Shown here: positions 1 to 64,000 of the stretch, piece after piece
Layout of the letters: every line of letters starts with the position of its first letter
How positions within the stretch are numbered: the first letter of the stretch is position 1
From: Thermoprotei archaeon
Lineage (GTDB): Archaea; Thermoproteota; Thermoprotei; Gearchaeales; WAQG01
Length of the DNA stretch: 64,000 nt
Direction of reading: 5' to 3'
Assembly (NCBI GenBank): GCA_038881895.1
Contig: JAVZOV010000001.1
Span: 186,001 to 250,000 of the forward strand
Notes under the pieces: generated by a model
What the model was told of the DNA's origin: nothing
The model's database searches: none
The model's input: the letters and a program-made list of their open reading frames with translations, nothing else
Made by a program: the position numbers and the translations under genes

Positions 1-601
1 TTGATGAGAACGTTTTATCAGCAGATATTAGTGAAATTAAAAAAATCCCAGAATTAACTTCAATAGTGGAATTGATTGCAAATGCATAGCCATAAAGAAT
101 CTTATTTATAAATCCGAATTCACTGAAGGAATTTGTTGGAGATGTTTTTATGATTAGACTATTCGAAGTATTATAATATTTTATTGATGCATTATTCTTA
201 CTAAATAAGTTCATATTAACAGATATCCAATTCTCAGACCATAGTGCAGGATTCATCAGGTATATCGTCTGCCATGAAGCATTGAAATCACGCATTATTG
301 TTATAGGTGTAGGTACGTTATCAACAAATAGTTTAGATACATTTGTAATTATACCATAATTGTAGACCCAAAGAATTAGATCTGTAGCGTAACGTTCACT
401 CTTTATCACAGTCAGCGCCTCCATGAGACGTTGAGATTGTTTTTCTTCAGAATGGCTCATATTTAAAAGAAGATTATGCTCAGAACGTAACATATTAGGG
501 ATAAAAATTACAGAGGCGGCCAGAACAATACTAATCAATAACAATACTGATATAATTTCGCTGATAGCTCGTTCGTTACTTTTCATACTTTTAAGCTTCA
601 T
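1..601 (-). CDS. Archaeal type IV pilin-like protein (3' part beyond window)
   Basis: An open frame of 200 codons runs from an ATG at 601 off the left edge. The N-terminus has a short basic stretch (MKLKSMKSNERAISEIIS) followed by a hydrophobic helix (VLLLISIVLAASVIFI), the usual layout of class III signal peptides of archaeal pilins and archaellins: a positively charged leader, a prepilin peptidase site before the helix, then the assembly helix. The remainder is polar and rich in Asn, Ser and Tyr, as expected of an extracellular pilin domain. The exact subfamily is not recognised. The C-terminal end lies outside the window, so length cannot be compared. No partner pilus ATPase or peptidase is visible. 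Confidence 0.6.
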   Translation of the reverse strand, partial: MKLKSMKSNERAISEIISVLLLISIVLAASVIFIPNMLRSEHNLLLNMSHSEEKQSQRLMEALTVIKSERYATDLILWVYNYGIITNVSKLFVDNVPTPITIMRDFNASWQTIYLMNPALWSENWISVNMNLFSKNNASIKYYNTSNSLIIKTSPTNSFSEFGFINKILYGYAFAINSTIEVNSGIFLISLISADKTFSS

Positions 602-934
602 AACTATCTGCTTAAATAACACTAAAATTATCTTTTAACCCTCCAACTAAATTATAAATAAAAACTTGTCTTCATTTTTTGTTAATAAAATGAACAATAA
701 ACCTTAGACTTCAGCAGTATTTTCGAGATATGGATCCTGTGTCGTTGGATTTGAAGAGGATCCATAGATCTCATACCAATTTTGTGCACAGGAATGTATG
801 GAGAAAACAAGAACAGTCATAATCTGTAACACTCAAGGATTAGACATTGAATCATAGTAACGTGACGAAATGTTTTCTCAAAATGAAAAATTCACGCTCT
901 CTTACCATGTCGATATGGTTGGTTATGGTTAGAC
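602..934. other. Intergenic region with one 9-bp inverted repeat
   Basis: No credible gene is seen between the pilin-like gene and the structured element at 935. The one notable structure is an inverted repeat, TATGGATCC at 729-737 and GGATCCATA at 758-766, with a 20-base loop. It may be a hairpin or a protein-binding site; nothing more can be said. Confidence 0.35.
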
Positions 935-1212
935 GTGAACTACCACCAGCTTTCGCAGGTGGCTTCCTGCTTCCACGGACAGACTCGATCTCCACTCACC
1001 CACAGCGGAGGTCTCGGCAGGTGAGACCGTTTCGGGAATCCCGTGTGGAAGGTGGGTTACGGAGGTCTTGCCCTCAGCAGTCTTCTCTTTCGGCCTGTTC
1101 CATGCCTACTAGGCCTGCCAACCAAGCAGACAATGATAAACACAACGAGAAAAAATATAAGCTTATCGGCCTTCATCCCCACCCCTACGGATGAGGACTT
1201 CCCGCCGTCAAA
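935..1212 (-). mobile_element. tnpB-less IS200/IS605-like element, divergent copy (E1)
   Basis: A GC-rich island in AT-rich DNA with the same end architecture as the four elements at 30.7, 39.2, 43.8 and 57.5 kb. Read on the minus strand it starts next to TTAAC (1213-1217). Its left hairpin is CATCC...GGATG inside a CGGC/GCCG outer stem (about 1167-1208). It ends with a CCACC/GGTGG hairpin (about 943-962) and a GTAGTTCAC right end. Internally GGTCTC/GAGACC (about 1010-1028) can pair. There is no transposase ORF. By family knowledge these are IS1341-type ends carrying omega-RNA-like sequence; boundaries are good to about 5 bases. It sits directly upstream of atpI, and the atpI frame happens to stay open back to 1043 inside it, but that stretch is element sequence and not protein. 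Confidence 0.55.
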
Positions 1213-1264
1213 GTTAAATATGAAGATTATTTTTGAACACTTAAGAGAACAAGGGGGCGGCAGT

Positions 1265-3205
1265 GTGATCAAACCAGTCAAAATGAAGAAAATTTATCTC
1301 GCTGTTCCAAGAAGATATGAGACAGAAGTTTTAGAGGAAATAGGTAAGCTTGGCGCTATACAACTCATCAGTGAGCGTGCTTCAATAGGTGAAGAACCAG
1401 AGAATTTAGATCTGTATGATAGGTTTTTAAGAATAGATGAAAGAACGAATTTACTTTTAACCACATTATATAATACGAAAGAAAAATTCTCGTCACCTGA
1501 GACTAAGCAAAATATAGAGAGTCCCCAGATTACAGAAGAAATACTTCCATCAAAGATAACTATTGAGCAGATTAAAACTTATGTGAGTGATTATGAGAAA
1601 AAGATTGACGAGCTAACTCGTAATGCTGATTCATTACAGAGAGAGATTGAAGATCTAAGTATGATAAAGGATCGGTTATCACTTTTGCAGGTCAGTGACA
1701 TTGATATTAGTAGTATTGGTGATCATAAGTTTATGTTTGTGAAAGCTGGACTTATGAACAATACTCTTATTCCAAAGTTAGAGGAATATTTGAAAGATTT
1801 TAATGTAGTCTATGAGGTAAAACAGGTTAAGCCTAAAGAATCATTAGTTATTGTTGCAGGTTTGAATGATTATAAAACTAATGTTGAGAAAGCTTTAACG
1901 TTACTTAATTTTAATGAATTTAAGTTTCCAGAAAAATTACCTCCAGATCCTAAAGAAGCGTTAGAAGAGTTAGATAAGAGAATATCTGCAAAACTTAAAG
2001 AACTTGATTCTTTAACAGCTATAGTACAAGGGATAAGAAAAGAACTTAGATCACGCCGAGATTATGTAAGCTTTTTGAGAGAAGCTAAATCTTCACTACT
2101 CAGAACAAAGAATCTGAGCATCATACAGGGATGGATCCCTGAGAGTGCGGTAAACAAACTTGAAAGCAAAGTATCCCAATTAACAGAGAAAGTATTCTAC
2201 TTAAAGGTTGAAGATCCTAGAGAAGATGAAGAGATACCAGTTGAATTAGCAAATAAAGGACTATTAAAATATTTTGAATTACTAACCACGGTGCAAGGAG
2301 TACCTCATTACAAAGAGATCGACCCCACATTAATCTATGCCATATTATTCCCAATAATGTATGGGATGATGTTTGGAGATGTTGGAAATGGATTAGCAAT
2401 ATTAATTTGGGGATTTCTCTTTTACAAGATACATAAACCATTCCTAGGTATCTCAAGACGTGCACTGAATCGTCTAGGTGTTATAATGATGATCGGAGGA
2501 ATTTCAGCTATGATTTTTGGTATACTGTATGGCTCAATCTTCTTATATGAGAACGCCTTTAAACCACTATGGATAAGACCTACAGAGGATACTAACACAA
2601 TAATAGCAATAGCTTTAGAATTCGGTGTAGCACAAATCATAATAGCGTTAGTACTAAATATAATTAATAATATCGGTAGGAGAGAATACAAAGAGGCTGT
2701 GCTCAGTGGCAAAGGTCTAATCGGTTTAATATATTATATTGTAGGCGTAATGCTCGCTATTAATTTGATTAAAAGCGGACTCCAGTTATCAGCTTTCCTT
2801 TATCCTGAAAATCAACCTTTGACGTTTACAGCCTTAGCAATGCTAGGGTTAGTGTTCTTTAGTCCAGCAATAAAAGGCTCACATCATTCACTTGGAGAAA
2901 GTTTGATGGAGGGATTTGGTGAGTTCATTGAAGTCTTTCTTTCCTACATAACAAATTCCATATCTTATGTACGTTTAGCGGCTTTTGCTATAGCTCATGG
3001 TGTGCTAGCAAATTTTGCATATATTTTAGGCGAATCAATAGGTTTCGTACCTAGTCTTATAGTAGTAAACATAATGGTTATACTCATTGAAGGCTTCGCT
3101 GCAGGCATTCAGTCAATAAGGTTAATTTATTATGAATTCTCGACAAAATTCTTCCGAGGAAATGGCGTCAGATTTAAACCAATCAAACTAATACTCACTG
3201 ATTGA
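1265..3205 (+). CDS. atpI: A/V-type ATP synthase subunit I (subunit a homologue)
   Basis: Membrane stator and proton-channel subunit of the archaeal ATP synthase; it forms the half-channels against the K ring and anchors the E/H peripheral stalks. The soluble N-terminal half (starting MKKIYLAVPRRYETEVLEEI) contains coiled-coil stretches around residues 110-140 and 245-290. The C-terminal half has about seven membrane segments, including the conserved stretch SYVRLAAFAIAHG with the channel arginine. The start is taken as GTG 1265 after a GGGGGCGG ribosome-binding-like sequence; ATG 1283 is the alternative (646 or 640 residues). The open frame continues upstream to 1043, but only through the inserted element E1. 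It is followed by subunit K, away from the other ATP synthase genes. Confidence 0.93.
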   Translation: MIKPVKMKKIYLAVPRRYETEVLEEIGKLGAIQLISERASIGEEPENLDLYDRFLRIDERTNLLLTTLYNTKEKFSSPETKQNIESPQITEEILPSKITIEQIKTYVSDYEKKIDELTRNADSLQREIEDLSMIKDRLSLLQVSDIDISSIGDHKFMFVKAGLMNNTLIPKLEEYLKDFNVVYEVKQVKPKESLVIVAGLNDYKTNVEKALTLLNFNEFKFPEKLPPDPKEALEELDKRISAKLKELDSLTAIVQGIRKELRSRRDYVSFLREAKSSLLRTKNLSIIQGWIPESAVNKLESKVSQLTEKVFYLKVEDPREDEEIPVELANKGLLKYFELLTTVQGVPHYKEIDPTLIYAILFPIMYGMMFGDVGNGLAILIWGFLFYKIHKPFLGISRRALNRLGVIMMIGGISAMIFGILYGSIFLYENAFKPLWIRPTEDTNTIIAIALEFGVAQIIIALVLNIINNIGRREYKEAVLSGKGLIGLIYYIVGVMLAINLIKSGLQLSAFLYPENQPLTFTALAMLGLVFFSPAIKGSHHSLGESLMEGFGEFIEVFLSYITNSISYVRLAAFAIAHGVLANFAYILGESIGFVPSLIVVNIMVILIEGFAAGIQSIRLIYYEFSTKFFRGNGVRFKPIKLILTD

Positions 3206-3370
3206 ACAGTTTTTGATCCGACAACAGAGATAATTAATGCTTTTTTTATAGCTAACTAAAGATCTACTCTTTACATCTTGAAGGTAGTTTCTATTACGTA
3301 AGAAATCAATCCTTTTAGGATTTTTAGAAAAATATTTAAAGAACTAGCTAATGAATATACTTGGTGACAA

Positions 3371-3784
3371 ATGATGAATATTAAAAGTAACATTAAAAAT
3401 ATCCTTATGAAATTAACAATGAAAATGATAAAACACATGAATAGTTACAAGAAAACATTGCTTCTAGTGATTGCATTTAACTTGTTAATAGTCTTTCCTT
3501 TGATTGCAGTAATATCATATGCAGTTTCACCACCTGTACAACAGACAACACCTACAGGTCAAACAAATTTAGAAAAAGGATTAGGATTGCTAGGTGCAGG
3601 ATTAGCAATTGCTGGTTCGTGTATAGGCGCTGGTATAGCAGTTGCTGGTGCAACAAGTGCTGGGGCTGCAGCAATTGTTGAGAGACCTGGAACATTCGGT
3701 ACTATATTAATATTCGCGGGATTAGGTGAGGGAATAGCAATCTATGGACTACTGATCGCATTCCAGATTTTAGGAAAAATATAA
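3371..3784 (+). CDS. atpK: A/V-type ATP synthase subunit K (proteolipid)
   Basis: Rotor-ring proteolipid that carries the ions. After a roughly 50-residue N-terminal leader with one hydrophobic segment (about residues 28-50, probably a cleaved signal peptide), there are two membrane hairpin helices rich in Gly and Ala. The ion-binding carboxylate is the Glu in [14 protein letters not shown] at about residue 120. One hairpin unit means a single-copy, two-helix ring subunit. A GGTGA ribosome-binding sequence at 3364 precedes the ATG, and an AT-rich TATA-like stretch (AAATATTTAAA) lies near 3331. It is the last gene on this strand before the convergent atpC. Confidence 0.93.
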
Positions 3785-3804
3785 CATAAAGGTTAATTTA
3801 ATAT

Positions 3805-4836
3805 TTAGAAATGTATTGTTTCTCTTATTTTCTCTTCTTGTAATCCAAGTTCTTTCCCGGTTATTAAAGCAATAAGATTTCGTGTCTCAATTTCTGTCAT
3901 TATTAGGTATCCTATCACATATGAAAAGCTTGAAGGATATCTAATCATCATGATCTTTATTTGATTATATAGTTCATCTGTAATTATGTGGTCTATTTGT
4001 TCTAATTTCTTTGATTCTATTGTCTCTCTTAAGCGTTGTGCAAGATTTTGATAATGTGTTCTCATTAATATGTCTGGTATTGCATCTAACCGTGCTTTAG
4101 ACATCTGATTGATATCTTCACTTTTTAATTTAACTGGTCTGAAACTGATTGACAAAACAGTTTCTGGGCTTATATCTCGTGCCCGTAAATCGATGATTAA
4201 ACTTATATTTCTCAAATCAATCTCAACACCTAAAACTGCTTTTAATTCACGAGAATCAGGCAGTTTTTCAGCAGCTTTCCATGATCTTTCAAAATAAATT
4301 TTATCAAGAGAACCTTCCAAAATCGTTACTATATTATGCTTTCTGTACAATGGGAACCATTCTAAGATTTGATAATACTTTGTGGCCTTTAGCAATTCTA
4401 GCGAGTCTTGTAATGTTGCGGATTCTATCATTGCTGGAAAATTAATTAGCGCATATTCTCTAGGTATTGGTATTAACATCTCGTTTGTGATCTTTGTTAA
4501 AGAGTGTTTTGCTCTTAATATTCTTTTAATATTTTCTACCATAAATCTTTCAGAGTATAATTTAAGAAATTCTCTAACATCACTTGGAGCGATGGTTATC
4601 AAATGGTAGAAGCGTGATGTAAGTATAGAGTATACTACTTTACTTAATGTTGATGCATTTATTTCTCTGCTAGGTATCTTACTTATCTCAGGGCCGTAAT
4701 CACTTTTGAACAAATATTCTACCAAATTATTTAAATCCTTTGTTTTGAGTAGTGTTTTATAAGCATCTTGAGTTAGTAGGTGTGTGTATAATCCATGTGC
4801 TCTCGTTATTAGATATACTAACGCTGATGATTTCAT
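3805..4836 (-). CDS. atpC: A/V-type ATP synthase subunit C (V-type d homologue)
   Basis: Central-stalk socket protein that couples the D/F rotor shaft to the K ring. At 343 residues it has the usual length. It is recognised by its alpha-helical make-up, its place at the end of the F-H-E-A-B-D-C operon and the N-terminal pattern ALVYLITRAHGLYTHLLT followed by the LEYLFKSDYGPE-type repeat. It overlaps the atpD stop by 4 bases, so translation is probably coupled. It is the last gene of the minus-strand operon and converges on atpK with a 20-base gap. Confidence 0.88.
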   Translation of the reverse strand: MKSSALVYLITRAHGLYTHLLTQDAYKTLLKTKDLNNLVEYLFKSDYGPEISKIPSREINASTLSKVVYSILTSRFYHLITIAPSDVREFLKLYSERFMVENIKRILRAKHSLTKITNEMLIPIPREYALINFPAMIESATLQDSLELLKATKYYQILEWFPLYRKHNIVTILEGSLDKIYFERSWKAAEKLPDSRELKAVLGVEIDLRNISLIIDLRARDISPETVLSISFRPVKLKSEDINQMSKARLDAIPDILMRTHYQNLAQRLRETIESKKLEQIDHIITDELYNQIKIMMIRYPSSFSYVIGYLIMTEIETRNLIALITGKELGLQEEKIRETIHF

Positions 4837-5444
4837 TCTCGACGCACCCTTATTATATCACGCACATGTTTTGTTATGAAAAATTCTTCTAATGCTTCCT
4901 CATTAAGACGGTCTTCTATATATCGTATTAAAGATTGATAAGCAGGTATGACAACCTTTTCTAGGGCATTAACTTTTCTATTTATATCCATTAATTCTCT
5001 TGATAATTGCTCGATCTTAGCTTCTAGTATTGCTAGCTTTATAACCTCCTCAATAGCCTTATTTAGCTTCTCAGTTGTAAAGAATAGTGTGGCTAATGGA
5101 ACTTGTTTCGAGTCAGGTTTTTTAACTATTTCAATTTCAGGCATTACAACACCCATCACACTTGTTGGTAATGCACGCACTTCTATAAGTTCTACAGCTT
5201 TTGAAGCAGACTCAACCTCGTCGTAACCTAATACAGCATAAGCATATTTTAATGATAAGTAAGCATCATTGAATAATTTCTCAACATCTCTTCTACGCTT
5301 AATCTCTGGAAGTAATTTATTTATCTCTCCTGCTAATTGGTCTCTTTTCATTTTGAGAACGTTTTTACCTTTTTCAATAAATTTTAGCTGTTCTCTTAAT
5401 CTTTGCAGAACACCTTTAGTAGCAGCCACTCTACCAATTGACAT
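4833..5444 (-). CDS. atpD: A/V-type ATP synthase subunit D (rotor shaft)
   Basis: Central rotor shaft, equivalent to F1 gamma. The 203 residues form two long helices predicted as coiled coils at the N- and C-terminal ends, joined by a mixed region. The N-terminus MSIGRVAATKGVLQRLREQL and the C-terminal KVNALEKVVIPAYQSLIRYI are characteristic; the latter is the conserved segment that enters the A3B3 head. It lies between atpB (10-base gap) and atpC (4-base overlap) in the same operon. Confidence 0.94.
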   Translation of the reverse strand: MSIGRVAATKGVLQRLREQLKFIEKGKNVLKMKRDQLAGEINKLLPEIKRRRDVEKLFNDAYLSLKYAYAVLGYDEVESASKAVELIEVRALPTSVMGVVMPEIEIVKKPDSKQVPLATLFFTTEKLNKAIEEVIKLAILEAKIEQLSRELMDINRKVNALEKVVIPAYQSLIRYIEDRLNEEALEEFFITKHVRDIIRVRRE

Positions 5445-5454
5445 GTGGTATCAC

Positions 5455-6870
5455 TTATTTGGATCTATGGCTTGGATGATGTTCTCTGATGTATTCTTCA
5501 TGAATTCTAACTAACTCGCTCTCTGGTAATATAGCCAGTATTTCCCATGCAAGATCAAGTGTTTCTTCGATTGTTCTATTCTCATACTCTCCTTGATTAA
5601 CAAATTTTTTCTCAAACATGTCTGCAAATTTTAGATATCTACGTTCTCTTTCGCTGAGTCCCATTTCTCCAACGATCCTCGCAAGATCTCTAGCTCGTAC
5701 ACCCTTTGAATAGGCATCGTAAAGCTGGTCCGCAACATCTTTATGATCTGCCCTTGTCTTACCTTTACCTATACCACTTCTCATAAGCCTGCTGAGTGAA
5801 GGTAATACGTTAATCGGTGGATATATTCCTCTTGCATAAAGATCTTTATCAAGGAATATTTGACCTTCAGTAATATAGCCTGTTAAATCAGGTATTGGAT
5901 GCCTTAGATCACCACCGGGCATGGTAAGTACTGGCATTTGTGTTAATGAACCTTTACGCCTTGCAATTATACCAGCTCGTTCATATATTGTTGCTAAATC
6001 ACTATAAAGATAACCAGGATAACCAGCTCTTCCGGGCACTTCCTCTCTTGCCGCACTCATTTCTCTTAATGCCTCACAATAGTTTGTCATATCACTTAAT
6101 ATCGCTAATACATGCAGATCAAGTTCGAATGCTAAGTACTCCGCCACTGTAAGAGCTATACGTGGCGTTAGTAGTCTTTCGATGGCTGGGTCTTCTGCTA
6201 AATTAAGTATTACAACGGACCTCTCGATAGCTCCAGAATTTCTGAATTGGTCTATGAAAAATCTTGCTTCATCACTCTTTAAACCCATTGCAGCAAATAC
6301 TAAGGCAAACTCCTCCCGTTCACCCTTTACTGTTGCTTGCCGTGCAATTTGTGCTATAACTCTATTATGCGGTAATCCACTCTCAGAAAATATTGGTAGT
6401 TTTTGGCCTCTAACCAATGAAAGCATTCCATCGATAGCAGAGATCCCTGTTTGTATGAAGTTATTAGGATATACTCTAGCTACTGGGTTTATAGGAGAAC
6501 CGTTAACATCTCTTAGATCACCTGATGTTATTGGGGGCATTCCATCAATCGGTTGGAATATACCGTTAAACATTCGTCCCAGTACTTCATCAGAAACTGG
6601 TATCTTAAATGTTGATCCAGTAAATTTCACTACTATGTCTGTTTGTAATCCAGCGGTAGAACCGAGAATCTGTACCACCGCATAATCATGAGCAACGTCA
6701 AGAACACGGCCTAACCTATCTATACCATCAGCTCCTCTCAATATAACGACTTCATCATAACTAACATTTTTTACGTTTTCAATGAATACTAATGAACCTT
6801 TGACCTCTTTAATACCTCTGTAGATTACTCCCTGTATATCCTCAAATCTTAAGGAGCTTGGCATTTTCAC
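5455..6870 (-). CDS. atpB: A/V-type ATP synthase subunit B (regulatory, non-catalytic)
   Basis: Non-catalytic head subunit that alternates with A in the A3B3 hexamer and contributes the arginine side of the nucleotide site. At 471 residues it has the family length. The segments [20 protein letters not shown] and [20 protein letters not shown] match B subunits. The Walker A lysine motif of subunit A is absent (SESGLPHN replaces GxxGxGKT), as expected for a non-catalytic subunit. The stop codon of atpA overlaps its ATG by 4 bases. Confidence 0.96.
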
Positions 6871-8699
6871 GCACTCTCCTTAATTGAAAACCCGTAATTG
6901 CTAGCAATCTTTTCAAGAGCTTCTTTAGTATCTTCTATTACCTTTAGTATACTCTTTACTCCACCATGATCTTCCTTTACCCTCATCATTAGTGATATTT
7001 GAGGCAGTTCCCTTATAACATCTATAGGGATCCTGTTTTTTACTAACTTGACTGCATCATCGTAAAAGTCTATAATCATTTTAAGAAGAAGGGCCTGCTT
7101 TTGAGGATCACAATAAGCATCTACCTCATCGAACGCTGATTGTCTCAAGAAACCTTCCTTTATTATTTCTGCAGTAAGCAGTATTAATCGTTGATCGTCA
7201 GGAAGCGCGCTTTCACCTATAACTCTAGCAATGGATTCTATCTCCGCTGCAATACTTAATAACTCAAGAGCTCTTGCTCGATATTCTGGAAAATCTTTAA
7301 ATATTCTCGTCCACCAATCGATTGCTTCTTTATATTGAGAAAAGCTCTGAAAGCTTTGTGTGTATGTGCTCAGTAATGATCCTGCATAAAGACTGTAACT
7401 TTTAAGCCAATTAATAGCTGGGAAATGTCTACTATATGCCAGTTCAGTATCAAGGGCCCAGAATACACCTGTAAATCTTAACGTATGTATGGTCACGGGT
7501 TCGTTAAAATCGCCGCCTGGAGGTGAGACAGCTCCAATTATTGTTACAGAGCCCTCCCTTTCAGGTCTTCCTAGAACAATTACACGTCCAGCCCTCTCAT
7601 AAAATTCTGCCACTCTATCAGGTAAATATGCTGGATAGCCTCTTTCCACGGGCATCTCTTCAAGTCTGCCTGAAATTTCTCTAAGCGCCTCAGCCCACCT
7701 CGAAGTAGAATCAGCCATTAAAGCTACATCGTATCCTTGGTCTCTATAATACTCAGCCATCGTGACGCCCATGTATATGCTGGCCTCCCTTGCTGACACA
7801 GGCATGTTACTTGTATTTGCTATTAATATTGTTCTTTCCATCAGCGGTCTACCAGTTCTCGGATCTTTGAGCTCTGGAAACTCTGTTAATACCTCACTCA
7901 TTTCATTACCTCGTTCACCGCATCCTATATACACTACAACATTAGTATCACTCCACTTAGCTAATTGATGAAGCGTTACCGTCTTTCCTGTTCCAAAACC
8001 ACCAGGTATTGACGCAGCGCCACCTTTAGCGATAGGAAAGAACGTATCTATTACTCTTTGTCCAGTTATTAGAGGCTTATTTAAAGGCAACCGTCCATTT
8101 TCTTTAAAAGGTCTAGGAATTCGTACAGGCCATTCCTGCATCATTTTCACTTCAATTTCACCATACTTTGTCTTAACTTTTGCAACAGGCTCCTCTACAG
8201 TGAAATCGCCCTCTTCTATATAGGTTAAAACACCCTTAACATCAGGAGGTATTAAGATTTTATGGAGCAACATCGGGGTTTCCTGAACTTCACCTATAAT
8301 ATCTCCACCTTCAACCTCTACACCTTCAGCAAGTATAGGCTTGAAATGCCATTTTATGTTTCTAGGAAGTGTGCTGATTTTAGCTCCTCTACTAATGAAC
8401 GGTCCTCTCTCCTTGAATAACAATTCTAAATCCCTTCCAACACCATCGTATGTTTTATTCAACATACCAGGTCCAAGTTCTGCTACCAGTCTTTTGTTTG
8501 TGCCAACAACCTTTTCACCTGGCTTGATTCCGCTAGTTGATTCATATACTTGCGCCGTGAACATGTTTTCAGTAATTCTAATAACTTCACCGATCAATTC
8601 TTCCGATCCGACTAGCACCACCTCACCCATCTGAATATCCGGAATCCCAGTACCTACAATTATTGAGCCTGCAACTCTTCTAATCTCACCAACTCTCAT
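6867..8699 (-). CDS. atpA: A/V-type ATP synthase catalytic subunit A
   Basis: Catalytic subunit for ATP synthesis or hydrolysis. At 610 residues it has normal length with no intein. The Walker A segment is [15 protein letters not shown] at about residue 233. Walker B and the adenine region follow ([19 protein letters not shown], then the PERGYPAYL-like segment). The A-type non-homologous region is present between about residues 115 and 190. It is joined to atpE upstream and atpB downstream by 4-base overlaps, so expression should be tightly coupled. Confidence 0.97.
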
Positions 8700-9334
8700 G
8701 GTTTTACCTCCTGAATAGACTTTAACAGTATTTCGAGTACTTTATTTCTATTCTCAGATTTAAATTTCATCAACCTGGATTCAAAAGTATTTGTATAATA
8801 TAATTTCATGTCTTCTGTATAAATAATAACACCGCCAGCATCATTGAGAGGTTCAGGGGAGACGCGGATCTCAATTTTTTTATTATGAAGCTTTTTCTTT
8901 ACCATTTCAATAACATCGTTTATTATTTCACTATCCCTCTGATTAATCCTTATTAAGAACTTTGAATCACCTAAGTTTTTTATACCTTCAATTATAAAAT
9001 CTGATAAAACTTTTTTGTAAAGTTCACGATTTTCGATTGGAACTTTACTTAACCGATTTTCAACTTCTTTAAACACTTCCTCTAAATATTTTGACCGCAT
9101 ATCTAAAACTTTCTTCCTACCATCAATTCTTGCAATTGCTAGTTCCACTTTTTCTTTCTCTTCGAGTTTTCTTATAGTTTCTTGCATCCTTCTTTCCATA
9201 ATATTTTTTGCTTTTTGCTCTGCATCGTTAATAATATTTTTTGCTTTTTGCTCTGCATCAAGTAAGATTCGTTTAGATTCTTCTTCAGCAGCTCTTTTTA
9301 TTTCCGTTCTAAGTGCTTCAATGCTCATTATCAC
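8696..9334 (-). CDS. atpE: A/V-type ATP synthase subunit E (peripheral stalk)
   Basis: Peripheral stalk subunit that pairs with H and grips the top of the A3B3 head. The 212 residues have an N-terminal half that is a charged coiled coil, including a tandem near-repeat of AEQKAKNI(I/M) at about residues 27-48 that is also visible as a DNA repeat (about 9199-9260). The C-terminal half has the mixed alpha/beta composition that binds subunit B. Overlaps of 4 bases with atpH and atpA place it firmly in the operon. Confidence 0.88.
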   Translation of the reverse strand: MIMSIEALRTEIKRAAEEESKRILLDAEQKAKNIINDAEQKAKNIMERRMQETIRKLEEKEKVELAIARIDGRKKVLDMRSKYLEEVFKEVENRLSKVPIENRELYKKVLSDFIIEGIKNLGDSKFLIRINQRDSEIINDVIEMVKKKLHNKKIEIRVSPEPLNDAGGVIIYTEDMKLYYTNTFESRLMKFKSENRNKVLEILLKSIQEVKP

Positions 9335-9636
9335 ACCCCCAAAATATTGTTTAACACAAATTTCACAGCCTCCTCAAAATTCTTCTTACAACTATCCTCT
9401 ATTTCCTGTGCCTCTTTTTCGTATTTCTTTAGTATAGCACTCTTTTTCTCAGCTATCTCTGCTTCTTTACGCGTGACAAGGTCTTTTATAATACTCTCAT
9501 CATTTTCTGCAGTTTTAATTATTTTTTCTGCATTTTTTCTTGCATGTAATATTATTTCATTAGCTTTTGCTTCAGCATCTTTTATTATTTTTTCTGCATT
9601 TTTTTCTTCTTCTATTAATTCTTTTATAACAGACAT
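9331..9636 (-). CDS. atpH: A/V-type ATP synthase subunit H (peripheral stalk coiled coil)
   Basis: A short protein of 101 residues, almost entirely charged coiled coil (Glu, Lys, Ala, Ile with heptad spacing), typical of subunit G/H, which dimerises with E to form the stalk attached to subunit I. The assignment depends on composition, length and position between F and E more than on a sharp motif. It overlaps atpE by 4 bases and the atpF stop by 1 base. Confidence 0.82.
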   Translation of the reverse strand: MSVIKELIEEEKNAEKIIKDAEAKANEIILHARKNAEKIIKTAENDESIIKDLVTRKEAEIAEKKSAILKKYEKEAQEIEDSCKKNFEEAVKFVLNNILGV

Positions 9637-9962
9637 TACTCCTCACCCAGTTTAAGTTTAACACCAATAGCCTGACTTATTAATTGATAGATCTCGTTTG
9701 TACGTTCTCCGATCGCGCCACTCAAACCAGGAATGATTGCAAATACGGGATAATAGCGTCGTTCTCTAATAAGTTCATTACGTTTACGTTTAAGTTTTAT
9801 TGCCAAATCTTCAGGAATCAGCAAAACCTTACATTTACCATCTTTAACAAGTTGATCTATTACCGATTCTGCTTCATTCACACTATTAACTTCTCTACCT
9901 TCAACTCCAGCTAATCTTAATGCTGTTACTGTATAACGATCTCCTATAGCCACGACGCTCAT
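9636..9962 (-). CDS. atpF: A/V-type ATP synthase subunit F (rotor)
   Basis: Small rotor subunit that binds D and can modulate ATPase activity. The Rossmann-like fold is indicated by MSVVAIGDRYTVTALRLAGV and by KVLLIPEDLAIKLK followed by the conserved proline and glycine stretch YYPVFAIIPGLSG. The start is taken at the ATG at 9962, giving 108 residues; the frame extends 7 codons further, but homologues begin at MSVV. It is the first gene of the F-H-E-A-B-D-C operon. The upstream 95 bases are very AT-rich and contain TATA-like stretches. Confidence 0.93.
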   Translation of the reverse strand: MSVVAIGDRYTVTALRLAGVEGREVNSVNEAESVIDQLVKDGKCKVLLIPEDLAIKLKRKRNELIRERRYYPVFAIIPGLSGAIGERTNEIYQLISQAIGVKLKLGEE

Positions 9963-10057
9963 GAGATAAAACAATAAATACAAATTAATAAAGATTCTTA
10001 TTTATTAAAATTTCTATTTATTGCTAAAACAAAAATTCTTAACAATATTTAGGTACT

Positions 10058-10972
10058 CTATTCCTCACTGAAATCTTCGAATACCGAAAATCTCCTTATA
10101 TGATCTACAGGATTTTGTTTATATAATTCTTTTCTTCGAGCCTCTAGGATACTTATCTTTTCTCCCGAGTATTCTGCAGCTGATAATACGTGTGTTCCTA
10201 CTTCATTACCTCTATTAATAACTTTTCGTATCCTTTCATTCCATTGCAAATCTCTCAAAAGATGATGATCTATAATAAGGTCCTTCGGATGTACAACATC
10301 TAATATTTTAGTAATATTATTAATAGACATCACATAACTGTTTTCGGAGAACTTAGTTCCAAGCATGTACGTCATAGGGCCGTCCATAATAATAGTATCT
10401 GGGCGATGTTTTATTATAAATTCTACTTGAGATGGTGACACGGCGCCTTCAATATCGCTCGTAAACAAAAGTTTATGATTCCCATCATCTATTAATACTT
10501 CAATTACGTATCCTAGTCTTTCATCAGCACCGTGCGGAACTGGTTGTGAAAATTTTATTAATGTTCTGCCATAACTAAATTCCTTACCATCTGCATAATT
10601 AAGTGACTTAGGCCTATTCCCTAATTGTTTAATAAAGAATGATGATCTTATGAATTGGCTTCTGTTTATTTTTTGGGAAGGATGTTTAATTAGAACCTCT
10701 TTTCCATTATACAGGTCAAGATGAATTTTAGGATTGTGATGATCATAATGATAATGTGTTATTATTATTACATCGCACTTTGATGCATAATAGACTATCT
10801 GAGTCCAATCATTTTTTAACTTCTCTATCTCCAATGGATGTGGTGGTAAACCGTATCTAAATGGACCTAACGCAACACCAGGGTCAATAAGAATGTTTAC
10901 ATCATCAGTTTCCACAAACGTGGCCATGCTTCTTGTACCCATCGAGTCAAAACTAATAAGTTTTATATCCAT
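10058..10972 (-). CDS. MBL-fold metal-dependent hydrolase (UPF0282 family)
   Basis: A predicted metallo-beta-lactamase fold hydrolase of the archaeal UPF0282/COG2248 type, 304 residues. The metal-binding signature ITHYHYDHHNP is at about residue 75, and VPHGADERLGYV and LLFTSDIEGAVSP later in the protein supply the other ligands. The N-terminus MDIKLISFDSMGTRSMATFV is typical of this group. No substrate is established for the family. It stands alone on the minus strand, with the ATP synthase operon downstream and a divergent GltD-like gene upstream. Confidence 0.82.
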   Translation of the reverse strand: MDIKLISFDSMGTRSMATFVETDDVNILIDPGVALGPFRYGLPPHPLEIEKLKNDWTQIVYYASKCDVIIITHYHYDHHNPKIHLDLYNGKEVLIKHPSQKINRSQFIRSSFFIKQLGNRPKSLNYADGKEFSYGRTLIKFSQPVPHGADERLGYVIEVLIDDGNHKLLFTSDIEGAVSPSQVEFIIKHRPDTIIMDGPMTYMLGTKFSENSYVMSINNITKILDVVHPKDLIIDHHLLRDLQWNERIRKVINRGNEVGTHVLSAAEYSGEKISILEARRKELYKQNPVDHIRRFSVFEDFSEE

Positions 10973-11184
10973 TTCATCATTTATTCCACATTCATGGTTA
11001 AAAATTTTTCCTACTTTATGATCTTTTTGTCTAGATACTGTTATGAAAATTTAGAGTTCTCAATATTCTCTCATTCCTCAGGATGAAACCTTTAGTTAAA
11101 AGTATTTTAAATCTATATAAATACTCTAAATCAATTGTAATACAATAACCTAATTAGTAAATACATAATGACTTAATGTTAAGA

Positions 11185-11194
11185 TTTATATATA
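11185..11194 (+). promoter_or_regulatory. TATA box for the GltD-like gene
   Basis: The stretch TTTATATATA lies about 24 bases before the ATG at 11213. With archaeal TATA-to-start spacing of about 25 bases, transcription should begin at or next to the start codon, giving a leaderless mRNA. No ribosome-binding sequence is seen before the ATG. Confidence 0.45.
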
Positions 11195-11212
11195 TCTCAA
11201 TACATAAGAGAT

Positions 11213-12739
11213 ATGAGAGGCATGCCAAAAATTATACCTAAACGTGTTGGGGGATGGCCCTATCCTGAACGTCCTCCAGAAGTTAGAATAAAGGATTTTG
11301 AACCCATAACTTTAAATTACACCCCAGATCAAGCTATGGAAGAAGCGAAAAGATGCATTTTATGTCCATTACCTGCATGTGTAAAGGCATGCCCAGTAAA
11401 GGTTGATGTTCCAGCTATGATGAAAGCTGTCGCTAGTGGAAATTTTGCAGAAGGTGCGAAAATACTCAGAGAAACCAATTGCCTTGGAGGAACTACAGGA
11501 TCTGTTTGTCCTCAGCTGGGCGGATTTTGTGAATTCTCGTGTGTTTTGAATAAAACTGGAGAGCCTGTGGCAATTGGCATGATCCAGAAGTTTCTAATTT
11601 ACTGGGAAATCCAGAATAATATAAGCCCTGATATTGGTGCCATGAACATAAAACCTACAGGGCACTCAGTTGCAATAATAGGTGCAGGTCCTGCTGGAAT
11701 AGCTGCTGCTGATCTTTTACGTCGTTATGGGCATGATGTAACAATATTTGAGGCCATGCCAGAAGCTGGTGGAACAGCATTCTATGGGATACCCAGTTTT
11801 CACTTAGACAAGAAGCTTACTAGACATGAGATTAATTATCTTAAAACAATGGGTGTAAAGATCAAAACTAATGTAATGGTTGGGAAGGATCTAAGAATAA
11901 AGGATTTATTCGATATGGGTTTTGAAGCAGTTCTCATAGCAACAGGACCGTCTGAAGTTATTAAGTTAAATGTTCCTGGTGAAGATTTAAAGGGTGTTTA
12001 TTCTGCGTATTCATTTTTGATCGATATTAACAGAGCTTTACTGGAGAGTAAGCCTTTGTCTTCATTACCGTATAAACTGAACGGTGGAAGGTATATAATA
12101 GTAGGTGGGGGAGATACAGCCTATGATGCAGCCAAGATGGCTTTACGGTTGGGAGCATCGGAAGTAATCATCATGTACAGAAGAACTGAAAAAGAGATGC
12201 CAGGATATTGGTTAAGCAGAGAAGAAGTTAAAAAGGAGGGTGCAAAAATAATGCCTCTGAGCACACCTATAAGATTCATCGGAGATGAGAATGGTTGGGT
12301 TAAACAAGCAGAGTGCATAAAAATGAAATTGGGAGAACCTGACTCATCAGGAAGGCCCAGACCAATCCCAATACCAGGCTCCAATTTCTTAGTTGATGTT
12401 GATGTAGTGCTGATTGCCATCGGTAGGAGATCAAACAAGTATCTTGCAGAAGTCGAAGGATTAAAACTCAATGAACACGGTGGTATATTAATAAATCCTG
12501 AAACGTACGAAACATCAATACCACGTGTATATGCCGCTGGTGATGTTGTGACTGGAGAAACATTGGTAGTTAAAGCTATGGCGGAGGGTAGAAAAGCAGC
12601 TCAACGTATACATGAGATGTTAATGGGACTTAGTGAGAGAGTGGATTTAGATAAGAAATATTACGATGAACGTTATGCCGTTAAGTTTAGAACAACATCT
12701 GCATTAGCAACATCCATACAAGCTAGGGAATCTCATTAG
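11213..12739 (+). CDS. GltD/NfnB-type NAD(P)H-dependent oxidoreductase subunit
   Basis: An FAD- and Fe-S-containing electron-transfer flavoprotein of the glutamate synthase small subunit family, 508 residues. The N-terminal Fer4_20 domain has the cysteine cluster CILCPLPACVKACPVKVDV (about residue 48) and a second Cys group, SVCPQLGGFCEFSC. An FAD-binding GAGPAG follows at about residue 156, and the NAD(P)-binding GGGDTAYDAA at about residue 298. A large glutamate synthase subunit or Nfn partner is not in the window, so it may act as a stand-alone sulfide dehydrogenase-like or ferredoxin:NADP enzyme. The choice between GltD and such a role cannot be made here. Confidence 0.82.
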   Translation: MRGMPKIIPKRVGGWPYPERPPEVRIKDFEPITLNYTPDQAMEEAKRCILCPLPACVKACPVKVDVPAMMKAVASGNFAEGAKILRETNCLGGTTGSVCPQLGGFCEFSCVLNKTGEPVAIGMIQKFLIYWEIQNNISPDIGAMNIKPTGHSVAIIGAGPAGIAAADLLRRYGHDVTIFEAMPEAGGTAFYGIPSFHLDKKLTRHEINYLKTMGVKIKTNVMVGKDLRIKDLFDMGFEAVLIATGPSEVIKLNVPGEDLKGVYSAYSFLIDINRALLESKPLSSLPYKLNGGRYIIVGGGDTAYDAAKMALRLGASEVIIMYRRTEKEMPGYWLSREEVKKEGAKIMPLSTPIRFIGDENGWVKQAECIKMKLGEPDSSGRPRPIPIPGSNFLVDVDVVLIAIGRRSNKYLAEVEGLKLNEHGGILINPETYETSIPRVYAAGDVVTGETLVVKAMAEGRKAAQRIHEMLMGLSERVDLDKKYYDERYAVKFRTTSALATSIQARESH

Positions 12740-12803
12740 AAGTCTTTATTCATTAAATACTATATAGGTTAGGTTTAATAGCTAATCCAAAGTAAAATAA
12801 GTT

Positions 12804-13613
12804 GTGAACAAAGTAGATTTTTCAAGTAAGGACCTAGTAATTGTAATATTATCACTAATAATCATTTTTAACGCACTATTTCTATATCATCCAGTAACGA
12901 ATTTGGGTACTATAGCAAATAATCCTAGTAAACCAGGTTTTTTAATAACCACGAATAATTTGAACTTAATAATCGAGTCTCAGTTTTTTGCTTTAAAGTC
13001 ACCTATTGCTAAACAAGTAGATATTAGTAATTCCACAGGTTATGTAACAGTTTTTTCCTCACAAGGGATAGAGGTCGGTAGAAACGTATTAAAACCTTAT
13101 AATAATAAATTAAGAACAGCGTTCAGTTTACAACCAGATAGATACATGGTTAGAATATTTCTTCAATTTCATCCGAAGCTTTTCCTTAAACTTTATAACA
13201 TACAGAACTCATTAAGAAGTAATTATCTTGTTCTAAATAATGATACATTTACTGTGGTTAAAGATATTAATGTGTTAGTAAATTCAAGCTCACCAATTAC
13301 ACTCCGAATGATTATTAATATTTCCGAGACTTCTATATATCGTGTTGAGCTTTTTAATTATTATGATAATATTTCAAGTAATCATTATGTGGTTAGGTTT
13401 GTATATAATTATAATTCATATGGTGAGCTTTATAAAAATTTATTATTCTTATTAAACTCAAAATCAATAATTATTTTGTCAAATGCTGATGAGAAATCAA
13501 CTGCCGATAGTGAATCATTTGTTAATGTTTTTACCATAAATTTTAATATCACACCGTTATCATTTATATACGGAGTTGTAAGGATCGCGTGGTTTATAGA
13601 GGGAGGGGGTTAA
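12804..13613 (+). CDS. Secreted or membrane-anchored protein of unknown function, MoxR cluster
   Basis: 269 residues, GTG start. A single N-terminal hydrophobic segment (VIVILSLIIIFNALFLY, about residues 12-28) acts as signal or anchor; the rest is a polar, beta-rich, Asn/Ser-rich domain that should lie outside the cell. No known domain is recognised. It is the first gene of a tightly packed cluster: its stop overlaps the next start by one base (TAATG). Its position suggests a surface component of the system organised around MoxR and the DUF58 protein. Confidence 0.6.
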   Translation: MNKVDFSSKDLVIVILSLIIIFNALFLYHPVTNLGTIANNPSKPGFLITTNNLNLIIESQFFALKSPIAKQVDISNSTGYVTVFSSQGIEVGRNVLKPYNNKLRTAFSLQPDRYMVRIFLQFHPKLFLKLYNIQNSLRSNYLVLNNDTFTVVKDINVLVNSSSPITLRMIINISETSIYRVELFNYYDNISSNHYVVRFVYNYNSYGELYKNLLFLLNSKSIIILSNADEKSTADSESFVNVFTINFNITPLSFIYGVVRIAWFIEGGG

Positions 13614-14161
13614 TGATAGGTCTTACTACTTTTTTATACATCGTATTATCACCTGCACAAATAATATTAATAGATATCATTTCTTCTATTATTATAGTAC
13701 TATTAGTAATATTAATATCGTTAACAGTGTTTTTGCGTAGAAACAAAAAAATAAAAGAACAAATTACAAAAAATGATATCACAAATAATGTACAACAGAA
13801 TGTAGGTGAGCCCAGATCAATCTTATTGTCTTCACTTGCAACTGCACGATTTTTAGCATCAAAGGGCGATTATCGTAAGGCTATAATAGAGGGTTATCTT
13901 GCATTGAGAAAAGAACTTTCAATTACATTTATGATTACGCCTATGATATACATGACTGAGTATGAAATTATGAAAAGCATTTTGGAGAAAATTAAAACAT
14001 CATATTTTCGAAATATTGATGAAAATTTTGCAAAAATCTTAATCAGCCTCTATAAATTATACGAAAAATCTCGTTTCAGCAATGATGAAATAACTATTGA
14101 TGATTATAATAAATTTATAGACAGTGTTGAATTGATACGAAAATTAATAGTAAAGGGATGA
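13613..14161 (+). CDS. Membrane-anchored DUF4129-like protein
   Basis: 182 residues from the ATG at 13613, preceded by GGAGGGGG (13602-13609) and overlapping the upstream stop. One N-terminal membrane helix (about residues 18-40) is followed by a cytoplasmic domain. The segment SKGDYRKAIIEGYLALRKEL and the later YEKSRFSNDEITIDDY pattern resemble the C-terminal helical DUF4129 domain found next to MoxR and DUF58 genes; the similarity is judged by eye. It probably recruits MoxR to the membrane complex. Confidence 0.55.
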   Translation: MIGLTTFLYIVLSPAQIILIDIISSIIIVLLVILISLTVFLRRNKKIKEQITKNDITNNVQQNVGEPRSILLSSLATARFLASKGDYRKAIIEGYLALRKELSITFMITPMIYMTEYEIMKSILEKIKTSYFRNIDENFAKILISLYKLYEKSRFSNDEITIDDYNKFIDSVELIRKLIVKG

Positions 14162-14167
14162 GTACTC

Positions 14168-14563
14168 ATGGATGATATAATCACTGTGTTAAGTTTTTAT
14201 GCTCCTTTAATAATGATTGTTGTTATTGTTATACTTTACAACCTAATTATTCGGAAATACTATTCTTTGCAACATGAGAAATATGAAAAAGGATTAACAT
14301 GGTTTGAAGAAGCGATAACCGCATTATCATCTGATAATCCAAATTATAGAGCTGTTATTAATCTTATGTTGTCCGATGCCAGAGAATTATTATTGTCGGA
14401 AAAGAAAAACCCAAAAAATTATCATGAAATTACTAAGTTTGTGAATAAATTAGAGAAAACCTATGTAAAAAGTAAGTTTATTGATTCAGATACTTTTTTA
14501 AGGCTATATTTTCAGTTAATAGGCTTCAAAAATTTGTTAGGTGAGAATAATGAACGTTTATGA
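14168..14563 (+). CDS. Small single-pass membrane protein, MoxR cluster
   Basis: 131 residues with one N-terminal membrane segment (about residues 11-29) and a helical cytoplasmic part containing a possible tetratricopeptide-like helix pair (YEKGLTWFEEAITALSSDNP). No family is recognised. It lies 6 bases after the previous gene, and its 3' end overlaps the start of moxR by 14 bases, which argues for co-translation. Confidence 0.55.
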   Translation: MDDIITVLSFYAPLIMIVVIVILYNLIIRKYYSLQHEKYEKGLTWFEEAITALSSDNPNYRAVINLMLSDARELLLSEKKNPKNYHEITKFVNKLEKTYVKSKFIDSDTFLRLYFQLIGFKNLLGENNERL

Positions 14564-15515
14564 TATAATAAGCTTCTATGATCAAGTGCGGTCAGAAATT
14601 TCAAAGGTTATAGTAGGTGGCGAACTTTATATAAGGTTATTAACAATTGCATTATTAGCTCGTGGTCATGTGCTTTTGGAAGGCGTCCCCGGTATTGCAA
14701 AAACTCTTTTAGCTAAAAGTTTTTCACGTGTTCTGAGCCTAAGCTTTAAGAGAATACAATTTACGCCAGATATGCTACCCGCTGATTTATTAGGAACGTA
14801 TATTTTTAATCAAAAAACCTTAGACTTCGAATTTAAACCAGGGCCTGTCTTTGCGAATATAATATTAGCGGATGAGATTAACAGGGCGCCACCGAAAACA
14901 CAGTCAGCATTGCTGGAAGCTATGCAAGAACGACAAATAACAATAGATGGTAAAACCATGAAGTTACCTGAACCTTTCATGGTTATTGCCACTCAAAATC
15001 CTATTGAACAAGAGGGTACTTATCCACTACCTGAGGCACAGCTCGATAGATTTATGTTCAGAATAGTTATTGGCTATCCATCTCCCATTGAGGAAATTGA
15101 AATTCTAAGAAGAGCAAACGTTGGTATTGATGAAACACGCATTAACCCAATTTTAAGTAATATAGTCGAGTTATCTAACTACATTGAGAAAAATGTTTAC
15201 GTATCTGATGATATATTTACATACATTCAAAAATTAGTTATCATGACACGTTCAAAGAGCGATAAGATTTTACTTGGTTGTAGTCCACGCTCTGCAGTCA
15301 TACTTTTAAAGGCGAGCAAAGTAAATGCTGCGATAGATGGAAGGAATTATGTCATACCTGATGATATAAAGCTCCTCACCTTTTATGTTTTTAATCATAG
15401 AATGATCATAAAACCGGAGATCATCATTCAAGAAGCACAATCCTCTCCTGGAACTTATAATGTGCTGTTCCAAATTATAGATGAAATTATAAAGAGTATA
15501 GAACCCCCGAGGTGA
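14550..15515 (+). CDS. MoxR-family AAA+ ATPase
   Basis: A chaperone-like AAA+ ATPase of the MoxR/RavA clade, 321 residues, thought to remodel or help insert partner proteins. Walker A is a variant, LLEGVPGIAKTLLAKSF (GxxGIAKT, normal for MoxR). Walker B is IILADEINRAPPKTQSALLE, sensor 1 ATQNPIEQEGTYPLPEAQLD, and sensor 2 CSPRSAVILLK. The start is the ATG at 14550 with GGTGAG 8 bases before it. DUF58, its usual partner, follows 4 bases downstream. Confidence 0.9.
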   Translation: MNVYDIISFYDQVRSEISKVIVGGELYIRLLTIALLARGHVLLEGVPGIAKTLLAKSFSRVLSLSFKRIQFTPDMLPADLLGTYIFNQKTLDFEFKPGPVFANIILADEINRAPPKTQSALLEAMQERQITIDGKTMKLPEPFMVIATQNPIEQEGTYPLPEAQLDRFMFRIVIGYPSPIEEIEILRRANVGIDETRINPILSNIVELSNYIEKNVYVSDDIFTYIQKLVIMTRSKSDKILLGCSPRSAVILLKASKVNAAIDGRNYVIPDDIKLLTFYVFNHRMIIKPEIIIQEAQSSPGTYNVLFQIIDEIIKSIEPPR

Positions 15516-15519
15516 AGAC

Positions 15520-16836
15520 ATGCTTACAAAGCGCGGTTTCAGCATATTATCAATGCTTCCTGTCTATGTTTTTATCTCATGGGTATCAAATCAGCCAATT
15601 TTCATAGTTTCTGGAATGCTTATAATGTTTATTATAATTGTAGACTCTGTAATCTTTAAACTGAATTTTGAGAAGATTGCTTGGATCAATATCGAAAGAA
15701 TTGTAGCACAGAATTATGTTGAAGTAGGTAGTGAATTGTTAGCACAACTTAAGATAATCAATATCTTAAATACTTCACTGGGACCACTCACTATCGAAGA
15801 AATAACTTCAGATTCTCTTAAAATAGTTAAATGGAACGATAAGAATACAGTAATTATACCTCCTAAGGGTACGATTCTATTAGAATATGTAATAAAAGTT
15901 CTAGGTTTAGGAAAACATAAAATTTATGGTACAAAAATTACGATTAATGATACTCTCGGTTTGTTTACTGCTAGTGTAATTGTTAAAAATGAATCATACA
16001 TAATGACTAGACCCAACTTATCGTTAGTGATGCTTTCGATTGAACCTTTTATCAATGAATACTCTTATAGCGGACTTAGTAAAGCAATTAGCGGTTTGAG
16101 TAAAGAATTCGCTGAAATAAGACAATACCTTCCAGGTGACGATTATAAATCACTTGCATGGAAGATAATCTCTAAACGCCCAGATTACTCCCTCTTAGTT
16201 AAGGAATACGTACGTGAAGAGCACATAAACATTAAGATAGTATTAGATGCCAGCAATCATATGGCAAAAGGCCTTCCAGGAAAACGTAAAATTGATGTTA
16301 TGATACTCTCAACAATTGCATTATGTTATATGGTTTCAAAACTAAAAGATAATGTTGATATACTCGTTTATCCCCACTTTATTAGGAGAGTTTTTACTCA
16401 TAGAGATAAGAATCAGTTCCAGAATATAGTAAATTTTTTGAGCACAATAATGCCTGAAGGAGAACGCGACCTCATTAAACTTAATAACTATTTAAGAAAT
16501 GTGATACGAAGAGGCGAATTAGTTTTCATAATCACTGATAGTGATGTGGTCCCTTTACATCTCCTCACTCTCATAAATAATATACGTATATTTAAAGGTA
16601 CACCAATAATAGCACTCCTGAACACATCAAAGTTTTTGTACCCACCTGTAATGGATACTACAAAATTAATTGCTTATAACATTCTCACAACAGCTTATAA
16701 TTCCTCATTAACAGGACTAAACAGATCATTAAAATCTAACAACATCATACATAATCTATGTGGCATGGACGATTGTGCGCAATGGTTACTTACACAATAT
16801 GTCAAATTTAGAACATTAAAAGGTGTTGCACTGTGA
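15520..16836 (+). CDS. DUF58 domain protein, MoxR partner
   Basis: 438 residues. Two hydrophobic segments at the N-terminus (about residues 8-22 and 26-42) are followed by a cytoplasmic region. The DUF58 core is recognisable: EFAEIRQYLPGDDYKSLAWK, then VKEYVREEHINIKIVLDAS, where DASNHM is a MIDAS-like metal site as in von Willebrand type A folds. MoxR-DUF58 pairs are widespread; their task is usually unknown. An RBS-like GAGGTGA lies before the ATG. Confidence 0.88.
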   Translation: MLTKRGFSILSMLPVYVFISWVSNQPIFIVSGMLIMFIIIVDSVIFKLNFEKIAWINIERIVAQNYVEVGSELLAQLKIINILNTSLGPLTIEEITSDSLKIVKWNDKNTVIIPPKGTILLEYVIKVLGLGKHKIYGTKITINDTLGLFTASVIVKNESYIMTRPNLSLVMLSIEPFINEYSYSGLSKAISGLSKEFAEIRQYLPGDDYKSLAWKIISKRPDYSLLVKEYVREEHINIKIVLDASNHMAKGLPGKRKIDVMILSTIALCYMVSKLKDNVDILVYPHFIRRVFTHRDKNQFQNIVNFLSTIMPEGERDLIKLNNYLRNVIRRGELVFIITDSDVVPLHLLTLINNIRIFKGTPIIALLNTSKFLYPPVMDTTKLIAYNILTTAYNSSLTGLNRSLKSNNIIHNLCGMDDCAQWLLTQYVKFRTLKGVAL

Positions 16837-17693
16837 AATACATAATTGTTCTCTTATATTCAGCATTCCTTATTCTGCTATTTATGATGGCAGATTATGC
16901 AAATTACTGGTCTGTATTGCATAAAAGTATAATAACACTTCTGAATTCTAGACCACTATATATTATAATTGTCGTTTTATTAATAACAACACCCATTTTA
17001 TCAATATTTGAATCACATTTTAATCGGATGAAAAACCTAGATAAGTATTCTGATGAAATCTTCGGCTTACTGCTCATAATTGTGCTGGTTTGCATATTCA
17101 TTTTTTATAACTCATCACTAATAGTGCTAGTTACAGAACCCTTATATATAATTTCGATTCTCATCGTATTTACACCACTAAGAATTATATTAGAACATCT
17201 TAGATCGTTGATAAAAGAAAACAATCCATTAAAGATTGGAATACTGACGGTTAATTTTTACATTTTTATGACAATAATAAGTGTCACTCAGACAATTGAC
17301 ATCAAGATCACAGGCAATTATTTGCAAGATTTTGGATTTAAATTTTCTATGTTGACATTGTACACAATTAGATATATACTACCATCAGTAACATTTCCAA
17401 TCACCTTGGAGCAATCAATCACCTATATAAAAATGATTATTTTGAACTATAAATTACCAGAATCATTAGGGCTCCTCTTTATAATACTAATTGTCATCTT
17501 ACTCTTCAAACCTGAAATAAATAAAAAGATTCATTCCGGCTCTATAGTCATGCTTTTTTACAGTTCCATAACACTCTTAGCATATCTTTTCTTGTTTAAT
17601 GGCACACTGTTATCAACACTTCAACTAATTTCATCATGGATACTTTTACTATTAACAATTATCATATTATTAATATCAGGTGTATTGAAATGA
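16833..17693 (+). CDS. Multi-spanning membrane protein, MoxR cluster
   Basis: 286 residues, about eight predicted membrane segments spread over the whole length, short loops and few charged residues except KNLDKYSDE and the EINKK loop. No family is recognised. It overlaps DUF58 by 4 bases and the next gene by 4 bases (ATGA). In other MoxR clusters this position is often held by a membrane protein fused to a transglutaminase-like domain; none is present here. Confidence 0.55.
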   Translation: MKYIIVLLYSAFLILLFMMADYANYWSVLHKSIITLLNSRPLYIIIVVLLITTPILSIFESHFNRMKNLDKYSDEIFGLLLIIVLVCIFIFYNSSLIVLVTEPLYIISILIVFTPLRIILEHLRSLIKENNPLKIGILTVNFYIFMTIISVTQTIDIKITGNYLQDFGFKFSMLTLYTIRYILPSVTFPITLEQSITYIKMIILNYKLPESLGLLFIILIVILLFKPEINKKIHSGSIVMLFYSSITLLAYLFLFNGTLLSTLQLISSWILLLLTIIILLISGVLK

Positions 17694-19447
17694 AAGGCAC
17701 TGTAATCTTCATGCTAACGCTTTTAATTCTCAACATGTTGAACGTTATTATTCAGCAAAACATTCCTGCATCAGGCTTTTCTACTAATAAATCACACTCA
17801 TCTCTTGCTTTAAACCCCGTAATTGGGTCATCTGATCCTCAGCTTAGTATACCCTCAATATATCTGGGATACTCCAAATTTCTCCCATTCCATAATTATA
17901 CTGCAAACGAAATAATGATATATAGTAGAGGAGACTCTCTCTGGATTCTTGTATCTAATACCTCAATCCCAACTAATATGAGCAAAAATGTGAGAATAAT
18001 ACTTATTAATCCAAAAAATGAAATCGCTGTAAACGCTACCATATCAGTCAATTTGCCTGTAAACATTTACAATTTTTCTTTCTCAGATTATTTAGGTTAC
18101 TGGTTTCTTACAGTCCGTTCATTAGTTTATGCATTTGAATTTATTTATACTGTGCGGATACTTTTAGTAGATACTGCTCAGGATGTATCTGTAAATATTA
18201 AAAATCAATCATTAGCAATAAAACAGGGGTATCTAATATATACAGTCAATGGAACAATCGCATTTAGAAAACCGACTTCTGAGTACCAAGCACTACTTTT
18301 TCCGATATATAAATCGGTAAATACTACAGTAATCGGAATACATGGAGAACGAGTAAGAATAATCGGAAATGCGCAGATCACGAATGATATAGTAATTGAT
18401 ATTACATCGCCGCTCCAAATAGGCTTCCAAGTAAGTTTAAACATAGAAAGGCCTATCATATTAGAAAACTATTATACAACTGCATATCTATATTGGTATC
18501 CATCAATATACGAAGTCAAGAATACCACGCCTTCAGAGTATCATCGAATAACAATTCCGTTAAACAATTTAACAGTTGATCAACCTCTACGATTGAATAT
18601 TAATTTATTAGATCCAAAGTCTCGACAGAGTTATGAAGCATATTCTTTTGATTTAGTATATTTACGTTCAATTGGAATATACCTATATACGATTAGCAGC
18701 AACATTTATTCGCATTCTATTATTAACGCAACATTTCAATCTGATTATAAAGGGTATGTCCATACGCCTTACATTTTAATAGTATTAAGCAGAACTTATG
18801 GAATATGGAGCACAAATGTGATTCCACTATTTCCACAATTTATAAAAATAAGTATAATTGATCAATTTAGCAAAAAATTATCAAATTATCAACTGGACGT
18901 AATTAACTCATCACTTTCATTCACTACTATTTTTTATGAAGGAGATACATATATAGTTCCAAGGGCTTTAAATAAATCATCGGATATTGTTCTCTATTAT
19001 AACCTAACCATAAAAGAACACAACATCAACATCAATTATCATACCGGGAAAATATCGATACCATACGATCAGGTCATGCCCACTGTAATCATGAAAATTA
19101 CGCTTTATAATCTCACAATTAACCTATATGCATGGAGTGAACCTTTAAACACTCCCTCTGATGTTAAAATACAAATTAGCAAGTTTGGTGATGGTAATGG
19201 CATCACTTCTCCTCAATCATCTACAATTGTTTTCAGACTGCCACCAGGACAATATAATATAAAAATATTCAACAATGATATAAACTGGTCTAAAAATGTT
19301 ACTTTGAACTCTGATGTTCGAATAGATGCAGAGTTATACAACGAAGATCCAGTCCTTACATTCCTCATAATATTTATAGGTATAATAATTATAGCAAGCG
19401 AAATAACATTAGGAATCACGATATTCAGAAAAATCAAAAAAGCATAA
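17690..19447 (+). CDS. Large surface protein with signal peptide and C-terminal anchor
   Basis: 585 residues from the ATG at 17690 (an in-frame upstream ATG at 17636 lies inside the previous gene). The N-terminal signal is MKGTVIFMLTLLILNMLNVI. The long extracellular part is beta-rich with many N-glycosylation sequons (NxS/T). A single C-terminal membrane helix (about residues 555-577) and a basic tail (FRKIKKA) follow. The layout is that of an archaeal surface-anchored protein. No catalytic domain is recognised. It is probably the substrate or outer module of the MoxR cluster. Confidence 0.6.
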   Translation: MKGTVIFMLTLLILNMLNVIIQQNIPASGFSTNKSHSSLALNPVIGSSDPQLSIPSIYLGYSKFLPFHNYTANEIMIYSRGDSLWILVSNTSIPTNMSKNVRIILINPKNEIAVNATISVNLPVNIYNFSFSDYLGYWFLTVRSLVYAFEFIYTVRILLVDTAQDVSVNIKNQSLAIKQGYLIYTVNGTIAFRKPTSEYQALLFPIYKSVNTTVIGIHGERVRIIGNAQITNDIVIDITSPLQIGFQVSLNIERPIILENYYTTAYLYWYPSIYEVKNTTPSEYHRITIPLNNLTVDQPLRLNINLLDPKSRQSYEAYSFDLVYLRSIGIYLYTISSNIYSHSIINATFQSDYKGYVHTPYILIVLSRTYGIWSTNVIPLFPQFIKISIIDQFSKKLSNYQLDVINSSLSFTTIFYEGDTYIVPRALNKSSDIVLYYNLTIKEHNININYHTGKISIPYDQVMPTVIMKITLYNLTINLYAWSEPLNTPSDVKIQISKFGDGNGITSPQSSTIVFRLPPGQYNIKIFNNDINWSKNVTLNSDVRIDAELYNEDPVLTFLIIFIGIIIIASEITLGITIFRKIKKA

Positions 19448-19511
19448 AAATCTTTGAACATCATACTTTTGATCGCTCAACTTTATAAGTACCAGACTTT
19501 CTATTAATATT

Positions 19512-19856
19512 GTGAATCAAGCTAATGAGTTAAAAAAAGAAATAGTAAGCTTAATTGATGATAACACAGATGTGAATGTAAAAGCAGCTTTTTATGGTGA
19601 TCCTGAAGTTACTAAGATTCTAGATAATCTATATGAGAGGTGGGAAAGCAATAACAATAAAAATGAACCTCTAGACTATGCCACAATAGATGAATTAAGG
19701 ATTTTGACAATGAAAGCCAGATTTTATTATAATAATCCAATAGTAAGAAAGATTGGTGAATCGCCTGAAGACCTTCGTATTGTGCAAGAGAAACATAGCT
19801 TAAGTGAAACAATAAAACGTGTAATAAAAAGAGTGCTACTAGGTGGCGCAGATTAA
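19512..19856 (+). CDS. Small soluble helical protein, end of MoxR cluster
   Basis: 114 residues, GTG start, no membrane segment and no recognised domain. It is acidic in the first half and basic at the C-terminus (IKRVIKRVLLGG). A 64-base gap with TATA-like DNA (CTTTATAAG at 19480-19488) separates it from the surface protein, so it may have its own promoter and be leaderless. Association with the MoxR cluster is by position only. Confidence 0.5.
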   Translation: MNQANELKKEIVSLIDDNTDVNVKAAFYGDPEVTKILDNLYERWESNNNKNEPLDYATIDELRILTMKARFYYNNPIVRKIGESPEDLRIVQEKHSLSETIKRVIKRVLLGGAD

Positions 19857-19862
19857 TAAAAA

Positions 19863-20621
19863 TTATTTATATATAAATATAAGATTTATGTAAAGTAGAA
19901 TTAATGATATTAATAAACCTTGTTCAACTCTCAAACCTTTCGTGTAAGCAAGGATGAATCCCAATATTATCAGAGACCATGATTGAAAAATCAAGAGAAC
20001 ATACTCATTTGAGAGATTAAACATAAATAAAAAACTATGCGTCACGTGTAACACAAAAATAGGTATCACACTTAACTCTAACAATAACAAATGACCAAAC
20101 TTCCACTTATTAAAAAACAATGATGCTAACACATCACTAAAGAAGTATATTAATAACCAAGTTAACAATGAATAAACAATGTAATTCTTATTTGTGAATG
20201 TATAAAAGAATCCCAAAGGAGTTAAGTGAACCATATAAGGAATGTAAATATAGGAAATAAGCAACAGAGTTGTAAGAGGCAACCTAATCAAACGTCTTTC
20301 GCTTATCTTTGAAATGATCAGTGATAGCATTATCCCATATAGGATCTTTGTTGTTATGCTTTGTTTAGAGAATTCCACATTTTTTTCTGTTAACAATTTA
20401 TAAGCTTCTTGCCCTTCTTCAGATAATGTGTACCGTTTATCAGATGTTTGAATTACTAACTTTTCAAGTATGTTTAAATGATAATAAAGCGATCCTACAC
20501 TAATTCCAGTATAATTTTTTAGATCCGTAAACCTAACAGCGCCCCTCTCACCTATAAAAATTAAAATTTTTCTCCTAATCTCGCTACCAAGCACATCATA
20601 CAGCTCATGCTTATCTTTCAT
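19863..20621 (-). CDS. Membrane-anchored winged-helix transcription regulator
   Basis: 252 residues. The N-terminal 85 residues form an ArsR-like winged helix: LGSEIRRKILIFIGERGAVR, then the recognition region ISVGSLYYHLNILEKL, then the wing TSDKRYTLSEEG. The remainder has about five membrane segments. Regulators fused to membrane domains are common in archaea and may sense membrane or external signals. It converges on the MoxR cluster with a 6-base gap, so it could regulate it, but no operator is visible. Confidence 0.75.
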   Translation of the reverse strand: MKDKHELYDVLGSEIRRKILIFIGERGAVRFTDLKNYTGISVGSLYYHLNILEKLVIQTSDKRYTLSEEGQEAYKLLTEKNVEFSKQSITTKILYGIMLSLIISKISERRLIRLPLTTLLLISYIYIPYMVHLTPLGFFYTFTNKNYIVYSLLTWLLIYFFSDVLASLFFNKWKFGHLLLLELSVIPIFVLHVTHSFLFMFNLSNEYVLLIFQSWSLIILGFILAYTKGLRVEQGLLISLILLYINLIFIYK

Positions 20622-20931
20622 ACTGTTATAATATCATTGCGCCCGTTTATATTTTTAAAATGAATTATTACATATACTCTGATGATTTATAAAAGACTTC
20701 GTCAAGTTCTCAGATCTCATAAAAGAATTTCTTTCATATTCATATCATCAGTGATGTTCTATTCTGAAAACAATCTCTAAGAGGATTCATACTCATAGTT
20801 AAGAAAAGCTGGAGGTTAAAAGGTCATCATTTAAGTTTGTTCTATGACCTTTGTTGTAAGGTCTTCAGAGGCACTATTATAAATTACAACCAAAAACTTT
20901 TTATTTTTGCATTTCATGAGGAATATGTGAT
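20622..20931. promoter_or_regulatory. Divergent intergenic region with a 9-bp inverted repeat
   Basis: A 310-base gap between the membrane regulator (minus) and a small gene (plus). It contains AAAGGTCAT at 20819-20827 and its exact complement ATGACCTTT at 20844-20852, separated by 16 bases. The spacing of half-site centres (about 25 bases) could suit a dimeric regulator or an RNA hairpin. It lies about 80 bases before the plus-strand start. No ORF is seen. Confidence 0.35.
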
Positions 20932-21204
20932 ATGTCCGCTCAAAAGATACCTGAGAGGAGACTCCGCATAAGAAGAAAGGAAACAGTAAAAATTGGTAAG
21001 GCACATATAAATCCTGTAACTATGAAGGATTTGGGAATAGCAAGTAGGGTTGAGATTGTTTTAGTTGGTAAAAGACGGTTTACTTTTGATGCTGTAGAAG
21101 ATGTTAATGTTCCATCAAATGAAGTTTGGATCAATAGTGATGATGCAAAAACTAATGGTATAGCGGACAATAGCATAGCAACAGTAAGAGCTGAACGTAG
21201 TTAA
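20932..21204 (+). CDS. Conserved-looking small protein, unknown function
   Basis: 90 residues, very basic at the N-terminus (RRLRIRRKETVKIGK), then a compact beta-rich domain with patterns such as GKAHINPVTMKDLGI and DAVEDVNVPSNEVWINSDD. It resembles small beta-barrel folds (AbrB-like or the double-psi barrel N-domains of AAA ATPases), but this is a guess from shape only. Codon use matches the neighbours, so it is probably real. A 20-base perfect palindrome overlaps its stop codon. Confidence 0.55.
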   Translation: MSAQKIPERRLRIRRKETVKIGKAHINPVTMKDLGIASRVEIVLVGKRRFTFDAVEDVNVPSNEVWINSDDAKTNGIADNSIATVRAERS

Positions 21205-21220
21205 CTTACTGGTAAGTTAA
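21201..21220. repeat. Perfect 9-2-9 palindrome at a gene end
   Basis: TTAACTTAC (21201-21209) and its exact complement GTAAGTTAA (21212-21220) are separated by two bases and overlap the stop codon of the preceding small gene. It may be a transcription-termination hairpin or an old insertion junction; IS607 relic sequence starts about 22 bases later. Confidence 0.4.
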
Positions 21221-21242
21221 TACTCTACCTTGGTTAAAATCA

Positions 21243-21955
21243 GGGTTGAGCAGCAGTTTCCAAATAGTTAACTTCATATGTTCTAGGGTAATGCTCTAAT
21301 AGTTATGGTAGTGCTTGGTGTTCTATTCAACTATGAATCAAATCAGGAGGTTAGAGAACTCTTATAGAGGATTTTAGGGATATGGTGAACTTCTGCATTG
21401 AGAAAGCGTTTAAGATGAACGTAACCAGCTACGCCAGACTCAGGAAGCTCTGGGAATGGTAGAGGAAAGGGATTATTAGAGCTGTTAGGCTCCTAACGGG
21501 TAAGCTAAGATATCCTAAGAGAGGTTGAAAGGTTATGGAGGCGTCTTGACTGAGATGTTAAATATTTTTGCCACGTCTTTAGGTCTAAGCAGTTCCTAGC
21601 AATCTCTAGACATCATCAAGACTAAAGTAGTCAAGCTCTATTTAAATTTATCTCCTTTGAAACAGTTTCTAAGGGCATAGTCATAGAAGACTTGAAGGGA
21701 ATACGTAAACACATGAACCATGGCAAGATGCTCAACCGAAGACTCCACTCATGGAACTTCAAGCCTGTGCCCGGTATGTGGTGGAAAATTAGCACCGAGT
21801 GTGCATAGGCTTTAAGGTGTAACTCATGCGGATACAAAAAGATAGAGATGTAATTACGTGTATTAATCTGCTCAGGATGTGGGGAGTTTCCGTTGACCCC
21901 GAAAGCCATCCATGAAACTTTGGCAGAGATGGAACGGATAGCAATAAAACGTTAA
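21243..21955. mobile_element. Decayed, rearranged IS607-type element (tnpA/tnpB fragments)
   Basis: A mosaic of broken transposon pieces. The IS left end (GGGTTGAGCAGCAG, 21243) is followed by plus-strand traces of the TnpA helix-turn-helix: LWEW, stop, RKGIIRAV and TGKLRYP at about 21450-21525, compared with LWKWQRKGIIRTV in the copy at 61.8 kb. Then comes the same domain in reverse orientation (minus-strand ELLRPKDVAKIFNIS at about 21555-21600) with its own left end (about 21630-21675). Then a plus-strand TnpB C-terminal part: VIEDLKGIRKHMN at 21679, a zinc ribbon CPVCGGKLAP at 21770, and a frameshifted tail ending IAIKR. Stops and frameshifts show it is dead. The opposed orientations imply two insertions or an inversion. 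Confidence 0.75.
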
Positions 21956-22034
21956 CTATTCAACAACGGTCTTTCATTCCTAAACTTTCATTTAATATTC
22001 ACGTTAATAAGGAAGTCTTTGGTTTTTGGGATGA

Positions 22035-22245
22035 ATTGTTAAGCTTAATAAGTGTTTGGATGTGGTTCTGAATATAGCTCGCCTGTGGAGGCAAGGTTAA
22101 TAGGCTAGCTGATACAGCCCTTAAATGAAATGGAATGAAGTTAAACCCAAAGGGTAATGAACAACAAACCAATGAAAACATTAAAACAAGAACCCAACCA
22201 ACTTTAAACACAAAGAATATTGACATAAAATTAAATACTGGATTC
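22035..22245 (+). pseudogene. Probable second TnpB C-terminal remnant
   Basis: Between the IS607 relic and speE, plus-strand reading gives CLDVVLNIARLWRQG, two stops, then ADTALK and KWNEVKPKGNEQ-like sequence after frame changes. LDVVLNIARLW resembles the RuvC-III region (D-x-N-x-A-LNIA) of IS200/IS605 TnpB, and the Pro/Gly/Asn-rich tail resembles their C-termini. The match is by eye and short. No terminal structures were identified. Confidence 0.4.
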
Positions 22246-22275
22246 TTAGAATATTCACTATAGAGGTAAGATATA

Positions 22276-23124
22276 ATGAGTAAGTCAAGCGGAATTTTAA
22301 TAAGTGAGCCAGTTTCGCCATATAGCAGATTAGTAGTGCCTCTCTCTAAGGTTATTGTTGATAAAAAAACTAGATATCAACATGTTATTATAGCAGAAAC
22401 ATTAGATTTTGGTAAAGTATTAGTGCTTGATGATTATATACAATCAAGTAGTAATGATGAATTCTATTATCATGAATCGTTAGTTCATCCTGCACTTTTT
22501 ACTCATCCAAATCCTCAGGATGTACTTATAATTGGTGGTGGTGAAGGAGCAACGTTGCGTGAGGTTCTTAAACATGGAACTGTTAAGAAAGCTGTAATGG
22601 TTGACATTGATGGAGAATTACTGGATATTACTAAAGAATATCTGAGCGAAATGCATCAAGGGTCTTTTTTCGATCCGAGATCTGTAGTTCTAGTTGATGA
22701 TGGTTTTAAATATGTTATGAATACTCAGAATAAGTTTGATGTCGTTATCATAGATTTGATAGACCCATACATAGCTGAGAGTATAGCGTCACCTTTATAC
22801 GAGAAATATTTTTATGAAAGAGTTAAATCAATATTAAATGATGGAGGAATAATGGTTACTCAAGCAGGAAACTCATTTTTCTATAAAGATATATATCAAA
22901 AAGTTCTGTTAAACATACATCAAGTTTTTCCAATAGTCAGGGAATATGATATTTGGATTCCGTGTTATGGATATTCTGTAAATTACATACTCGGATCTCT
23001 CGCGAATGATCCTGGCAAATTAGATGCACAAACAATAAGATCTCTTATGATTCAACGTAATGTGAAAACACGTTTTTACTCACCAAAAATACATTTAAAT
23101 TGGTTTAGGGATGATGACATATGA
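22276..23124 (+). CDS. speE: Spermidine synthase-like aminopropyltransferase
   Basis: Transfers the aminopropyl group of decarboxylated AdoMet to a polyamine. At 282 residues it has the usual length. The decarboxylated-SAM site is DVLIIGGGEGATLREVLKH (about residue 80), with the preceding YYHESLVHPALFTHPNP. The catalytic loop aspartate is in DVVIIDLIDPYIAES (about residue 157). DxxDP is normally preceded by VIIxDxxD, as here. Substrate preference (putrescine, agmatine or longer amines) cannot be read. It overlaps the next gene by 4 bases. Confidence 0.9.
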   Translation: MSKSSGILISEPVSPYSRLVVPLSKVIVDKKTRYQHVIIAETLDFGKVLVLDDYIQSSSNDEFYYHESLVHPALFTHPNPQDVLIIGGGEGATLREVLKHGTVKKAVMVDIDGELLDITKEYLSEMHQGSFFDPRSVVLVDDGFKYVMNTQNKFDVVIIDLIDPYIAESIASPLYEKYFYERVKSILNDGGIMVTQAGNSFFYKDIYQKVLLNIHQVFPIVREYDIWIPCYGYSVNYILGSLANDPGKLDAQTIRSLMIQRNVKTRFYSPKIHLNWFRDDDI

Positions 23125-24083
23125 GTATACCACAAGTAATTCTTGATACTGCACAAAAAATAATGAACAAAGAAATTCGTGGCTCAACTCAATCAGCCAT
23201 TGAGGCAATGAACGCATTAGTAACCGGTCTTCATACAATAAAGGCGAACTCTATTGAGGAAATAGAAAATGATGTTAGAGAGTGGGGAAGAATACTTTTA
23301 AGTGCTCGCCCATCAAATATAATGCTCGCAAATAGCATAAGATACGTTTTAGATAAACTCAAAGACATGAGGACATATAGTTTTAATGAGGCAGTGGAAC
23401 GTATAACCCAGGATATAGTAAAACTTTCAGAAAAAATTAATGAGGCTGTTCAATTAATAACATTGATAGCATCACGACGTATAGAAGATGGAGATGTAAT
23501 ATTAACACACAGTTTAAGCACTACAGTACTAAAAGCACTATTTGCAGCTCAAGACGCAGGAAAAAATATATCGGTCATAGTCACTGAATCACGTCCTGAT
23601 TTTGAAGGACGTATAACGGCGAGTCAACTTGCCTCTAAAGGTATTCCTGTAACATTAATAGTAGACTCTGCAGTAAGATATGTGATGAAGGATGTCGATA
23701 AAGTTATAATAGGAGCTGAAGCTGTGGCAGCAAACGGTGCAATAGTAAATAAAATAGGAACATCAGTAGTAGCAATGGTAGCATACGAAGCACGCGTTCG
23801 TGTTCACGTATTAGCTGGCACATACAAGTTCAGTCCAGAAACGATGATAGGAATTCCAATAAAAATTGAGGAAAGAGATCCCACTGTTATACTACCTGAT
23901 GAGGTTAGAAAATCATATGGCTTGTTTAACGTTAAAGTAAGGGCTCCTATCTACGATTTAACACCACCGGAATACATTGATATGATAATTACAGAACGAG
24001 GAGTATTCCCACCACAAGCAGCGATACTCATTCTTAAAGAAAGCTACGGCTGGCCACCATTAAATCTTAACTTAACAATATAA
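23121..24083 (+). CDS. Archaeal eIF2B-alpha-like protein without isomerase residues
   Basis: 320 residues of the eIF2B alpha/beta/delta and ribose-1,5-bisphosphate isomerase superfamily. Relatives with sugar-phosphate isomerase activity need a Cys in the THC segment and an Asp in GADAI. Here the segments read ILTHSLSTTVLKAL (Ser in place of Cys, about residue 130) and VIIGAEAVAANGAIVNKIGT (Glu in place of Asp, about residue 193). The second matches the GAEG-V-NGG-INKIGT type of eukaryotic eIF2B alpha, and TESRPDFEG matches the eIF2B alpha TESQPD segment. An aIF2B-type or other binding role is therefore more likely than AMP-pathway isomerase activity. It is co-transcribed with speE (4-base overlap). 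Confidence 0.78.
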   Translation: MSIPQVILDTAQKIMNKEIRGSTQSAIEAMNALVTGLHTIKANSIEEIENDVREWGRILLSARPSNIMLANSIRYVLDKLKDMRTYSFNEAVERITQDIVKLSEKINEAVQLITLIASRRIEDGDVILTHSLSTTVLKALFAAQDAGKNISVIVTESRPDFEGRITASQLASKGIPVTLIVDSAVRYVMKDVDKVIIGAEAVAANGAIVNKIGTSVVAMVAYEARVRVHVLAGTYKFSPETMIGIPIKIEERDPTVILPDEVRKSYGLFNVKVRAPIYDLTPPEYIDMIITERGVFPPQAAILILKESYGWPPLNLNLTI

Positions 24084-24087
24084 CACC

Positions 24088-25128
24088 ATGGATGGTATAA
24101 ACCGAGTAATAAGAGATAAAGAATACCTTGAATGGAATAAAATATATTATCATGTAGTGGGTTACGAACATCCACCAGGGTATGCTCTAGCCTTTCCAAA
24201 GTATGCACCAACCGATAAGAAAACACCATGGTATAATGGTACAACTTATTATGAACGTCTCATACCGCACTACGGTGCTGAAGGCATTGATGCATCTATA
24301 AGCAAAATAAAGGAAAAAATAAAAAGCCTTACACGATGGGACAATGTTTTTGGTGCAAACGTTCCATTAATACCATTAGATCAGGTTAAAACAATATACA
24401 TACCTGAAACACGATTGTCCATCCTAGAAGGGAGAGATACTCTTGAACGTTTAGCATTAGAGTTAGTTGATATATTAAGTTCATACAGTAACATACCAAA
24501 GAACTTCTTCGGAGTAACCGGGACATTACTGATTGGAATACACAATGAACAAATTTCAGATATTGACTTAACAATTTCAGGCAAAAATTTAACAGAAAAA
24601 ATTAAAGACACGCTTAACTCAATTTTAGAAGATAGATCAAAAGGTTTCTCACGATACTCAATAAAAAATATTATTAACGATGCCTCCCATCACGGATTAT
24701 ACAGCACAAATATCTATCAATTATTCAATAGAATTTGGCATAAAGGATTTTTCAAAAAGAAACCATTCTCAATATCTCCAATAAAAACTGAGCAAGAAAC
24801 TACAAATACTTACGGGAAATATATTTATAGATCCCTAGGACCAATAGAATTAACAGCTATAATAAATAAACCTATAGATCCATTCTTTTCACCAATACGT
24901 TATGAGTTATGCAACGTATCAATACTCTCAGGACTACAGCTGACAGTAAATGAGTTAGTAAGTTATGATAGCTTTTATCTAGACTTACTAAAAGTTGGCG
25001 ATAGAATCTATGTGAAAGGATTATTACAGGAAGTTTTTGATACTTTAAATAAAGCAAAAACCTTCAGAGTAGCAATTGGTGTAAGGGAAGTAAAAACATT
25101 ATTAAAGATAGAGCAAAATCATCAGTAA
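24088..25128 (+). CDS. Predicted archaeal nucleotidyltransferase (COG1665-like)
   Basis: 346 residues. The centre carries a nucleotidyltransferase-like site, [26 protein letters not shown]: a GxxGS/T-like turn followed by DID at about residue 155. The N-terminal part has the unusual aromatic-rich segment [19 protein letters not shown]. The C-terminal part, [13 protein letters not shown], looks like a small beta domain. It matches the archaea-only group of predicted nucleotidyltransferases by general appearance; the substrate is unknown. It is 4 bases after the eIF2B-like gene and its 3' end overlaps convergent glyA by 7 bases. Confidence 0.65.
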
Positions 25129-26432
25129 ATTAATGGAAGTTCTTTTAATGGTTCTTGTAGTTCTAAGTCGAAAGTATAGTGAATCTTAGTAAATTTAGAT
25201 CGAAAATCTATGACATCCCTCTTTATAATCTCTGGATTGATCTTATCAATAAGAACCTTCTTCATTAACTCTGCAATATATTTCATATCATTTTCTCTAA
25301 ATCCCCATCTGGTAAGCTCTTGAACGCCTAACCTTAAACCAGATGGGTCCTTTACCATTTCAGGCGTATCTCCTGGAATCATATTCTTATTTACTATTAT
25401 ATTAGCATGTTCAAGGGTAACAGCTGCATTAGTTCCTCCACCTAACTCGCGCACATTCAAAACCACTTGATGAGTTTTCGTAAAACCACTCTTCTCGCCA
25501 AGTACTTTAAACCCACTCTCATAAAGGGCCTGCGCCAATGCTTTCGAATTCCTTATTATTTGCTCAGCGTACGCTTCACCAAAATATTTCATTTCAATAC
25601 CTGTAATGGCTGTAGCTGCAAGTCTGTGTAAGTGATGATTTGAAACAAACACTGGAAATATCGTTTTACGATATGCCTTATAAATCTCTTCTATATTAGT
25701 CATTGCAATACCACCCTGAGGTCCAGGAAACGTTTTATGAGTGGAACTTGTGACTATATGAGCTCCATCATCTAACGGATTCGGAAAACGTTTACCAGCA
25801 ATTAACCCTAGCACATGAGCAGCATCATATATTAAGTATCCTCCCACATCTTCAACAGCAGGAAGCAATTCTTTTACTGGATGTGGAAATAGATAAAGCG
25901 AACCACCCAGTATAACAAGTCTCGGCCTAACCTCTTTAATAAGCTTAATAGCACTATCGACATCTATATTCATCTCTTCCGCATTAAAAGGTAATGATAT
26001 CTCCTCAAATCCTAATGCACCGAGCACACCAAATTTTGTATGACTAACATGAGAACCAGCATAAACGGGTGTTACCAATGCTTTTGTCCCTCTAACACCT
26101 AAAACATAAAACGCATTAGCATTAGCTATAGTACCGGAAATTGGTCTTAAATCAACATACTTAGCATTAAATAACTCACCCATTACCTTATTTGCGTACA
26201 CTTCAATCTCATCAATATAGATAAGACCTTGATAATATCTTTTATAAGGTAATCCTTCAGCGTACCTGTGCATCGCATCACTGAGATAAACCATATCTAC
26301 AAGAGGGGATGTGACGTTCTCAGACGCAATCATATTAATTGTTTCATATCCACGCCATCTATTATGCTTTTGAACTAATTCAATAACTTCTTTAGCTTCA
26401 TTAGGAATATTCTTTAAAAGACGCTCATCCAT
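25122..26432 (-). CDS. glyA: Serine hydroxymethyltransferase
   Basis: PLP enzyme interconverting serine and glycine with a one-carbon carrier (a tetrahydropterin in archaea). 436 residues. The PLP lysine is in [16 protein letters not shown] (about residue 233). Other landmarks are [12 protein letters not shown] near the N-terminus, [15 protein letters not shown], and [13 protein letters not shown]. The C-terminal [14 protein letters not shown] corresponds to the usual G-x-R-x-G-T region. It is slightly longer than bacterial GlyA, as archaeal forms are. Confidence 0.95.
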
Positions 26433-26457
26433 ATTACCACCACTTTACTGTAATAAA

Positions 26458-26613
26458 CTAACCTAAATAAGTGTTATTATGAGAATTCTCTATATTCATA
26501 ACATCAAGTTCATCCTTCACCATGTTAACAAAATATTTAACAACTCTCTTCTTCATACCAGCTTTTATTAAAATATTAATAATCTGTTCCAACATTAATC
26601 TTGCATAACACAT
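26458..26613 (-). CDS. Possible small protein upstream of glyA
   Basis: A 51-codon frame, ATG 26613 to TAG 26458, reading MCYARLMLEQIINILIKAG at the N-terminus, an amphipathic and basic middle (MKKRVVKYFVNMVKDEL), and an Asn-rich tail. It ends 25 bases before the glyA start on the same strand and could be co-transcribed. No family is recognised and no clear ribosome-binding sequence is seen, so it may be chance. Confidence 0.3.
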   Translation of the reverse strand: MCYARLMLEQIINILIKAGMKKRVVKYFVNMVKDELDVMNIENSHNNTYLG

Positions 26614-26847
26614 TTGATTAAAATTAACTTAAACAAGCAAATTGCAGTTAAAATCATACGCTTCAAGATACAAATGAATAGTTTAACTGAATTCTTATAA
26701 TAATAGAAGCAAAAGCAGTTAAGAAATCTTCAACGCTTCTAGTTCACTCCTTATATAAAGATATAATCCTAAATGATGAAAATGATCACGCTTTAGAGTG
26801 GTGAGAAAATTAGATAAACAATATATGAATCTTGATAATCAGAAAAT
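26614..26847. other. AT-rich divergent intergenic region
   Basis: Between the possible small gene and the DUF371 gene no coding or RNA signature is seen. TATA-like stretches near 26750 (CTTATATAAAG) could drive the plus-strand DUF371 gene, leaving a leader of roughly 70 bases. Confidence 0.3.
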
Positions 26848-27282
26848 ATGATGCATGCAATCGATGTAATCTATGCAAAAGGGCATCCAAACATATTAGC
26901 TACTCATAGAACTACGTTCGAAATTACCAAGGAAAAATATCTCACAAAGAGGGGTAATTGTATAATAGGTATAGATGCAAATAAATCAGTCTTGGATTTA
27001 GACCCCTTATTAAAAAAATTAATCAGAACAGAGAACTCAAAAATTATACTACTACTAGAATCTAACAATGTCATAGAAGAGGTTCATGGTAAAGGCAGTT
27101 CAAAACTTACTCTAAACAATCCAGCAAGCATTGTGATAAGAAAAAGTAACTATATATCAGATAGAACACTAATGATAAACGCTGATAAAGCAGCAGCTGA
27201 TATAAGACGTGATCTCATAGAACACCTGCGTAAACCCAATAGCCTGTTAAAAATTACTGTTATCGCAGAGGTCATACCTTAA
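26848..27282 (+). CDS. DUF371 family archaeal protein
   Basis: 144 residues. The pattern YAKGHPNILATHRTTFEITK, then CIIGIDANKS, then KIILLLESNNVIEEVHGKGS and RTLMINADKAAADIRRDLIE is the signature of the archaeal DUF371 family, a small conserved protein of unknown role with a compact alpha/beta fold. The start may be either of two adjacent ATGs (26848 or 26851). The tRNA-Ser gene follows 47 bases downstream. Confidence 0.8.
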   Translation: MMHAIDVIYAKGHPNILATHRTTFEITKEKYLTKRGNCIIGIDANKSVLDLDPLLKKLIRTENSKIILLLESNNVIEEVHGKGSSKLTLNNPASIVIRKSNYISDRTLMINADKAAADIRRDLIEHLRKPNSLLKITVIAEVIP

Positions 27283-27329
27283 TATCTTAAAAATTTATTA
27301 ACAATGATTTTTAAGATATATATGCAGGT

Positions 27330-27436
27330 GCCGGGGTGACCGAGTGGTAAAGGTGGCGGCCTCGAGATCTATTATAAAAGGGGGACATGAAAGCCGTTGC
27401 CCTTTGGGCACGTGGGTTCGAATCCCACCCCCGGCG
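27330..27436 (+). tRNA. tRNA-Ser (CGA) with a 25-nt intron
   Basis: A complete cloverleaf: acceptor GCCGGGG (27330-27336) pairs with CCCCGGC (27429-27435), followed by the Ser discriminator G. The anticodon stem GCGGC pairs with GCCGT (27393-27397). The loop CTCGAG-A has anticodon CGA at 27363-27365. The long variable arm TGCCC-TTT-GGGCA marks a class II (Ser) tRNA. The T arm is GTGGG-TTCGAAT-CCCAC. An intron of about 25 nt (27367-27391) sits at the canonical 37/38 site and should be removed by the splicing endonuclease. CCA is not encoded. Confidence 0.93.
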
Positions 27437-27632
27437 TTAAAATAAAACTACTCAATGTTTATATTATTCTAGAAATTTGAAACTCTACATAGCTAAAGTT
27501 AGAAGATTTCTGTTTCTTTTAATAAGCCTTTCATCATACTGACTGGGCGCTGTCATGTGTGTCTGTTTTTAGGACTTAGAAGGAGATCAGAGTTTTTGCT
27601 CTGTGAATTAATTATTAATAATTGATTTGATG

Positions 27633-28769
27633 CTAGTAGTGTGTGTTCATTCTTGTCTGTTCGATTTGTTTTTCGTCGACACTTTTTTTGCTAATGTTTA
27701 TTGCTGTTTGTATGAGTTGTTTAATGTTGATTTTTTGTTGTGCTGAGATAGGTATTATGGGTGCTGGATTAAAAATCTGTTTAAGTATTTCGATTCTTTC
27801 GTTTATGATTTGTTCATCTAATAGGTCTATCTTGTTTGCTGCTATTACTATTTTATCCATATTGATGGAGAGTTCTTTTAGTATTGATGCTACGGTCTGA
27901 GTTCTGTATTTAAGGATTATTGGTTGATCAGATATGTCGATGACACTGATTATTGAATCTGATAGTCTTATATCGTCGAGTGTTAATCTGAATGAATGTA
28001 TCATTCTGGGATCTAATCCAGTCGCAAATCCTATTGTGTCGATTAGTAGATATCGTTTACCGCCTGTTCTGCATAAGTAATACTTACTTGAGAGCGTGGT
28101 GAATGGTTTACCTAGGGCAGGTCTTCTTAGGTTTGTTAAGTTGTTAAATAGTGTTGTCTTTCCAGCACCGTAATATCCTGAGAGAGCTATTATTGGTAAA
28201 CCTAATGATCTTCTCTGTTTTAATTGCATATAACGTTTTATACGAGCATGTTCTATTTCATTTTCTAGTTGGTTAATGCGTCTTTTTAGTTGTCCTATGG
28301 TTTTATGATAGGCATATTCACCTGAACTCTTTGGTCCAGGTTTATTCTTAAAGTAACGTATTGAAGCTTTTAATTTCTCATACGGCATAAACTTTAATAA
28401 TTTGGCTAACTCAATTTGTAGTTTTGAAATTTTATCAGATGCATTTTGGTCAAATATTTCTAACGTGAGATCATACCTATCAAGTACTTTCACGTTAAGC
28501 ATTCTCTCAAGGTTTAATTTTTGGATACTGTTCATTATATTATAAAGTATCAATGCCTCAATACCATCTTCTCTTATTTTGGTTTTAAGTTCATTAACTT
28601 TACCCGAGCCAAAAAGAAAACTAACGTTCTCTTTAGGCATAGTTTGTATAACTACACCAACAGGTTCGTAACCAATAGAACGAGCCATGTTACTTAAATC
28701 CTCAATATGTAACTTGTAAAGTATATGATCGTGCACATCAGTTTTTACATAACCTATTACGCATTTCAC
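27633..28769 (-). CDS. hflX: HflX-family GTPase
   Basis: A ribosome-associated GTPase of the HflX type, 378 residues. The N-terminal HflX domain contains FLFGSGKVNELKTKI. A glycine-rich and helical linker (NKPGPKSSGEYAYHKTIGQLK) follows, then the G domain: G1 LSGYYGAGKTTLFNNLTN at about residue 197, G2 threonine in KPFTTLSS, G3 LIDTIGF, G4 ANKIDLLD (NKxD), G5 PISA. It overlaps nadE by 4 bases. HflX proteins split or rescue stalled ribosomes. Confidence 0.92.
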   Translation of the reverse strand: MKCVIGYVKTDVHDHILYKLHIEDLSNMARSIGYEPVGVVIQTMPKENVSFLFGSGKVNELKTKIREDGIEALILYNIMNSIQKLNLERMLNVKVLDRYDLTLEIFDQNASDKISKLQIELAKLLKFMPYEKLKASIRYFKNKPGPKSSGEYAYHKTIGQLKRRINQLENEIEHARIKRYMQLKQRRSLGLPIIALSGYYGAGKTTLFNNLTNLRRPALGKPFTTLSSKYYLCRTGGKRYLLIDTIGFATGLDPRMIHSFRLTLDDIRLSDSIISVIDISDQPIILKYRTQTVASILKELSINMDKIVIAANKIDLLDEQIINERIEILKQIFNPAPIIPISAQQKINIKQLIQTAINISKKSVDEKQIEQTRMNTHY

Positions 28770-29620
28770 TCTAAAAGCTCACCGCTCATAAACGGTATTC
28801 TGAAGCCTATACCATAACCTCTGGAACCAACCTGTACAATCATAGGTCCACGCCTTTTATGTTCATTAGATAAAACTCTGTTATATATCGACCTAACTAA
28901 ATCTTCACTTACATTAAGTTTTTCTGAGACTGTCCTCGCATCAAGCCTAAGATCAACTAAGGCATATAATATTGGATCGATTATATCATAACTTAGTCCT
29001 AATTCCGTCTCAGCCATTTGACCAGCCCAAAGCCTTGGGCTACTCTTTTTTAACAGGATATTCTCAGGCACTTCTAAGTATTTTCCTAACTCTCTAACCT
29101 GTGTTTTATAAAGATCTGCGATGGGCATGAAATCTGAAGCTCCATCACCGTACTTTGTGAAATATCCAAGGAGTATTTCGCTCTTATCACCTGTACCTAC
29201 AACTAAATAATTTTTAACATTTGCATAATAGTACAGAATCACCATTCTTATACGTGCCCTGATATTACCTCTTGAAACTTGATCACTATTCGGTATAAGA
29301 GCCTCTATATTTTTCACATAATTCGTAATATCTACAATGCGATATTCAATGTCAAGCTTTTTTGCTACAGAAAGAGCATCCTTTATATCCTCTTCAGGAG
29401 TTACATTAGCTTCGGGCATTATTAATCCGAACACATTTTTATTTCCTAAAGCTTTAACACACAAATAAGCAGTAACTGTAGAATCTATACCACCACTTAA
29501 CCCTATTACTATACCGCTTCTGTTAGATTTAATTATGAAATCCTTTATAAAACTAGTAATCCTAGAAACGACGCGCTCACTATCAATTTTTAATTGTTGA
29601 TATGCACCCTGAACACTCAT
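28766..29620 (-). CDS. nadE: NAD synthetase, amide-donor domain absent
   Basis: Converts nicotinate adenine dinucleotide to NAD with ATP. 284 residues. The PP-loop is VIGLSGGIDSTVTAYLC at about residue 38. YYANVKNYLVVGTGDKSEILLGYFTKYGDG and the PRLWAGQMAETELGLSY segment are typical. There is no glutaminase domain, so by sequence this is the ammonia-dependent form. A nitrilase-family gene starts 217 bases away in the opposite direction and could supply ammonia (inference). It leads an operon with hflX. Confidence 0.93.
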   Translation of the reverse strand: MSVQGAYQQLKIDSERVVSRITSFIKDFIIKSNRSGIVIGLSGGIDSTVTAYLCVKALGNKNVFGLIMPEANVTPEEDIKDALSVAKKLDIEYRIVDITNYVKNIEALIPNSDQVSRGNIRARIRMVILYYYANVKNYLVVGTGDKSEILLGYFTKYGDGASDFMPIADLYKTQVRELGKYLEVPENILLKKSSPRLWAGQMAETELGLSYDIIDPILYALVDLRLDARTVSEKLNVSEDLVRSIYNRVLSNEHKRRGPMIVQVGSRGYGIGFRIPFMSGELLE

Positions 29621-29837
29621 GTTAATTAAATTATCTTACAGGAATTTATTAAATTAACTCTTTAAAAGCCCTCTAGTTAATGGTTTCAATAGGTCGGCTT
29701 AATGAATGAGCATCATTTTTGAAAAACTCTACCCAGTCGCTTAAGACCTAAATATCAGCTTCAGATACGGAAAGCAGAGTTCTGAATCTTCATGTAAATT
29801 TATTAGCATGTCGGTAAAATAAGATATTTGGTGTTAC

Positions 29838-30665
29838 ATGAGAACAATAACAGTTGCGTTAGCCCAGATACAATCAATACCTGCTTCAAAAGAGGCTAAT
29901 TTAAAAAAGATGTACGAATATGTGGATAGGGCTGTGGATATGGGTGCTCATTTTGTTCTTTTTCCCGAGCTAGCCCTAACTAGTTATGCATTAAAGGATT
30001 TATTTTATAAGGTTGCCGAACCAGTACCTGGACCTTCTACTGAAAAAATGATATCTAAAGCAAGAGAGAAAAATGTTTATATTGGTTTTGGAATGCCTGA
30101 GAGAAGTCTCAATGATCCTGGTGTTATATACAATTCTATGGTTTTAGTAGGACCACAAGGGTTAATAGGAAAGTATAGAAAAATATACTTACCTACATAT
30201 GGAGTTTTTGAGGAGGGTAGGTATTTTAGAAATGGAGCAACACCTATAGCAGTTGATACTCAGTTTGGTCGCATTGGTCTTGAAATCTGTTTTGATTTGT
30301 TCTTCCCGGAACTCACAAGATTGTTGGTGTTGAGAGGGGCTCATACTATATTCGTTATTTCAGTTTCGCCTGATATGAGCAGAAACTTCTTTGAATTATT
30401 TACACAAGCTCGCGCTCTCGAAAACACTGTTAACGTAGTATACGTTAATGCGGTAGGGAATGAGGAAGGCTTGGGATATTGGGGAGGAAGTCATGCAGTT
30501 GATGCGCGTGGTAAAGTATTAGTGAAAGCAAAGTATTTTGAGGAGGATTTAGTTACAGCATCGATAAACTTGGATGATTTTTATGCAGCCAAAGAAAGTA
30601 GACCATTATTGAAACACTATAATCCAGAAATATGTAGATTGTGTGCCGAAGAAAAAGACATATAG
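29838..30665 (+). CDS. Nitrilase-superfamily amidohydrolase
   Basis: A carbon-nitrogen hydrolase of 275 residues. The catalytic triad is visible as Glu in LFPELALTSYALKDL (about residue 43), Lys in KYRKIYLPTYGVFEEGRYF (about residue 113) and Cys in GLEICFDLFFPELTR (about residue 150). The substrate cannot be read; the closest match by eye is to N-carbamoylputrescine amidase and omega-amidase relatives and to the glutaminase domain of long NadE. It is divergent from nadE and sits 14 bases before topA in the same direction. Confidence 0.85.
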   Translation: MRTITVALAQIQSIPASKEANLKKMYEYVDRAVDMGAHFVLFPELALTSYALKDLFYKVAEPVPGPSTEKMISKAREKNVYIGFGMPERSLNDPGVIYNSMVLVGPQGLIGKYRKIYLPTYGVFEEGRYFRNGATPIAVDTQFGRIGLEICFDLFFPELTRLLVLRGAHTIFVISVSPDMSRNFFELFTQARALENTVNVVYVNAVGNEEGLGYWGGSHAVDARGKVLVKAKYFEEDLVTASINLDDFYAAKESRPLLKHYNPEICRLCAEEKDI

Positions 30666-30679
30666 TGTAAGGTGATGAC

Positions 30680-32869
30680 GTGTATAGATTGACACTCTCC
30701 ACGGCTGAAGCCGGGAGATTCTCGGTTTGTCGTGGGGCTTCCACTCATTCTACCGAGTTCGGGCTGTGTCAAACCAGCCCCTGCTATGGACATGTAGTCC
30801 ATGGCCCGCTTGCTGGAACCACCCCCGCCTTTCTCGGTTCGGAGCCTTACTCCAGCTTTCGGACGTCCGAACTACATGCGAGCGACCCGCTCAAGGAGAT
30901 GGTGGAATTGGAGGAATATAAACTTAACGGCGATTCATCTCCACGACCGAAGTCGGAAGCCTTCTCGCCGAAAGAGCGGATAATACTTGCAGAAAAACCT
31001 GATGTTGCACGACGAATTGTTAAAGCGTTGTTTGGTTCTAGATATAAAGAGATTGAATTTAAAAAAGGTGTCAAAATTTACACTGCAAAAGACGATTACG
31101 GTAACACGGTCTATGTTGTATCTGCCTCTGGACATTTGTATACTCTGGATTTTCTGGAAGAATATAATAAGGGTTGGCGTTACCCAGTTTTACCACCGAT
31201 TAATCATTATAGATATGTACCAATCGATGGTAAACAACATTTTTTAGATGCTATCAAATACATACTTACACAACTTAACGATCCAGAAATTATAGTAGCA
31301 ACAGACCTGGATAGAAGAGGGAGTTATATAGCAATGCAGATACTTGGATCATTGATCAAGATTCCACTACATTCACCTAAAATAAAAAGAATGGAGTTTA
31401 ACTCTCTTACTGAAGATGAGTTAAGAAAATCTTATGAGAACTTAAAACCTATGGATATAAGCCGGGCATATGCAGGCTTGTCACAAGACCGTTTAGATCT
31501 ATTATGGGGAGCAAATCTCACTAGAGCGTTAACGTGGTCTTATCGAAGGTCTGGTGGAAGAGATAAGAGAGTGATTAGTGCAGGGCGTGTTCAGACACCA
31601 ACACTTAGATTAGTTTACGAACGAATTAGAGAGATTGAAAACTTTAAACCTCAAAAATTTTATGTAATAAAGGCTACATTCCAAACATCCAAAGGGGAAC
31701 AGTTTGATGCAACACTTACAGTTAACAATGAGTCTAGAATTTTTAATAAAAGTAAAGCCGAATCATATGCTAACTTGGCACGTAATGTAGGATGGGGAAT
31801 AGCTGATGTTAAAACTAGATTAGAATATGTTAAACCACCCATACCATTCTCAATATCAGACCTTCAAAGTGAATCACAAAGACTTTACGGATTTGAACCA
31901 ACAAAAACAAAATCTCTAGCTCAATCTCTTTACGAAAAAGCACTAATATCATATCCGAGATCAGGATCCACCATGTTTGATACAAGTCCTGGAAAGCATG
32001 ACAAAGCATACTTCAAAAAAATATTAACTGCACTCTATTCGTATAAGCCTGACTTGGTGAAATTTGTACAAGATATAACAAATTTTCTGCCTAGGCAAGG
32101 AGATAAATTTGATGGAGCACATCCACCAATACATGCTGTAAAATCTATAAATGATACACGCCTAAGTCATGATGAATTAAAATTGTACGAACTAATATTT
32201 AGAAGAACACTAGCAATTCTTTCCCCCGATTCGCACATAAAACGTATATCAATAACAGTCGATGTTGCTAACCTCTTCTTCAAAACAGATGGAAATATCA
32301 TTTTAACACAAGGATGGTTAAAAGTTTATCCTTACTCAAAAATACATGAAGAGCGACTACCAGACATAAATCCTAATGAAAAATTACGAATAATAAAGGT
32401 AAGAATAGAAGAAGATGAAACTAAACCGCCACCGCACTATACACAATCGTCACTTATTAAAACTATGGAAAAATTAGGGTTAGGAACACCAGCAACCAGG
32501 GATGAAGAAGTTCGAATATTGTTGCAACGAAGTTACATCACAGGAAAAACTAAACTGACAATAACACCCCTAGGTAAAGCAGTAATAGAAGCACTAGTAA
32601 ATAAAGTTCCAGAAATAACAACACCAGAAATGACCGCAAACATGGAAAAATTACTAGACCAAATAGAAAACGCAAAATTAGACCCAACAACGTTCTACGC
32701 AATGACAATCAAAGAAGTCAACAAAGCACTAGAAAAATTTAAAGGTTATGAAAAGCAAATCGGTGAAACATTAGTAAAATCATTATTATTACATCCAATC
32801 ACCACTAGAAAGTATAAACCCAAAAAACGCTATAAAGGCCCAAGCTTCAATGATTATTTAGTAGAATGA
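30680..32869 (+). CDS. topA: Type IA DNA topoisomerase I with an in-frame 97-codon insertion
   Basis: A single-strand passage topoisomerase relaxing negative supercoils. The native start is GTG 30680 after GGTGAT. Three codons (V-Y-R) are followed by 97 codons of inserted element E2, then the TOPRIM domain proper resumes as IILAEKPDVARRIVKALFG. Further landmarks: TDLDRRGSYIAMQIL (acidic TOPRIM site; DxD expected, here D-L-D), GLSQDRLDLLWGANLTRALT, ISAGRVQTPTLRLVYERI, and the active-site Tyr in LISYPRSGSTMFD. It ends without C-terminal zinc ribbons. The full frame is 729 codons; without the insert 632. Translation might also begin at the in-frame ATG 30899 inside the element. It is not a reverse gyrase: no helicase half is present. 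Confidence 0.88.
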   Translation: MYRLTLSTAEAGRFSVCRGASTHSTEFGLCQTSPCYGHVVHGPLAGTTPAFLGSEPYSSFRTSELHASDPLKEMVELEEYKLNGDSSPRPKSEAFSPKERIILAEKPDVARRIVKALFGSRYKEIEFKKGVKIYTAKDDYGNTVYVVSASGHLYTLDFLEEYNKGWRYPVLPPINHYRYVPIDGKQHFLDAIKYILTQLNDPEIIVATDLDRRGSYIAMQILGSLIKIPLHSPKIKRMEFNSLTEDELRKSYENLKPMDISRAYAGLSQDRLDLLWGANLTRALTWSYRRSGGRDKRVISAGRVQTPTLRLVYERIREIENFKPQKFYVIKATFQTSKGEQFDATLTVNNESRIFNKSKAESYANLARNVGWGIADVKTRLEYVKPPIPFSISDLQSESQRLYGFEPTKTKSLAQSLYEKALISYPRSGSTMFDTSPGKHDKAYFKKILTALYSYKPDLVKFVQDITNFLPRQGDKFDGAHPPIHAVKSINDTRLSHDELKLYELIFRRTLAILSPDSHIKRISITVDVANLFFKTDGNIILTQGWLKVYPYSKIHEERLPDINPNEKLRIIKVRIEEDETKPPPHYTQSSLIKTMEKLGLGTPATRDEEVRILLQRSYITGKTKLTITPLGKAVIEALVNKVPEITTPEMTANMEKLLDQIENAKLDPTTFYAMTIKEVNKALEKFKGYEKQIGETLVKSLLLHPITTRKYKPKKRYKGPSFNDYLVE
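30689..30979 (-). mobile_element. tnpB-less IS200/IS605-like structured element inside topA (E2)
   Basis: 291 bp of GC-rich DNA between codons 3 and 4 of topA, oriented antisense to the gene. On the minus strand it begins right after TTAT (complement of 30980-30983) and ends ...GAGTGTCAA at 30689. Read on the plus strand, paired stems include CTCC-ac-GGCT/AGCC-g-GGAG (about 30696-30717), CTCGGT/ACCGAG enclosing GTGG/CCAC, GGGCTG/CAGCCC, ATGGAC/GTCCAT, GTTCGGA/TCCGAAC, GAGCG/CGCTC, and an outer CGGCGA/TCGCCG around CGAC-CGAA-GTCG. The length is 3 x 97 and the topA frame has no stop through it. It matches E3 over almost its whole length. Confidence 0.8.
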
Positions 32870-32956
32870 GAACATTTCTAACCTTAAGTCTTTTATATCT
32901 TATTCAAAGTCCTTTGAGATTGATGAGAGTCTTATGAGCAGGAATAGTGTAGAATA

Positions 32957-33200
32957 GTGGGACATACATTAGATCAAAAACCTATAAAAATTTCTGAAGA
33001 TAACGGGGATAAATGGAAATCTCTTAATTTTGAGCTGCCACAACCGGCCACGGGCACTACAGGATTTGCTTGTTTAAAACGAAGATGAGGTGATTTATTC
33101 GACCACAGAGATTTATCTAATAAATCTGAAACAGCCCAGAGCTACAAGAATAGCAAAAGGTATTCCAATGACTAGAAGAGTCATGATTGTGGAGGCATAG
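32957..33200 (+). pseudogene. Possible fragment of a BNR/Asp-box repeat protein
   Basis: Two adjoining reading frames give VGHTLDQKPIKISEDNGDKW with a tail KSLNFELPQPATGTTGFACL, and, after one frameshift near 33085, DEVIYSTTEIYLINLKQ followed by RIAKGIPMTRRVMIVEA and a stop. S-x-D-x-G-x-x-W is the Asp-box pattern of BNR-repeat beta-propellers (sialidase-like and sortilin-like proteins), and the second part could be the next blade. The hit is short and by eye; the rest of such a gene is missing. Confidence 0.3.
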
Positions 33201-33333
33201 AATCATAATTACAAAATAATGAAATATTTTATTTTGGTACTGCCCTTAAGAACTTTAACTTTATCATTTTTATAACTTTGTGAATCATCATCATGCAAGG
33301 ATGAATGTGCGGCAGGAAAATGCTAATTATTTA
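33201..33333. other. Non-coding AT-rich spacer
   Basis: No gene or structure is supported here. The sequence lies between a possible BNR fragment and an IS607 relic and is AT-rich. Confidence 0.25.
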
Positions 33334-33559
33334 GGGTTGGACAGCAGCTCCCAAATAGATAGATTTTTATAGATGTTTAGTGTATTAAAGAATGCATGAA
33401 CGTGCCCGATATGTGGTGGTAAATTGGCACCGAATGGGCACGTCTAAACATGCTCAGGATGAGGGGAGCCCCGTTGCCCCAGAAAGCCCTCTATGAAATT
33501 GAGAGGGAAGGGACGAAAGTCCATGAATCCCACAACGGTACCCAGAAAGCTTAGAGCTT
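33334..33559 (+). mobile_element. Internally deleted IS607-type relic with TnpB tail
   Basis: It begins with GGGTTGGACAGCAGCTCCC (33334), nearly identical to the left end of the relic at 21243. About 50 bases later it jumps to the TnpB zinc ribbon and C-terminus: CPICGGKLAPNGHV at 33403, then LNMLRMRGAPLPQKALYEIE and REGTKVHE to a stop at 33556-33558. The tnpA and most of tnpB are deleted. It resembles the 21.9 kb relic (LLRMWG) more than the intact copy at 61 kb (LQMRGIG). Confidence 0.65.
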
Positions 33560-33890
33560 TAGGCTCTGGAATGTGCAAAAGTTTAAACATAATGTTAACC
33601 CACTAAATTTGTTCCCATACAAAACGCATGTATAAACATAGCTCATAAGATAACGAGAGGCATGGGATGGCGGGGATGTGAGCATCACAAACCAGCAGAT
33701 GAGGGAACGGGCGTAAAGCCCATCCTAAACGCTATTAGTCGTGGAGTAACTCGCTTGCTCATCGGGTTTACGTTTAAGGTTTTCGGTAGAGGATTATGTG
33801 ATGTTTTTAGATCATTTGGGGTTTGATGTTTTTCTTTTTATTGTGGTTTTCAGTAAGTTTATTTAATTTTAGTGATTTTATAGTTTAGTT
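33560..33890. other. Unexplained spacer with an open frame and a small hairpin
   Basis: A 58-codon open stretch without start codon support (33650-33826, reading ITRGMGWRGCEHHKPADEGT near its beginning) and a GGGC-gtaaa-GCCC hairpin at about 33710 are GC-richer than the flanks. This could be the remaining 3' part of the neighbouring transposon. An ordinary TATA-rich leader for the CorA-type gene follows. Confidence 0.3.
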
Positions 33891-34844
33891 ATGAGAATTA
33901 CATATATTGTTTATGATGGTAAGAAGATAGAGGAGAAAGAGTGCAAGGAAGCTATGAAGAAAGATGTTAGGGATAAGTGTTTAATAATGGTTTATGTAGA
34001 AAGTGTTGATGAAATGTTTGCCTCACTGGATCAGTTAAATATTGGTAATGTGTCGGTAAAGTTGTCTAAGGATGATATAGAAAGATCTAGGCTTATTGCT
34101 GATGAACAGTTGATACTTACATCACAACTTTTTCGAGTCAAAGGGAGTAAAATGGATTATATGCCGTTATTGGTACTGCTATATAAGAATACAAATACAG
34201 TAATTATTATTAGTTTGTCTCAGGAATTTCTCAGTAAAGTTAAGGAGTGTTTGGTAAGGAATGATTATAGAGTTCAGGAACTAGATGTTGATGTTTTGTT
34301 TTCTGTTATTATGGGTAAATTGGTTGATGATTATTATGATGTAACTGATTTAATGGATGAACAGATTGATGAATTAGAGGATTTAGTTGTTAAAGAACCT
34401 GCTAAGATTAATATGGGAATGCTTAGAGATGTTAGATCAAATTTAGTTGTATTGAGGCGTACATTTTATTTTATGAGGGAACACGTATCATTGCTGCTTG
34501 GCAAGGGTATTTATAAACTTTCAACTGAGAGTGAGAGACTTCTTAGAGAATTTTATGAAGATTCTGCTCACCTGATCGAGCTTATTGAATTGCAAAAGGA
34601 AAGGTTAGCTGATGTACGTGATTTGCATTTGTCTTCAATATCATTGTCATTAAATATTGTGATGAAAAAGTTGACTGCAATAAACGTGATTGCCTTACCA
34701 CTTATAATTATTGCGGGAATATATGGCATGAACCTTGAAATACCGGAAGCGCGTTTACCGTATGCCTATCCAGTAATTTTGACTGTAATGATAACATTCG
34801 CTATAATATTAGTACTTTTCTTTCGTAAGATTGGTTGGTTTTAA
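33891..34844 (+). CDS. corA: CorA-family divalent metal ion transporter
   Basis: 317 residues. A long cytoplasmic N-terminal part with helical hairpins (MDEQIDELEDLVVKEPAKI and RRTFYFMREHVSLL) leads to two C-terminal membrane helices. The signature GMN is present in IYGMNLEIPEARLPYAYP between TM1 and TM2, and the basic C-terminus FFRKIGWF closes the protein. It should form a pentameric channel for Mg2+ or Co2+. The N-terminal domain is divergent. Confidence 0.9.
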   Translation: MRITYIVYDGKKIEEKECKEAMKKDVRDKCLIMVYVESVDEMFASLDQLNIGNVSVKLSKDDIERSRLIADEQLILTSQLFRVKGSKMDYMPLLVLLYKNTNTVIIISLSQEFLSKVKECLVRNDYRVQELDVDVLFSVIMGKLVDDYYDVTDLMDEQIDELEDLVVKEPAKINMGMLRDVRSNLVVLRRTFYFMREHVSLLLGKGIYKLSTESERLLREFYEDSAHLIELIELQKERLADVRDLHLSSISLSLNIVMKKLTAINVIALPLIIIAGIYGMNLEIPEARLPYAYPVILTVMITFAIILVLFFRKIGWF

Positions 34845-35034
34845 AGAATCCTAAGGTTTCCGTTCTTTTCTATTATAATACAAGCAGTAGGTTTCGCTTT
34901 TTGGTGAGAAGCAAAAGTTCCAAACTGGTATTTTGTTGGTTCGTTAAATTGTTCCTCAAGAAGATTTTAGGAGGATTTAAAAATTGTAGAGATAACCTTA
35001 TAATTCATTTGAATTATAATAAAGAGGATGAAAA

Positions 35035-35880
35035 ATGAAGGCTTATGTATCTGTTGATATGGAAGGAATGCCTGGGATTTTTCATGTGTCTCAGACAGCC
35101 CCTAAAGCATTTTTGCATGATGAAGGGCGAAGAATCGTTACAAGAATAACAAAAATTACTGCTGAAACATTGTATCAGAACGGATTTGATGAGATTTATG
35201 TGGCAGACTCACACTGGTATATGGGAAGCATAGTTTACGAGGAGATGCCAGAATATGTATATCTCGTACGAGGAAGTTTAAGACCAGTGGACATGGTTTA
35301 TGGAATAGAGCATGGATTTGATGCAGCATTATTCATAGGGTATCATGCAGCGGCGGGGACTTCTTACGCAATACTTGATCATACATACAGTGGGCAATCG
35401 TTTCATGAGATACTTGTGAACAGTATTAAAGCCAGTGAATTCTATATTAATGCTTTGATAGCAGGTGAATACAACGTTCCAGTAATACTTGTAGGTGGTG
35501 ATGATAAATTAAAGCTTGATGTGCTTGAAAAAGCACCATGGGTTGAGTATGTTGTATTTAAAGAATCCATTACTAGATATTCCTCAATATCACCATCTCT
35601 AATAAAAATTGAGAAGAACCTGAAAGAGGGTATCAGAAAAGCCATTTTGAAAATAGGTAAAGAAGCAAAACCTCTTAAAATCAATAATCCAGTAACGTTC
35701 ACTTTTGTGATGAAGAGTACTGCGTATGCTGATACAGGTGAGCGTATTCCAAATATGGAAAGGGTTGATCCTTACACGTTAAGGTATCGTGCACAAAATG
35801 TTGTAGAAGCTTATAAAGTAATGCAAGTACTTGCTAATCTTGTTTCAGCTCTTGAAAGCGAAATAGCAGGGTTACGTTAA
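35035..35880 (+). CDS. M55-family D-aminopeptidase (DppA-like)
   Basis: A zinc peptidase of family M55, 281 residues. The metal-binding motif is MKAYVSVDMEGMPGI at the N-terminus (D-x-E). Further ligands are in VADSHW, MVYGIEHGFDAALFIGYHAA and LDHTYSG. Relatives are decameric D-aminopeptidases or cyclic-peptide hydrolases. It stands alone; GAGGATGAAAA lies before the ATG. A 67-codon frame overlapping the corA end just upstream looks spurious. Confidence 0.88.
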   Translation: MKAYVSVDMEGMPGIFHVSQTAPKAFLHDEGRRIVTRITKITAETLYQNGFDEIYVADSHWYMGSIVYEEMPEYVYLVRGSLRPVDMVYGIEHGFDAALFIGYHAAAGTSYAILDHTYSGQSFHEILVNSIKASEFYINALIAGEYNVPVILVGGDDKLKLDVLEKAPWVEYVVFKESITRYSSISPSLIKIEKNLKEGIRKAILKIGKEAKPLKINNPVTFTFVMKSTAYADTGERIPNMERVDPYTLRYRAQNVVEAYKVMQVLANLVSALESEIAGLR

Positions 35881-35945
35881 TGTTTTTATTTTTTGGTTAT
35901 TCATAGAACAACTTTCGAGTTTAAATAATCGCTTAGAACTAAAAG

Positions 35946-35953
35946 TTTAAAAA
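35946..35953 (+). promoter_or_regulatory. TATA box for glnA
   Basis: TTTAAAAA lies about 25 bases before the glnA ATG at 35975, with a second AT-only stretch directly before the start. The spacing implies a leaderless transcript. No repeat that could be a nitrogen-regulator site was recognised. Confidence 0.35.
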
Positions 35954-35974
35954 CAAAAAGTTTGAATATAATAT

Positions 35975-37318
35975 ATGCCAGTAAAAAATAGTATAGAATC
36001 GTACAAAGAAGCGATAGATCGTTTAGAAAAATCTGGAATAAAATATTTAAGAGTTGCTGCGGTTGATTTGGCAGGACAGCCAAGAGTTGTAACTATTCAT
36101 AAGAGTAGTTTAAATGAAGTTATTTATGAGGGGGCTGGAATTGATGGGTCATCAGTGCCAGGGTTTACTGAGATTGAGGAAAGCGATCTAGTAATAAAAC
36201 CTGATCTGAATACATTGGTGATCGCTCCATGGGACTCACCCCATGTAGCCTGGGTAATAGGAGATATTTACAAACACAACAATGAACCGTTTGAAAAAAA
36301 TCCAAGATCTATACTTAAAAATACTTTAGGCAGTGTGAAAAAACTAGGTTTAAGAGTGTTAATGGGTGTTGAATTAGAATTCTTTTTAGTTACTGGACCC
36401 CAACCTAAACCGTTAGATGACGGATACTATTATTCAGCTGAACCTACAAGAATTGGTGATGAAATCTGTCGTAAAATAGGCGAGTTATTTGACACGTATA
36501 ATGTGGTAAAGCATCATCATGAGGTAGCACCAGGACAATATGAATTCACACTAGAGGCGAGTGATCCATTAACTATTGCAGATAGGCTCTTTTTAGTTAA
36601 AACTGCTTTCAAATTCATGGCAAAAGAAAGAGGAATTACAGCAACTTTTATGCCAAAACCATTTTGGGGAATTAATGGAAGCGGAGCACACATTCACATG
36701 AGTCTATGGAGAGGTAATAAAAATCTCTTCTATGAAGATGCTGAAAAAGTATCGAAAGCTGCTGTGAACTTTGTAAGCGGAATATTGGATCACTCACGCG
36801 CTCTTTCAGCAATAGTTGCACCGCTAGTAAACTCGTATAAAAGACTCGTGCCAGGTTATGAGGCCCCGGTATACATAGCTTGGGCGTATGGCAACAGATC
36901 AGCAATAATAAGAGTGCCAGCGCATTTAGTTAAAAATAAGGTTGAAGCGCATATAGAGTATAGACATCCCGACCCCTCGCTAAATCCATACTTGGCATTA
37001 AGTGTTATCATAGCTGCAGGAATTGAGGGAATCAATAGAAAATTGGAATCACAACCTGTTAACGTGAACCTTTATCACTTAAGCAACACTGAAAGAGAGA
37101 AGCTTGGTGTGAAAGCATTACCTGTAAACTTAGGTGAGGCAGTAGAGGATCTAACTCATGATTCGTTAGTTAAATCAACTCTAGGTGAAGCTCTTTACGA
37201 ATCTTTCATCAATCTGAAAAAACGTGAATATGATGATTACATATCATCTGTGGGAAGCTGGGATTCTACAAAATATACAATTACTGAGTGGGAGTATAAG
37301 CGTTATCTTAACATATAG
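35975..37318 (+). CDS. glnA: Glutamine synthetase, type I
   Basis: Makes glutamine from glutamate, ammonia and ATP. 447 residues. Landmarks: GIDGSSVPGF (D-x-S-S latch), metal-site VELEFFLV, HHEVAPGQYEF, the ATP-binding segment KPFWGINGSGAHIHMSLW, NSYKRLVPGYEAPVYIAWAYGNRS, and Arg/Glu site IEYRHPDPSLNPY. The C-terminal adenylylation loop of bacterial GlnA-beta is absent, as in archaeal and GlnA-alpha types. Glutamine is the substrate of PdxT, encoded just downstream. Confidence 0.95.
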   Translation: MPVKNSIESYKEAIDRLEKSGIKYLRVAAVDLAGQPRVVTIHKSSLNEVIYEGAGIDGSSVPGFTEIEESDLVIKPDLNTLVIAPWDSPHVAWVIGDIYKHNNEPFEKNPRSILKNTLGSVKKLGLRVLMGVELEFFLVTGPQPKPLDDGYYYSAEPTRIGDEICRKIGELFDTYNVVKHHHEVAPGQYEFTLEASDPLTIADRLFLVKTAFKFMAKERGITATFMPKPFWGINGSGAHIHMSLWRGNKNLFYEDAEKVSKAAVNFVSGILDHSRALSAIVAPLVNSYKRLVPGYEAPVYIAWAYGNRSAIIRVPAHLVKNKVEAHIEYRHPDPSLNPYLALSVIIAAGIEGINRKLESQPVNVNLYHLSNTEREKLGVKALPVNLGEAVEDLTHDSLVKSTLGEALYESFINLKKREYDDYISSVGSWDSTKYTITEWEYKRYLNI

Positions 37319-37389
37319 ACTATCTTTAAGAAAACTTATGCATAAGCTAAATCTTATATATAATTATTTTAACTAAAATCTGAGGTAAA

Positions 37390-38358
37390 ATGATATCACT
37401 TGTTCCTGAAGAAATTGGCCCAAAGGGGTTAAAGAAAATCATCATGAATGATATTGAACATGTGCAAGGTTCAACTTTAGTAAAGCGTGGTTTCGCCCAT
37501 ATGTTAAAGCATGGAGTTATAATGGATGTCACTAATATCGAGCAAGCGCAAATAGCTGAAGATGCTGGTGCTGTTTCAGTAATGGTATTAGATAAACTAC
37601 CCTATGATGTAAGAAAGGAGGGAGGTGTAGCTAGAACTGCTAGTCTTAAGGTTATCGAAAGCATAATGGATCATGTGACGATTCCTGTAATGGCAAAATG
37701 TAGAATAGGTCACACATACGAAGCTAGGCTTCTGGAAGCAATAGGTGTTGATATGATAGATGAATCCGAAGTTCTCACTCCTACTGATGAGGAGCGTCAT
37801 ATATGGAAATGGGATTTCACAACACCTTTTGTAAACGGTGCAAGGGACTTGGGGGAATCACTTCGTAGGATCGAAGAAGGGGCTGCAATGATAAGAACTA
37901 AAGGTGAGGCTGGAACCGGCAATGTAGCAGAAGCTGTAAGACATATGAGAATAATGAATAACGAGATAAGACGTGTAAAAGCTATTTATGAAGATGGTGA
38001 CATGCAAGAGCTCATTCGTGTTTCACGAGAATTAAAGGTTAGTTATAAACTAGTAGAAGAAGTTGCACGTCTTGGCAGGCTTCCGGTAGTAAATTTTGCT
38101 GCAGGTGGAATAGCAACACCAGCGGATGCTGCATTAATGATGCTGCTCGGAAGTGACGGAGTGTTTGTGGGTTCAGGAATATTCAAATCTTCAGATCCAC
38201 TGGAAAGAGCTAAAGCTATTGTTTTGGCTGTGACACACTATGATGATCCTGAAATTGTTGCAGAAGCGCAGAGCATGATAGATGAAAGAAAATCCATGAT
38301 AGGTATGGACATCAAGAAACTAGAACTTCGCATGCAAGAGAGAGGTGCTCAAGCATGA
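37390..38358 (+). CDS. pdxS: Pyridoxal 5'-phosphate synthase subunit PdxS
   Basis: The PLP-forming (beta/alpha)8 barrel that condenses ribose 5-phosphate, glyceraldehyde 3-phosphate and ammonia. 322 residues. Landmarks: [20 protein letters not shown] (the first conserved aspartate and lysine), [19 protein letters not shown], the catalytic Lys in [25 protein letters not shown], and [25 protein letters not shown]-like CTTATATATA at 37353-37362 and a GAGGT ribosome-binding sequence precede the ATG. It overlaps pdxT by 4 bases. Confidence 0.97.
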
Positions 38359-38966
38359 ACATTGGAGTTTTAGGATTACAAGGTGATATCGAAGAACACA
38401 TTTCTGCATTAAAAATAGCTATGGACAAACTAAATATTAAAGGCAAAATAATATGGGTCAAAAAACCTAAAGGCTTAGAGAATCTCAGTGGATTAATTAT
38501 TCCGGGTGGTGAAAGTACTACAATCGGTTCATTGATGAAACATAATGAATTACTAGAACATATTAGAAACAAGATTGAGACTGAGAACTTGGCTATTTGG
38601 GGAACATGCGCAGGTCTTATAATAATGGCAAAGAAAACATATGATAGAACTGTTGGAGAAACAACACAACCGCTGCTTGGAATTATAGACATGGTAGTTG
38701 AAAGAAACACCTATGGTCGTCAAAAAGATTCATTCGAGGTAGATCTTAACATACCAGTAATCGGTTCTAAACCATTCAAAGGAGTATTCATAAGAGCGCC
38801 CTCAATAAAAGAAGTGGATTCTTCTGTGGAAATACTTGCTACGCTCGATAATAAACCAGTCGCCATTAAACAAGGCATACATATGGGTACTACATTTCAT
38901 CCAGAACTAACTAATGATACAAGACTTCATGAATATTTCCTAGCAAACATTAAATCCTCTTTTTAA
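38355..38966 (+). CDS. pdxT: Pyridoxal 5'-phosphate synthase glutaminase subunit PdxT
   Basis: A class I glutaminase giving ammonia to PdxS. 203 residues. [18 protein letters not shown] opens the protein. The oxyanion segment is [12 protein letters not shown], the nucleophile Cys is in [12 protein letters not shown] (about residue 79), and the His/Glu of the triad are in [10 protein letters not shown] near the C-terminus. The family motif YGRQKDSFE is present. The pair with PdxS is complete. Confidence 0.96.
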
Positions 38967-39232
38967 TAAAACAGCTTATGTTATCAATTAATTTTATCCC
39001 ATCAAGAATCATAAATATACGTTATCTTTTTAGACATCTTTCAACTACCATGTTATGATATAAAATGAACAAAGTCATCGTGAAATGGGTTGACAAAATG
39101 CAATTTATAGGTGTAGATAAGCATGGACATTCAGTAGTAATAGATTCTGACAGTGAACATGGCGGTGAAAACACCGGATTCAGGCCAATGGAATTATTGT
39201 TAATAGCTTTAGGAACATGCACGGGTATGGAT

Positions 39233-39522
39233 TTGACACTCTCCACGGTTGAAGCCGGGAGATTCTCGGTTCCTCAAGGCTAAGCCTTCATCGTACCGAG
39301 TTCTGGGCTGTGTCAAACCAGCCCCCGCCATGGACATGTAGTCCATGGCCCGCTTGCTGGAACCATCCCCGCCTCTCTCGGTTCGGAGCCTTATTCCAGC
39401 TTTCGGACTTCCGAACCACATGCGAGCGACCCGCTCAAGAAAACATTGTTTAAGCATTTATTTAAGCCTATCGACGATTCATCCCAGAACCGAAGTTCTA
39501 GGCTTTCCTGTCGAATTATTTT
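39233..39522 (-). mobile_element. tnpB-less IS200/IS605-like structured element inside osmC (E3)
   Basis: 290 bp, antisense to osmC. On the minus strand it starts directly after TTAC (complement of GTAA, 39523-39526) and ends ...GAGTGTCAA at 39233. No bases of the target are duplicated, because the osmC frame rejoins perfectly without it. Stems: CTCC/GGAG end hairpin, CTCGGT/ACCGAG around AAGGC-taa-GCCTT, GGGCTG/CAGCCC, CCATGGAC/GTCCATGG, GGTTCGGA/TCCGAACC, GAGCG/CGCTC, and TCGAC/GTCGA around AGAAC-cga-AGTTCT. There is no ORF for a transposase. Confidence 0.82.
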
Positions 39523-39750
39523 GTAATCGATATATTGAGGAAAATGAAAAAAGATGTTTATTCTTTAGTAATAAAAGTGCAGGGAGAAAGAGCAGAAGAA
39601 TATCCCAGATATTATAAACACATTGAAATAATCTATGAAATAACTGGTAGTGGTCTAGATAAAGAAAGCGTTGAAAAGGCCATTAAATTATCTGAAGAAA
39701 AATACTGTTCAGCCAGCGCTAATCTTCGTGATAAGAAAAGTGAGATTAAG

Positions 39751-40087
39751 GGTTCTGAGTTAAGTAGAGATTCATAGTGTTTTATCACCTCTACTCAACC
39801 CTTCCCTCTCGATTAGCTCATCGAGGGCTTTCGGGGTGAACCCGACATCCCCACATCTGAAGGTCAACCCCCAGCCCACCCATCCCCATAGGAAGTCATG
39901 CTTCCAGAGCAGAGGGGACACTAAAACGTATGAGCAAACCATATTTAAACCTATCTGCTCTGAAAATACTGACAAAGGCAGCTAAACGCTGCCTCTTAGC
40001 CTCTTTGAGAGTGTAAAGCTTCTCCATCAAGAAGATATTACGACTTATCTCTATTTAAGTCTATCTATTTTGAAACTGTTTTTTAAG
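39751..40087 (-). mobile_element. Decayed IS607-type relic at the 3' end of osmC
   Basis: 337 bp bounded by GG at 39750-39751 and 40087-40088; removing one GG plus the insert restores osmC. The right end GTTCTGAGTTAAGTAG (39753) equals that of the intact element at 60607. Next to it is a minus-strand TnpB tail (TFRCGDVGFTPKALDELIER, ending GLSRGDKTL). Two copies of the IS607 left end follow: CAGATAGGTTTAAATATGG-type (complement of about 39938-39960) and AACAGTTTCAAAATAGATAG (complement of about 40058-40077). The two left ends suggest one relic jumped into another before decay. Confidence 0.78.
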
Positions 40088-40185
40088 GCAACATACAAGA
40101 TTATCGAATTAGAACATTAAACTTTTTTAATTAAATTTAGTTAATTTTATAAATTTAGAAAACACTAAAATTATGGCGCATTCTT

Positions 40186-41814
40186 ATGTCCTATTATGAA
40201 TATCCGTTGCTCATTAAAAAGATTCTAGTCCAGACACTATATAGACAACCACCTACTGAGATCGTTTACAGAGATATTTCAAGGTATAGCTGGATGAAAT
40301 TTTATGAAAGGATTCAAAGACTTGCTAATGCGTTAGAATCGATAGGCGCTAAAAAAGGTTCAAAAGTAGCTGTGATTGATTTTGATACGCACAGATACTT
40401 AGAAGCTTATTTTGCTATTCCTATGATAGGGGCAGTTTTGCATACTGTGAACATACGATTACCACCTGAACAAATACTCTATACAGCAGTTCATGCCGAA
40501 GATGATATAGTTCTTGTACGGGATGAATTTTTACCGTTGGTTGAAAAAGTTGCTAGTGCATTACCTACAGTAAAGGCATGGATAATAATGAGTGATACCG
40601 GAAGCACGCCTTCAACATCGCTGAAACCAGCATATTACTATGAAGATCTGTTAAATTCCGTTTCATCGCATTATGAGTTTCCAGACTTTGATGAAAACAC
40701 CGAAGCAACACTTTTTTACACAAGCGGCACGACAGGTCTTCCGAAAGGTGTTCATTTCACTCACAGGCAATTAGTCCTCCATACGCTTGCACTAACATCG
40801 ATGTTATCATCTTATCCAAGTGTAGTGAATATCACATCAAAAGATGTTATGATGCCACTCGTACCTTTCTTTCATGTTCATTCATGGGGGCTACCCTACA
40901 CCGCCGCAATGCTTGGAAATAAAATTGTACTGTTAGGACGATATGATCCCAAAATTGCTCTAGAGTTAATTAAAAAAGAAAAGGTAACGTTCTCTCATAT
41001 GGTTCCTACAATACTTCATATGATACTCAATCATCCAGAAATCGATAACTACAAGGATTATTTAAAGAATTGGAAAGTAGTGATCGGTGGCGCTGCATTA
41101 CCAAAAACGTTAGCTTTGAAAGCAATGCAATTTGGAATTAAAATAATGGCTGGTTATGGTCTTTCCGAAACTGCACCAGTACTCACTATAGCAAATCCAA
41201 GAGAAGATATGCTCGAATGGCCTTCTGAAAAATTAATTGACATAGTCATTAAAACAGGAATACCTATTCCTTTAGTGGAATTGCGTGTGATTGATGCTGA
41301 AGGTAAAGATGTTCCAAGGGACAGTAAAACTGTTGGTGAAATTGTTGTCAGAACCCCATGGCTTACTAGAGATTATTATAAAGACCCTGAGAAAACAAAA
41401 GAGTTGTGGGCTGGAGGATGGTTGCACACTGGTGATATAGCAGTAATAGATGAATACGGCTACATAAAAATTGTGGACAGAATAAAAGATGTAGTGAAAA
41501 GTGGAGGAGAATGGATTTCATCATTAACACTTGAGGATTTAATCGCGTTACATCCAGCAGTATCAGAAGTAGCAGTGATAGGTGCTCCTCATCCAAGATG
41601 GGGCGAAAGACCAGTAGCAATCATAGTTGCAAAGAAAGGCATGCAGGTTACAGAGGATGAACTAAAGAAACATCTAGAAAATTATGTAGAATCTGGTAGA
41701 ATTACCAAATGGTGGATACCAGATAAATTCATATTCGTGAATGAAATACCAAAAACAAGCACTGGAAAAATAGATAAAAAAATTCTTAGAGACCAGTATA
41801 AAACACTATTCTAA
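40186..41814 (+). CDS. AMP-dependent acyl-CoA synthetase/ligase
   Basis: 542 residues, ANL superfamily; activates a carboxylic acid as acyl-AMP and passes it to CoA. The ATP-binding loop is LFYTSGTTGLPKGVHFTHRQ (about residue 180). MAGYGLSETAPVLTIANP is the A5 motif, GWLHTGDIAVID the A7 hinge, and PKTSTGKIDKKILRD carries the catalytic lysine near the C-terminus. By eye it is closest to medium-chain fatty-acid and archaeal AMP-forming acyl-CoA synthetases; the acid cannot be named. Confidence 0.9.
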   Translation: MSYYEYPLLIKKILVQTLYRQPPTEIVYRDISRYSWMKFYERIQRLANALESIGAKKGSKVAVIDFDTHRYLEAYFAIPMIGAVLHTVNIRLPPEQILYTAVHAEDDIVLVRDEFLPLVEKVASALPTVKAWIIMSDTGSTPSTSLKPAYYYEDLLNSVSSHYEFPDFDENTEATLFYTSGTTGLPKGVHFTHRQLVLHTLALTSMLSSYPSVVNITSKDVMMPLVPFFHVHSWGLPYTAAMLGNKIVLLGRYDPKIALELIKKEKVTFSHMVPTILHMILNHPEIDNYKDYLKNWKVVIGGAALPKTLALKAMQFGIKIMAGYGLSETAPVLTIANPREDMLEWPSEKLIDIVIKTGIPIPLVELRVIDAEGKDVPRDSKTVGEIVVRTPWLTRDYYKDPEKTKELWAGGWLHTGDIAVIDEYGYIKIVDRIKDVVKSGGEWISSLTLEDLIALHPAVSEVAVIGAPHPRWGERPVAIIVAKKGMQVTEDELKKHLENYVESGRITKWWIPDKFIFVNEIPKTSTGKIDKKILRDQYKTLF

Positions 41815-41830
41815 ATACCCTAACCAGAAT

Positions 41831-42052
41831 TTATTTTCTTTTTATTAGTGATATTATGGCTATTATTAGAAAAGCTAATGCTGTAAGAATCTTATCACCA
41901 CCTGTAATAAACCAAACTATTAAAGCTGCAACTATTGCTGGAAAGAAAAAGATAAATGCACCAATCACTATTATGAGTATCACTCCTATTAAAATTAAGA
42001 AAACTGCCAGAACAAAAATTAAGGGTCCGGCTAATATTTCAATCATAATCAT
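41831..42052 (-). CDS. Small membrane protein, unknown
   Basis: 73 residues, nearly all hydrophobic, with two or three membrane helices (ILAGPLIFVLAVFLILIGVI, then VIGAFIFFFPAIVAALIVWF, then ILTALAFLIIAIISL) and a basic end RK. No family is recognised. The complementary strand also has an open frame, a side effect of the composition. It lies 34 bases downstream of the sodium:solute symporter gene and may share its transcript. Confidence 0.5.
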   Translation of the reverse strand: MIMIEILAGPLIFVLAVFLILIGVILIIVIGAFIFFFPAIVAALIVWFITGGDKILTALAFLIIAIISLIKRK

Positions 42053-42085
42053 TTAATGCAATAACCAATATAAAACTTTTTTGCT

Positions 42086-43465
42086 TTAATTTTTAGAAGG
42101 ATATGGAGTTTTTAACCACGTTATGATCGATGCTAACGATGTAATGATTAGACTTCCAAGGGAAGCATAATCAAGCACATGTGGATAAATCATGTTTCTT
42201 ACTATGAAGAGTAAAATGAATGACAAGAAACCCAGCAGTGTAAGTAATGAAGCTTCACTTTTCGAAAGTCCTCTTAAGATTGCTGTAATTAGTATAGGTG
42301 CCAAGTATAATAGAGCTGCAGAACTGGTAACTGCGAGAATGACAACAGGTGCAGTAGTATAGAAAGAAAATATACCTACAATCACACTTATTCCCAGCAC
42401 TGCCCTCCTTCCTAGTTTCACATTACCTTTTCCAATGAGATCTACATCTATTATTGAAGCTAAAGTCAGTAATATTGCATCATATGTAGATAATGCTGCA
42501 GCCCATACTGCTAAAGCTATTGCTAGCTGAAGACTTATTGGAAGATTAGACATGATCATGGGTGTAATCATGTTCGGATCTTTTGTTTGAAAATTAAACA
42601 AACCAGCTCCTCCAAGACCGGTAAGAACCATTACTATAGTTAGTATAAAACCTGCCATTAAGAAAAGAATTGTTCCTTTAGCTAGGTTTTTTTCACTCTT
42701 AGCAACATACAGCTTCTGGAGAACTTGTGGATTCGTTAATGCAAAGAAAACCCATGGCACAGTTAATGAAAGAAAACGCTCAAATGTCCAAAACGATAAC
42801 CCACCAGGAACTGTATGAAGTTGAATAGGCGTGGAAAAAACCCCTCGAAATACTGACGCAAGAAACATCAGAGAGACCAAAAGAAAGTACGCTCCCTGCG
42901 TAATATCAGTATAAACAATACCTCTCAGACCTCCAAAATATGTGTAAACAAATACTGTAAGAATAGTTGCTAATATTGATATTTCTCTTGGAATACCTAG
43001 AATACTCAAGATTACCGCAGGTCCTATTACTTGAACACTCATGTAGGGTATAAGAAATGCCAGATATGAAATGCTTACAATATACCTGGCTAACTTTGAA
43101 CCATTTTCTAAATAAATAAGCTGTGTAGGTGTTATTACATTTAACTTCTTTGCCTTTCTGTACACTGGAATTGAGAAAAGACTTAGGATAGTTGCTGTTC
43201 CCATAAGGTATGTGAGTTCGAATCCCAGCGAACCAACACCATAAAAATATGAATAACCCACAAGTCCTATGAACATGAAAGCGCTATAGGTCGTACCAAA
43301 ATATGTAAAGAAATAATACAAAGTATTCAACGTTCTATTAGCCAAATAAAATTCTTCTGCAGACTTTAATGCACCCTTCCTTCTAGCATATACTCCAAGA
43401 CCTAACATAATCATTATAAACATCACTAAAGATACTCCAGATAATACTGACGTTTCTTCACTCAT
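42086..43465 (-). CDS. Sodium:solute symporter family protein
   Basis: 459 residues with about twelve to thirteen membrane helices of the LeuT-fold SSS family. TM1-like region MFIMIMLGLGVYARRKGALK is followed by SAEEFYLANRTLNTLYYFFT and FGTTYSAFMFIGLVGYSY, the conserved sodium-site unwound helix. FGGLRGIVYTDITQGAYF is the classic SSS signature. The substrate is unknown. The small gene upstream overlaps it by 4 bases. Confidence 0.88.
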   Translation of the reverse strand: MSEETSVLSGVSLVMFIMIMLGLGVYARRKGALKSAEEFYLANRTLNTLYYFFTYFGTTYSAFMFIGLVGYSYFYGVGSLGFELTYLMGTATILSLFSIPVYRKAKKLNVITPTQLIYLENGSKLARYIVSISYLAFLIPYMSVQVIGPAVILSILGIPREISILATILTVFVYTYFGGLRGIVYTDITQGAYFLLVSLMFLASVFRGVFSTPIQLHTVPGGLSFWTFERFLSLTVPWVFFALTNPQVLQKLYVAKSEKNLAKGTILFLMAGFILTIVMVLTGLGGAGLFNFQTKDPNMITPMIMSNLPISLQLAIALAVWAAALSTYDAILLTLASIIDVDLIGKGNVKLGRRAVLGISVIVGIFSFYTTAPVVILAVTSSAALLYLAPILITAILRGLSKSEASLLTLLGFLSFILLFIVRNMIYPHVLDYASLGSLIITSLASIITWLKTPYPSKN

Positions 43466-43686
43466 CTAACTTCACCTCTAAGGTATAAATAAGAGAGCAT
43501 GATAGCTATAATAACCAAAAGAGACCAATAAGCAAAGAGTATCCAAGAACTTGATATTGGTACTATGTACGGTATTAGTATTGAAAGTAATATTACTAAG
43601 ATAAACGCTAAAGAATACATTCTACGTCTTAAAGGTTTTACTAAACGTGTGTTTATTGATACTTTAGGGTCATCTCCAGTGCCCAT
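43462..43686 (-). CDS. Small symporter-associated membrane protein (DUF3311-like)
   Basis: 74 residues with two membrane helices (about residues 25-43 and 48-67) after a basic cytoplasmic start. Small two-helix proteins of the DUF3311 type are commonly encoded directly before SSS symporters, and this gene overlaps the symporter by 4 bases. The family match is based on size, topology and position. Confidence 0.6.
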   Translation of the reverse strand: MGTGDDPKVSINTRLVKPLRRRMYSLAFILVILLSILIPYIVPISSSWILFAYWSLLVIIAIMLSYLYLRGEVR

Positions 43687-43821
43687 ATTAATCCAGTAAA
43701 TTAAAAACTTGATTATAATAAAAAATAACTAAAGAGGCAATTTTGTCATATAAAAAGACAATAAAGAAAAAATTTTGTACAACAAAAATAAGTCTAGAAA
43801 CTTGCAGTCGTAGATCATTAC

Positions 43822-44057
43822 TTCTGAAAAATTGTCCTCTAGAGCGTGGATGAATTGTTGATAAGCTTAGTCAACCGTTGGTATTTTAATTTGAGCGAGG
43901 CGCCCGGATGTGGTCTAGATGTTTTCTAGACCAAATATATTAAAGTAGGCCAAGCTTGTCTCCATAGCAAGGGCTGGATTGATGCACCCCAACTCGGTAT
44001 GATGAAATGCTAGATCGAAAAACCGGAATCTTCACACTAGAACAGAGAGAGTATTAA
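43822..44057 (+). mobile_element. Degenerate tnpB-less IS200/IS605-like element (E4)
   Basis: A decayed copy of the E2/E3 family in the opposite orientation. It follows TTAC at 43818-43821. Recognisable blocks, read on the minus strand: CATACCGAGTTGGGG (E3 has CGTACCGAGTTCTGGG), CCAGCCCTTGCTATGG, CCTCGCTCAAATTAAAATA, and AAGCTTATCAACAATTCATC. The right end is GAGAGTATTAA at 44047-44057 (E3: GAGAGTGTCAA). Many stems no longer pair. It abuts the 3' end of the glycosyltransferase-like gene, whose stop codon lies in the element's terminal bases. Confidence 0.65.
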
Positions 44058-45460
44058 ATTTGGAACTTATTTCTTTTTATGTAATCAATTATGAGAGGTA
44101 TAGTATTTATAATTATAAATATATAAAGTATTATAGTTAGTATCAGTGAATAGATGACATAATAAACCTGATCAAAAACTCTTAGAGTTAATTTATCAAT
44201 TAAATTCATTAACATTTCATTTCTAAATTGTGGTTGAATATGAACATGAAACCAAAAGCTCGTGGGAAACATGATAGGCCAGAATCCTGATAAGATGACA
44301 AGTATTATACTAATTAACCTAAGTTTTTTCTCTTTCCTAATTATGAGTAATGAGAGAAGTCCTATTAAAGGAACTAGATATTGGTGATTTACTCTCCAAT
44401 AAGTAGCAATGAATGATGTATACCCGAACGAGAGAGCCTTTAATGAGTCTTTAGAGGAATATGAAGATATTAATGAGAAAGTAAAGAGGACAATAAATGG
44501 TATAAACCATAATCTTATTATTGTGAGACGTACAGAACTTGGTAATGGTACCGAGACCCCAAATGTTTCTAAATCATTATAATAGGTCATGAGACTTGAA
44601 ACACCATTAAAACTGTAAACGATTGGTTCAGTGTAGCCAGGTTTATTTTCAGGATTAAAAAAGATTCTGAGTATCGCATATAGTGCATTAGTATCAAATA
44701 TAATAAACGGTAGCAAAATTACGGTGAAAGTTATTGCTACGCTTATTAGAAAATTGATGATCTTATGAGTGTTCAATGTTGAGAGTAAATAAATGAAGAA
44801 AGGAACAAATAGTATCCACATAGTTTGCTTAGTTGCTAATGCAAAGCCCATGAATATTCCTGAAATTACTGTGCTCCTTTTCATAAAAACTAATGAGAAA
44901 AGAAGAAAAGCGAATGCAACTTGATCAAACATACCATAGATTGCAGAAATATAAATCACCATTGGATTTAAATAATAAAACATGGAAATCAAAAATCCTT
45001 TACGACCTTTTCCAGCAAGAAAATAAAGTAGTATTGCGATAATGACATCAAACAGCACGAAGATACTTTTGACAGATATGATCCACGCAGGATCGACATA
45101 TACATTATAATTAGGATATCTTTCTATAATCACTAAACCTGTATTCACGAAAACAGTATTGTTAATATTTTCGATTATAACATCTGTAGACCCGCCAGAA
45201 ATTAATCTTGCTATGGTGAACAAAAATATTGGTAAAGGAGGATAAACATAAGCCCACGGGTATGGCAAACCTTCATTGCTATAATTTAACTCATTCGCAT
45301 AAGAATAAAAATTAAAACCATGTCTAAGAAACGTATTAGCAAAACCATAAAATTGAGGTATATCAGAGCCTGAGGAATAAGGCATAAAAATAATCCTTAC
45401 TATTAAACCAGTGATGATCATTACTACTAATAATACTTTATTTACGTTCATGCTAATCAT
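44054..45460 (-). CDS. GT-C type membrane glycosyltransferase-like protein
   Basis: 468 residues with about ten to twelve membrane helices. The first external loop carries an acidic motif (SSGSDIPQFYGFANTFLRHG) and AYVYPPLPIFLFTIARL, the layout of GT-C fold mannosyl- or arabinosyltransferase-like enzymes that use polyprenyl-phosphate sugars. Similarity is by topology and motif only. The stop codon TAA (44054-44056) overlaps the end of inserted element E4, so the original C-terminus may have been changed by a few residues. Confidence 0.65.
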   Translation of the reverse strand: MISMNVNKVLLVVMIITGLIVRIIFMPYSSGSDIPQFYGFANTFLRHGFNFYSYANELNYSNEGLPYPWAYVYPPLPIFLFTIARLISGGSTDVIIENINNTVFVNTGLVIIERYPNYNVYVDPAWIISVKSIFVLFDVIIAILLYFLAGKGRKGFLISMFYYLNPMVIYISAIYGMFDQVAFAFLLFSLVFMKRSTVISGIFMGFALATKQTMWILFVPFFIYLLSTLNTHKIINFLISVAITFTVILLPFIIFDTNALYAILRIFFNPENKPGYTEPIVYSFNGVSSLMTYYNDLETFGVSVPLPSSVRLTIIRLWFIPFIVLFTFSLISSYSSKDSLKALSFGYTSFIATYWRVNHQYLVPLIGLLSLLIIRKEKKLRLISIILVILSGFWPIMFPTSFWFHVHIQPQFRNEMLMNLIDKLTLRVFDQVYYVIYSLILTIILYIFIIINTIPLIIDYIKRNKFQI

Positions 45461-45572
45461 GATACATTAGACAAAATTTATAAACCTACACATTAGAACA
45501 CCATTTATTTTTGTGAATAGTTAACTTTTAACAATAGTTAAAACTTATTTACTTAATAAAAGTTTAAAGTTT

Positions 45573-46403
45573 GTGATCGATGTAAAAAACCTTACAAAAA
45601 TATATGGAAATAAAATAGTGGCGCTAGATAATGTTACTTTTTCCTCTTCTGCTAATACAGTATGTTTGCTTGGAAGAAATGGTGCGGGTAAAACAACTTT
45701 ACTAAGAATACTTTCAACACAACTATTACCAACATCAGGAATAGCAGAAATAGAGGGCTATGATGTAGTCAAAGAGCCTGATAAGATAAGAAAGATAATA
45801 GCCAGCATACCTCAAGAATCTAGACCGATTGGTATTGCTAACCCTTTAGAGCATGTAGTTATGTATTTGACAGCAAGAGGGTATTCCCTTAAAGATGCTT
45901 TTAGCGTTGCAAGGAGAAGTTTAAAAGAGGTCGGATTATGGGATGTTGCTACAATACCTACTGATGAACTTTCTGGTGGCATGAAAAGGAAAGTTTTTGT
46001 TGCTATGGCTATAGCTTCCAATGCAGAAGTTGTTTTGTTAGATGAACCAACTTTAGGATTGGACCCTATCTCTCGATTAGAAGTCTGGTCCATACTAAAA
46101 CATCTAAATTCTAAACTCATATTAACTACACATTATATGGAAGAAGCCAAAGAACTCGCTCAGGAAATTATTGTTATCCACAAAGGAAAAATTGTAGCAA
46201 AAGGAACAATTAACGAATTATTAAAGCCGTTTGATGGTAAAGTAAGAGTGGAAAGCAGCAGTGGAGATTATAAAATAGGGAGCAGCTATATAAGTTATGT
46301 TACTGTCGATAAAGCTAAAGAATTCATTGGAAAAGATAATGTAGTAATCAAAACAATTACTTTGGAAGACTTGCTCATAATAAACGGAATGGAGGCTGAT
46401 TAG
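45573..46403 (+). CDS. ABC transporter ATP-binding protein
   Basis: 276 residues, GTG start. Walker [17 protein letters not shown] (about residue 33), signature [17 protein letters not shown], Walker [15 protein letters not shown], and switch His in [15 protein letters not shown]. It is the type found with ABC-2 exporters, with a C-terminal regulatory tail. The permease gene begins directly after its stop. Confidence 0.93.
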
Positions 46404-47138
46404 ATGGCTTACAGCAGAATAAGATTCATAATTACGTTCGCATGGTTCTATGGCTACTCAAGCCTTAAACGAGGATACGTCTATGTAGCAACCTATATGA
46501 TAACGCCTCTTTCAGTACTATTTCTAATCTATGTAATTTCTAGGGGTGAACTACTTCCATACGCCATACTTGGAGGATTACTCTCAGTTATAACGATGAA
46601 CTCACTCTCACTGGTAGCTGATGTAACATTTCTAAGACTTGAATTAAAATTACAAGATTTGTTAGTGTCCACGTTCGTAAAACCATTGGATTATCTGATG
46701 GGACATATGCTAAGTAACTTAATCTTTTCTGTACCTGGTATACTAGTATACATTTTACTTGGGATATTTTACGGAATGTTCGATTCTATAAAAGTTTTAT
46801 GGCTTATCTTTACACTAACACCACTTCTTATCTCATCTTCAGCTTTAGCATTTTTCATATCAACGTTTATACCTCACGTCAGACATTCATGGGGGGTTGC
46901 AAGTTTCCTTTCAATAATTTTCACAATAATTCCACCCCTTTATTATCCAGCAAATTTAATTCCTGTAACATTTCTTTACCCCTTAATGATCTCCCCGTCA
47001 ACATCAGCAGCCTTAATCCTACAATCCGTATTTGAACTCTACAAAACAGATATCATAGCTAACTATACAATTCTGATAGTTGAGACTATATTATACTTAT
47101 TACTAGCACTCAAATTTTCACGATGGCGTTCAGTTTAA
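46404..47138 (+). CDS. ABC-2 type transporter permease
   Basis: 244 residues with about six membrane helices and an amphipathic N-terminal helix, as in ABC-2 permeases of drug or polysaccharide exporters. It directly follows its ATPase, so the two form an ABC exporter. The segment IPPLYYPANLIPVTFLYPLM corresponds to the conserved P-x-x-LP region before the last helices. The substrate is unknown. Confidence 0.85.
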   Translation: MAYSRIRFIITFAWFYGYSSLKRGYVYVATYMITPLSVLFLIYVISRGELLPYAILGGLLSVITMNSLSLVADVTFLRLELKLQDLLVSTFVKPLDYLMGHMLSNLIFSVPGILVYILLGIFYGMFDSIKVLWLIFTLTPLLISSSALAFFISTFIPHVRHSWGVASFLSIIFTIIPPLYYPANLIPVTFLYPLMISPSTSAALILQSVFELYKTDIIANYTILIVETILYLLLALKFSRWRSV

Positions 47139-47257
47139 GAATACAAGCTCTTGTTCTTGACAGTTTTTCTAACCTCAATATTACATGAAGGTGGAAATCA
47201 CATTTTAAGCCCAATATTTAATAGGATACAAATATAAATTTAAGTTAGGTGTTATGA

Positions 47258-48727
47258 ATGATTATGATAGGTAATGAATTAGGGATTCGTGATATTATTA
47301 ATGTATCTCGAAAATTAGAGAAAGTTTCATTAAGCGAAGACGCTCGAAATAAGATTAGAAGATCTCGAAGGATTCTTGAGCAATTGATATCATCCAATGT
47401 GAAAATCTATGGTGTAAATACAGGACTTGGTGAATTATACAATGTCTCTGTAAAACCTGATGATATTGTTAATGAATCAATTAACTTATTAATCGAACAC
47501 GCAATGGGTATTGGTGAATCAGCTCCAAAGGATTGGGTTAGAGCCACTATATTAATTCGTGCACATCAACTTTCCTTAGGATACAGTGGGGTTAGAGAAA
47601 CCATAGTTGATCAGTTGCTAGAATTTCTTAATAAGAACGTGATACCTGTTGTGCCTAAATACGGCAGTGTAGGAGCCAGTGGAGACCTTGCACCACTATC
47701 TCATATAGCACTGGCATTAGTTGGCAAAGGTTATGTTCAAATTAGTAACTCAATAACAACTTCTGAAGAAGCACTAAAAAAATTAGGAATAGAACCGTTA
47801 AAACTTAGCTACAAAGAAGCAATATCTCTAATAAACGGAACAAGCTACAGCGCAGGAGTATCAATACTAGGCTTATATGACTCTCTAGAACTAGTCAAAG
47901 CATTCATAGCAATATTCACTTTAATACTAGACTCCATCAACACAAACATATCACCATGCACGACTATCGTAAACTCAATAAAAAAGCATAAAGGACAATT
48001 GGCAGTAGCCAAAACAATAGAGAAAATGTTAAAGGATAAAGAAATTAACATTATTAATCGTGTGCAAGATCCGTATTCGATAAGATGTATACCACAAATA
48101 GTTGGACCTATTTTAGATTCTTTACTATGGAGTATAAGCAACGTCATAAACGAGATTAACTCAGCCAGTGATAACCCAGTAATCATTAATAGTAGTTCTC
48201 ATAGCTCATGTCACTTTCACGGAGAATACATAGCATTATCAACAGATCTAGCCAACGAATCGATGACAATACTAGGCAACTTAATCGAAAGACTCATAAC
48301 ACAATTGCTCAGAGCCGACATAAACAAGATCAGTAATTATCTTGCCAAAAGTCCATCAAGCGTTGGTTACATGATCACACAATATACTGCCGCATCTTTA
48401 ACTAGTAAACTTAGAGAATTAGCAGTACCATCAACAATACATAACATACCAACAAGTGGGGTTCAAGAAGATGTAAATTCCATGAGCGCCAACTCTGCAG
48501 TAAAACTCCATGAAGTAAACCTAATAATCAGCCAACTAATCTCAATATTAGCACTGATTACCTATTTAATATCAAAAGACAAAAAACTAACAGCACAAAC
48601 ACAAAAAATATATGAAACAATAAAAGCCTCTGTGGAAAACGCACACACCTTTCAAGATACAATTAAAAAATTAGGTAATGTGACAAGTGAATTAGCAGAA
48701 ATGATACAATTAGAAAATGTTCCATGA
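47258..48727 (+). CDS. hutH: Histidine ammonia-lyase
   Basis: First step of histidine degradation: L-histidine to urocanate and ammonia. 489 residues. The MIO prosthetic group forms from Ala-Ser-Gly in YGSVGASGDLAPLSHIALAL (about residue 142). Other landmarks are YGVNTGLGEL near the N-terminus, INGTSYSAGVSI, QDPYSIRCIPQI and the C-terminal TSGVQEDVNSMSANSAVK. It starts a hutH-hutU-hutI run on this strand. A TATA-like AATATAAATTTAAG lies about 25 bases before the start. Confidence 0.96.
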   Translation: MIMIGNELGIRDIINVSRKLEKVSLSEDARNKIRRSRRILEQLISSNVKIYGVNTGLGELYNVSVKPDDIVNESINLLIEHAMGIGESAPKDWVRATILIRAHQLSLGYSGVRETIVDQLLEFLNKNVIPVVPKYGSVGASGDLAPLSHIALALVGKGYVQISNSITTSEEALKKLGIEPLKLSYKEAISLINGTSYSAGVSILGLYDSLELVKAFIAIFTLILDSINTNISPCTTIVNSIKKHKGQLAVAKTIEKMLKDKEINIINRVQDPYSIRCIPQIVGPILDSLLWSISNVINEINSASDNPVIINSSSHSSCHFHGEYIALSTDLANESMTILGNLIERLITQLLRADINKISNYLAKSPSSVGYMITQYTAASLTSKLRELAVPSTIHNIPTSGVQEDVNSMSANSAVKLHEVNLIISQLISILALITYLISKDKKLTAQTQKIYETIKASVENAHTFQDTIKKLGNVTSELAEMIQLENVP

Positions 48728-48806
48728 GGTATTACATCAACTCACAGGATGAAAATTAAAGAAAAAAATATTTGGATTGTTGAATGTAGTTATATGTGAG
48801 TTATTT

Positions 48807-50531
48807 ATGTTAAAAACTAAATTATTGCGAAGATATGAGATTACTGATCTTATTAATGAAGGTTATTATAATCCTCAGACAAAAATCGTAAAAGTTATTA
48901 AAGGTTCTGAACTTCATACTAAGAATTGGCAAATTGAGGGCGCGCTGCGCATGCTTTTTAATGTTCTTGATCCTGATGTGGCAAAAGATCCTAAAAATTT
49001 GATAGTATATGGAGGCACTGGTAAAGCAGCCAGAAGCTGGGAAGATTTTGAGATAATAGTAGAAGTCCTCCTTAATTTAAGAGAGGATGAAACACTTTTG
49101 ATACAAAGTGGACGAGCTGTCGGCGTTTTCAAGACACACAAGTATGCTCCTCGAGTTTTAATGGCTAACGCATTACTGGTTCCAAAATGGGCTACTTGGG
49201 AATACTTTAGAGAGTTAGAGGCGAAAGGTCTTACAATGTTCGGGCAGATGACTGCTGGCAGTTGGAATTATATAGGAACGCAAGGCATATTACAAGGAAC
49301 ATATGAAACGTTTGCCGCAGTGGCAAGAACACACTTTAATGGAAGCTTAGAAGGGCGCTTCGTTCTCACAGCTGGTTTAGGTGAGATGGGGGGTGCTCAA
49401 CCACTAGCAGTAACAATGAATGGGGGAGTGTTACTTGCAGTTGAAGTTGATAAGAGAATGATAGAGAGAAGGATCGGACTTGGACAACTAGACACATGGA
49501 CTGATAATTTAGACAGCGCAGTAGATATGGCATTAAAAGCTAAAGAGAAAAAAGAACCTAAAAGTATTGCAATATTAGGAAATGCTGCAGAAGTTTATCC
49601 CAAATTAGTAAAGATGAGCATAATCCCTGATGTTGTCACAGACCAGACGCCGGCACATGACCCATTGAGTTATATACCATTAGGAATGAGTATAGAAGAA
49701 GCAACGGAGCTTAGGTCTAAGAATCCTAGAGAATATGAAAGAAGAGCAATGGAAAGTATGAAGATACAAGTAGAGGCGATTGTTGAGATGATGAAAAGAG
49801 GAGCTATAGTATTTGAGTATGGTAATAATATCAGAAAAATGGCGTACGATGCTGGATTCAAAGATGCATTTGCATATCCCGGTTTTATACCAGCTTATAT
49901 AAGGCCCATGTTTGAAGAGGGACGAGGCCCCTTTAGATGGACATCGTTAGTAGGTGATCCAAATGATATTTACAAAATAGATGAAATGATACTTAATGAG
50001 TTTAATTATAATAAGGAACTCGTAAGATGGATAGAGAAAGCAAGAAAAAACGTGAAATTCCAAGGATTACCTGCAAGAGTCTGCTGGCTAGGTTATGGGG
50101 AAAGATCAAAATTTGGACGAATAGTAAACGCGATGGTTAGAAAAGGAGAGTTGGCAGGCCCTATTTGGGTTGGCAGGGATCATTTAGATTCTGGTAGTGT
50201 AGCCTCTCCTTATAGGGAGACTGAAGGAATGAAGGATGGTAGTGATGCCATAGCAGATTGGCCAATACTTAATGCACTTTTAAACGCTGTAGCTGGTGCA
50301 ACGTGGGTTGCCGTACATCATGGTGGTGGCGTCGGAATAGGTTATAGTATACATGCAGGATTAAGCATAGTCCTAGATGGTGATAGAGGAATGGACATCA
50401 GAGCTGAAAGAGTTTTTACTACAGACCCTGGATTAGGCATAGTCAGACATGCCATAGCAAATTATGAAAAAGCAAGGCAAATCGCTAAGGAAAAAAAGAT
50501 AAAAATTCCTTATTTGGATTATAAGAAATAA
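48807..50531 (+). CDS. hutU: Urocanate hydratase (urocanase)
   Basis: Second step: urocanate to imidazolonepropionate, using tightly bound NAD. 574 residues from the ATG at 48807; a TTG in the same frame at 48777 is less likely. Landmarks: [87 protein letters not shown] and [19 protein letters not shown] with the active-site Cys. It lies 79 bases after hutH. Confidence 0.96.
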
Positions 50532-50556
50532 ACATAATAAAAGAGCGTGAAAGAGA

Positions 50557-51795
50557 TTGTCAGATAAGATAGAGGTAGATTTAATAATACATGGAGCATC
50601 TCAAATAATTCAAGTTCCAAAACCTGTGAAAGGTTATGCTAATTATTCTAAGTTAGGTTGTATTGAAGATGGTGGAATAGCTATCAATAATGGTAAGATA
50701 ATAGCTGTAGATCATGATGACATCATATTAAAAAATTATGAGGCAAAAAGATATATTGATGTATCTGGACACACAATCACACCTGGTCTTATTGATCCCC
50801 ATAATCATCTAATATATGGTGGTTCGCGAGAGGATGAATATGAAGAGATCTTATTAGGCGTATCATATGAAGAAATTATGAAGAGAGGTGGCGGAATAAA
50901 GCGAACGATTTATGAAACTTCAAGAACAAGTTCAGAAGACCTTTTAAAGAAGACCATCATGAAGCTCAATCATCTTTTATTAAGTGGTGTGACAACTGTA
51001 GAGGCTAAAACAGGTTATGGAGCCACTGTAAAAGATGACGTTGAACACCTCTCAATATTACTTCGTGTCAACAAACAACCTATCGATATTATACCAACAG
51101 TCTTAGCACATGTAGTACCACCTGGCATTGAAAAGGACAAGTATATTGAAGAATTCATTACATATTTACTACCCCAAGCAAAACGTTTAGGGGCTAAGTT
51201 TGTCGATGTGTTTTGCGAACAAAGTGCGTTTAATGTTAATGAAACCAGAAAAATACTGGAGAGTGGAAAAAACATAGGTTTGGGATTAAGAATACATGCG
51301 GATGAATTTTCATGTATAGGTTGCAGTAAGCTCGGTGTCGAATTAGGAGCTTCATCGATAGACCACTTAAACTATACTCCAGAAGAAATAATAGAATTGA
51401 TAACTAAGAAAGAAATCGTAACTACGTTATCACCTTTAACAGCGTTGTACATAGCTAAAAAAATGCCCAATATTAATGCTTTATTAAAACATGATGCAAT
51501 AATAGCACTAGCAACCGACCACTCACCAGCAGTAATAAACTTGGATATGATTGAAGTTATCAACCTGGCATCAAGTTATCTATCACTTCCTTCAGGAAAT
51601 TTGATAGCAGGCGTGACCATAAACGCTGCCAAAAGCCTAGGCATAGAAGATCACATGGGATCATTAAAACCGGGAACTAATGCAGATATAGTTATCTGGA
51701 AGATCCCAAATTATAGGTGGTTTGGATACTTACGAATACGAAATCCAATACATACAGTCATTAAAAATGGAAAAATATTAGTCACCAACGAGTAA
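50557..51795 (+). CDS. hutI: Imidazolonepropionase
   Basis: Third step: hydrolyses imidazolonepropionate to N-formimidoylglutamate. 412 residues, TTG start preceded by GTGAAAGAGA. An amidohydrolase-fold enzyme: metal His pair in LIDPHNHLIYGGSREDEYE, KTGYGATVKDDVEHL, VLAHVVPPG, LRIHADEFSCIG, and metal Asp in ALATDHSPAVINLDM. It lies 25 bases after hutU. The next gene, the fourth step, converges on it end to end with no gap. Confidence 0.95.
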   Translation: MSDKIEVDLIIHGASQIIQVPKPVKGYANYSKLGCIEDGGIAINNGKIIAVDHDDIILKNYEAKRYIDVSGHTITPGLIDPHNHLIYGGSREDEYEEILLGVSYEEIMKRGGGIKRTIYETSRTSSEDLLKKTIMKLNHLLLSGVTTVEAKTGYGATVKDDVEHLSILLRVNKQPIDIIPTVLAHVVPPGIEKDKYIEEFITYLLPQAKRLGAKFVDVFCEQSAFNVNETRKILESGKNIGLGLRIHADEFSCIGCSKLGVELGASSIDHLNYTPEEIIELITKKEIVTTLSPLTALYIAKKMPNINALLKHDAIIALATDHSPAVINLDMIEVINLASSYLSLPSGNLIAGVTINAAKSLGIEDHMGSLKPGTNADIVIWKIPNYRWFGYLRIRNPIHTVIKNGKILVTNE

Positions 51796-52677
51796 TCAAC
51801 CATACACCATCTTGTATAATATATATGCTGCACTTCGCGTGCAGTAATCTCCAACATCAATAAGGGGGACAACTTCAACAACATCCCCTCCTACAAGCCT
51901 CTTTTTTTGAAAAACATGATCCATCACTTTGATTATATCCCATACATCCAAACCACCCGGTGATGGAGAATTAACACCTGTACATTGATCAAGACTATCC
52001 ATATCCACACTTATGTATAAATTCTCAACACCAGAAAGGACCTTATCAACCTTATCAAAGATAACATCCAGCTCACTCATTTTAAACTCGTCAGACGTTA
52101 TAAATTCCACTCCTAACTTCTTCGCCTCTTCAAACATGTATGAAGGATTAGAATGATATCTAACTCCAATAATTAAGGGTATAATCTTACCATTTAACTT
52201 TTCTAGCAAACTTCTTAAATATGTTCCAGAAGACCAACCCTCTGACAATTTTCTAAGATCAAAATGTGCATCGAAGACCAGAAGACCAATGCGGCCTAAT
52301 CCAAAACCCTCCATTAACGATTCAACAGTCACAGCAGTTAAACTATGGTCACCACCTATTGTAAAAATTGAATTACAATTCTCACATAATTTTCGAATAG
52401 AACTCTTTAATCGTAAAGAAGAAGTTTCAAGATCACCAGGAACCACGTCAACATCGCCCGGATCACACACACGCTTATCACTTAAAGGACTCATAGAATA
52501 AAAATAATCCCTTATTTTAGAAGGTGCATAACGAGAACCGGGCCGTCCGGCAGTGGTCCAATCCCAAGGATAACCTATAATGCAAACACAGCCTTTCTCA
52601 CAAAATGAACGTATAACATCGCCTATCCTAATATCCCTAGGATCCTTAATCATCCTGCTACCAGGTTTCTTGAACAT
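51796..52677 (-). CDS. Arginase-fold hydrolase, probable formimidoylglutamase
   Basis: Mn-dependent ureohydrolase fold. Start chosen at the ATG at 52677 (293 residues); the frame continues 43 codons upstream into hydrophobic sequence that does not look like this family. The metal sites are complete: IFTIGGDHSLTAV, LVFDAHFDLR, and YISVDMDSLDQCTGVNSPSP. The N-terminal YPWDWTTAGRPGSRYAPSKI fits agmatinase and formimidoylglutamase relatives. Placement at the end of the hut genes supports N-formimidoylglutamate hydrolysis to glutamate and formamide; agmatinase is the alternative. Confidence 0.82.
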   Translation of the reverse strand: MFKKPGSRMIKDPRDIRIGDVIRSFCEKGCVCIIGYPWDWTTAGRPGSRYAPSKIRDYFYSMSPLSDKRVCDPGDVDVVPGDLETSSLRLKSSIRKLCENCNSIFTIGGDHSLTAVTVESLMEGFGLGRIGLLVFDAHFDLRKLSEGWSSGTYLRSLLEKLNGKIIPLIIGVRYHSNPSYMFEEAKKLGVEFITSDEFKMSELDVIFDKVDKVLSGVENLYISVDMDSLDQCTGVNSPSPGGLDVWDIIKVMDHVFQKKRLVGGDVVEVVPLIDVGDYCTRSAAYILYKMVYG

Positions 52678-52726
52678 ACGAATCACAATATTATCACATG
52701 ACCAAACAAAATAAACATTAACACTA

Positions 52727-53428
52727 CTAAACATGATATTTATGTTCACGATTATTCTTCGAAACAAAAATAATTGGAACAATAATAAATATAACAAGTA
52801 GAACAATCGAGAAAAATACCAACAAATACATTTCAGACATTCTTAAAAAACATATCATGGAAATCAACTGTGCTACAATGTATAAAAGAACATAATAATC
52901 ATCATTCTTACCAGTTACTATGAAACCACGCGATTTCCTATCATTAAACAATTGAACGCCAGTAACTGTTACTGCATCTCCTAATATGTGAAGGACATAA
53001 GATGTAATTATTGAAAAAGGAATGAGAGGATCCATAAAAATTCTAATCAAGCTAATAGTATATACGTTTACAATATTCATAGTTCCCGTGAAGAGATACA
53101 AAAAAGCATAAAAAACCCTCCATAAGAATAATACAAAGAACAAAAAAATAATTATGCCCTTTATAGAGTGAGTGATGTGTCTGTGAGCAATACTATCATG
53201 AGTAACCTTTGCCACAATGTAAAACGGAATAAGAAAAGTTGTTCTAATTAATTTTTTAAACAACGTACCCTTACTGTGCAAAATATCAAAATCTGGCGCA
53301 TTTGAAAACAAAATAAAAAACAGTAATGACACAGACAGTACCATCATACTATAACCTACTTTATATAAATATAAGTAAAAAGAAAACGCGCTCATCAGAT
53401 TAAATAGCAGATGATTTCTTCTAAGCAC
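52727..53428 (-). CDS. DUF457 (YdjM-like) membrane-bound putative metal hydrolase
   Basis: 233 residues with about five membrane segments. The family pattern is present: FILFSNAPDFDILHS (PDxD), then DSIAHRHITHSIKG (HR-x-THS) and TSYVLHILGDAVTVTG (HxLxD), probably a metal site at the membrane face. Members of DUF457 are LexA-regulated in some bacteria; the function is unknown. It probably has its own promoter. Confidence 0.8.
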   Translation of the reverse strand: MLRRNHLLFNLMSAFSFYLYLYKVGYSMMVLSVSLLFFILFSNAPDFDILHSKGTLFKKLIRTTFLIPFYIVAKVTHDSIAHRHITHSIKGIIIFLFFVLFLWRVFYAFLYLFTGTMNIVNVYTISLIRIFMDPLIPFSIITSYVLHILGDAVTVTGVQLFNDRKSRGFIVTGKNDDYYVLLYIVAQLISMICFLRMSEMYLLVFFSIVLLVIFIIVPIIFVSKNNREHKYHV

Positions 53429-53540
53429 ACTTCAATCACATTATCATGTTTAACTTTCAACTTATATAATCTTATCATGCGTATTAAATATCAAACTTAA
53501 GACAGTGCATCTCAATATATTCGTTTTAGTAACAATATCT

Positions 53541-53570
53541 TTAAATATTTGAATTTCGATATCGATATCG
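53541..53570 (+). promoter_or_regulatory. TATA box and palindromic operator of the padR-ABC operon
   Basis: TTAAATATTT (53541-53550) is placed as a TATA box about 25 bases before the padR start. Between it and the start is the perfect 14-base palindrome CGATATCGATATCG (53557-53570), directly abutting the GTG at 53571. A PadR dimer bound there would cover the transcription start, so autorepression is a natural reading (inference). Confidence 0.6.
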
Positions 53571-54002
53571 GTGTCGAACATGTGGCATTACATAGCATTT
53601 AGACGACGTATAGGAAGAGAAGGAGGATTAAAATTTCTAGTATTATGGATTCTCAGTAAAGATCCAAAGAATGGTGTTGAAATAATAAATGAGATAGAGC
53701 GAATGACATGGGGATGGTGGCGCCCATCTCCAGGCTCAATATACCCACTTCTATCAACATTATTAAAAGATGGTTTGATCACTAAATTAGAGAACGGGAA
53801 ATATAAATTAACCGAGAAAGGTCTAGAAGAGATTACAGAAATATTACCGCTCAGAAAACCTCGTGACGTAGAAGAAATACTCACCGAGATGGAAAGTTAT
53901 GTATCATACCTAGAAGATATTGGTAAATCGAATCTTACTCCTTATAAATTAAGAATAGAAGATTTAAAAAATAGACTTGGGAGGTTAGTTAGCAATGAGT
54001 GA
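53571..54002 (+). CDS. PadR-family transcriptional regulator
   Basis: 143 residues. N-terminal winged helix of the PadR type: KFLVLWILSKDPKNGVEIIN, WWRPSPGSIYPLLSTLLKDG (recognition helix), wing LENGKYKLTEKG, and a C-terminal dimerisation helix. The start is GTG 53571 or, three codons on, ATG 53580; the second fits a leaderless mRNA beginning near 53570. Its stop overlaps the start of the ABC ATPase gene by 8 bases. PadR proteins usually repress exporters and respond to the exported compound. Confidence 0.92.
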   Translation: MSNMWHYIAFRRRIGREGGLKFLVLWILSKDPKNGVEIINEIERMTWGWWRPSPGSIYPLLSTLLKDGLITKLENGKYKLTEKGLEEITEILPLRKPRDVEEILTEMESYVSYLEDIGKSNLTPYKLRIEDLKNRLGRLVSNE

Positions 54003-54993
54003 GATAATAAAAGCTATCAACCTAACGAAAGTGTTTGGCTCGTTAGTTGCTGTTGATCATATAAATTTTGAAGTAAAAAAAGGGGAAATATTTGGATTCT
54101 TAGGTCCGAATGGTGCGGGCAAAACAACAACCATAAATATGTTAACAACAGTACTAAAACCAACAGAAGGTACTGCAATAATTAATGGATTTGATGTAGT
54201 AAAACAACCATCGAAAGTTCGTCAATCAATAGGAGTTGTCCATCAGGAATACACAGCTGACGAAGACCTCACAGGACTAGAAAACATGATATTAATGGCA
54301 GATCTTTATGGTATACCAAGAGATGTCGGACGAAAAAGGGCAGAAGAATTACTAAAAATGGTAGAATTAACATCAGCTGCGCACAAAAAAGTCGAAAATT
54401 ATTCAGGAGGAATGAGAAGACGTTTGGAGGTGGCGATGGGTCTTATAAACAGACCACCAGTACTATTCCTTGATGAACCTACTTTAGGTTTAGATGTGCA
54501 AACAAGGGCAGCAATATGGTCGTATATAACTAAGCTAAAAGAACAATATGAAACGACAATGTTCGTAACAACACATTATCTAGAAGAAGCTGACACATAC
54601 TGTGATAGAGTTGCAATAATTGACAAAGGAAAAATTATACAAATAGGCACACCAAGAGAACTTAAAGAAAGCATAGGCGGTGACGTAATAACAATACAAA
54701 TAACTAGCGATACAACAACAGCGCTCAAAATAATGAACAACATAGAAGGAATAACAGAGGCAAAAAACATCGGAGAAACTATTAGAATAAAAACGAAAGA
54801 TGGTAGCTCGGTAGCTCCCAAAATTATTGAAATGCTAAACAAAAATGGTATAAACGTTACAAAAATCTCGATCACAGAGCCAACCATGGATGAAGTCTAT
54901 ATGGAGTATACAGGTAAAAGTCTTAGAGAAGAGCAAGCTAATTGGGAAGAAGCTTTTGCAATGAGGAGAACGCTGAGGAGGGCTAGATCATGA
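53995..54993 (+). CDS. ABC exporter ATP-binding protein (DrrA-like)
   Basis: 332 residues. Walker A LGPNGAGKTTTINMLTT, signature ENYSGGMRRRLEVAMGL, Walker [19 protein letters not shown] and switch VTTHYLEEADTYCDR. The C-terminal approximately 90-residue extension, ending with acidic and basic residues, matches DrrA-type drug and lipid exporters. It overlaps the permease by 4 bases. Confidence 0.94.
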   Translation: MSEIIKAINLTKVFGSLVAVDHINFEVKKGEIFGFLGPNGAGKTTTINMLTTVLKPTEGTAIINGFDVVKQPSKVRQSIGVVHQEYTADEDLTGLENMILMADLYGIPRDVGRKRAEELLKMVELTSAAHKKVENYSGGMRRRLEVAMGLINRPPVLFLDEPTLGLDVQTRAAIWSYITKLKEQYETTMFVTTHYLEEADTYCDRVAIIDKGKIIQIGTPRELKESIGGDVITIQITSDTTTALKIMNNIEGITEAKNIGETIRIKTKDGSSVAPKIIEMLNKNGINVTKISITEPTMDEVYMEYTGKSLREEQANWEEAFAMRRTLRRARS

Positions 54994-55868
54994 GAGAAGA
55001 AAAACAAAACCTGAGTCCATTACATGGAATGTGGGCATTGATAAAAAGAGAACTAAAAAAGTGGTATACAGTTCCCGTCGTATTATTTATATCATTATTC
55101 CAACCAATAATATGGCTAGTATTATTTGGTAAATCCATGAACATGAGTTCCTTCTTCACAGGAACTAGCATTAACATACCAGGTCTCAATATACCAAAAC
55201 AAATAATCGATCAAATTTCTACACAAATATTACAAGCACAATTCGGCACTACCGATTACTTTTCATTTCTAGCAGCTGGAATGCTATCATTTATAGTACT
55301 TTTCACAGCGATGGGTAGCGGAATGACAATAGTTTGGGACAGAAGGCTAGGATTTCTAAACAGACTACTCACCACGCCGATACCCAGATCAAGCATAGTA
55401 ATAAGCAAGGTTGCTTCATCAGTGATAAGATCACTAGTACAAGCCACAATAGTACTATTAGTCGCAGCGCTCTTAGGAATGGAATTTAAAAGTGGAATTA
55501 CAATACTTGATATAATAGGGGTTTATGCCGCATTATTTTTAATGGCATTTGGATTAGCATCACTATTCATAACACTAGCCATAAGATCCTCAAGTTGGGA
55601 ATCACAAATGGCAATTATGAACCTACTAAACTTACCACTACTTTTCGCGAGCAACGCTTTTTATCCAACAAAATCAATGCCATCATGGTTACAACCAATA
55701 GCAGAAATAAACCCATTAACATACACAAATGATGCAGTTAGACAATTACTAATAGGCACAACAGGCTCACATGCATTATGGTTTGATTACTTATACCTAA
55801 CAATCTTTACACTAATATTTGCTATAATAGGAACAATACTATCATGGAAATACCTATCAGGTAGCTAG
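54990..55868 (+). CDS. ABC-2 type permease (DrrB-like)
   Basis: 292 residues with six predicted membrane helices and an N-terminal amphipathic helix (MWALIKRELKKWYTVPVVLF). A large first external loop follows TM1. ITLAIRSSSWESQMAIMNLL and LPLLFASNAFYPTKSMPSWL are the conserved ABC-2 segments. It forms, with the preceding ATPase, an exporter under PadR control. Confidence 0.92.
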   Translation: MREEKQNLSPLHGMWALIKRELKKWYTVPVVLFISLFQPIIWLVLFGKSMNMSSFFTGTSINIPGLNIPKQIIDQISTQILQAQFGTTDYFSFLAAGMLSFIVLFTAMGSGMTIVWDRRLGFLNRLLTTPIPRSSIVISKVASSVIRSLVQATIVLLVAALLGMEFKSGITILDIIGVYAALFLMAFGLASLFITLAIRSSSWESQMAIMNLLNLPLLFASNAFYPTKSMPSWLQPIAEINPLTYTNDAVRQLLIGTTGSHALWFDYLYLTIFTLIFAIIGTILSWKYLSGS

Positions 55869-55869
55869 C

Positions 55870-56034
55870 ATGATATTTAACTATATAGCTAAAAATGCTA
55901 TCTCAAATGCATGTAGAATGATAATGAGAGCAACACTTACAACATTAACTTATATATTACCAGTTCTCACACGGAAAGAAATGGGTTTCACACTGCTAGC
56001 AGTAGCATTAGACGAATATAATCATAGTTGTTAA
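55870..56034 (+). CDS. Possible small protein after the ABC permease
   Basis: A 54-codon frame starting one base after the permease stop: MIFNYIAKNAISNACRMIMR, then a hydrophobic stretch, TLTTLTYILPVL, and the end LAVALDEYNHSC. The immediate position favours translation with the operon, but no family is known and the codon signal is weak. Confidence 0.3.
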   Translation: MIFNYIAKNAISNACRMIMRATLTTLTYILPVLTRKEMGFTLLAVALDEYNHSC

Positions 56035-56058
56035 TCAGAAATCAGTGAAAAAAATTTA

Positions 56059-56562
56059 TTATGTTGGAGGCGGAGGAGGTTGGGGTGATGGAGGTTGCTC
56101 AGGTATCGAGAAAAACGCTATTATCATGAATATTTCCGCTATAAAGATTATGATAAGACCGACAAGTATTATTGTTAATATTGCACCTATGAGATAAAGC
56201 GTAGCCGCAGTTTTGAAATGGCCTATATTTAAAAGCTCAGCTATTCGATTAAAACTTTTTCTTAAATATATCGCACTGAGTAGATAAAAAATAAATGCTG
56301 CAATTAATGCAATGATTGCTGGTAATAGCAATGTGAACGTAAAAAATAGTGGAAACATGAAGAGTGGTACAAATCCTGCTATACTTCCTATTATGCCAAA
56401 TATAAGTGCATATAATGCATTATCAAATACCGGTCTCTCATTAGTTACATCAGAAATATTTTTTATGCCAATTAAAACAAGTATTTGCCCTACTACTGGA
56501 ACAAATAGCATCAATATTGAACCTATTCCACCAAATATTTTCGCATCATGCAATGAAGCCAT
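56059..56562 (-). CDS. DUF996 family membrane protein
   Basis: 167 residues from the ATG at 56562. Four membrane helices; the N-terminal KIFGGIGSILMLFVPVVGQI followed by LVLIGIKNISDVTNERPVFD is the DUF996 signature. The C-terminal tail is unusually proline-rich (PEQPPSPQPPPPPT). Function unknown. It lies on the opposite strand from the ABC operon. Confidence 0.78.
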   Translation of the reverse strand: MASLHDAKIFGGIGSILMLFVPVVGQILVLIGIKNISDVTNERPVFDNALYALIFGIIGSIAGFVPLFMFPLFFTFTLLLPAIIALIAAFIFYLLSAIYLRKSFNRIAELLNIGHFKTAATLYLIGAILTIILVGLIIIFIAEIFMIIAFFSIPEQPPSPQPPPPPT

Positions 56563-56739
56563 TACTATCAACAATATATCAACGTCACAAGTATATAAAT
56601 ATTATCATAACAAAAATTATAAATCTAATAATATATCATAAATTAATCAAATTAATTCCCAGAAATATAAGATAACTTATAAAAATTTATCCAATAAACA
56701 GTTAAATTTAAATAATATTAATCACAACTTAAATATGCA

Positions 56740-57107
56740 ATGCCAGAAAAACCAACAAGCGCATTCGTTTTATCATTACTGGCAGGAGTGCTCAATTTAT
56801 TAGGAGGCATAGGAATGCTCTTAGTAGGCTCGTTCATGCCCATATTTGTAACTATTGCTATCTTTATCTCTATCCTTGGCATTTTAAGAATAAATTCGGT
56901 ATAATCATAATTTATGGATCCATAATGATAAATTCTAGTGAACCAGGTAAAGTCAAAAATGGTAACATAGTTGTTTTAATATTCTCAATATTATCATTAA
57001 TAACAAGTATGGGCGGTTTTATGATAGGTTTCATATTAGGACTCATAGGAGGAATTCTGGCATTAGCATGGAAACCGCCAACACCACAGCCCCTACCCTC
57101 ACTATAA
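56740..57107 (+). pseudogene. Frameshifted small DUF4064-like membrane protein
   Basis: The frame from ATG 56740 reads MPEKPTSAFVLSLLAGVLNL through FISILGILRINSV and stops at 56904. The natural continuation is in another frame: FGIIIIYGSIMINSSEPGK, then NGNIVVLIFSILSLI to a proline-rich end KPPTPQPLPSL at 57107. Together they make a single protein of about 120 residues with four helices, common in archaea. The shift lies in TTTTAAGAATAAATTC (about 56888-56903). It may be a real mutation, a sequencing error or programmed slippage. Confidence 0.6.
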
Positions 57108-57452
57108 AAACAAACACTTTTTTTCTCATAATTTGGCCGCTTCTCATGCTCATCTTGATGGAGAAGGGTGTATGTGCTTGTGAGAGAGACAACTCTGAGA
57201 AGCCCAAGAAATACACATGTTCATTCACAACCCAAAACCCAAAGAACATTTTAGCAATACTACACCAGCACTAGATGAAGATTTTGATTGTAAGAACAGA
57301 GTAGTTTATGTTGCAATTCTCCCTAGTATTTAAATAGCTTAAACTCATGTCTTAGTAGCGCTCATAAAAGGAATATCAGGACCTCAAAATTCATCCTTTG
57401 TATATAAGATATGATGTAGTTTTCATGACTAAGATTGGGTTATGTATGATTA
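57108..57452. other. Intergenic region, nothing recognised
   Basis: About 345 bases without a supported gene. A short open stretch around 57270-57400 has no start or family. The region leads into element E5. Confidence 0.3.
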
Positions 57453-57704
57453 TTGACACTCTCCGCGACTGAAGTCGGGAGGTTTTTAGCTTCGTGCTTC
57501 ATCGTACCGAGTTCTGGGCTAGTCAAACCAGCCCCTGGCATGAGCATATAGTCCATAACCCGCTTGTCCGAACTTCCTCTCAAACTTCAGCTCTTGAAGC
57601 CTCATTCGAGTGACTCGCTCAAATAGAAATATCACTCATTATACATTTGAACTTATCGACAATTCATCCCAGAAAAAGTTTTAGGCTTTCTTGTCGAACT
57701 ATAT
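57453..57704 (-). mobile_element. Partly decayed tnpB-less IS200/IS605-like element (E5)
   Basis: 252 bp, same family as E2 and E3. The minus-strand left end follows TTAC (complement of GTAA at 57705-57708) and the right end is ...GAGTGTCAA at 57453. The end hairpin CTCC-gc-GACT/AGTC-g-GGAG differs from E2 (GGCT/AGCC) on both sides, so pairing is kept. GGGCT/AGCCC and TCGAC/GTCGA-type outer stems remain, but the CCATGGAC hairpin and the inner left hairpin are degraded. Confidence 0.75.
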
Positions 57705-57792
57705 GTAAAGAATAATGCTTCAAAATTTTATTCACGCAAGTATGAGAGTTGGTTAGTAGATGTGTAATATTTTGACAGGATCGAGTTGTGGT

Positions 57793-58401
57793 TTATTGTT
57801 TTTTGTGTGTTTCTATGTAGTCTCTAAAGAGTAGCCAGAATGTGAAGATACCAATGCTTAGTCCTAAGCCTATCGATATGCCTAGGCTGATTGCATATTT
57901 TATTTCTGGGCTGAATGCTGTTAGGTCAATCAATACTATGATTAATAGTAATAGGGTGATTAGTGCGAACACGTTTTCAAGTTTTCTTTCTATTTGTATG
58001 TGTTTCATGAATGCATCTAGTCCGATTGCAAATATCAGTATTATTATGATTATACTGATTATTCTGGAGGTGTATAGGATTATGCTCGTGTATAGTTCGG
58101 GTTGATTGATGATGAGTAACCTGCCTATTATTGCAATTCCGGCCAGCACTAATCCTAGGTCGGCTAATACTGTTATTAGTGTGGTTAGTGATATGCGTAG
58201 GTTCTTAGGGAATACGTCTTTGATGAGACTTTCGAGGTTGAAGACTTTGATTGTCCATTTAATTAGTGTGTTTATGAGTTTGATTAATAGGAGTATTATT
58301 ATGAGTGTAATTATCGATAGTGTTATTCTGGGAAAGTATGTTACGAGTTCTGAAATTATTGTGTCGAGTATAGATTTTAGTTCTTCTAACGTTGTCGGCA
58401 T
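57793..58401 (-). CDS. Membrane protein, MscS-like transmembrane region
   Basis: 202 residues with four to five membrane helices and amphipathic linkers (LIKWTIKVFNLESLIKDVFP). The helix arrangement recalls the transmembrane parts of MscS-type mechanosensitive channels, but the beta domain is missing, so this is a loose resemblance. It starts 3 bases after the stop of the MFS-like gene upstream on the same strand; the two should be co-transcribed. Confidence 0.5.
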   Translation of the reverse strand: MPTTLEELKSILDTIISELVTYFPRITLSIITLIIILLLIKLINTLIKWTIKVFNLESLIKDVFPKNLRISLTTLITVLADLGLVLAGIAIIGRLLIINQPELYTSIILYTSRIISIIIIILIFAIGLDAFMKHIQIERKLENVFALITLLLLIIVLIDLTAFSPEIKYAISLGISIGLGLSIGIFTFWLLFRDYIETHKKQ

Positions 58402-58403
58402 TG

Positions 58404-59729
58404 TTAACCACCCAGTCCTATGATAATCGCTATGCGATATATAAAGTAGAGTATAATTATTAATATTGTTAACGCTAGTGATTGCACGAAGAGCTTGATT
58501 GCTCGTTTGGAGGTTTCCATAGTGAATGTATAACCCATGACTCCTATGGAGTATATAAGTCTGCTGTAACCATAGGCTGTTTCGGTTGGGATGATAGCTG
58601 ATTCAGGTATCGCCAGTAAGGGTATTATGAGTGCTGATAGCTTGAATATTGAGGCAAGTAGGAATAGAAGAAATAGGTCATTTATGTAAAAGCCTGTAGC
58701 TGATGCTATTAAGAGTCCTACAGAGTTTGATGCTGTGAGTAGAACTGATGCCTCGATTATGCCTAACGAGTGAATATACTTGGAGTAGAGTGATAATGCA
58801 ATGAAGTTGAATCCAACAAACGTCATTGATAAGATTGCTGAGTAGCCTAAGTGTGCCAAGGGCCACGGTGTAAAGAATAGCAATAGTGTGAAGAAAGTGT
58901 TAAGGATCATTGCATAGGTGTAACTTTTGAAACCTTTCCATAGGTAAGGACCTATGATACCACCTAGGCTACCAGCTAAGCTTAATGCGGTGACTAGATA
59001 CAATGGAGCACCTCTGTCTTTTAGTAAAGGGGCCCATCCTAGGCCGATTAAGTTCGCGCCTGCTAGGGCTAAAGTGAGCATTATGAAGATATTGACTCTT
59101 CTGGCTTCAATTTCTTCTGTTTTCGCCTTAAATTGTTGTTGTGGATCGAAGTATAGCATGTTGGATGAGTAAAAGAATAAAGAGATTGATGCTATTAAAC
59201 CTGTTAGTGAACCATATATGTATGCTATATAATAACTCTCTGGGGGTTTAACAGTAGCTGTTATGTAAATGATGAATAGACTGCCTAATATTGAGGATAC
59301 TGATCCGACTGATGATCTCACTACGTTAACATCTATAAGTTCGTTATCTTTGAAGCTTAAAAACAAGGCTAAATTTAAGAGAATTCCAACTGGAATTGTG
59401 ATAGCTTGCGCTAATGCATACATTATGGAGAGATTTTCAGGAGAATTTATCATAAATGGAAGGGACATCCAGAGGAACCGTTCAATAGCATGCATTACTA
59501 TTAACTTGATCTTAACATTACCAGCAAATATGTTAGATTTAGCATGGATCAAATATGAGATAAGGATGCTAAGAAAAGCCGCAGCCAGGCTAACATATGA
59601 TAAAAGATTTACGGAGTAATTCTGATATGCAAGCATTGGTATAAATAAACTTCTAGTAATAGCTACGTAAAAGCCACTAAAGAGCGCTTCCATATACATT
59701 AGTAATTTTGCACTAGTTTGTTTCTCCAT
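58404..59729 (-). CDS. MFS-like multi-spanning transporter
   Basis: 441 residues with about twelve membrane helices in two halves separated by a polar loop (FDPQQQFKAKTEEIEARRVN, about residue 195). The topology matches major facilitator superfamily permeases. No sub-family signature (such as GxLaDrxGrrr) is clear, so the substrate is unknown. Confidence 0.65.
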   Translation of the reverse strand: MEKQTSAKLLMYMEALFSGFYVAITRSLFIPMLAYQNYSVNLLSYVSLAAAFLSILISYLIHAKSNIFAGNVKIKLIVMHAIERFLWMSLPFMINSPENLSIMYALAQAITIPVGILLNLALFLSFKDNELIDVNVVRSSVGSVSSILGSLFIIYITATVKPPESYYIAYIYGSLTGLIASISLFFYSSNMLYFDPQQQFKAKTEEIEARRVNIFIMLTLALAGANLIGLGWAPLLKDRGAPLYLVTALSLAGSLGGIIGPYLWKGFKSYTYAMILNTFFTLLLFFTPWPLAHLGYSAILSMTFVGFNFIALSLYSKYIHSLGIIEASVLLTASNSVGLLIASATGFYINDLFLLFLLASIFKLSALIIPLLAIPESAIIPTETAYGYSRLIYSIGVMGYTFTMETSKRAIKLFVQSLALTILIIILYFIYRIAIIIGLGG

Positions 59730-59979
59730 GAATTTAAGATAAAAACAGCTTCTATTTAAAAATATAAATTGTTATTTACTTAGCACTCTTTATGTCTTTA
59801 ACCATGAGATTCTTGCTTCTAAGATGTTCATTGATCTTACTGCTCATTGGAACACTTGTCTCATCTCACTCTATTTTTGTTGATTTAATTCTTTGAATAT
59901 TGATTATTAAGACACGTAAAACTTCTTGGAGTGTTTTTGATTGAAGGTATGTTTGAATGTAGGAATTTGAGTTATAAAA

Positions 59980-60354
59980 CTAATGAATGATTAGGCTTAG
60001 TGTTAATATGATAAGGACGATTAACGTTATTATGACATATTTGTAATTATGGGTAAATATAAAATAGAGTACTGACGCTACAACTCTGAGGTATGGTGTC
60101 AACATAAGTACTGCCAGCCCAAGTGCCATGATGTTGATATAATTAAATTTGCGAAATATTGATAGTACTATATTCGATAAATATATGAAAAAGTCTTGAA
60201 ATTTTATGTGTGTCTCTTCATCATTTAAATCTATATGTGTTGTTCCTTTATCTATTATATACATCGTAAGGCCTAGTGATTCCATTATTAACGATGTTAT
60301 TACTCCTATTGTTAATATATAACCTATGATAGTTTCTAGGTCAATCTTTTTCAT
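59980..60354 (-). CDS. DUF1634 membrane protein (TauE partner)
   Basis: 124 residues with three to four membrane helices; the N-terminus IGYILTIGVITSLIMESLGL followed by MYIIDKG is the DUF1634 pattern. DUF1634 genes usually follow TauE/SafE permease genes. Here its start overlaps the tauE stop by 4 bases. With tauE interrupted, translation coupling to this gene is probably lost. Confidence 0.78.
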   Translation of the reverse strand: MKKIDLETIIGYILTIGVITSLIMESLGLTMYIIDKGTTHIDLNDEETHIKFQDFFIYLSNIVLSIFRKFNYINIMALGLAVLMLTPYLRVVASVLYFIFTHNYKYVIITLIVLIILTLSLIIH

Positions 60355-60607
60355 AATGATGTAACCCCTTTATAGAGCATTTGAATGATTAGGTATACAA
60401 GGATTATTAAAAAGAGTACCCTGATTGTTTTGTCTTTCATTTTTGGGAGTATCCTTGATCCTATTAGTGATCCTACTGTTGTTCCTACTGCCATTGGTGC
60501 AGCTAAGGTTACTGCAATTAGCCCTGATGCTATGAATACTGTGGAACCGGCTAGCGCTGTCATGCCTATGATGAAGTTACTTGTAGAACTTGATACCTTA
60601 GATGGGT

Positions 60608-60656
60608 TCTGAGTTAAGTAGGAATGCATAGTGAATTGCTATTTTCATTCCTACTT
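60608..60656 (-). ncRNA. Inverted repeat at the tnpB 3' end, possible omega-RNA hairpin
   Basis: GAGTTAAGTAGGAATG (60611-60626) and CATTCCTACTTAA (60643-60655) form a stem of about 13 base pairs with a 16-base loop, overlapping the tnpB stop. The same right-end sequence occurs in the relic at 39752-39800 with decayed pairing. In IS607 elements the omega RNA covers this end and takes its guide from the flanking tauE sequence. The outer limits of the RNA are not visible. Confidence 0.45.
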
Positions 60657-61768
60657 AACCCTTCCCCCTCGATTAATTCGTTGAGGGCTCTCGGGGAGAA
60701 CCCAATTCCCCGCATCTGAAGGTTTAACACCGCTACAACATCCCTATCCATTGTTAGTCCGCATTCTTCGCACCTCATTATCCTGCCCAGATAGGAAGCC
60801 ATGCTTCCTGAGCAGACTGGGCAGGTTTTAGACGAGTTGGCTGGGTTAACGTATTTCACTGGTAAATCAAGCCACTTCAGCTTGTATTCGAGCATGAGTT
60901 GGAATGTTCTTGCGTTCCACTTTGAGAGCTTTCTGTTATTTTTCCTTGAGCCATTAAGAATTCGCCCCTTTATACCTTTCAGGTTTTCAAGTATTGCTCC
61001 GCAATCCTTCTCCTTGAGCTCCCCCGCAATGTGCGTGGTTAGTTTGTGCATGAAGTCTTTGGCTCTATTCTTCTCACGCTTAGAGTACTTCTCTAATAGT
61101 CTCTTTGATGTATTGGGCTTAATCTTAGATAACTTTTGTATCCTCTGCAGTTTAGTTTCATAGGTTCTGTGAATATGGTAGAGCTCTCTTAAGTCATAGC
61201 GCTTGATCTCGCCACCTATGAACGCCGTTATGTTCGTTAAGTTAACGTCAAATGATACCCACTTCTCAGCCTTGGGCTCAACCCTCTTCTTAACCGTAAT
61301 TATCAGCTCCTTCTCAGTCATAAGTAGCCCACCGACTTTATCAAAGTCTCTTGGAATCCAGTCGTACTTTCTTAAGTCAACCTCAAGATACCGCTTATTA
61401 GGCTCAATGCTTACCCTCAGTATACCATCTCTGAAGCTGAAAAGTGTGCTCTTAATGTAAACGGTTTTTTTAGTTATCTCAGGCTTACCTTCAGCTTTCC
61501 CCCTATTGTAGAGCGTTATCCAGCCCTTAACCAATCCGATAACGGAGTTTATTGCTGAATCAACGTAATGCTTTGAAAACCTCCAGTCTTTCAGCAACTC
61601 ATCTCTAAGTCTTTTCCTATCTTCAGCTTTCAAGTTAAGGTGAGCCTTCTTAGAAATCTTAACGTGCGAGAATATTGCGTCTAAAGCCTTCTGCTTAGCT
61701 TTGAAGTATTCCTCGATTAAATCTTTTGGAACATCTACTGGGATCCTGTAGCTCTTAACTGCTTCCAT
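60614..61768 (-). CDS. tnpB: TnpB RNA-guided nuclease of IS607 element
   Basis: 384 residues. The RuvC-like catalytic set looks complete: Asp in WVSFDVNLTNI (about D174), Glu in ILENLKGIKGR (E261), and Asp in MDRDVVAVLNL (about D341). The zinc ribbon is CPVC (316-319) and CEEC (333-336). TnpB of this kind uses an omega RNA from the 3' end of its own gene and flank to cut DNA at sites next to a short motif, helping the transposon persist. ATG 61768 lies within the tnpA reading frame. Confidence 0.92.
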   Translation of the reverse strand: MEAVKSYRIPVDVPKDLIEEYFKAKQKALDAIFSHVKISKKAHLNLKAEDRKRLRDELLKDWRFSKHYVDSAINSVIGLVKGWITLYNRGKAEGKPEITKKTVYIKSTLFSFRDGILRVSIEPNKRYLEVDLRKYDWIPRDFDKVGGLLMTEKELIITVKKRVEPKAEKWVSFDVNLTNITAFIGGEIKRYDLRELYHIHRTYETKLQRIQKLSKIKPNTSKRLLEKYSKREKNRAKDFMHKLTTHIAGELKEKDCGAILENLKGIKGRILNGSRKNNRKLSKWNARTFQLMLEYKLKWLDLPVKYVNPANSSKTCPVCSGSMASYLGRIMRCEECGLTMDRDVVAVLNLQMRGIGFSPRALNELIEGEGLSRNENSNSLCIPT

Positions 61769-61920
61769 AATCTCTCAACTTCGCTCCTCGGGTAGCGGAG
61801 CTTACCAGTTGGAAGTTTAACAGTCCTAATAATGCCTTTCCTCTGCCACTTCCAGAGCGTTTTAACTGAGATACCGAACTTCTTTGCAACATCTTTTGGT
61901 CTAAGTAGTTCTTTTTCCAT
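61735..61920 (-). CDS. IS607 TnpA reduced to its MerR-like helix-turn-helix
   Basis: 61 residues from the ATG at 61920. ELLRPKDVAKKFGISVKTLW, then KWQRKGIIRTVKLPTGKLRY, PRSEVERLWKQ: this is the N-terminal DNA-binding domain of IS607 transposases. The serine-recombinase domain that should follow (about 140 residues) is absent; the frame stops 34 bases into tnpB. Traces of the relic at 21.5 kb have the same arrangement, so truncation predates this insertion. It may still bind the element ends or regulate tnpB. Confidence 0.8.
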   Translation of the reverse strand: MEKELLRPKDVAKKFGISVKTLWKWQRKGIIRTVKLPTGKLRYPRSEVERLWKQLRATGSQ

Positions 61921-62725
61921 CAAAGAGTTAATAGAGTTAAACAAATATTTAAACCTATCTATTCCAAAACTGTTGACCACGGCATCCTAAGTATTAGTTC
62001 ATGTATTGATACTTTGAAAGCACCCGCTCCTATTCCAAGCATACCTGCAGCTAATCCTGCAATCATCATAGCAGGCCCGCCTAGATATGCCTTAATAATT
62101 TTGTAATTGATTTCTTTCTTTAAGTTTTCATCATAGTACGACCCTTCAAGTTGGAGCCATTTAGAAAATTTATCTTGTATCATGTTCTCGTGGACATTGC
62201 TGTGAGTCTTTTTTCTGATGCCGTAAAATGATGTGAGAAGAAAAGCAGCGAAGAAGAAGTAAAGGTATTTACTTGGTATTAGAAGTGTTATGATTGCACC
62301 TGTGATTGCACCGCTTACGGTAAATATTTCTAAGTACATTGCAACTTTAATGTTAGTTAACTTCTCCCTTACATATGCTGCTGCGGAACCACTAGAAGTT
62401 GCTATGATTGTTATCATGCTGTTTGCTATGGCATATTTAAGAGGAACGCCTAAGAGAGTAAGGACAGGAATTACTATTGCACCACCACCTAATCCTGTTA
62501 AAGCACCTAAGAAACCTGCAAACAATGATATTAACATAACAGTTATTACATCTAGCATGAGACTAGAACTACGCGGTAACAAATAAATATTATCATTCTT
62601 AAATTTAACCTGTACAGGATTGGACATTGTATTGCTTCAACTATATATTCATTACTGGATTAGTCTTGCATCTTGATTTAATGTTTATGATATGATAAAA
62701 AAATAAAGATTTTTAGTTGGATTGT

Positions 62726-64000
62726 TTAACCCCATCTTATTAGCCAGTATCTGAACAGCATATCTGGTCCTAAGATAATTCCGGAAATGCCTTTTTTCGT
62801 TACTACGGTAAGTTGTCCTTGAACTAATGGTATAAATGGCACATCAGCGGCAAGCATCTTTTGAACTCTTTGATAAATCTGTGTTCGCTGTGAGATATCT
62901 GTTAAGCTTTGTGCCTGCGTGAGGAGTTGGTTTACTGTAGCATTGCTATAGTGAGACCCAGTCCATGTGTTGGCTTCACTGTGTAGGAATGGTGTTAAGT
63001 AATCATCTGGATCTAAATAATCTGGATACCAACCGAAGAGGCTCATCATCATTGTTCCGTTCGATGCTTGCCTTACATAAGTACTCCATTCTGCGCTCTT
63101 TATATTAACTGAGATCATTCCAGTGTTCTCCCATTGCTCTTTTAATACTTGAGCTAGACCTGCTTCAGTTGATCCGTAGTGTGATGGAGTATACCACAAA
63201 TCAACGCTTAACTTATTGTAGGTCGAGTATCCAGCTTGTGTAAGTAGTTGTTCTGCGTATGTTATATTACCATCTCCATATTGTTTGAACACTGGAGTGT
63301 AGCTCCACATGCCTATTGGAACTAAGCTATAAAGTGGTGTTACAATACCTGTGTAAACTCTCTGCGCTAAGTCTGTTCTGTTAATTGCTGCAGCTAATGC
63401 TCGCCTAACCAATACATTATTGACGGGGGATGTTTGTGTGTTAAATATTATGTATCTGATGAAAGCGCCTGGGACTTGGATTACGTTAAAGTTAGTGTTA
63501 GATTTCAAGTTCATTATATCTATCGGGTTTAATGTTCTCCATGCAATGTCAATTTCACCGCTTTCCAGGGCAGCTCTTAAAGAGGTTGCATCTTTATAGA
63601 ACCTGATTATCACTTTACTGATATAGGCTGTACCGTTATAGAAGTAAGGGTTAGCTTCGAGGTCGAGTTCTTGGTCCCTTACCCATTTTGTAATTCTGTA
63701 AGCTCCTGCTCCGCCAGCAGTTTGGTCAGGATCGACTGCGTTTGGGTTATATTTTGGACTTACTGCAAAATATGGAGGTGTGGCTAATAATGCTAAGAAA
63801 TAGGAGACTGGCTGTTTAAGGTTAAAGACAACAGTCTTAGGATCTGGAGCAGTTACATTATTTACAAAACTAGTAATGAGCCACACAGGACCTTCAGGAG
63901 CGTTAATCTTTATAACTCTGTTTATTGATCTGACAAAATCTTGTGCTGTGAGGGGTGATCCATCGGAGAACTTTAAATTATCTCGAAGTGTGAATACATA
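62726..64000 (-). CDS. Peptide/nickel ABC transporter substrate-binding protein (5' part missing)
   Basis: 424 codons, continuing upstream beyond 64000; the visible part starts YVFTLRDNLKFSDGSPLTAQ and DFVRSINRVI, the SBP_bac_5 signature. Later: VFNLKQPVSYFLALLATPPY, GAGAYRITKWVRDQELDLEA, NVLVRRALAAAINRTDLAQR, and a final PFIPLVQGQLTVV. It lacks only the signal peptide and first lobe. Such proteins deliver oligopeptides or other ligands to an ABC importer; the permeases are not in this window. Confidence 0.92.
   Translation of the reverse strand, partial: YVFTLRDNLKFSDGSPLTAQDFVRSINRVIKINAPEGPVWLITSFVNNVTAPDPKTVVFNLKQPVSYFLALLATPPYFAVSPKYNPNAVDPDQTAGGAGAYRITKWVRDQELDLEANPYFYNGTAYISKVIIRFYKDATSLRAALESGEIDIAWRTLNPIDIMNLKSNTNFNVIQVPGAFIRYIIFNTQTSPVNNVLVRRALAAAINRTDLAQRVYTGIVTPLYSLVPIGMWSYTPVFKQYGDGNITYAEQLLTQAGYSTYNKLSVDLWYTPSHYGSTEAGLAQVLKEQWENTGMISVNIKSAEWSTYVRQASNGTMMMSLFGWYPDYLDPDDYLTPFLHSEANTWTGSHYSNATVNQLLTQAQSLTDISQRTQIYQRVQKMLAADVPFIPLVQGQLTVVTKKGISGIILGPDMLFRYWLIRWG

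Follow-up and report, generated by a model that had tools for sequence, protein, structure and literature searches.

The topA gene of this heat-loving archaeon, which encodes a type IA topoisomerase, is interrupted directly after its third codon by a non-autonomous IS200/IS605-type (TnpB/omegaRNA) element of 291 bp, which lies antisense to the gene and leaves its reading frame open. The explanation which we favour, with moderate confidence, is that a copy of a deleted TnpB element was moved into topA in trans by a Y1 transposase, that the main product is now a TopA carrying 97 extra, probably unstructured, residues translated from the native GTG, and that the element probably makes an antisense omegaRNA whose guide matches the empty site. 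Positions are those of the window, the whole stretch of 64,000 nucleotides that was analysed (G000:C1:186001-250000), which forms part of a genome of 1.75 Mb in 7 contigs (97% complete). Its gene content (reverse gyrase, a topA of archaeal type, TATA-type promoters) marks the genome as archaeal.

Insertion site and native start of topA

The topA reading frame (30680-32869) extends over 729 codons without a stop. A first-pass annotation of this DNA had placed at codon 4 a mobile element in frame with topA, 291 bp or 97 codons long, stop-free in that frame and antisense to the gene. This description holds to the base (30689-30979): the insert is read from the minus strand, has matches at approximately 40 places in the genome, and the frame is open throughout. 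Excision of the element on paper joins GTG TAT AGA to ATA ATA CTT GCA GAA AAA, that is M-Y-R-I-I-L-A-E-K, and the joined flanks (MYRIILAEKPDVARR) restore the gene with no target duplication. The sequence from 30980 (ATA-ATA-CTT-GCA-GAA-AAA, IILAEK) is the start of the TOPRIM domain, and the body which follows possesses the catalytic motifs AEK, DLDRRGS and SYPRSG, with topoisomerase III 6k8n as its closest solved structure. Since topA begins 14 bases after a carbon-nitrogen hydrolase gene the two are possibly co-transcribed. The features discussed are collected in the table.

Table. Features of the topA locus and of the inserted element (window coordinates)
Feature	Position	Strand	Evidence or remark
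Carbon-nitrogen hydrolase gene, upstream of topA	29838..30665	+	
Native Shine-Dalgarno GGTGAT of topA	30671..30676	+	archaeal anti-SD duplex -9.5 kcal/mol
Native topA codons 1-3, GTG TAT AGA	30680..30688	+	relatives begin few residues from same motif
topA body, TOPRIM + Topoisom_bac, 629 codons + stop	30980..32869	+	Pfam Toprim, Topoisom_bac
Non-autonomous IS200/IS605-type element, 291 bp = 97 codons	30689..30979	-	genome copies
Right-end terminal hairpin TCTCCCGGCTTCAGCCGTGGAGA, then GTGTCAA at element end	30696..30718	-	conserved in nearly all copies
tnpB C-terminus remnant SKRAMDYMSIAGAGLTQP	30761..30814	-	matches C-terminus of full TnpB L059/L052, NILKRAMGY..MAGAALTQPELG
omegaRNA region (predicted), ~208 nt	30689..30896	-	fold z-score -4.0; 8 compensated pairs over 19 copies, lost on sliding
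Would-be omegaRNA guide TCTATACACGTCATCACC	30671..30688	-	directly after right end; antisense to topA ribosome-binding site and start
Archaeal TATA/BRE-like promoter GTTAAGTTTATATT for omegaRNA (predicted)	30915..30928	-	GTTAA[GC]TTTATAT in left-end-proximal part of copies shown
Left-end palindrome CGACTTCGGTCG	30944..30955	-	sequence; conserved in copies
Element-borne AAGGAG with ATG 30899 / GTG 30902 / TTG 30908, topA frame	30893..30910	+	duplex -5.9 / -7.1 / -9.6 kcal/mol

The first-pass annotation had proposed a comparison of the topA start in relatives, and in the relatives compared the N-terminal extension is absent. Their TopA proteins begin a few residues before an IILAEK-type motif, the nearest (same family, 64% identity) with MRRLIIAEKPDVARR, M-R-R-L-I-I-A-E-K, and in 22 of 29 relatives an in-frame stop lies within 20 codons before the motif. 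Where an NCBIfam topoisomerase model includes the beginning of TOPRIM, its match to the long frame sets in at residue 99-104. Based upon the restored flanks, the starts of the relatives and the upstream stops, the comparison indicates that the native topA start lies three codons before TOPRIM and that the extension is not ancestral. A conserved protein domain was ruled out, since residues 1-100 of the extended TopA have no Pfam match and the extension is missing in the relatives. Two findings which the annotation considered contrary to its claim, a second intact topA and an extension common to all relatives, are both absent: reverse gyrase accompanies topA in this genome, and no other stand-alone topA was found.

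Searches of 12 genomes of relatives returned no copy of the element, and viral contigs gave no match to its right end or to topA; the contig search for named topA relatives produced a single, distant match. The insertion itself is probably young since a sibling copy in the same genome is 97% identical.

The element, its copies and the predicted omegaRNA

It is the matches elsewhere in the genome which fix the boundaries of the element, with its right end at 30689 (TTGACACTCTCC, plus strand) and its left end at 30979 (CCGCTCTTTCGG, minus strand). At least 11 copies are full-length, measuring about 290-293 bp with constant ends, and these are without a transposase gene and have stops in all sense frames. 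Palindromes are located near both termini. The right end is common to the tnpB-carrying elements L052, L059 and L108, and the right-end hairpin is likewise present at the right ends of tnpB-carrying elements. A parental tnpB element sharing the left end was not found in the genome, where only the miniature copies have it. Because it combines the right end of a tnpB element, a tnpB remnant and a conserved structured omegaRNA region, the element is, judged by its sequence, an internally deleted TnpB element in which the omegaRNA region and both ends have been kept. No Rfam family matches it. Elsewhere in the window Rfam recognizes a tRNA at 27330-27436 (107 nt, probably with an intron) which ARAGORN missed.

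Within the window the element group is represented twice more, by copies or right ends at 39225-39496 (84% identical to the topA copy) and 57452-57566 (76% identical). Copies L009-L022 (alignment A1) look mosaic, the variants CATGGACTACATGTCCAT and TATGGGCTATATGCTCAT being common to otherwise different copies, which suggests gene conversion.

The 208-nt region overlaps the 3' end of tnpB, terminates in a hairpin (CTCCCGGCTTCAGCCGTGGAG + AGTGTCAA) and folds better than shuffles (z -4.0). Its conservation is RNA-like: among 19 copies, 96% of cells are paired as the consensus structure requires, and 31 cells are double-changed, a number which falls to 0-5 if the pairing partners are slid. The TATA/BRE-like box lies approximately 20-25 nt before the conserved 5' end, while at the other end conservation across copies stops sharply at TCAA; in TnpB systems the guide starts at such a point (PMC8612924). 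The would-be guide has one exact match only in the genome. The TATA box which this TnpB/omegaRNA remnant possesses turns an antisense transcript into a concrete prediction, and the element probably makes an omegaRNA which runs antisense over the topA start. Such a minus-strand RNA would begin near 30893, cross the omegaRNA region and exit over 30688-30671, and a TnpB loaded with it would target the empty topA site rather than the present filled one. A promoter on the plus strand of the element (AATATAAA in the opposite reading direction) was also considered and was dropped, its transcripts beginning too near TOPRIM to leave a start codon.

The TnpB family (PF01385) has 42 matches in the 1.75 Mb, and for the protein of L059 there is a match to guided_TnpB. 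Of the TnpBs inspected, several have an IS607-like appearance, being preceded by a reading frame which resembles MerR/serine recombinases. In the cognate TnpBs, the family which has its right end in common with the topA element (e.g. L052, L059, L060, L108 and L133), five of five copies have Gly at the usual position of the RuvC-II Glu (MIVLGKLKGI). The RuvC-I Asp is present, as is the RuvC-III Asp in L052 and L059; the RuvC D-E-D active site as such was not found in these proteins. They may be either nuclease-dead or members of a clade with a rearranged site, and clades of the latter kind need not be inactive (PMC10278001).

Nine of the 11 full-length copies adjoin NTTAC, and TTAC is the target of IS608 (PMC8612924). 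ATTAT is found at the topA copy, where TTAT would represent a target that is tolerated or else a subsequent plus-strand G-to-A change (Val to Ile). A single Y1 transposase was found in the genome, on the 13.5-kb contig C6; its own element has a TTTAC flank, but hairpins which differ from those of the topA element. We presume that a Y1 transposase acting in trans would have moved the deleted copy into topA, after codon 3 and in antisense orientation. Both the TTAT in place of TTAC and the dissimilar hairpins of the sole candidate transposase count against the explanation which we favour.

Open frame, start codon and possible consequences for TopA

The first-pass annotation regarded the frame as "kept" open, a wording which the copies do not bear out. 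With a first-order Markov model of the element, 97 stop-free codons have a probability of ~0.05, a mildly unusual outcome. The topA frame is open in two of the 11 full-length copies, namely the one in topA and a sibling 97% identical to it (L002/L010, G000:C1:62443-62729). The sibling is situated where an SDR-type dehydrogenase gene ends; that gene is read into the sibling in another frame and receives its stop codon from it (...IIIIDGGVVTC, then stop). Selection on the open frame was therefore rejected as something demonstrated, since the copy nearest to the insert has this frame open as well and makes no use of it. Probably the insert happened to be open on arrival, which would have allowed the host to survive it; selection may hold the frame open now. 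By comparison with the sibling, an open frame is not in itself proof of translation. In-frame insertion into a gene is seen once among the 11 full-length copies.

Since the native Shine-Dalgarno and GTG are untouched, ribosomes would read through the stop-free 291 bp and place 100 residues (3 native, 97 element-coded) ahead of TOPRIM. The 97-residue tail, specified by G+C-rich DNA and containing three cysteines, could be harmful or could be cleaved off.

A shorter TopA initiated at the element's own starts is possible, and the annotation had pointed to the internal ATG 30899. That codon is indeed in frame, but in the string AAGGAG-ATG-GTG-GAA-TTG it is TTG 30908, at spacing 3, which has the better Shine-Dalgarno spacing and the stronger duplex (-9.6 vs -5.9 kcal/mol). 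One might suppose that translation of TopA now begins within the element, at TTG 30908 (or ATG 30899 / GTG 30902), with a tail of 24-27 residues (MEEYKLNGDSSPRPKSEAFSPKER...), the upstream GTG being a relic or giving a minor product. We consider this a credible but rather unlikely arrangement. The sequence AAGGAGATGGTGG before TTG 30908 pairs with the anti-Shine-Dalgarno at -9.6 kcal/mol, as strongly as the native site does (-9.5), which tells against initiation at the GTG, and a short hydrophilic tail would be less disruptive. On the other hand, in other copies the AAGGAG start block opens frames of 24-78 codons only, which marks it as a by-product of left-end DNA, and the native signals, intact and equally strong, would send ribosomes through the element in any case. 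We retain the native GTG as the probable main start.

The annotation had also treated topA as an essential-type gene. That is too strong: Sulfolobus islandicus survives without topA, though it grows slowly, according to a passage of PMC8185306 citing Li et al. 2011, and topA therefore need not be essential here. It is conceivable, though improbable, that the gene is a recent pseudogene or a strongly down-regulated allele, its expression blocked by the insertion and the antisense omegaRNA and its tasks covered by reverse gyrase and other topoisomerases. The S. islandicus deletion as presented in that passage and the presence of a reverse gyrase gene here are consistent with such a loss, and in an insertion that is probably young (97% sibling) decay would not show yet. 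The 629 codons and the catalytic motifs are intact, however, and the insertion is in frame and stop-free, all of which tells against such a loss.

A further reading, which we hold to be decidedly improbable, is that an omegaRNA-only transposon locks itself into topA. Its guide, derived from the topA start site, would send TnpB in trans to empty topA alleles, for cutting or, with a Gly-TnpB, for binding and silencing; the ribosome-binding site of topA would be covered by this RNA as antisense, and the host would stay alive because the insert is in frame. An assembly artefact, that is, a false join induced by a 291-bp repeat with near-identical copies in a draft genome of 7 contigs, is very improbable, since the two flanks meet in a perfect topA start, in frame and with the right protein motif, a result that no false join would produce, and the exact guide sequence occurs only once.

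Relationship to known systems

The topA insertion is a clear-cut natural example of a miniature element, derived from TnpB and bearing a guide-RNA region, which lies within the first codons of a core gene of DNA maintenance and leaves the frame unbroken. One locus thereby makes testable both the read-through of an insert by archaeal ribosomes, by which mobile DNA would become protein, and the supply of guides by omegaRNA-only elements to TnpBs encoded elsewhere. It also illustrates that an insert of this kind may have an open frame without selection being responsible.

The element resembles the PATEs (palindrome-associated transposable elements) of Haloquadratum, which arose from IS605-type transposons by deletion of the core (PMC3119063). 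In common with them it is transposase-free, has near-terminal palindromes, IS605-like ends and a short target, is present in multiple copies and contains a C-terminal tnpB remnant. It differs in that it retains a TATA box and an omegaRNA region of 208 nt whose structure is conserved, in belonging to another archaeal lineage, and in having one copy in frame in a housekeeping gene.

With the IS200/IS605 TnpB-omegaRNA systems ISDra2, IS608 and SisTnpB1 (PMC8612924, PMC10640517) it shares a right-end omegaRNA, the guide of which derives from flanking DNA, and a target/TAM beside the left end, TTAC as in IS608. Unlike these it has neither transposase nor TnpB, so that the necessary parts must be provided in trans, and the cognate TnpBs of this genome carry Gly at the usual RuvC-II Glu.

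The Rickettsia palindromic elements (RPEs; PMC10969869) are likewise mobile repeats found in frame in protein genes and apparently translated. RPEs, of ~150 bp, encode a conserved peptide and lie in frame in many genes, whereas the topA element provides one in-frame case among 11 full copies, at an N-terminal position, and its openness is not conserved across copies (two of 11 open), so that the RPE-like combination of an open frame across copies with repeated in-frame insertion is not seen. On these comparisons it is an IS605-derived miniature element with a guide-RNA region, lying by chance in frame in topA.
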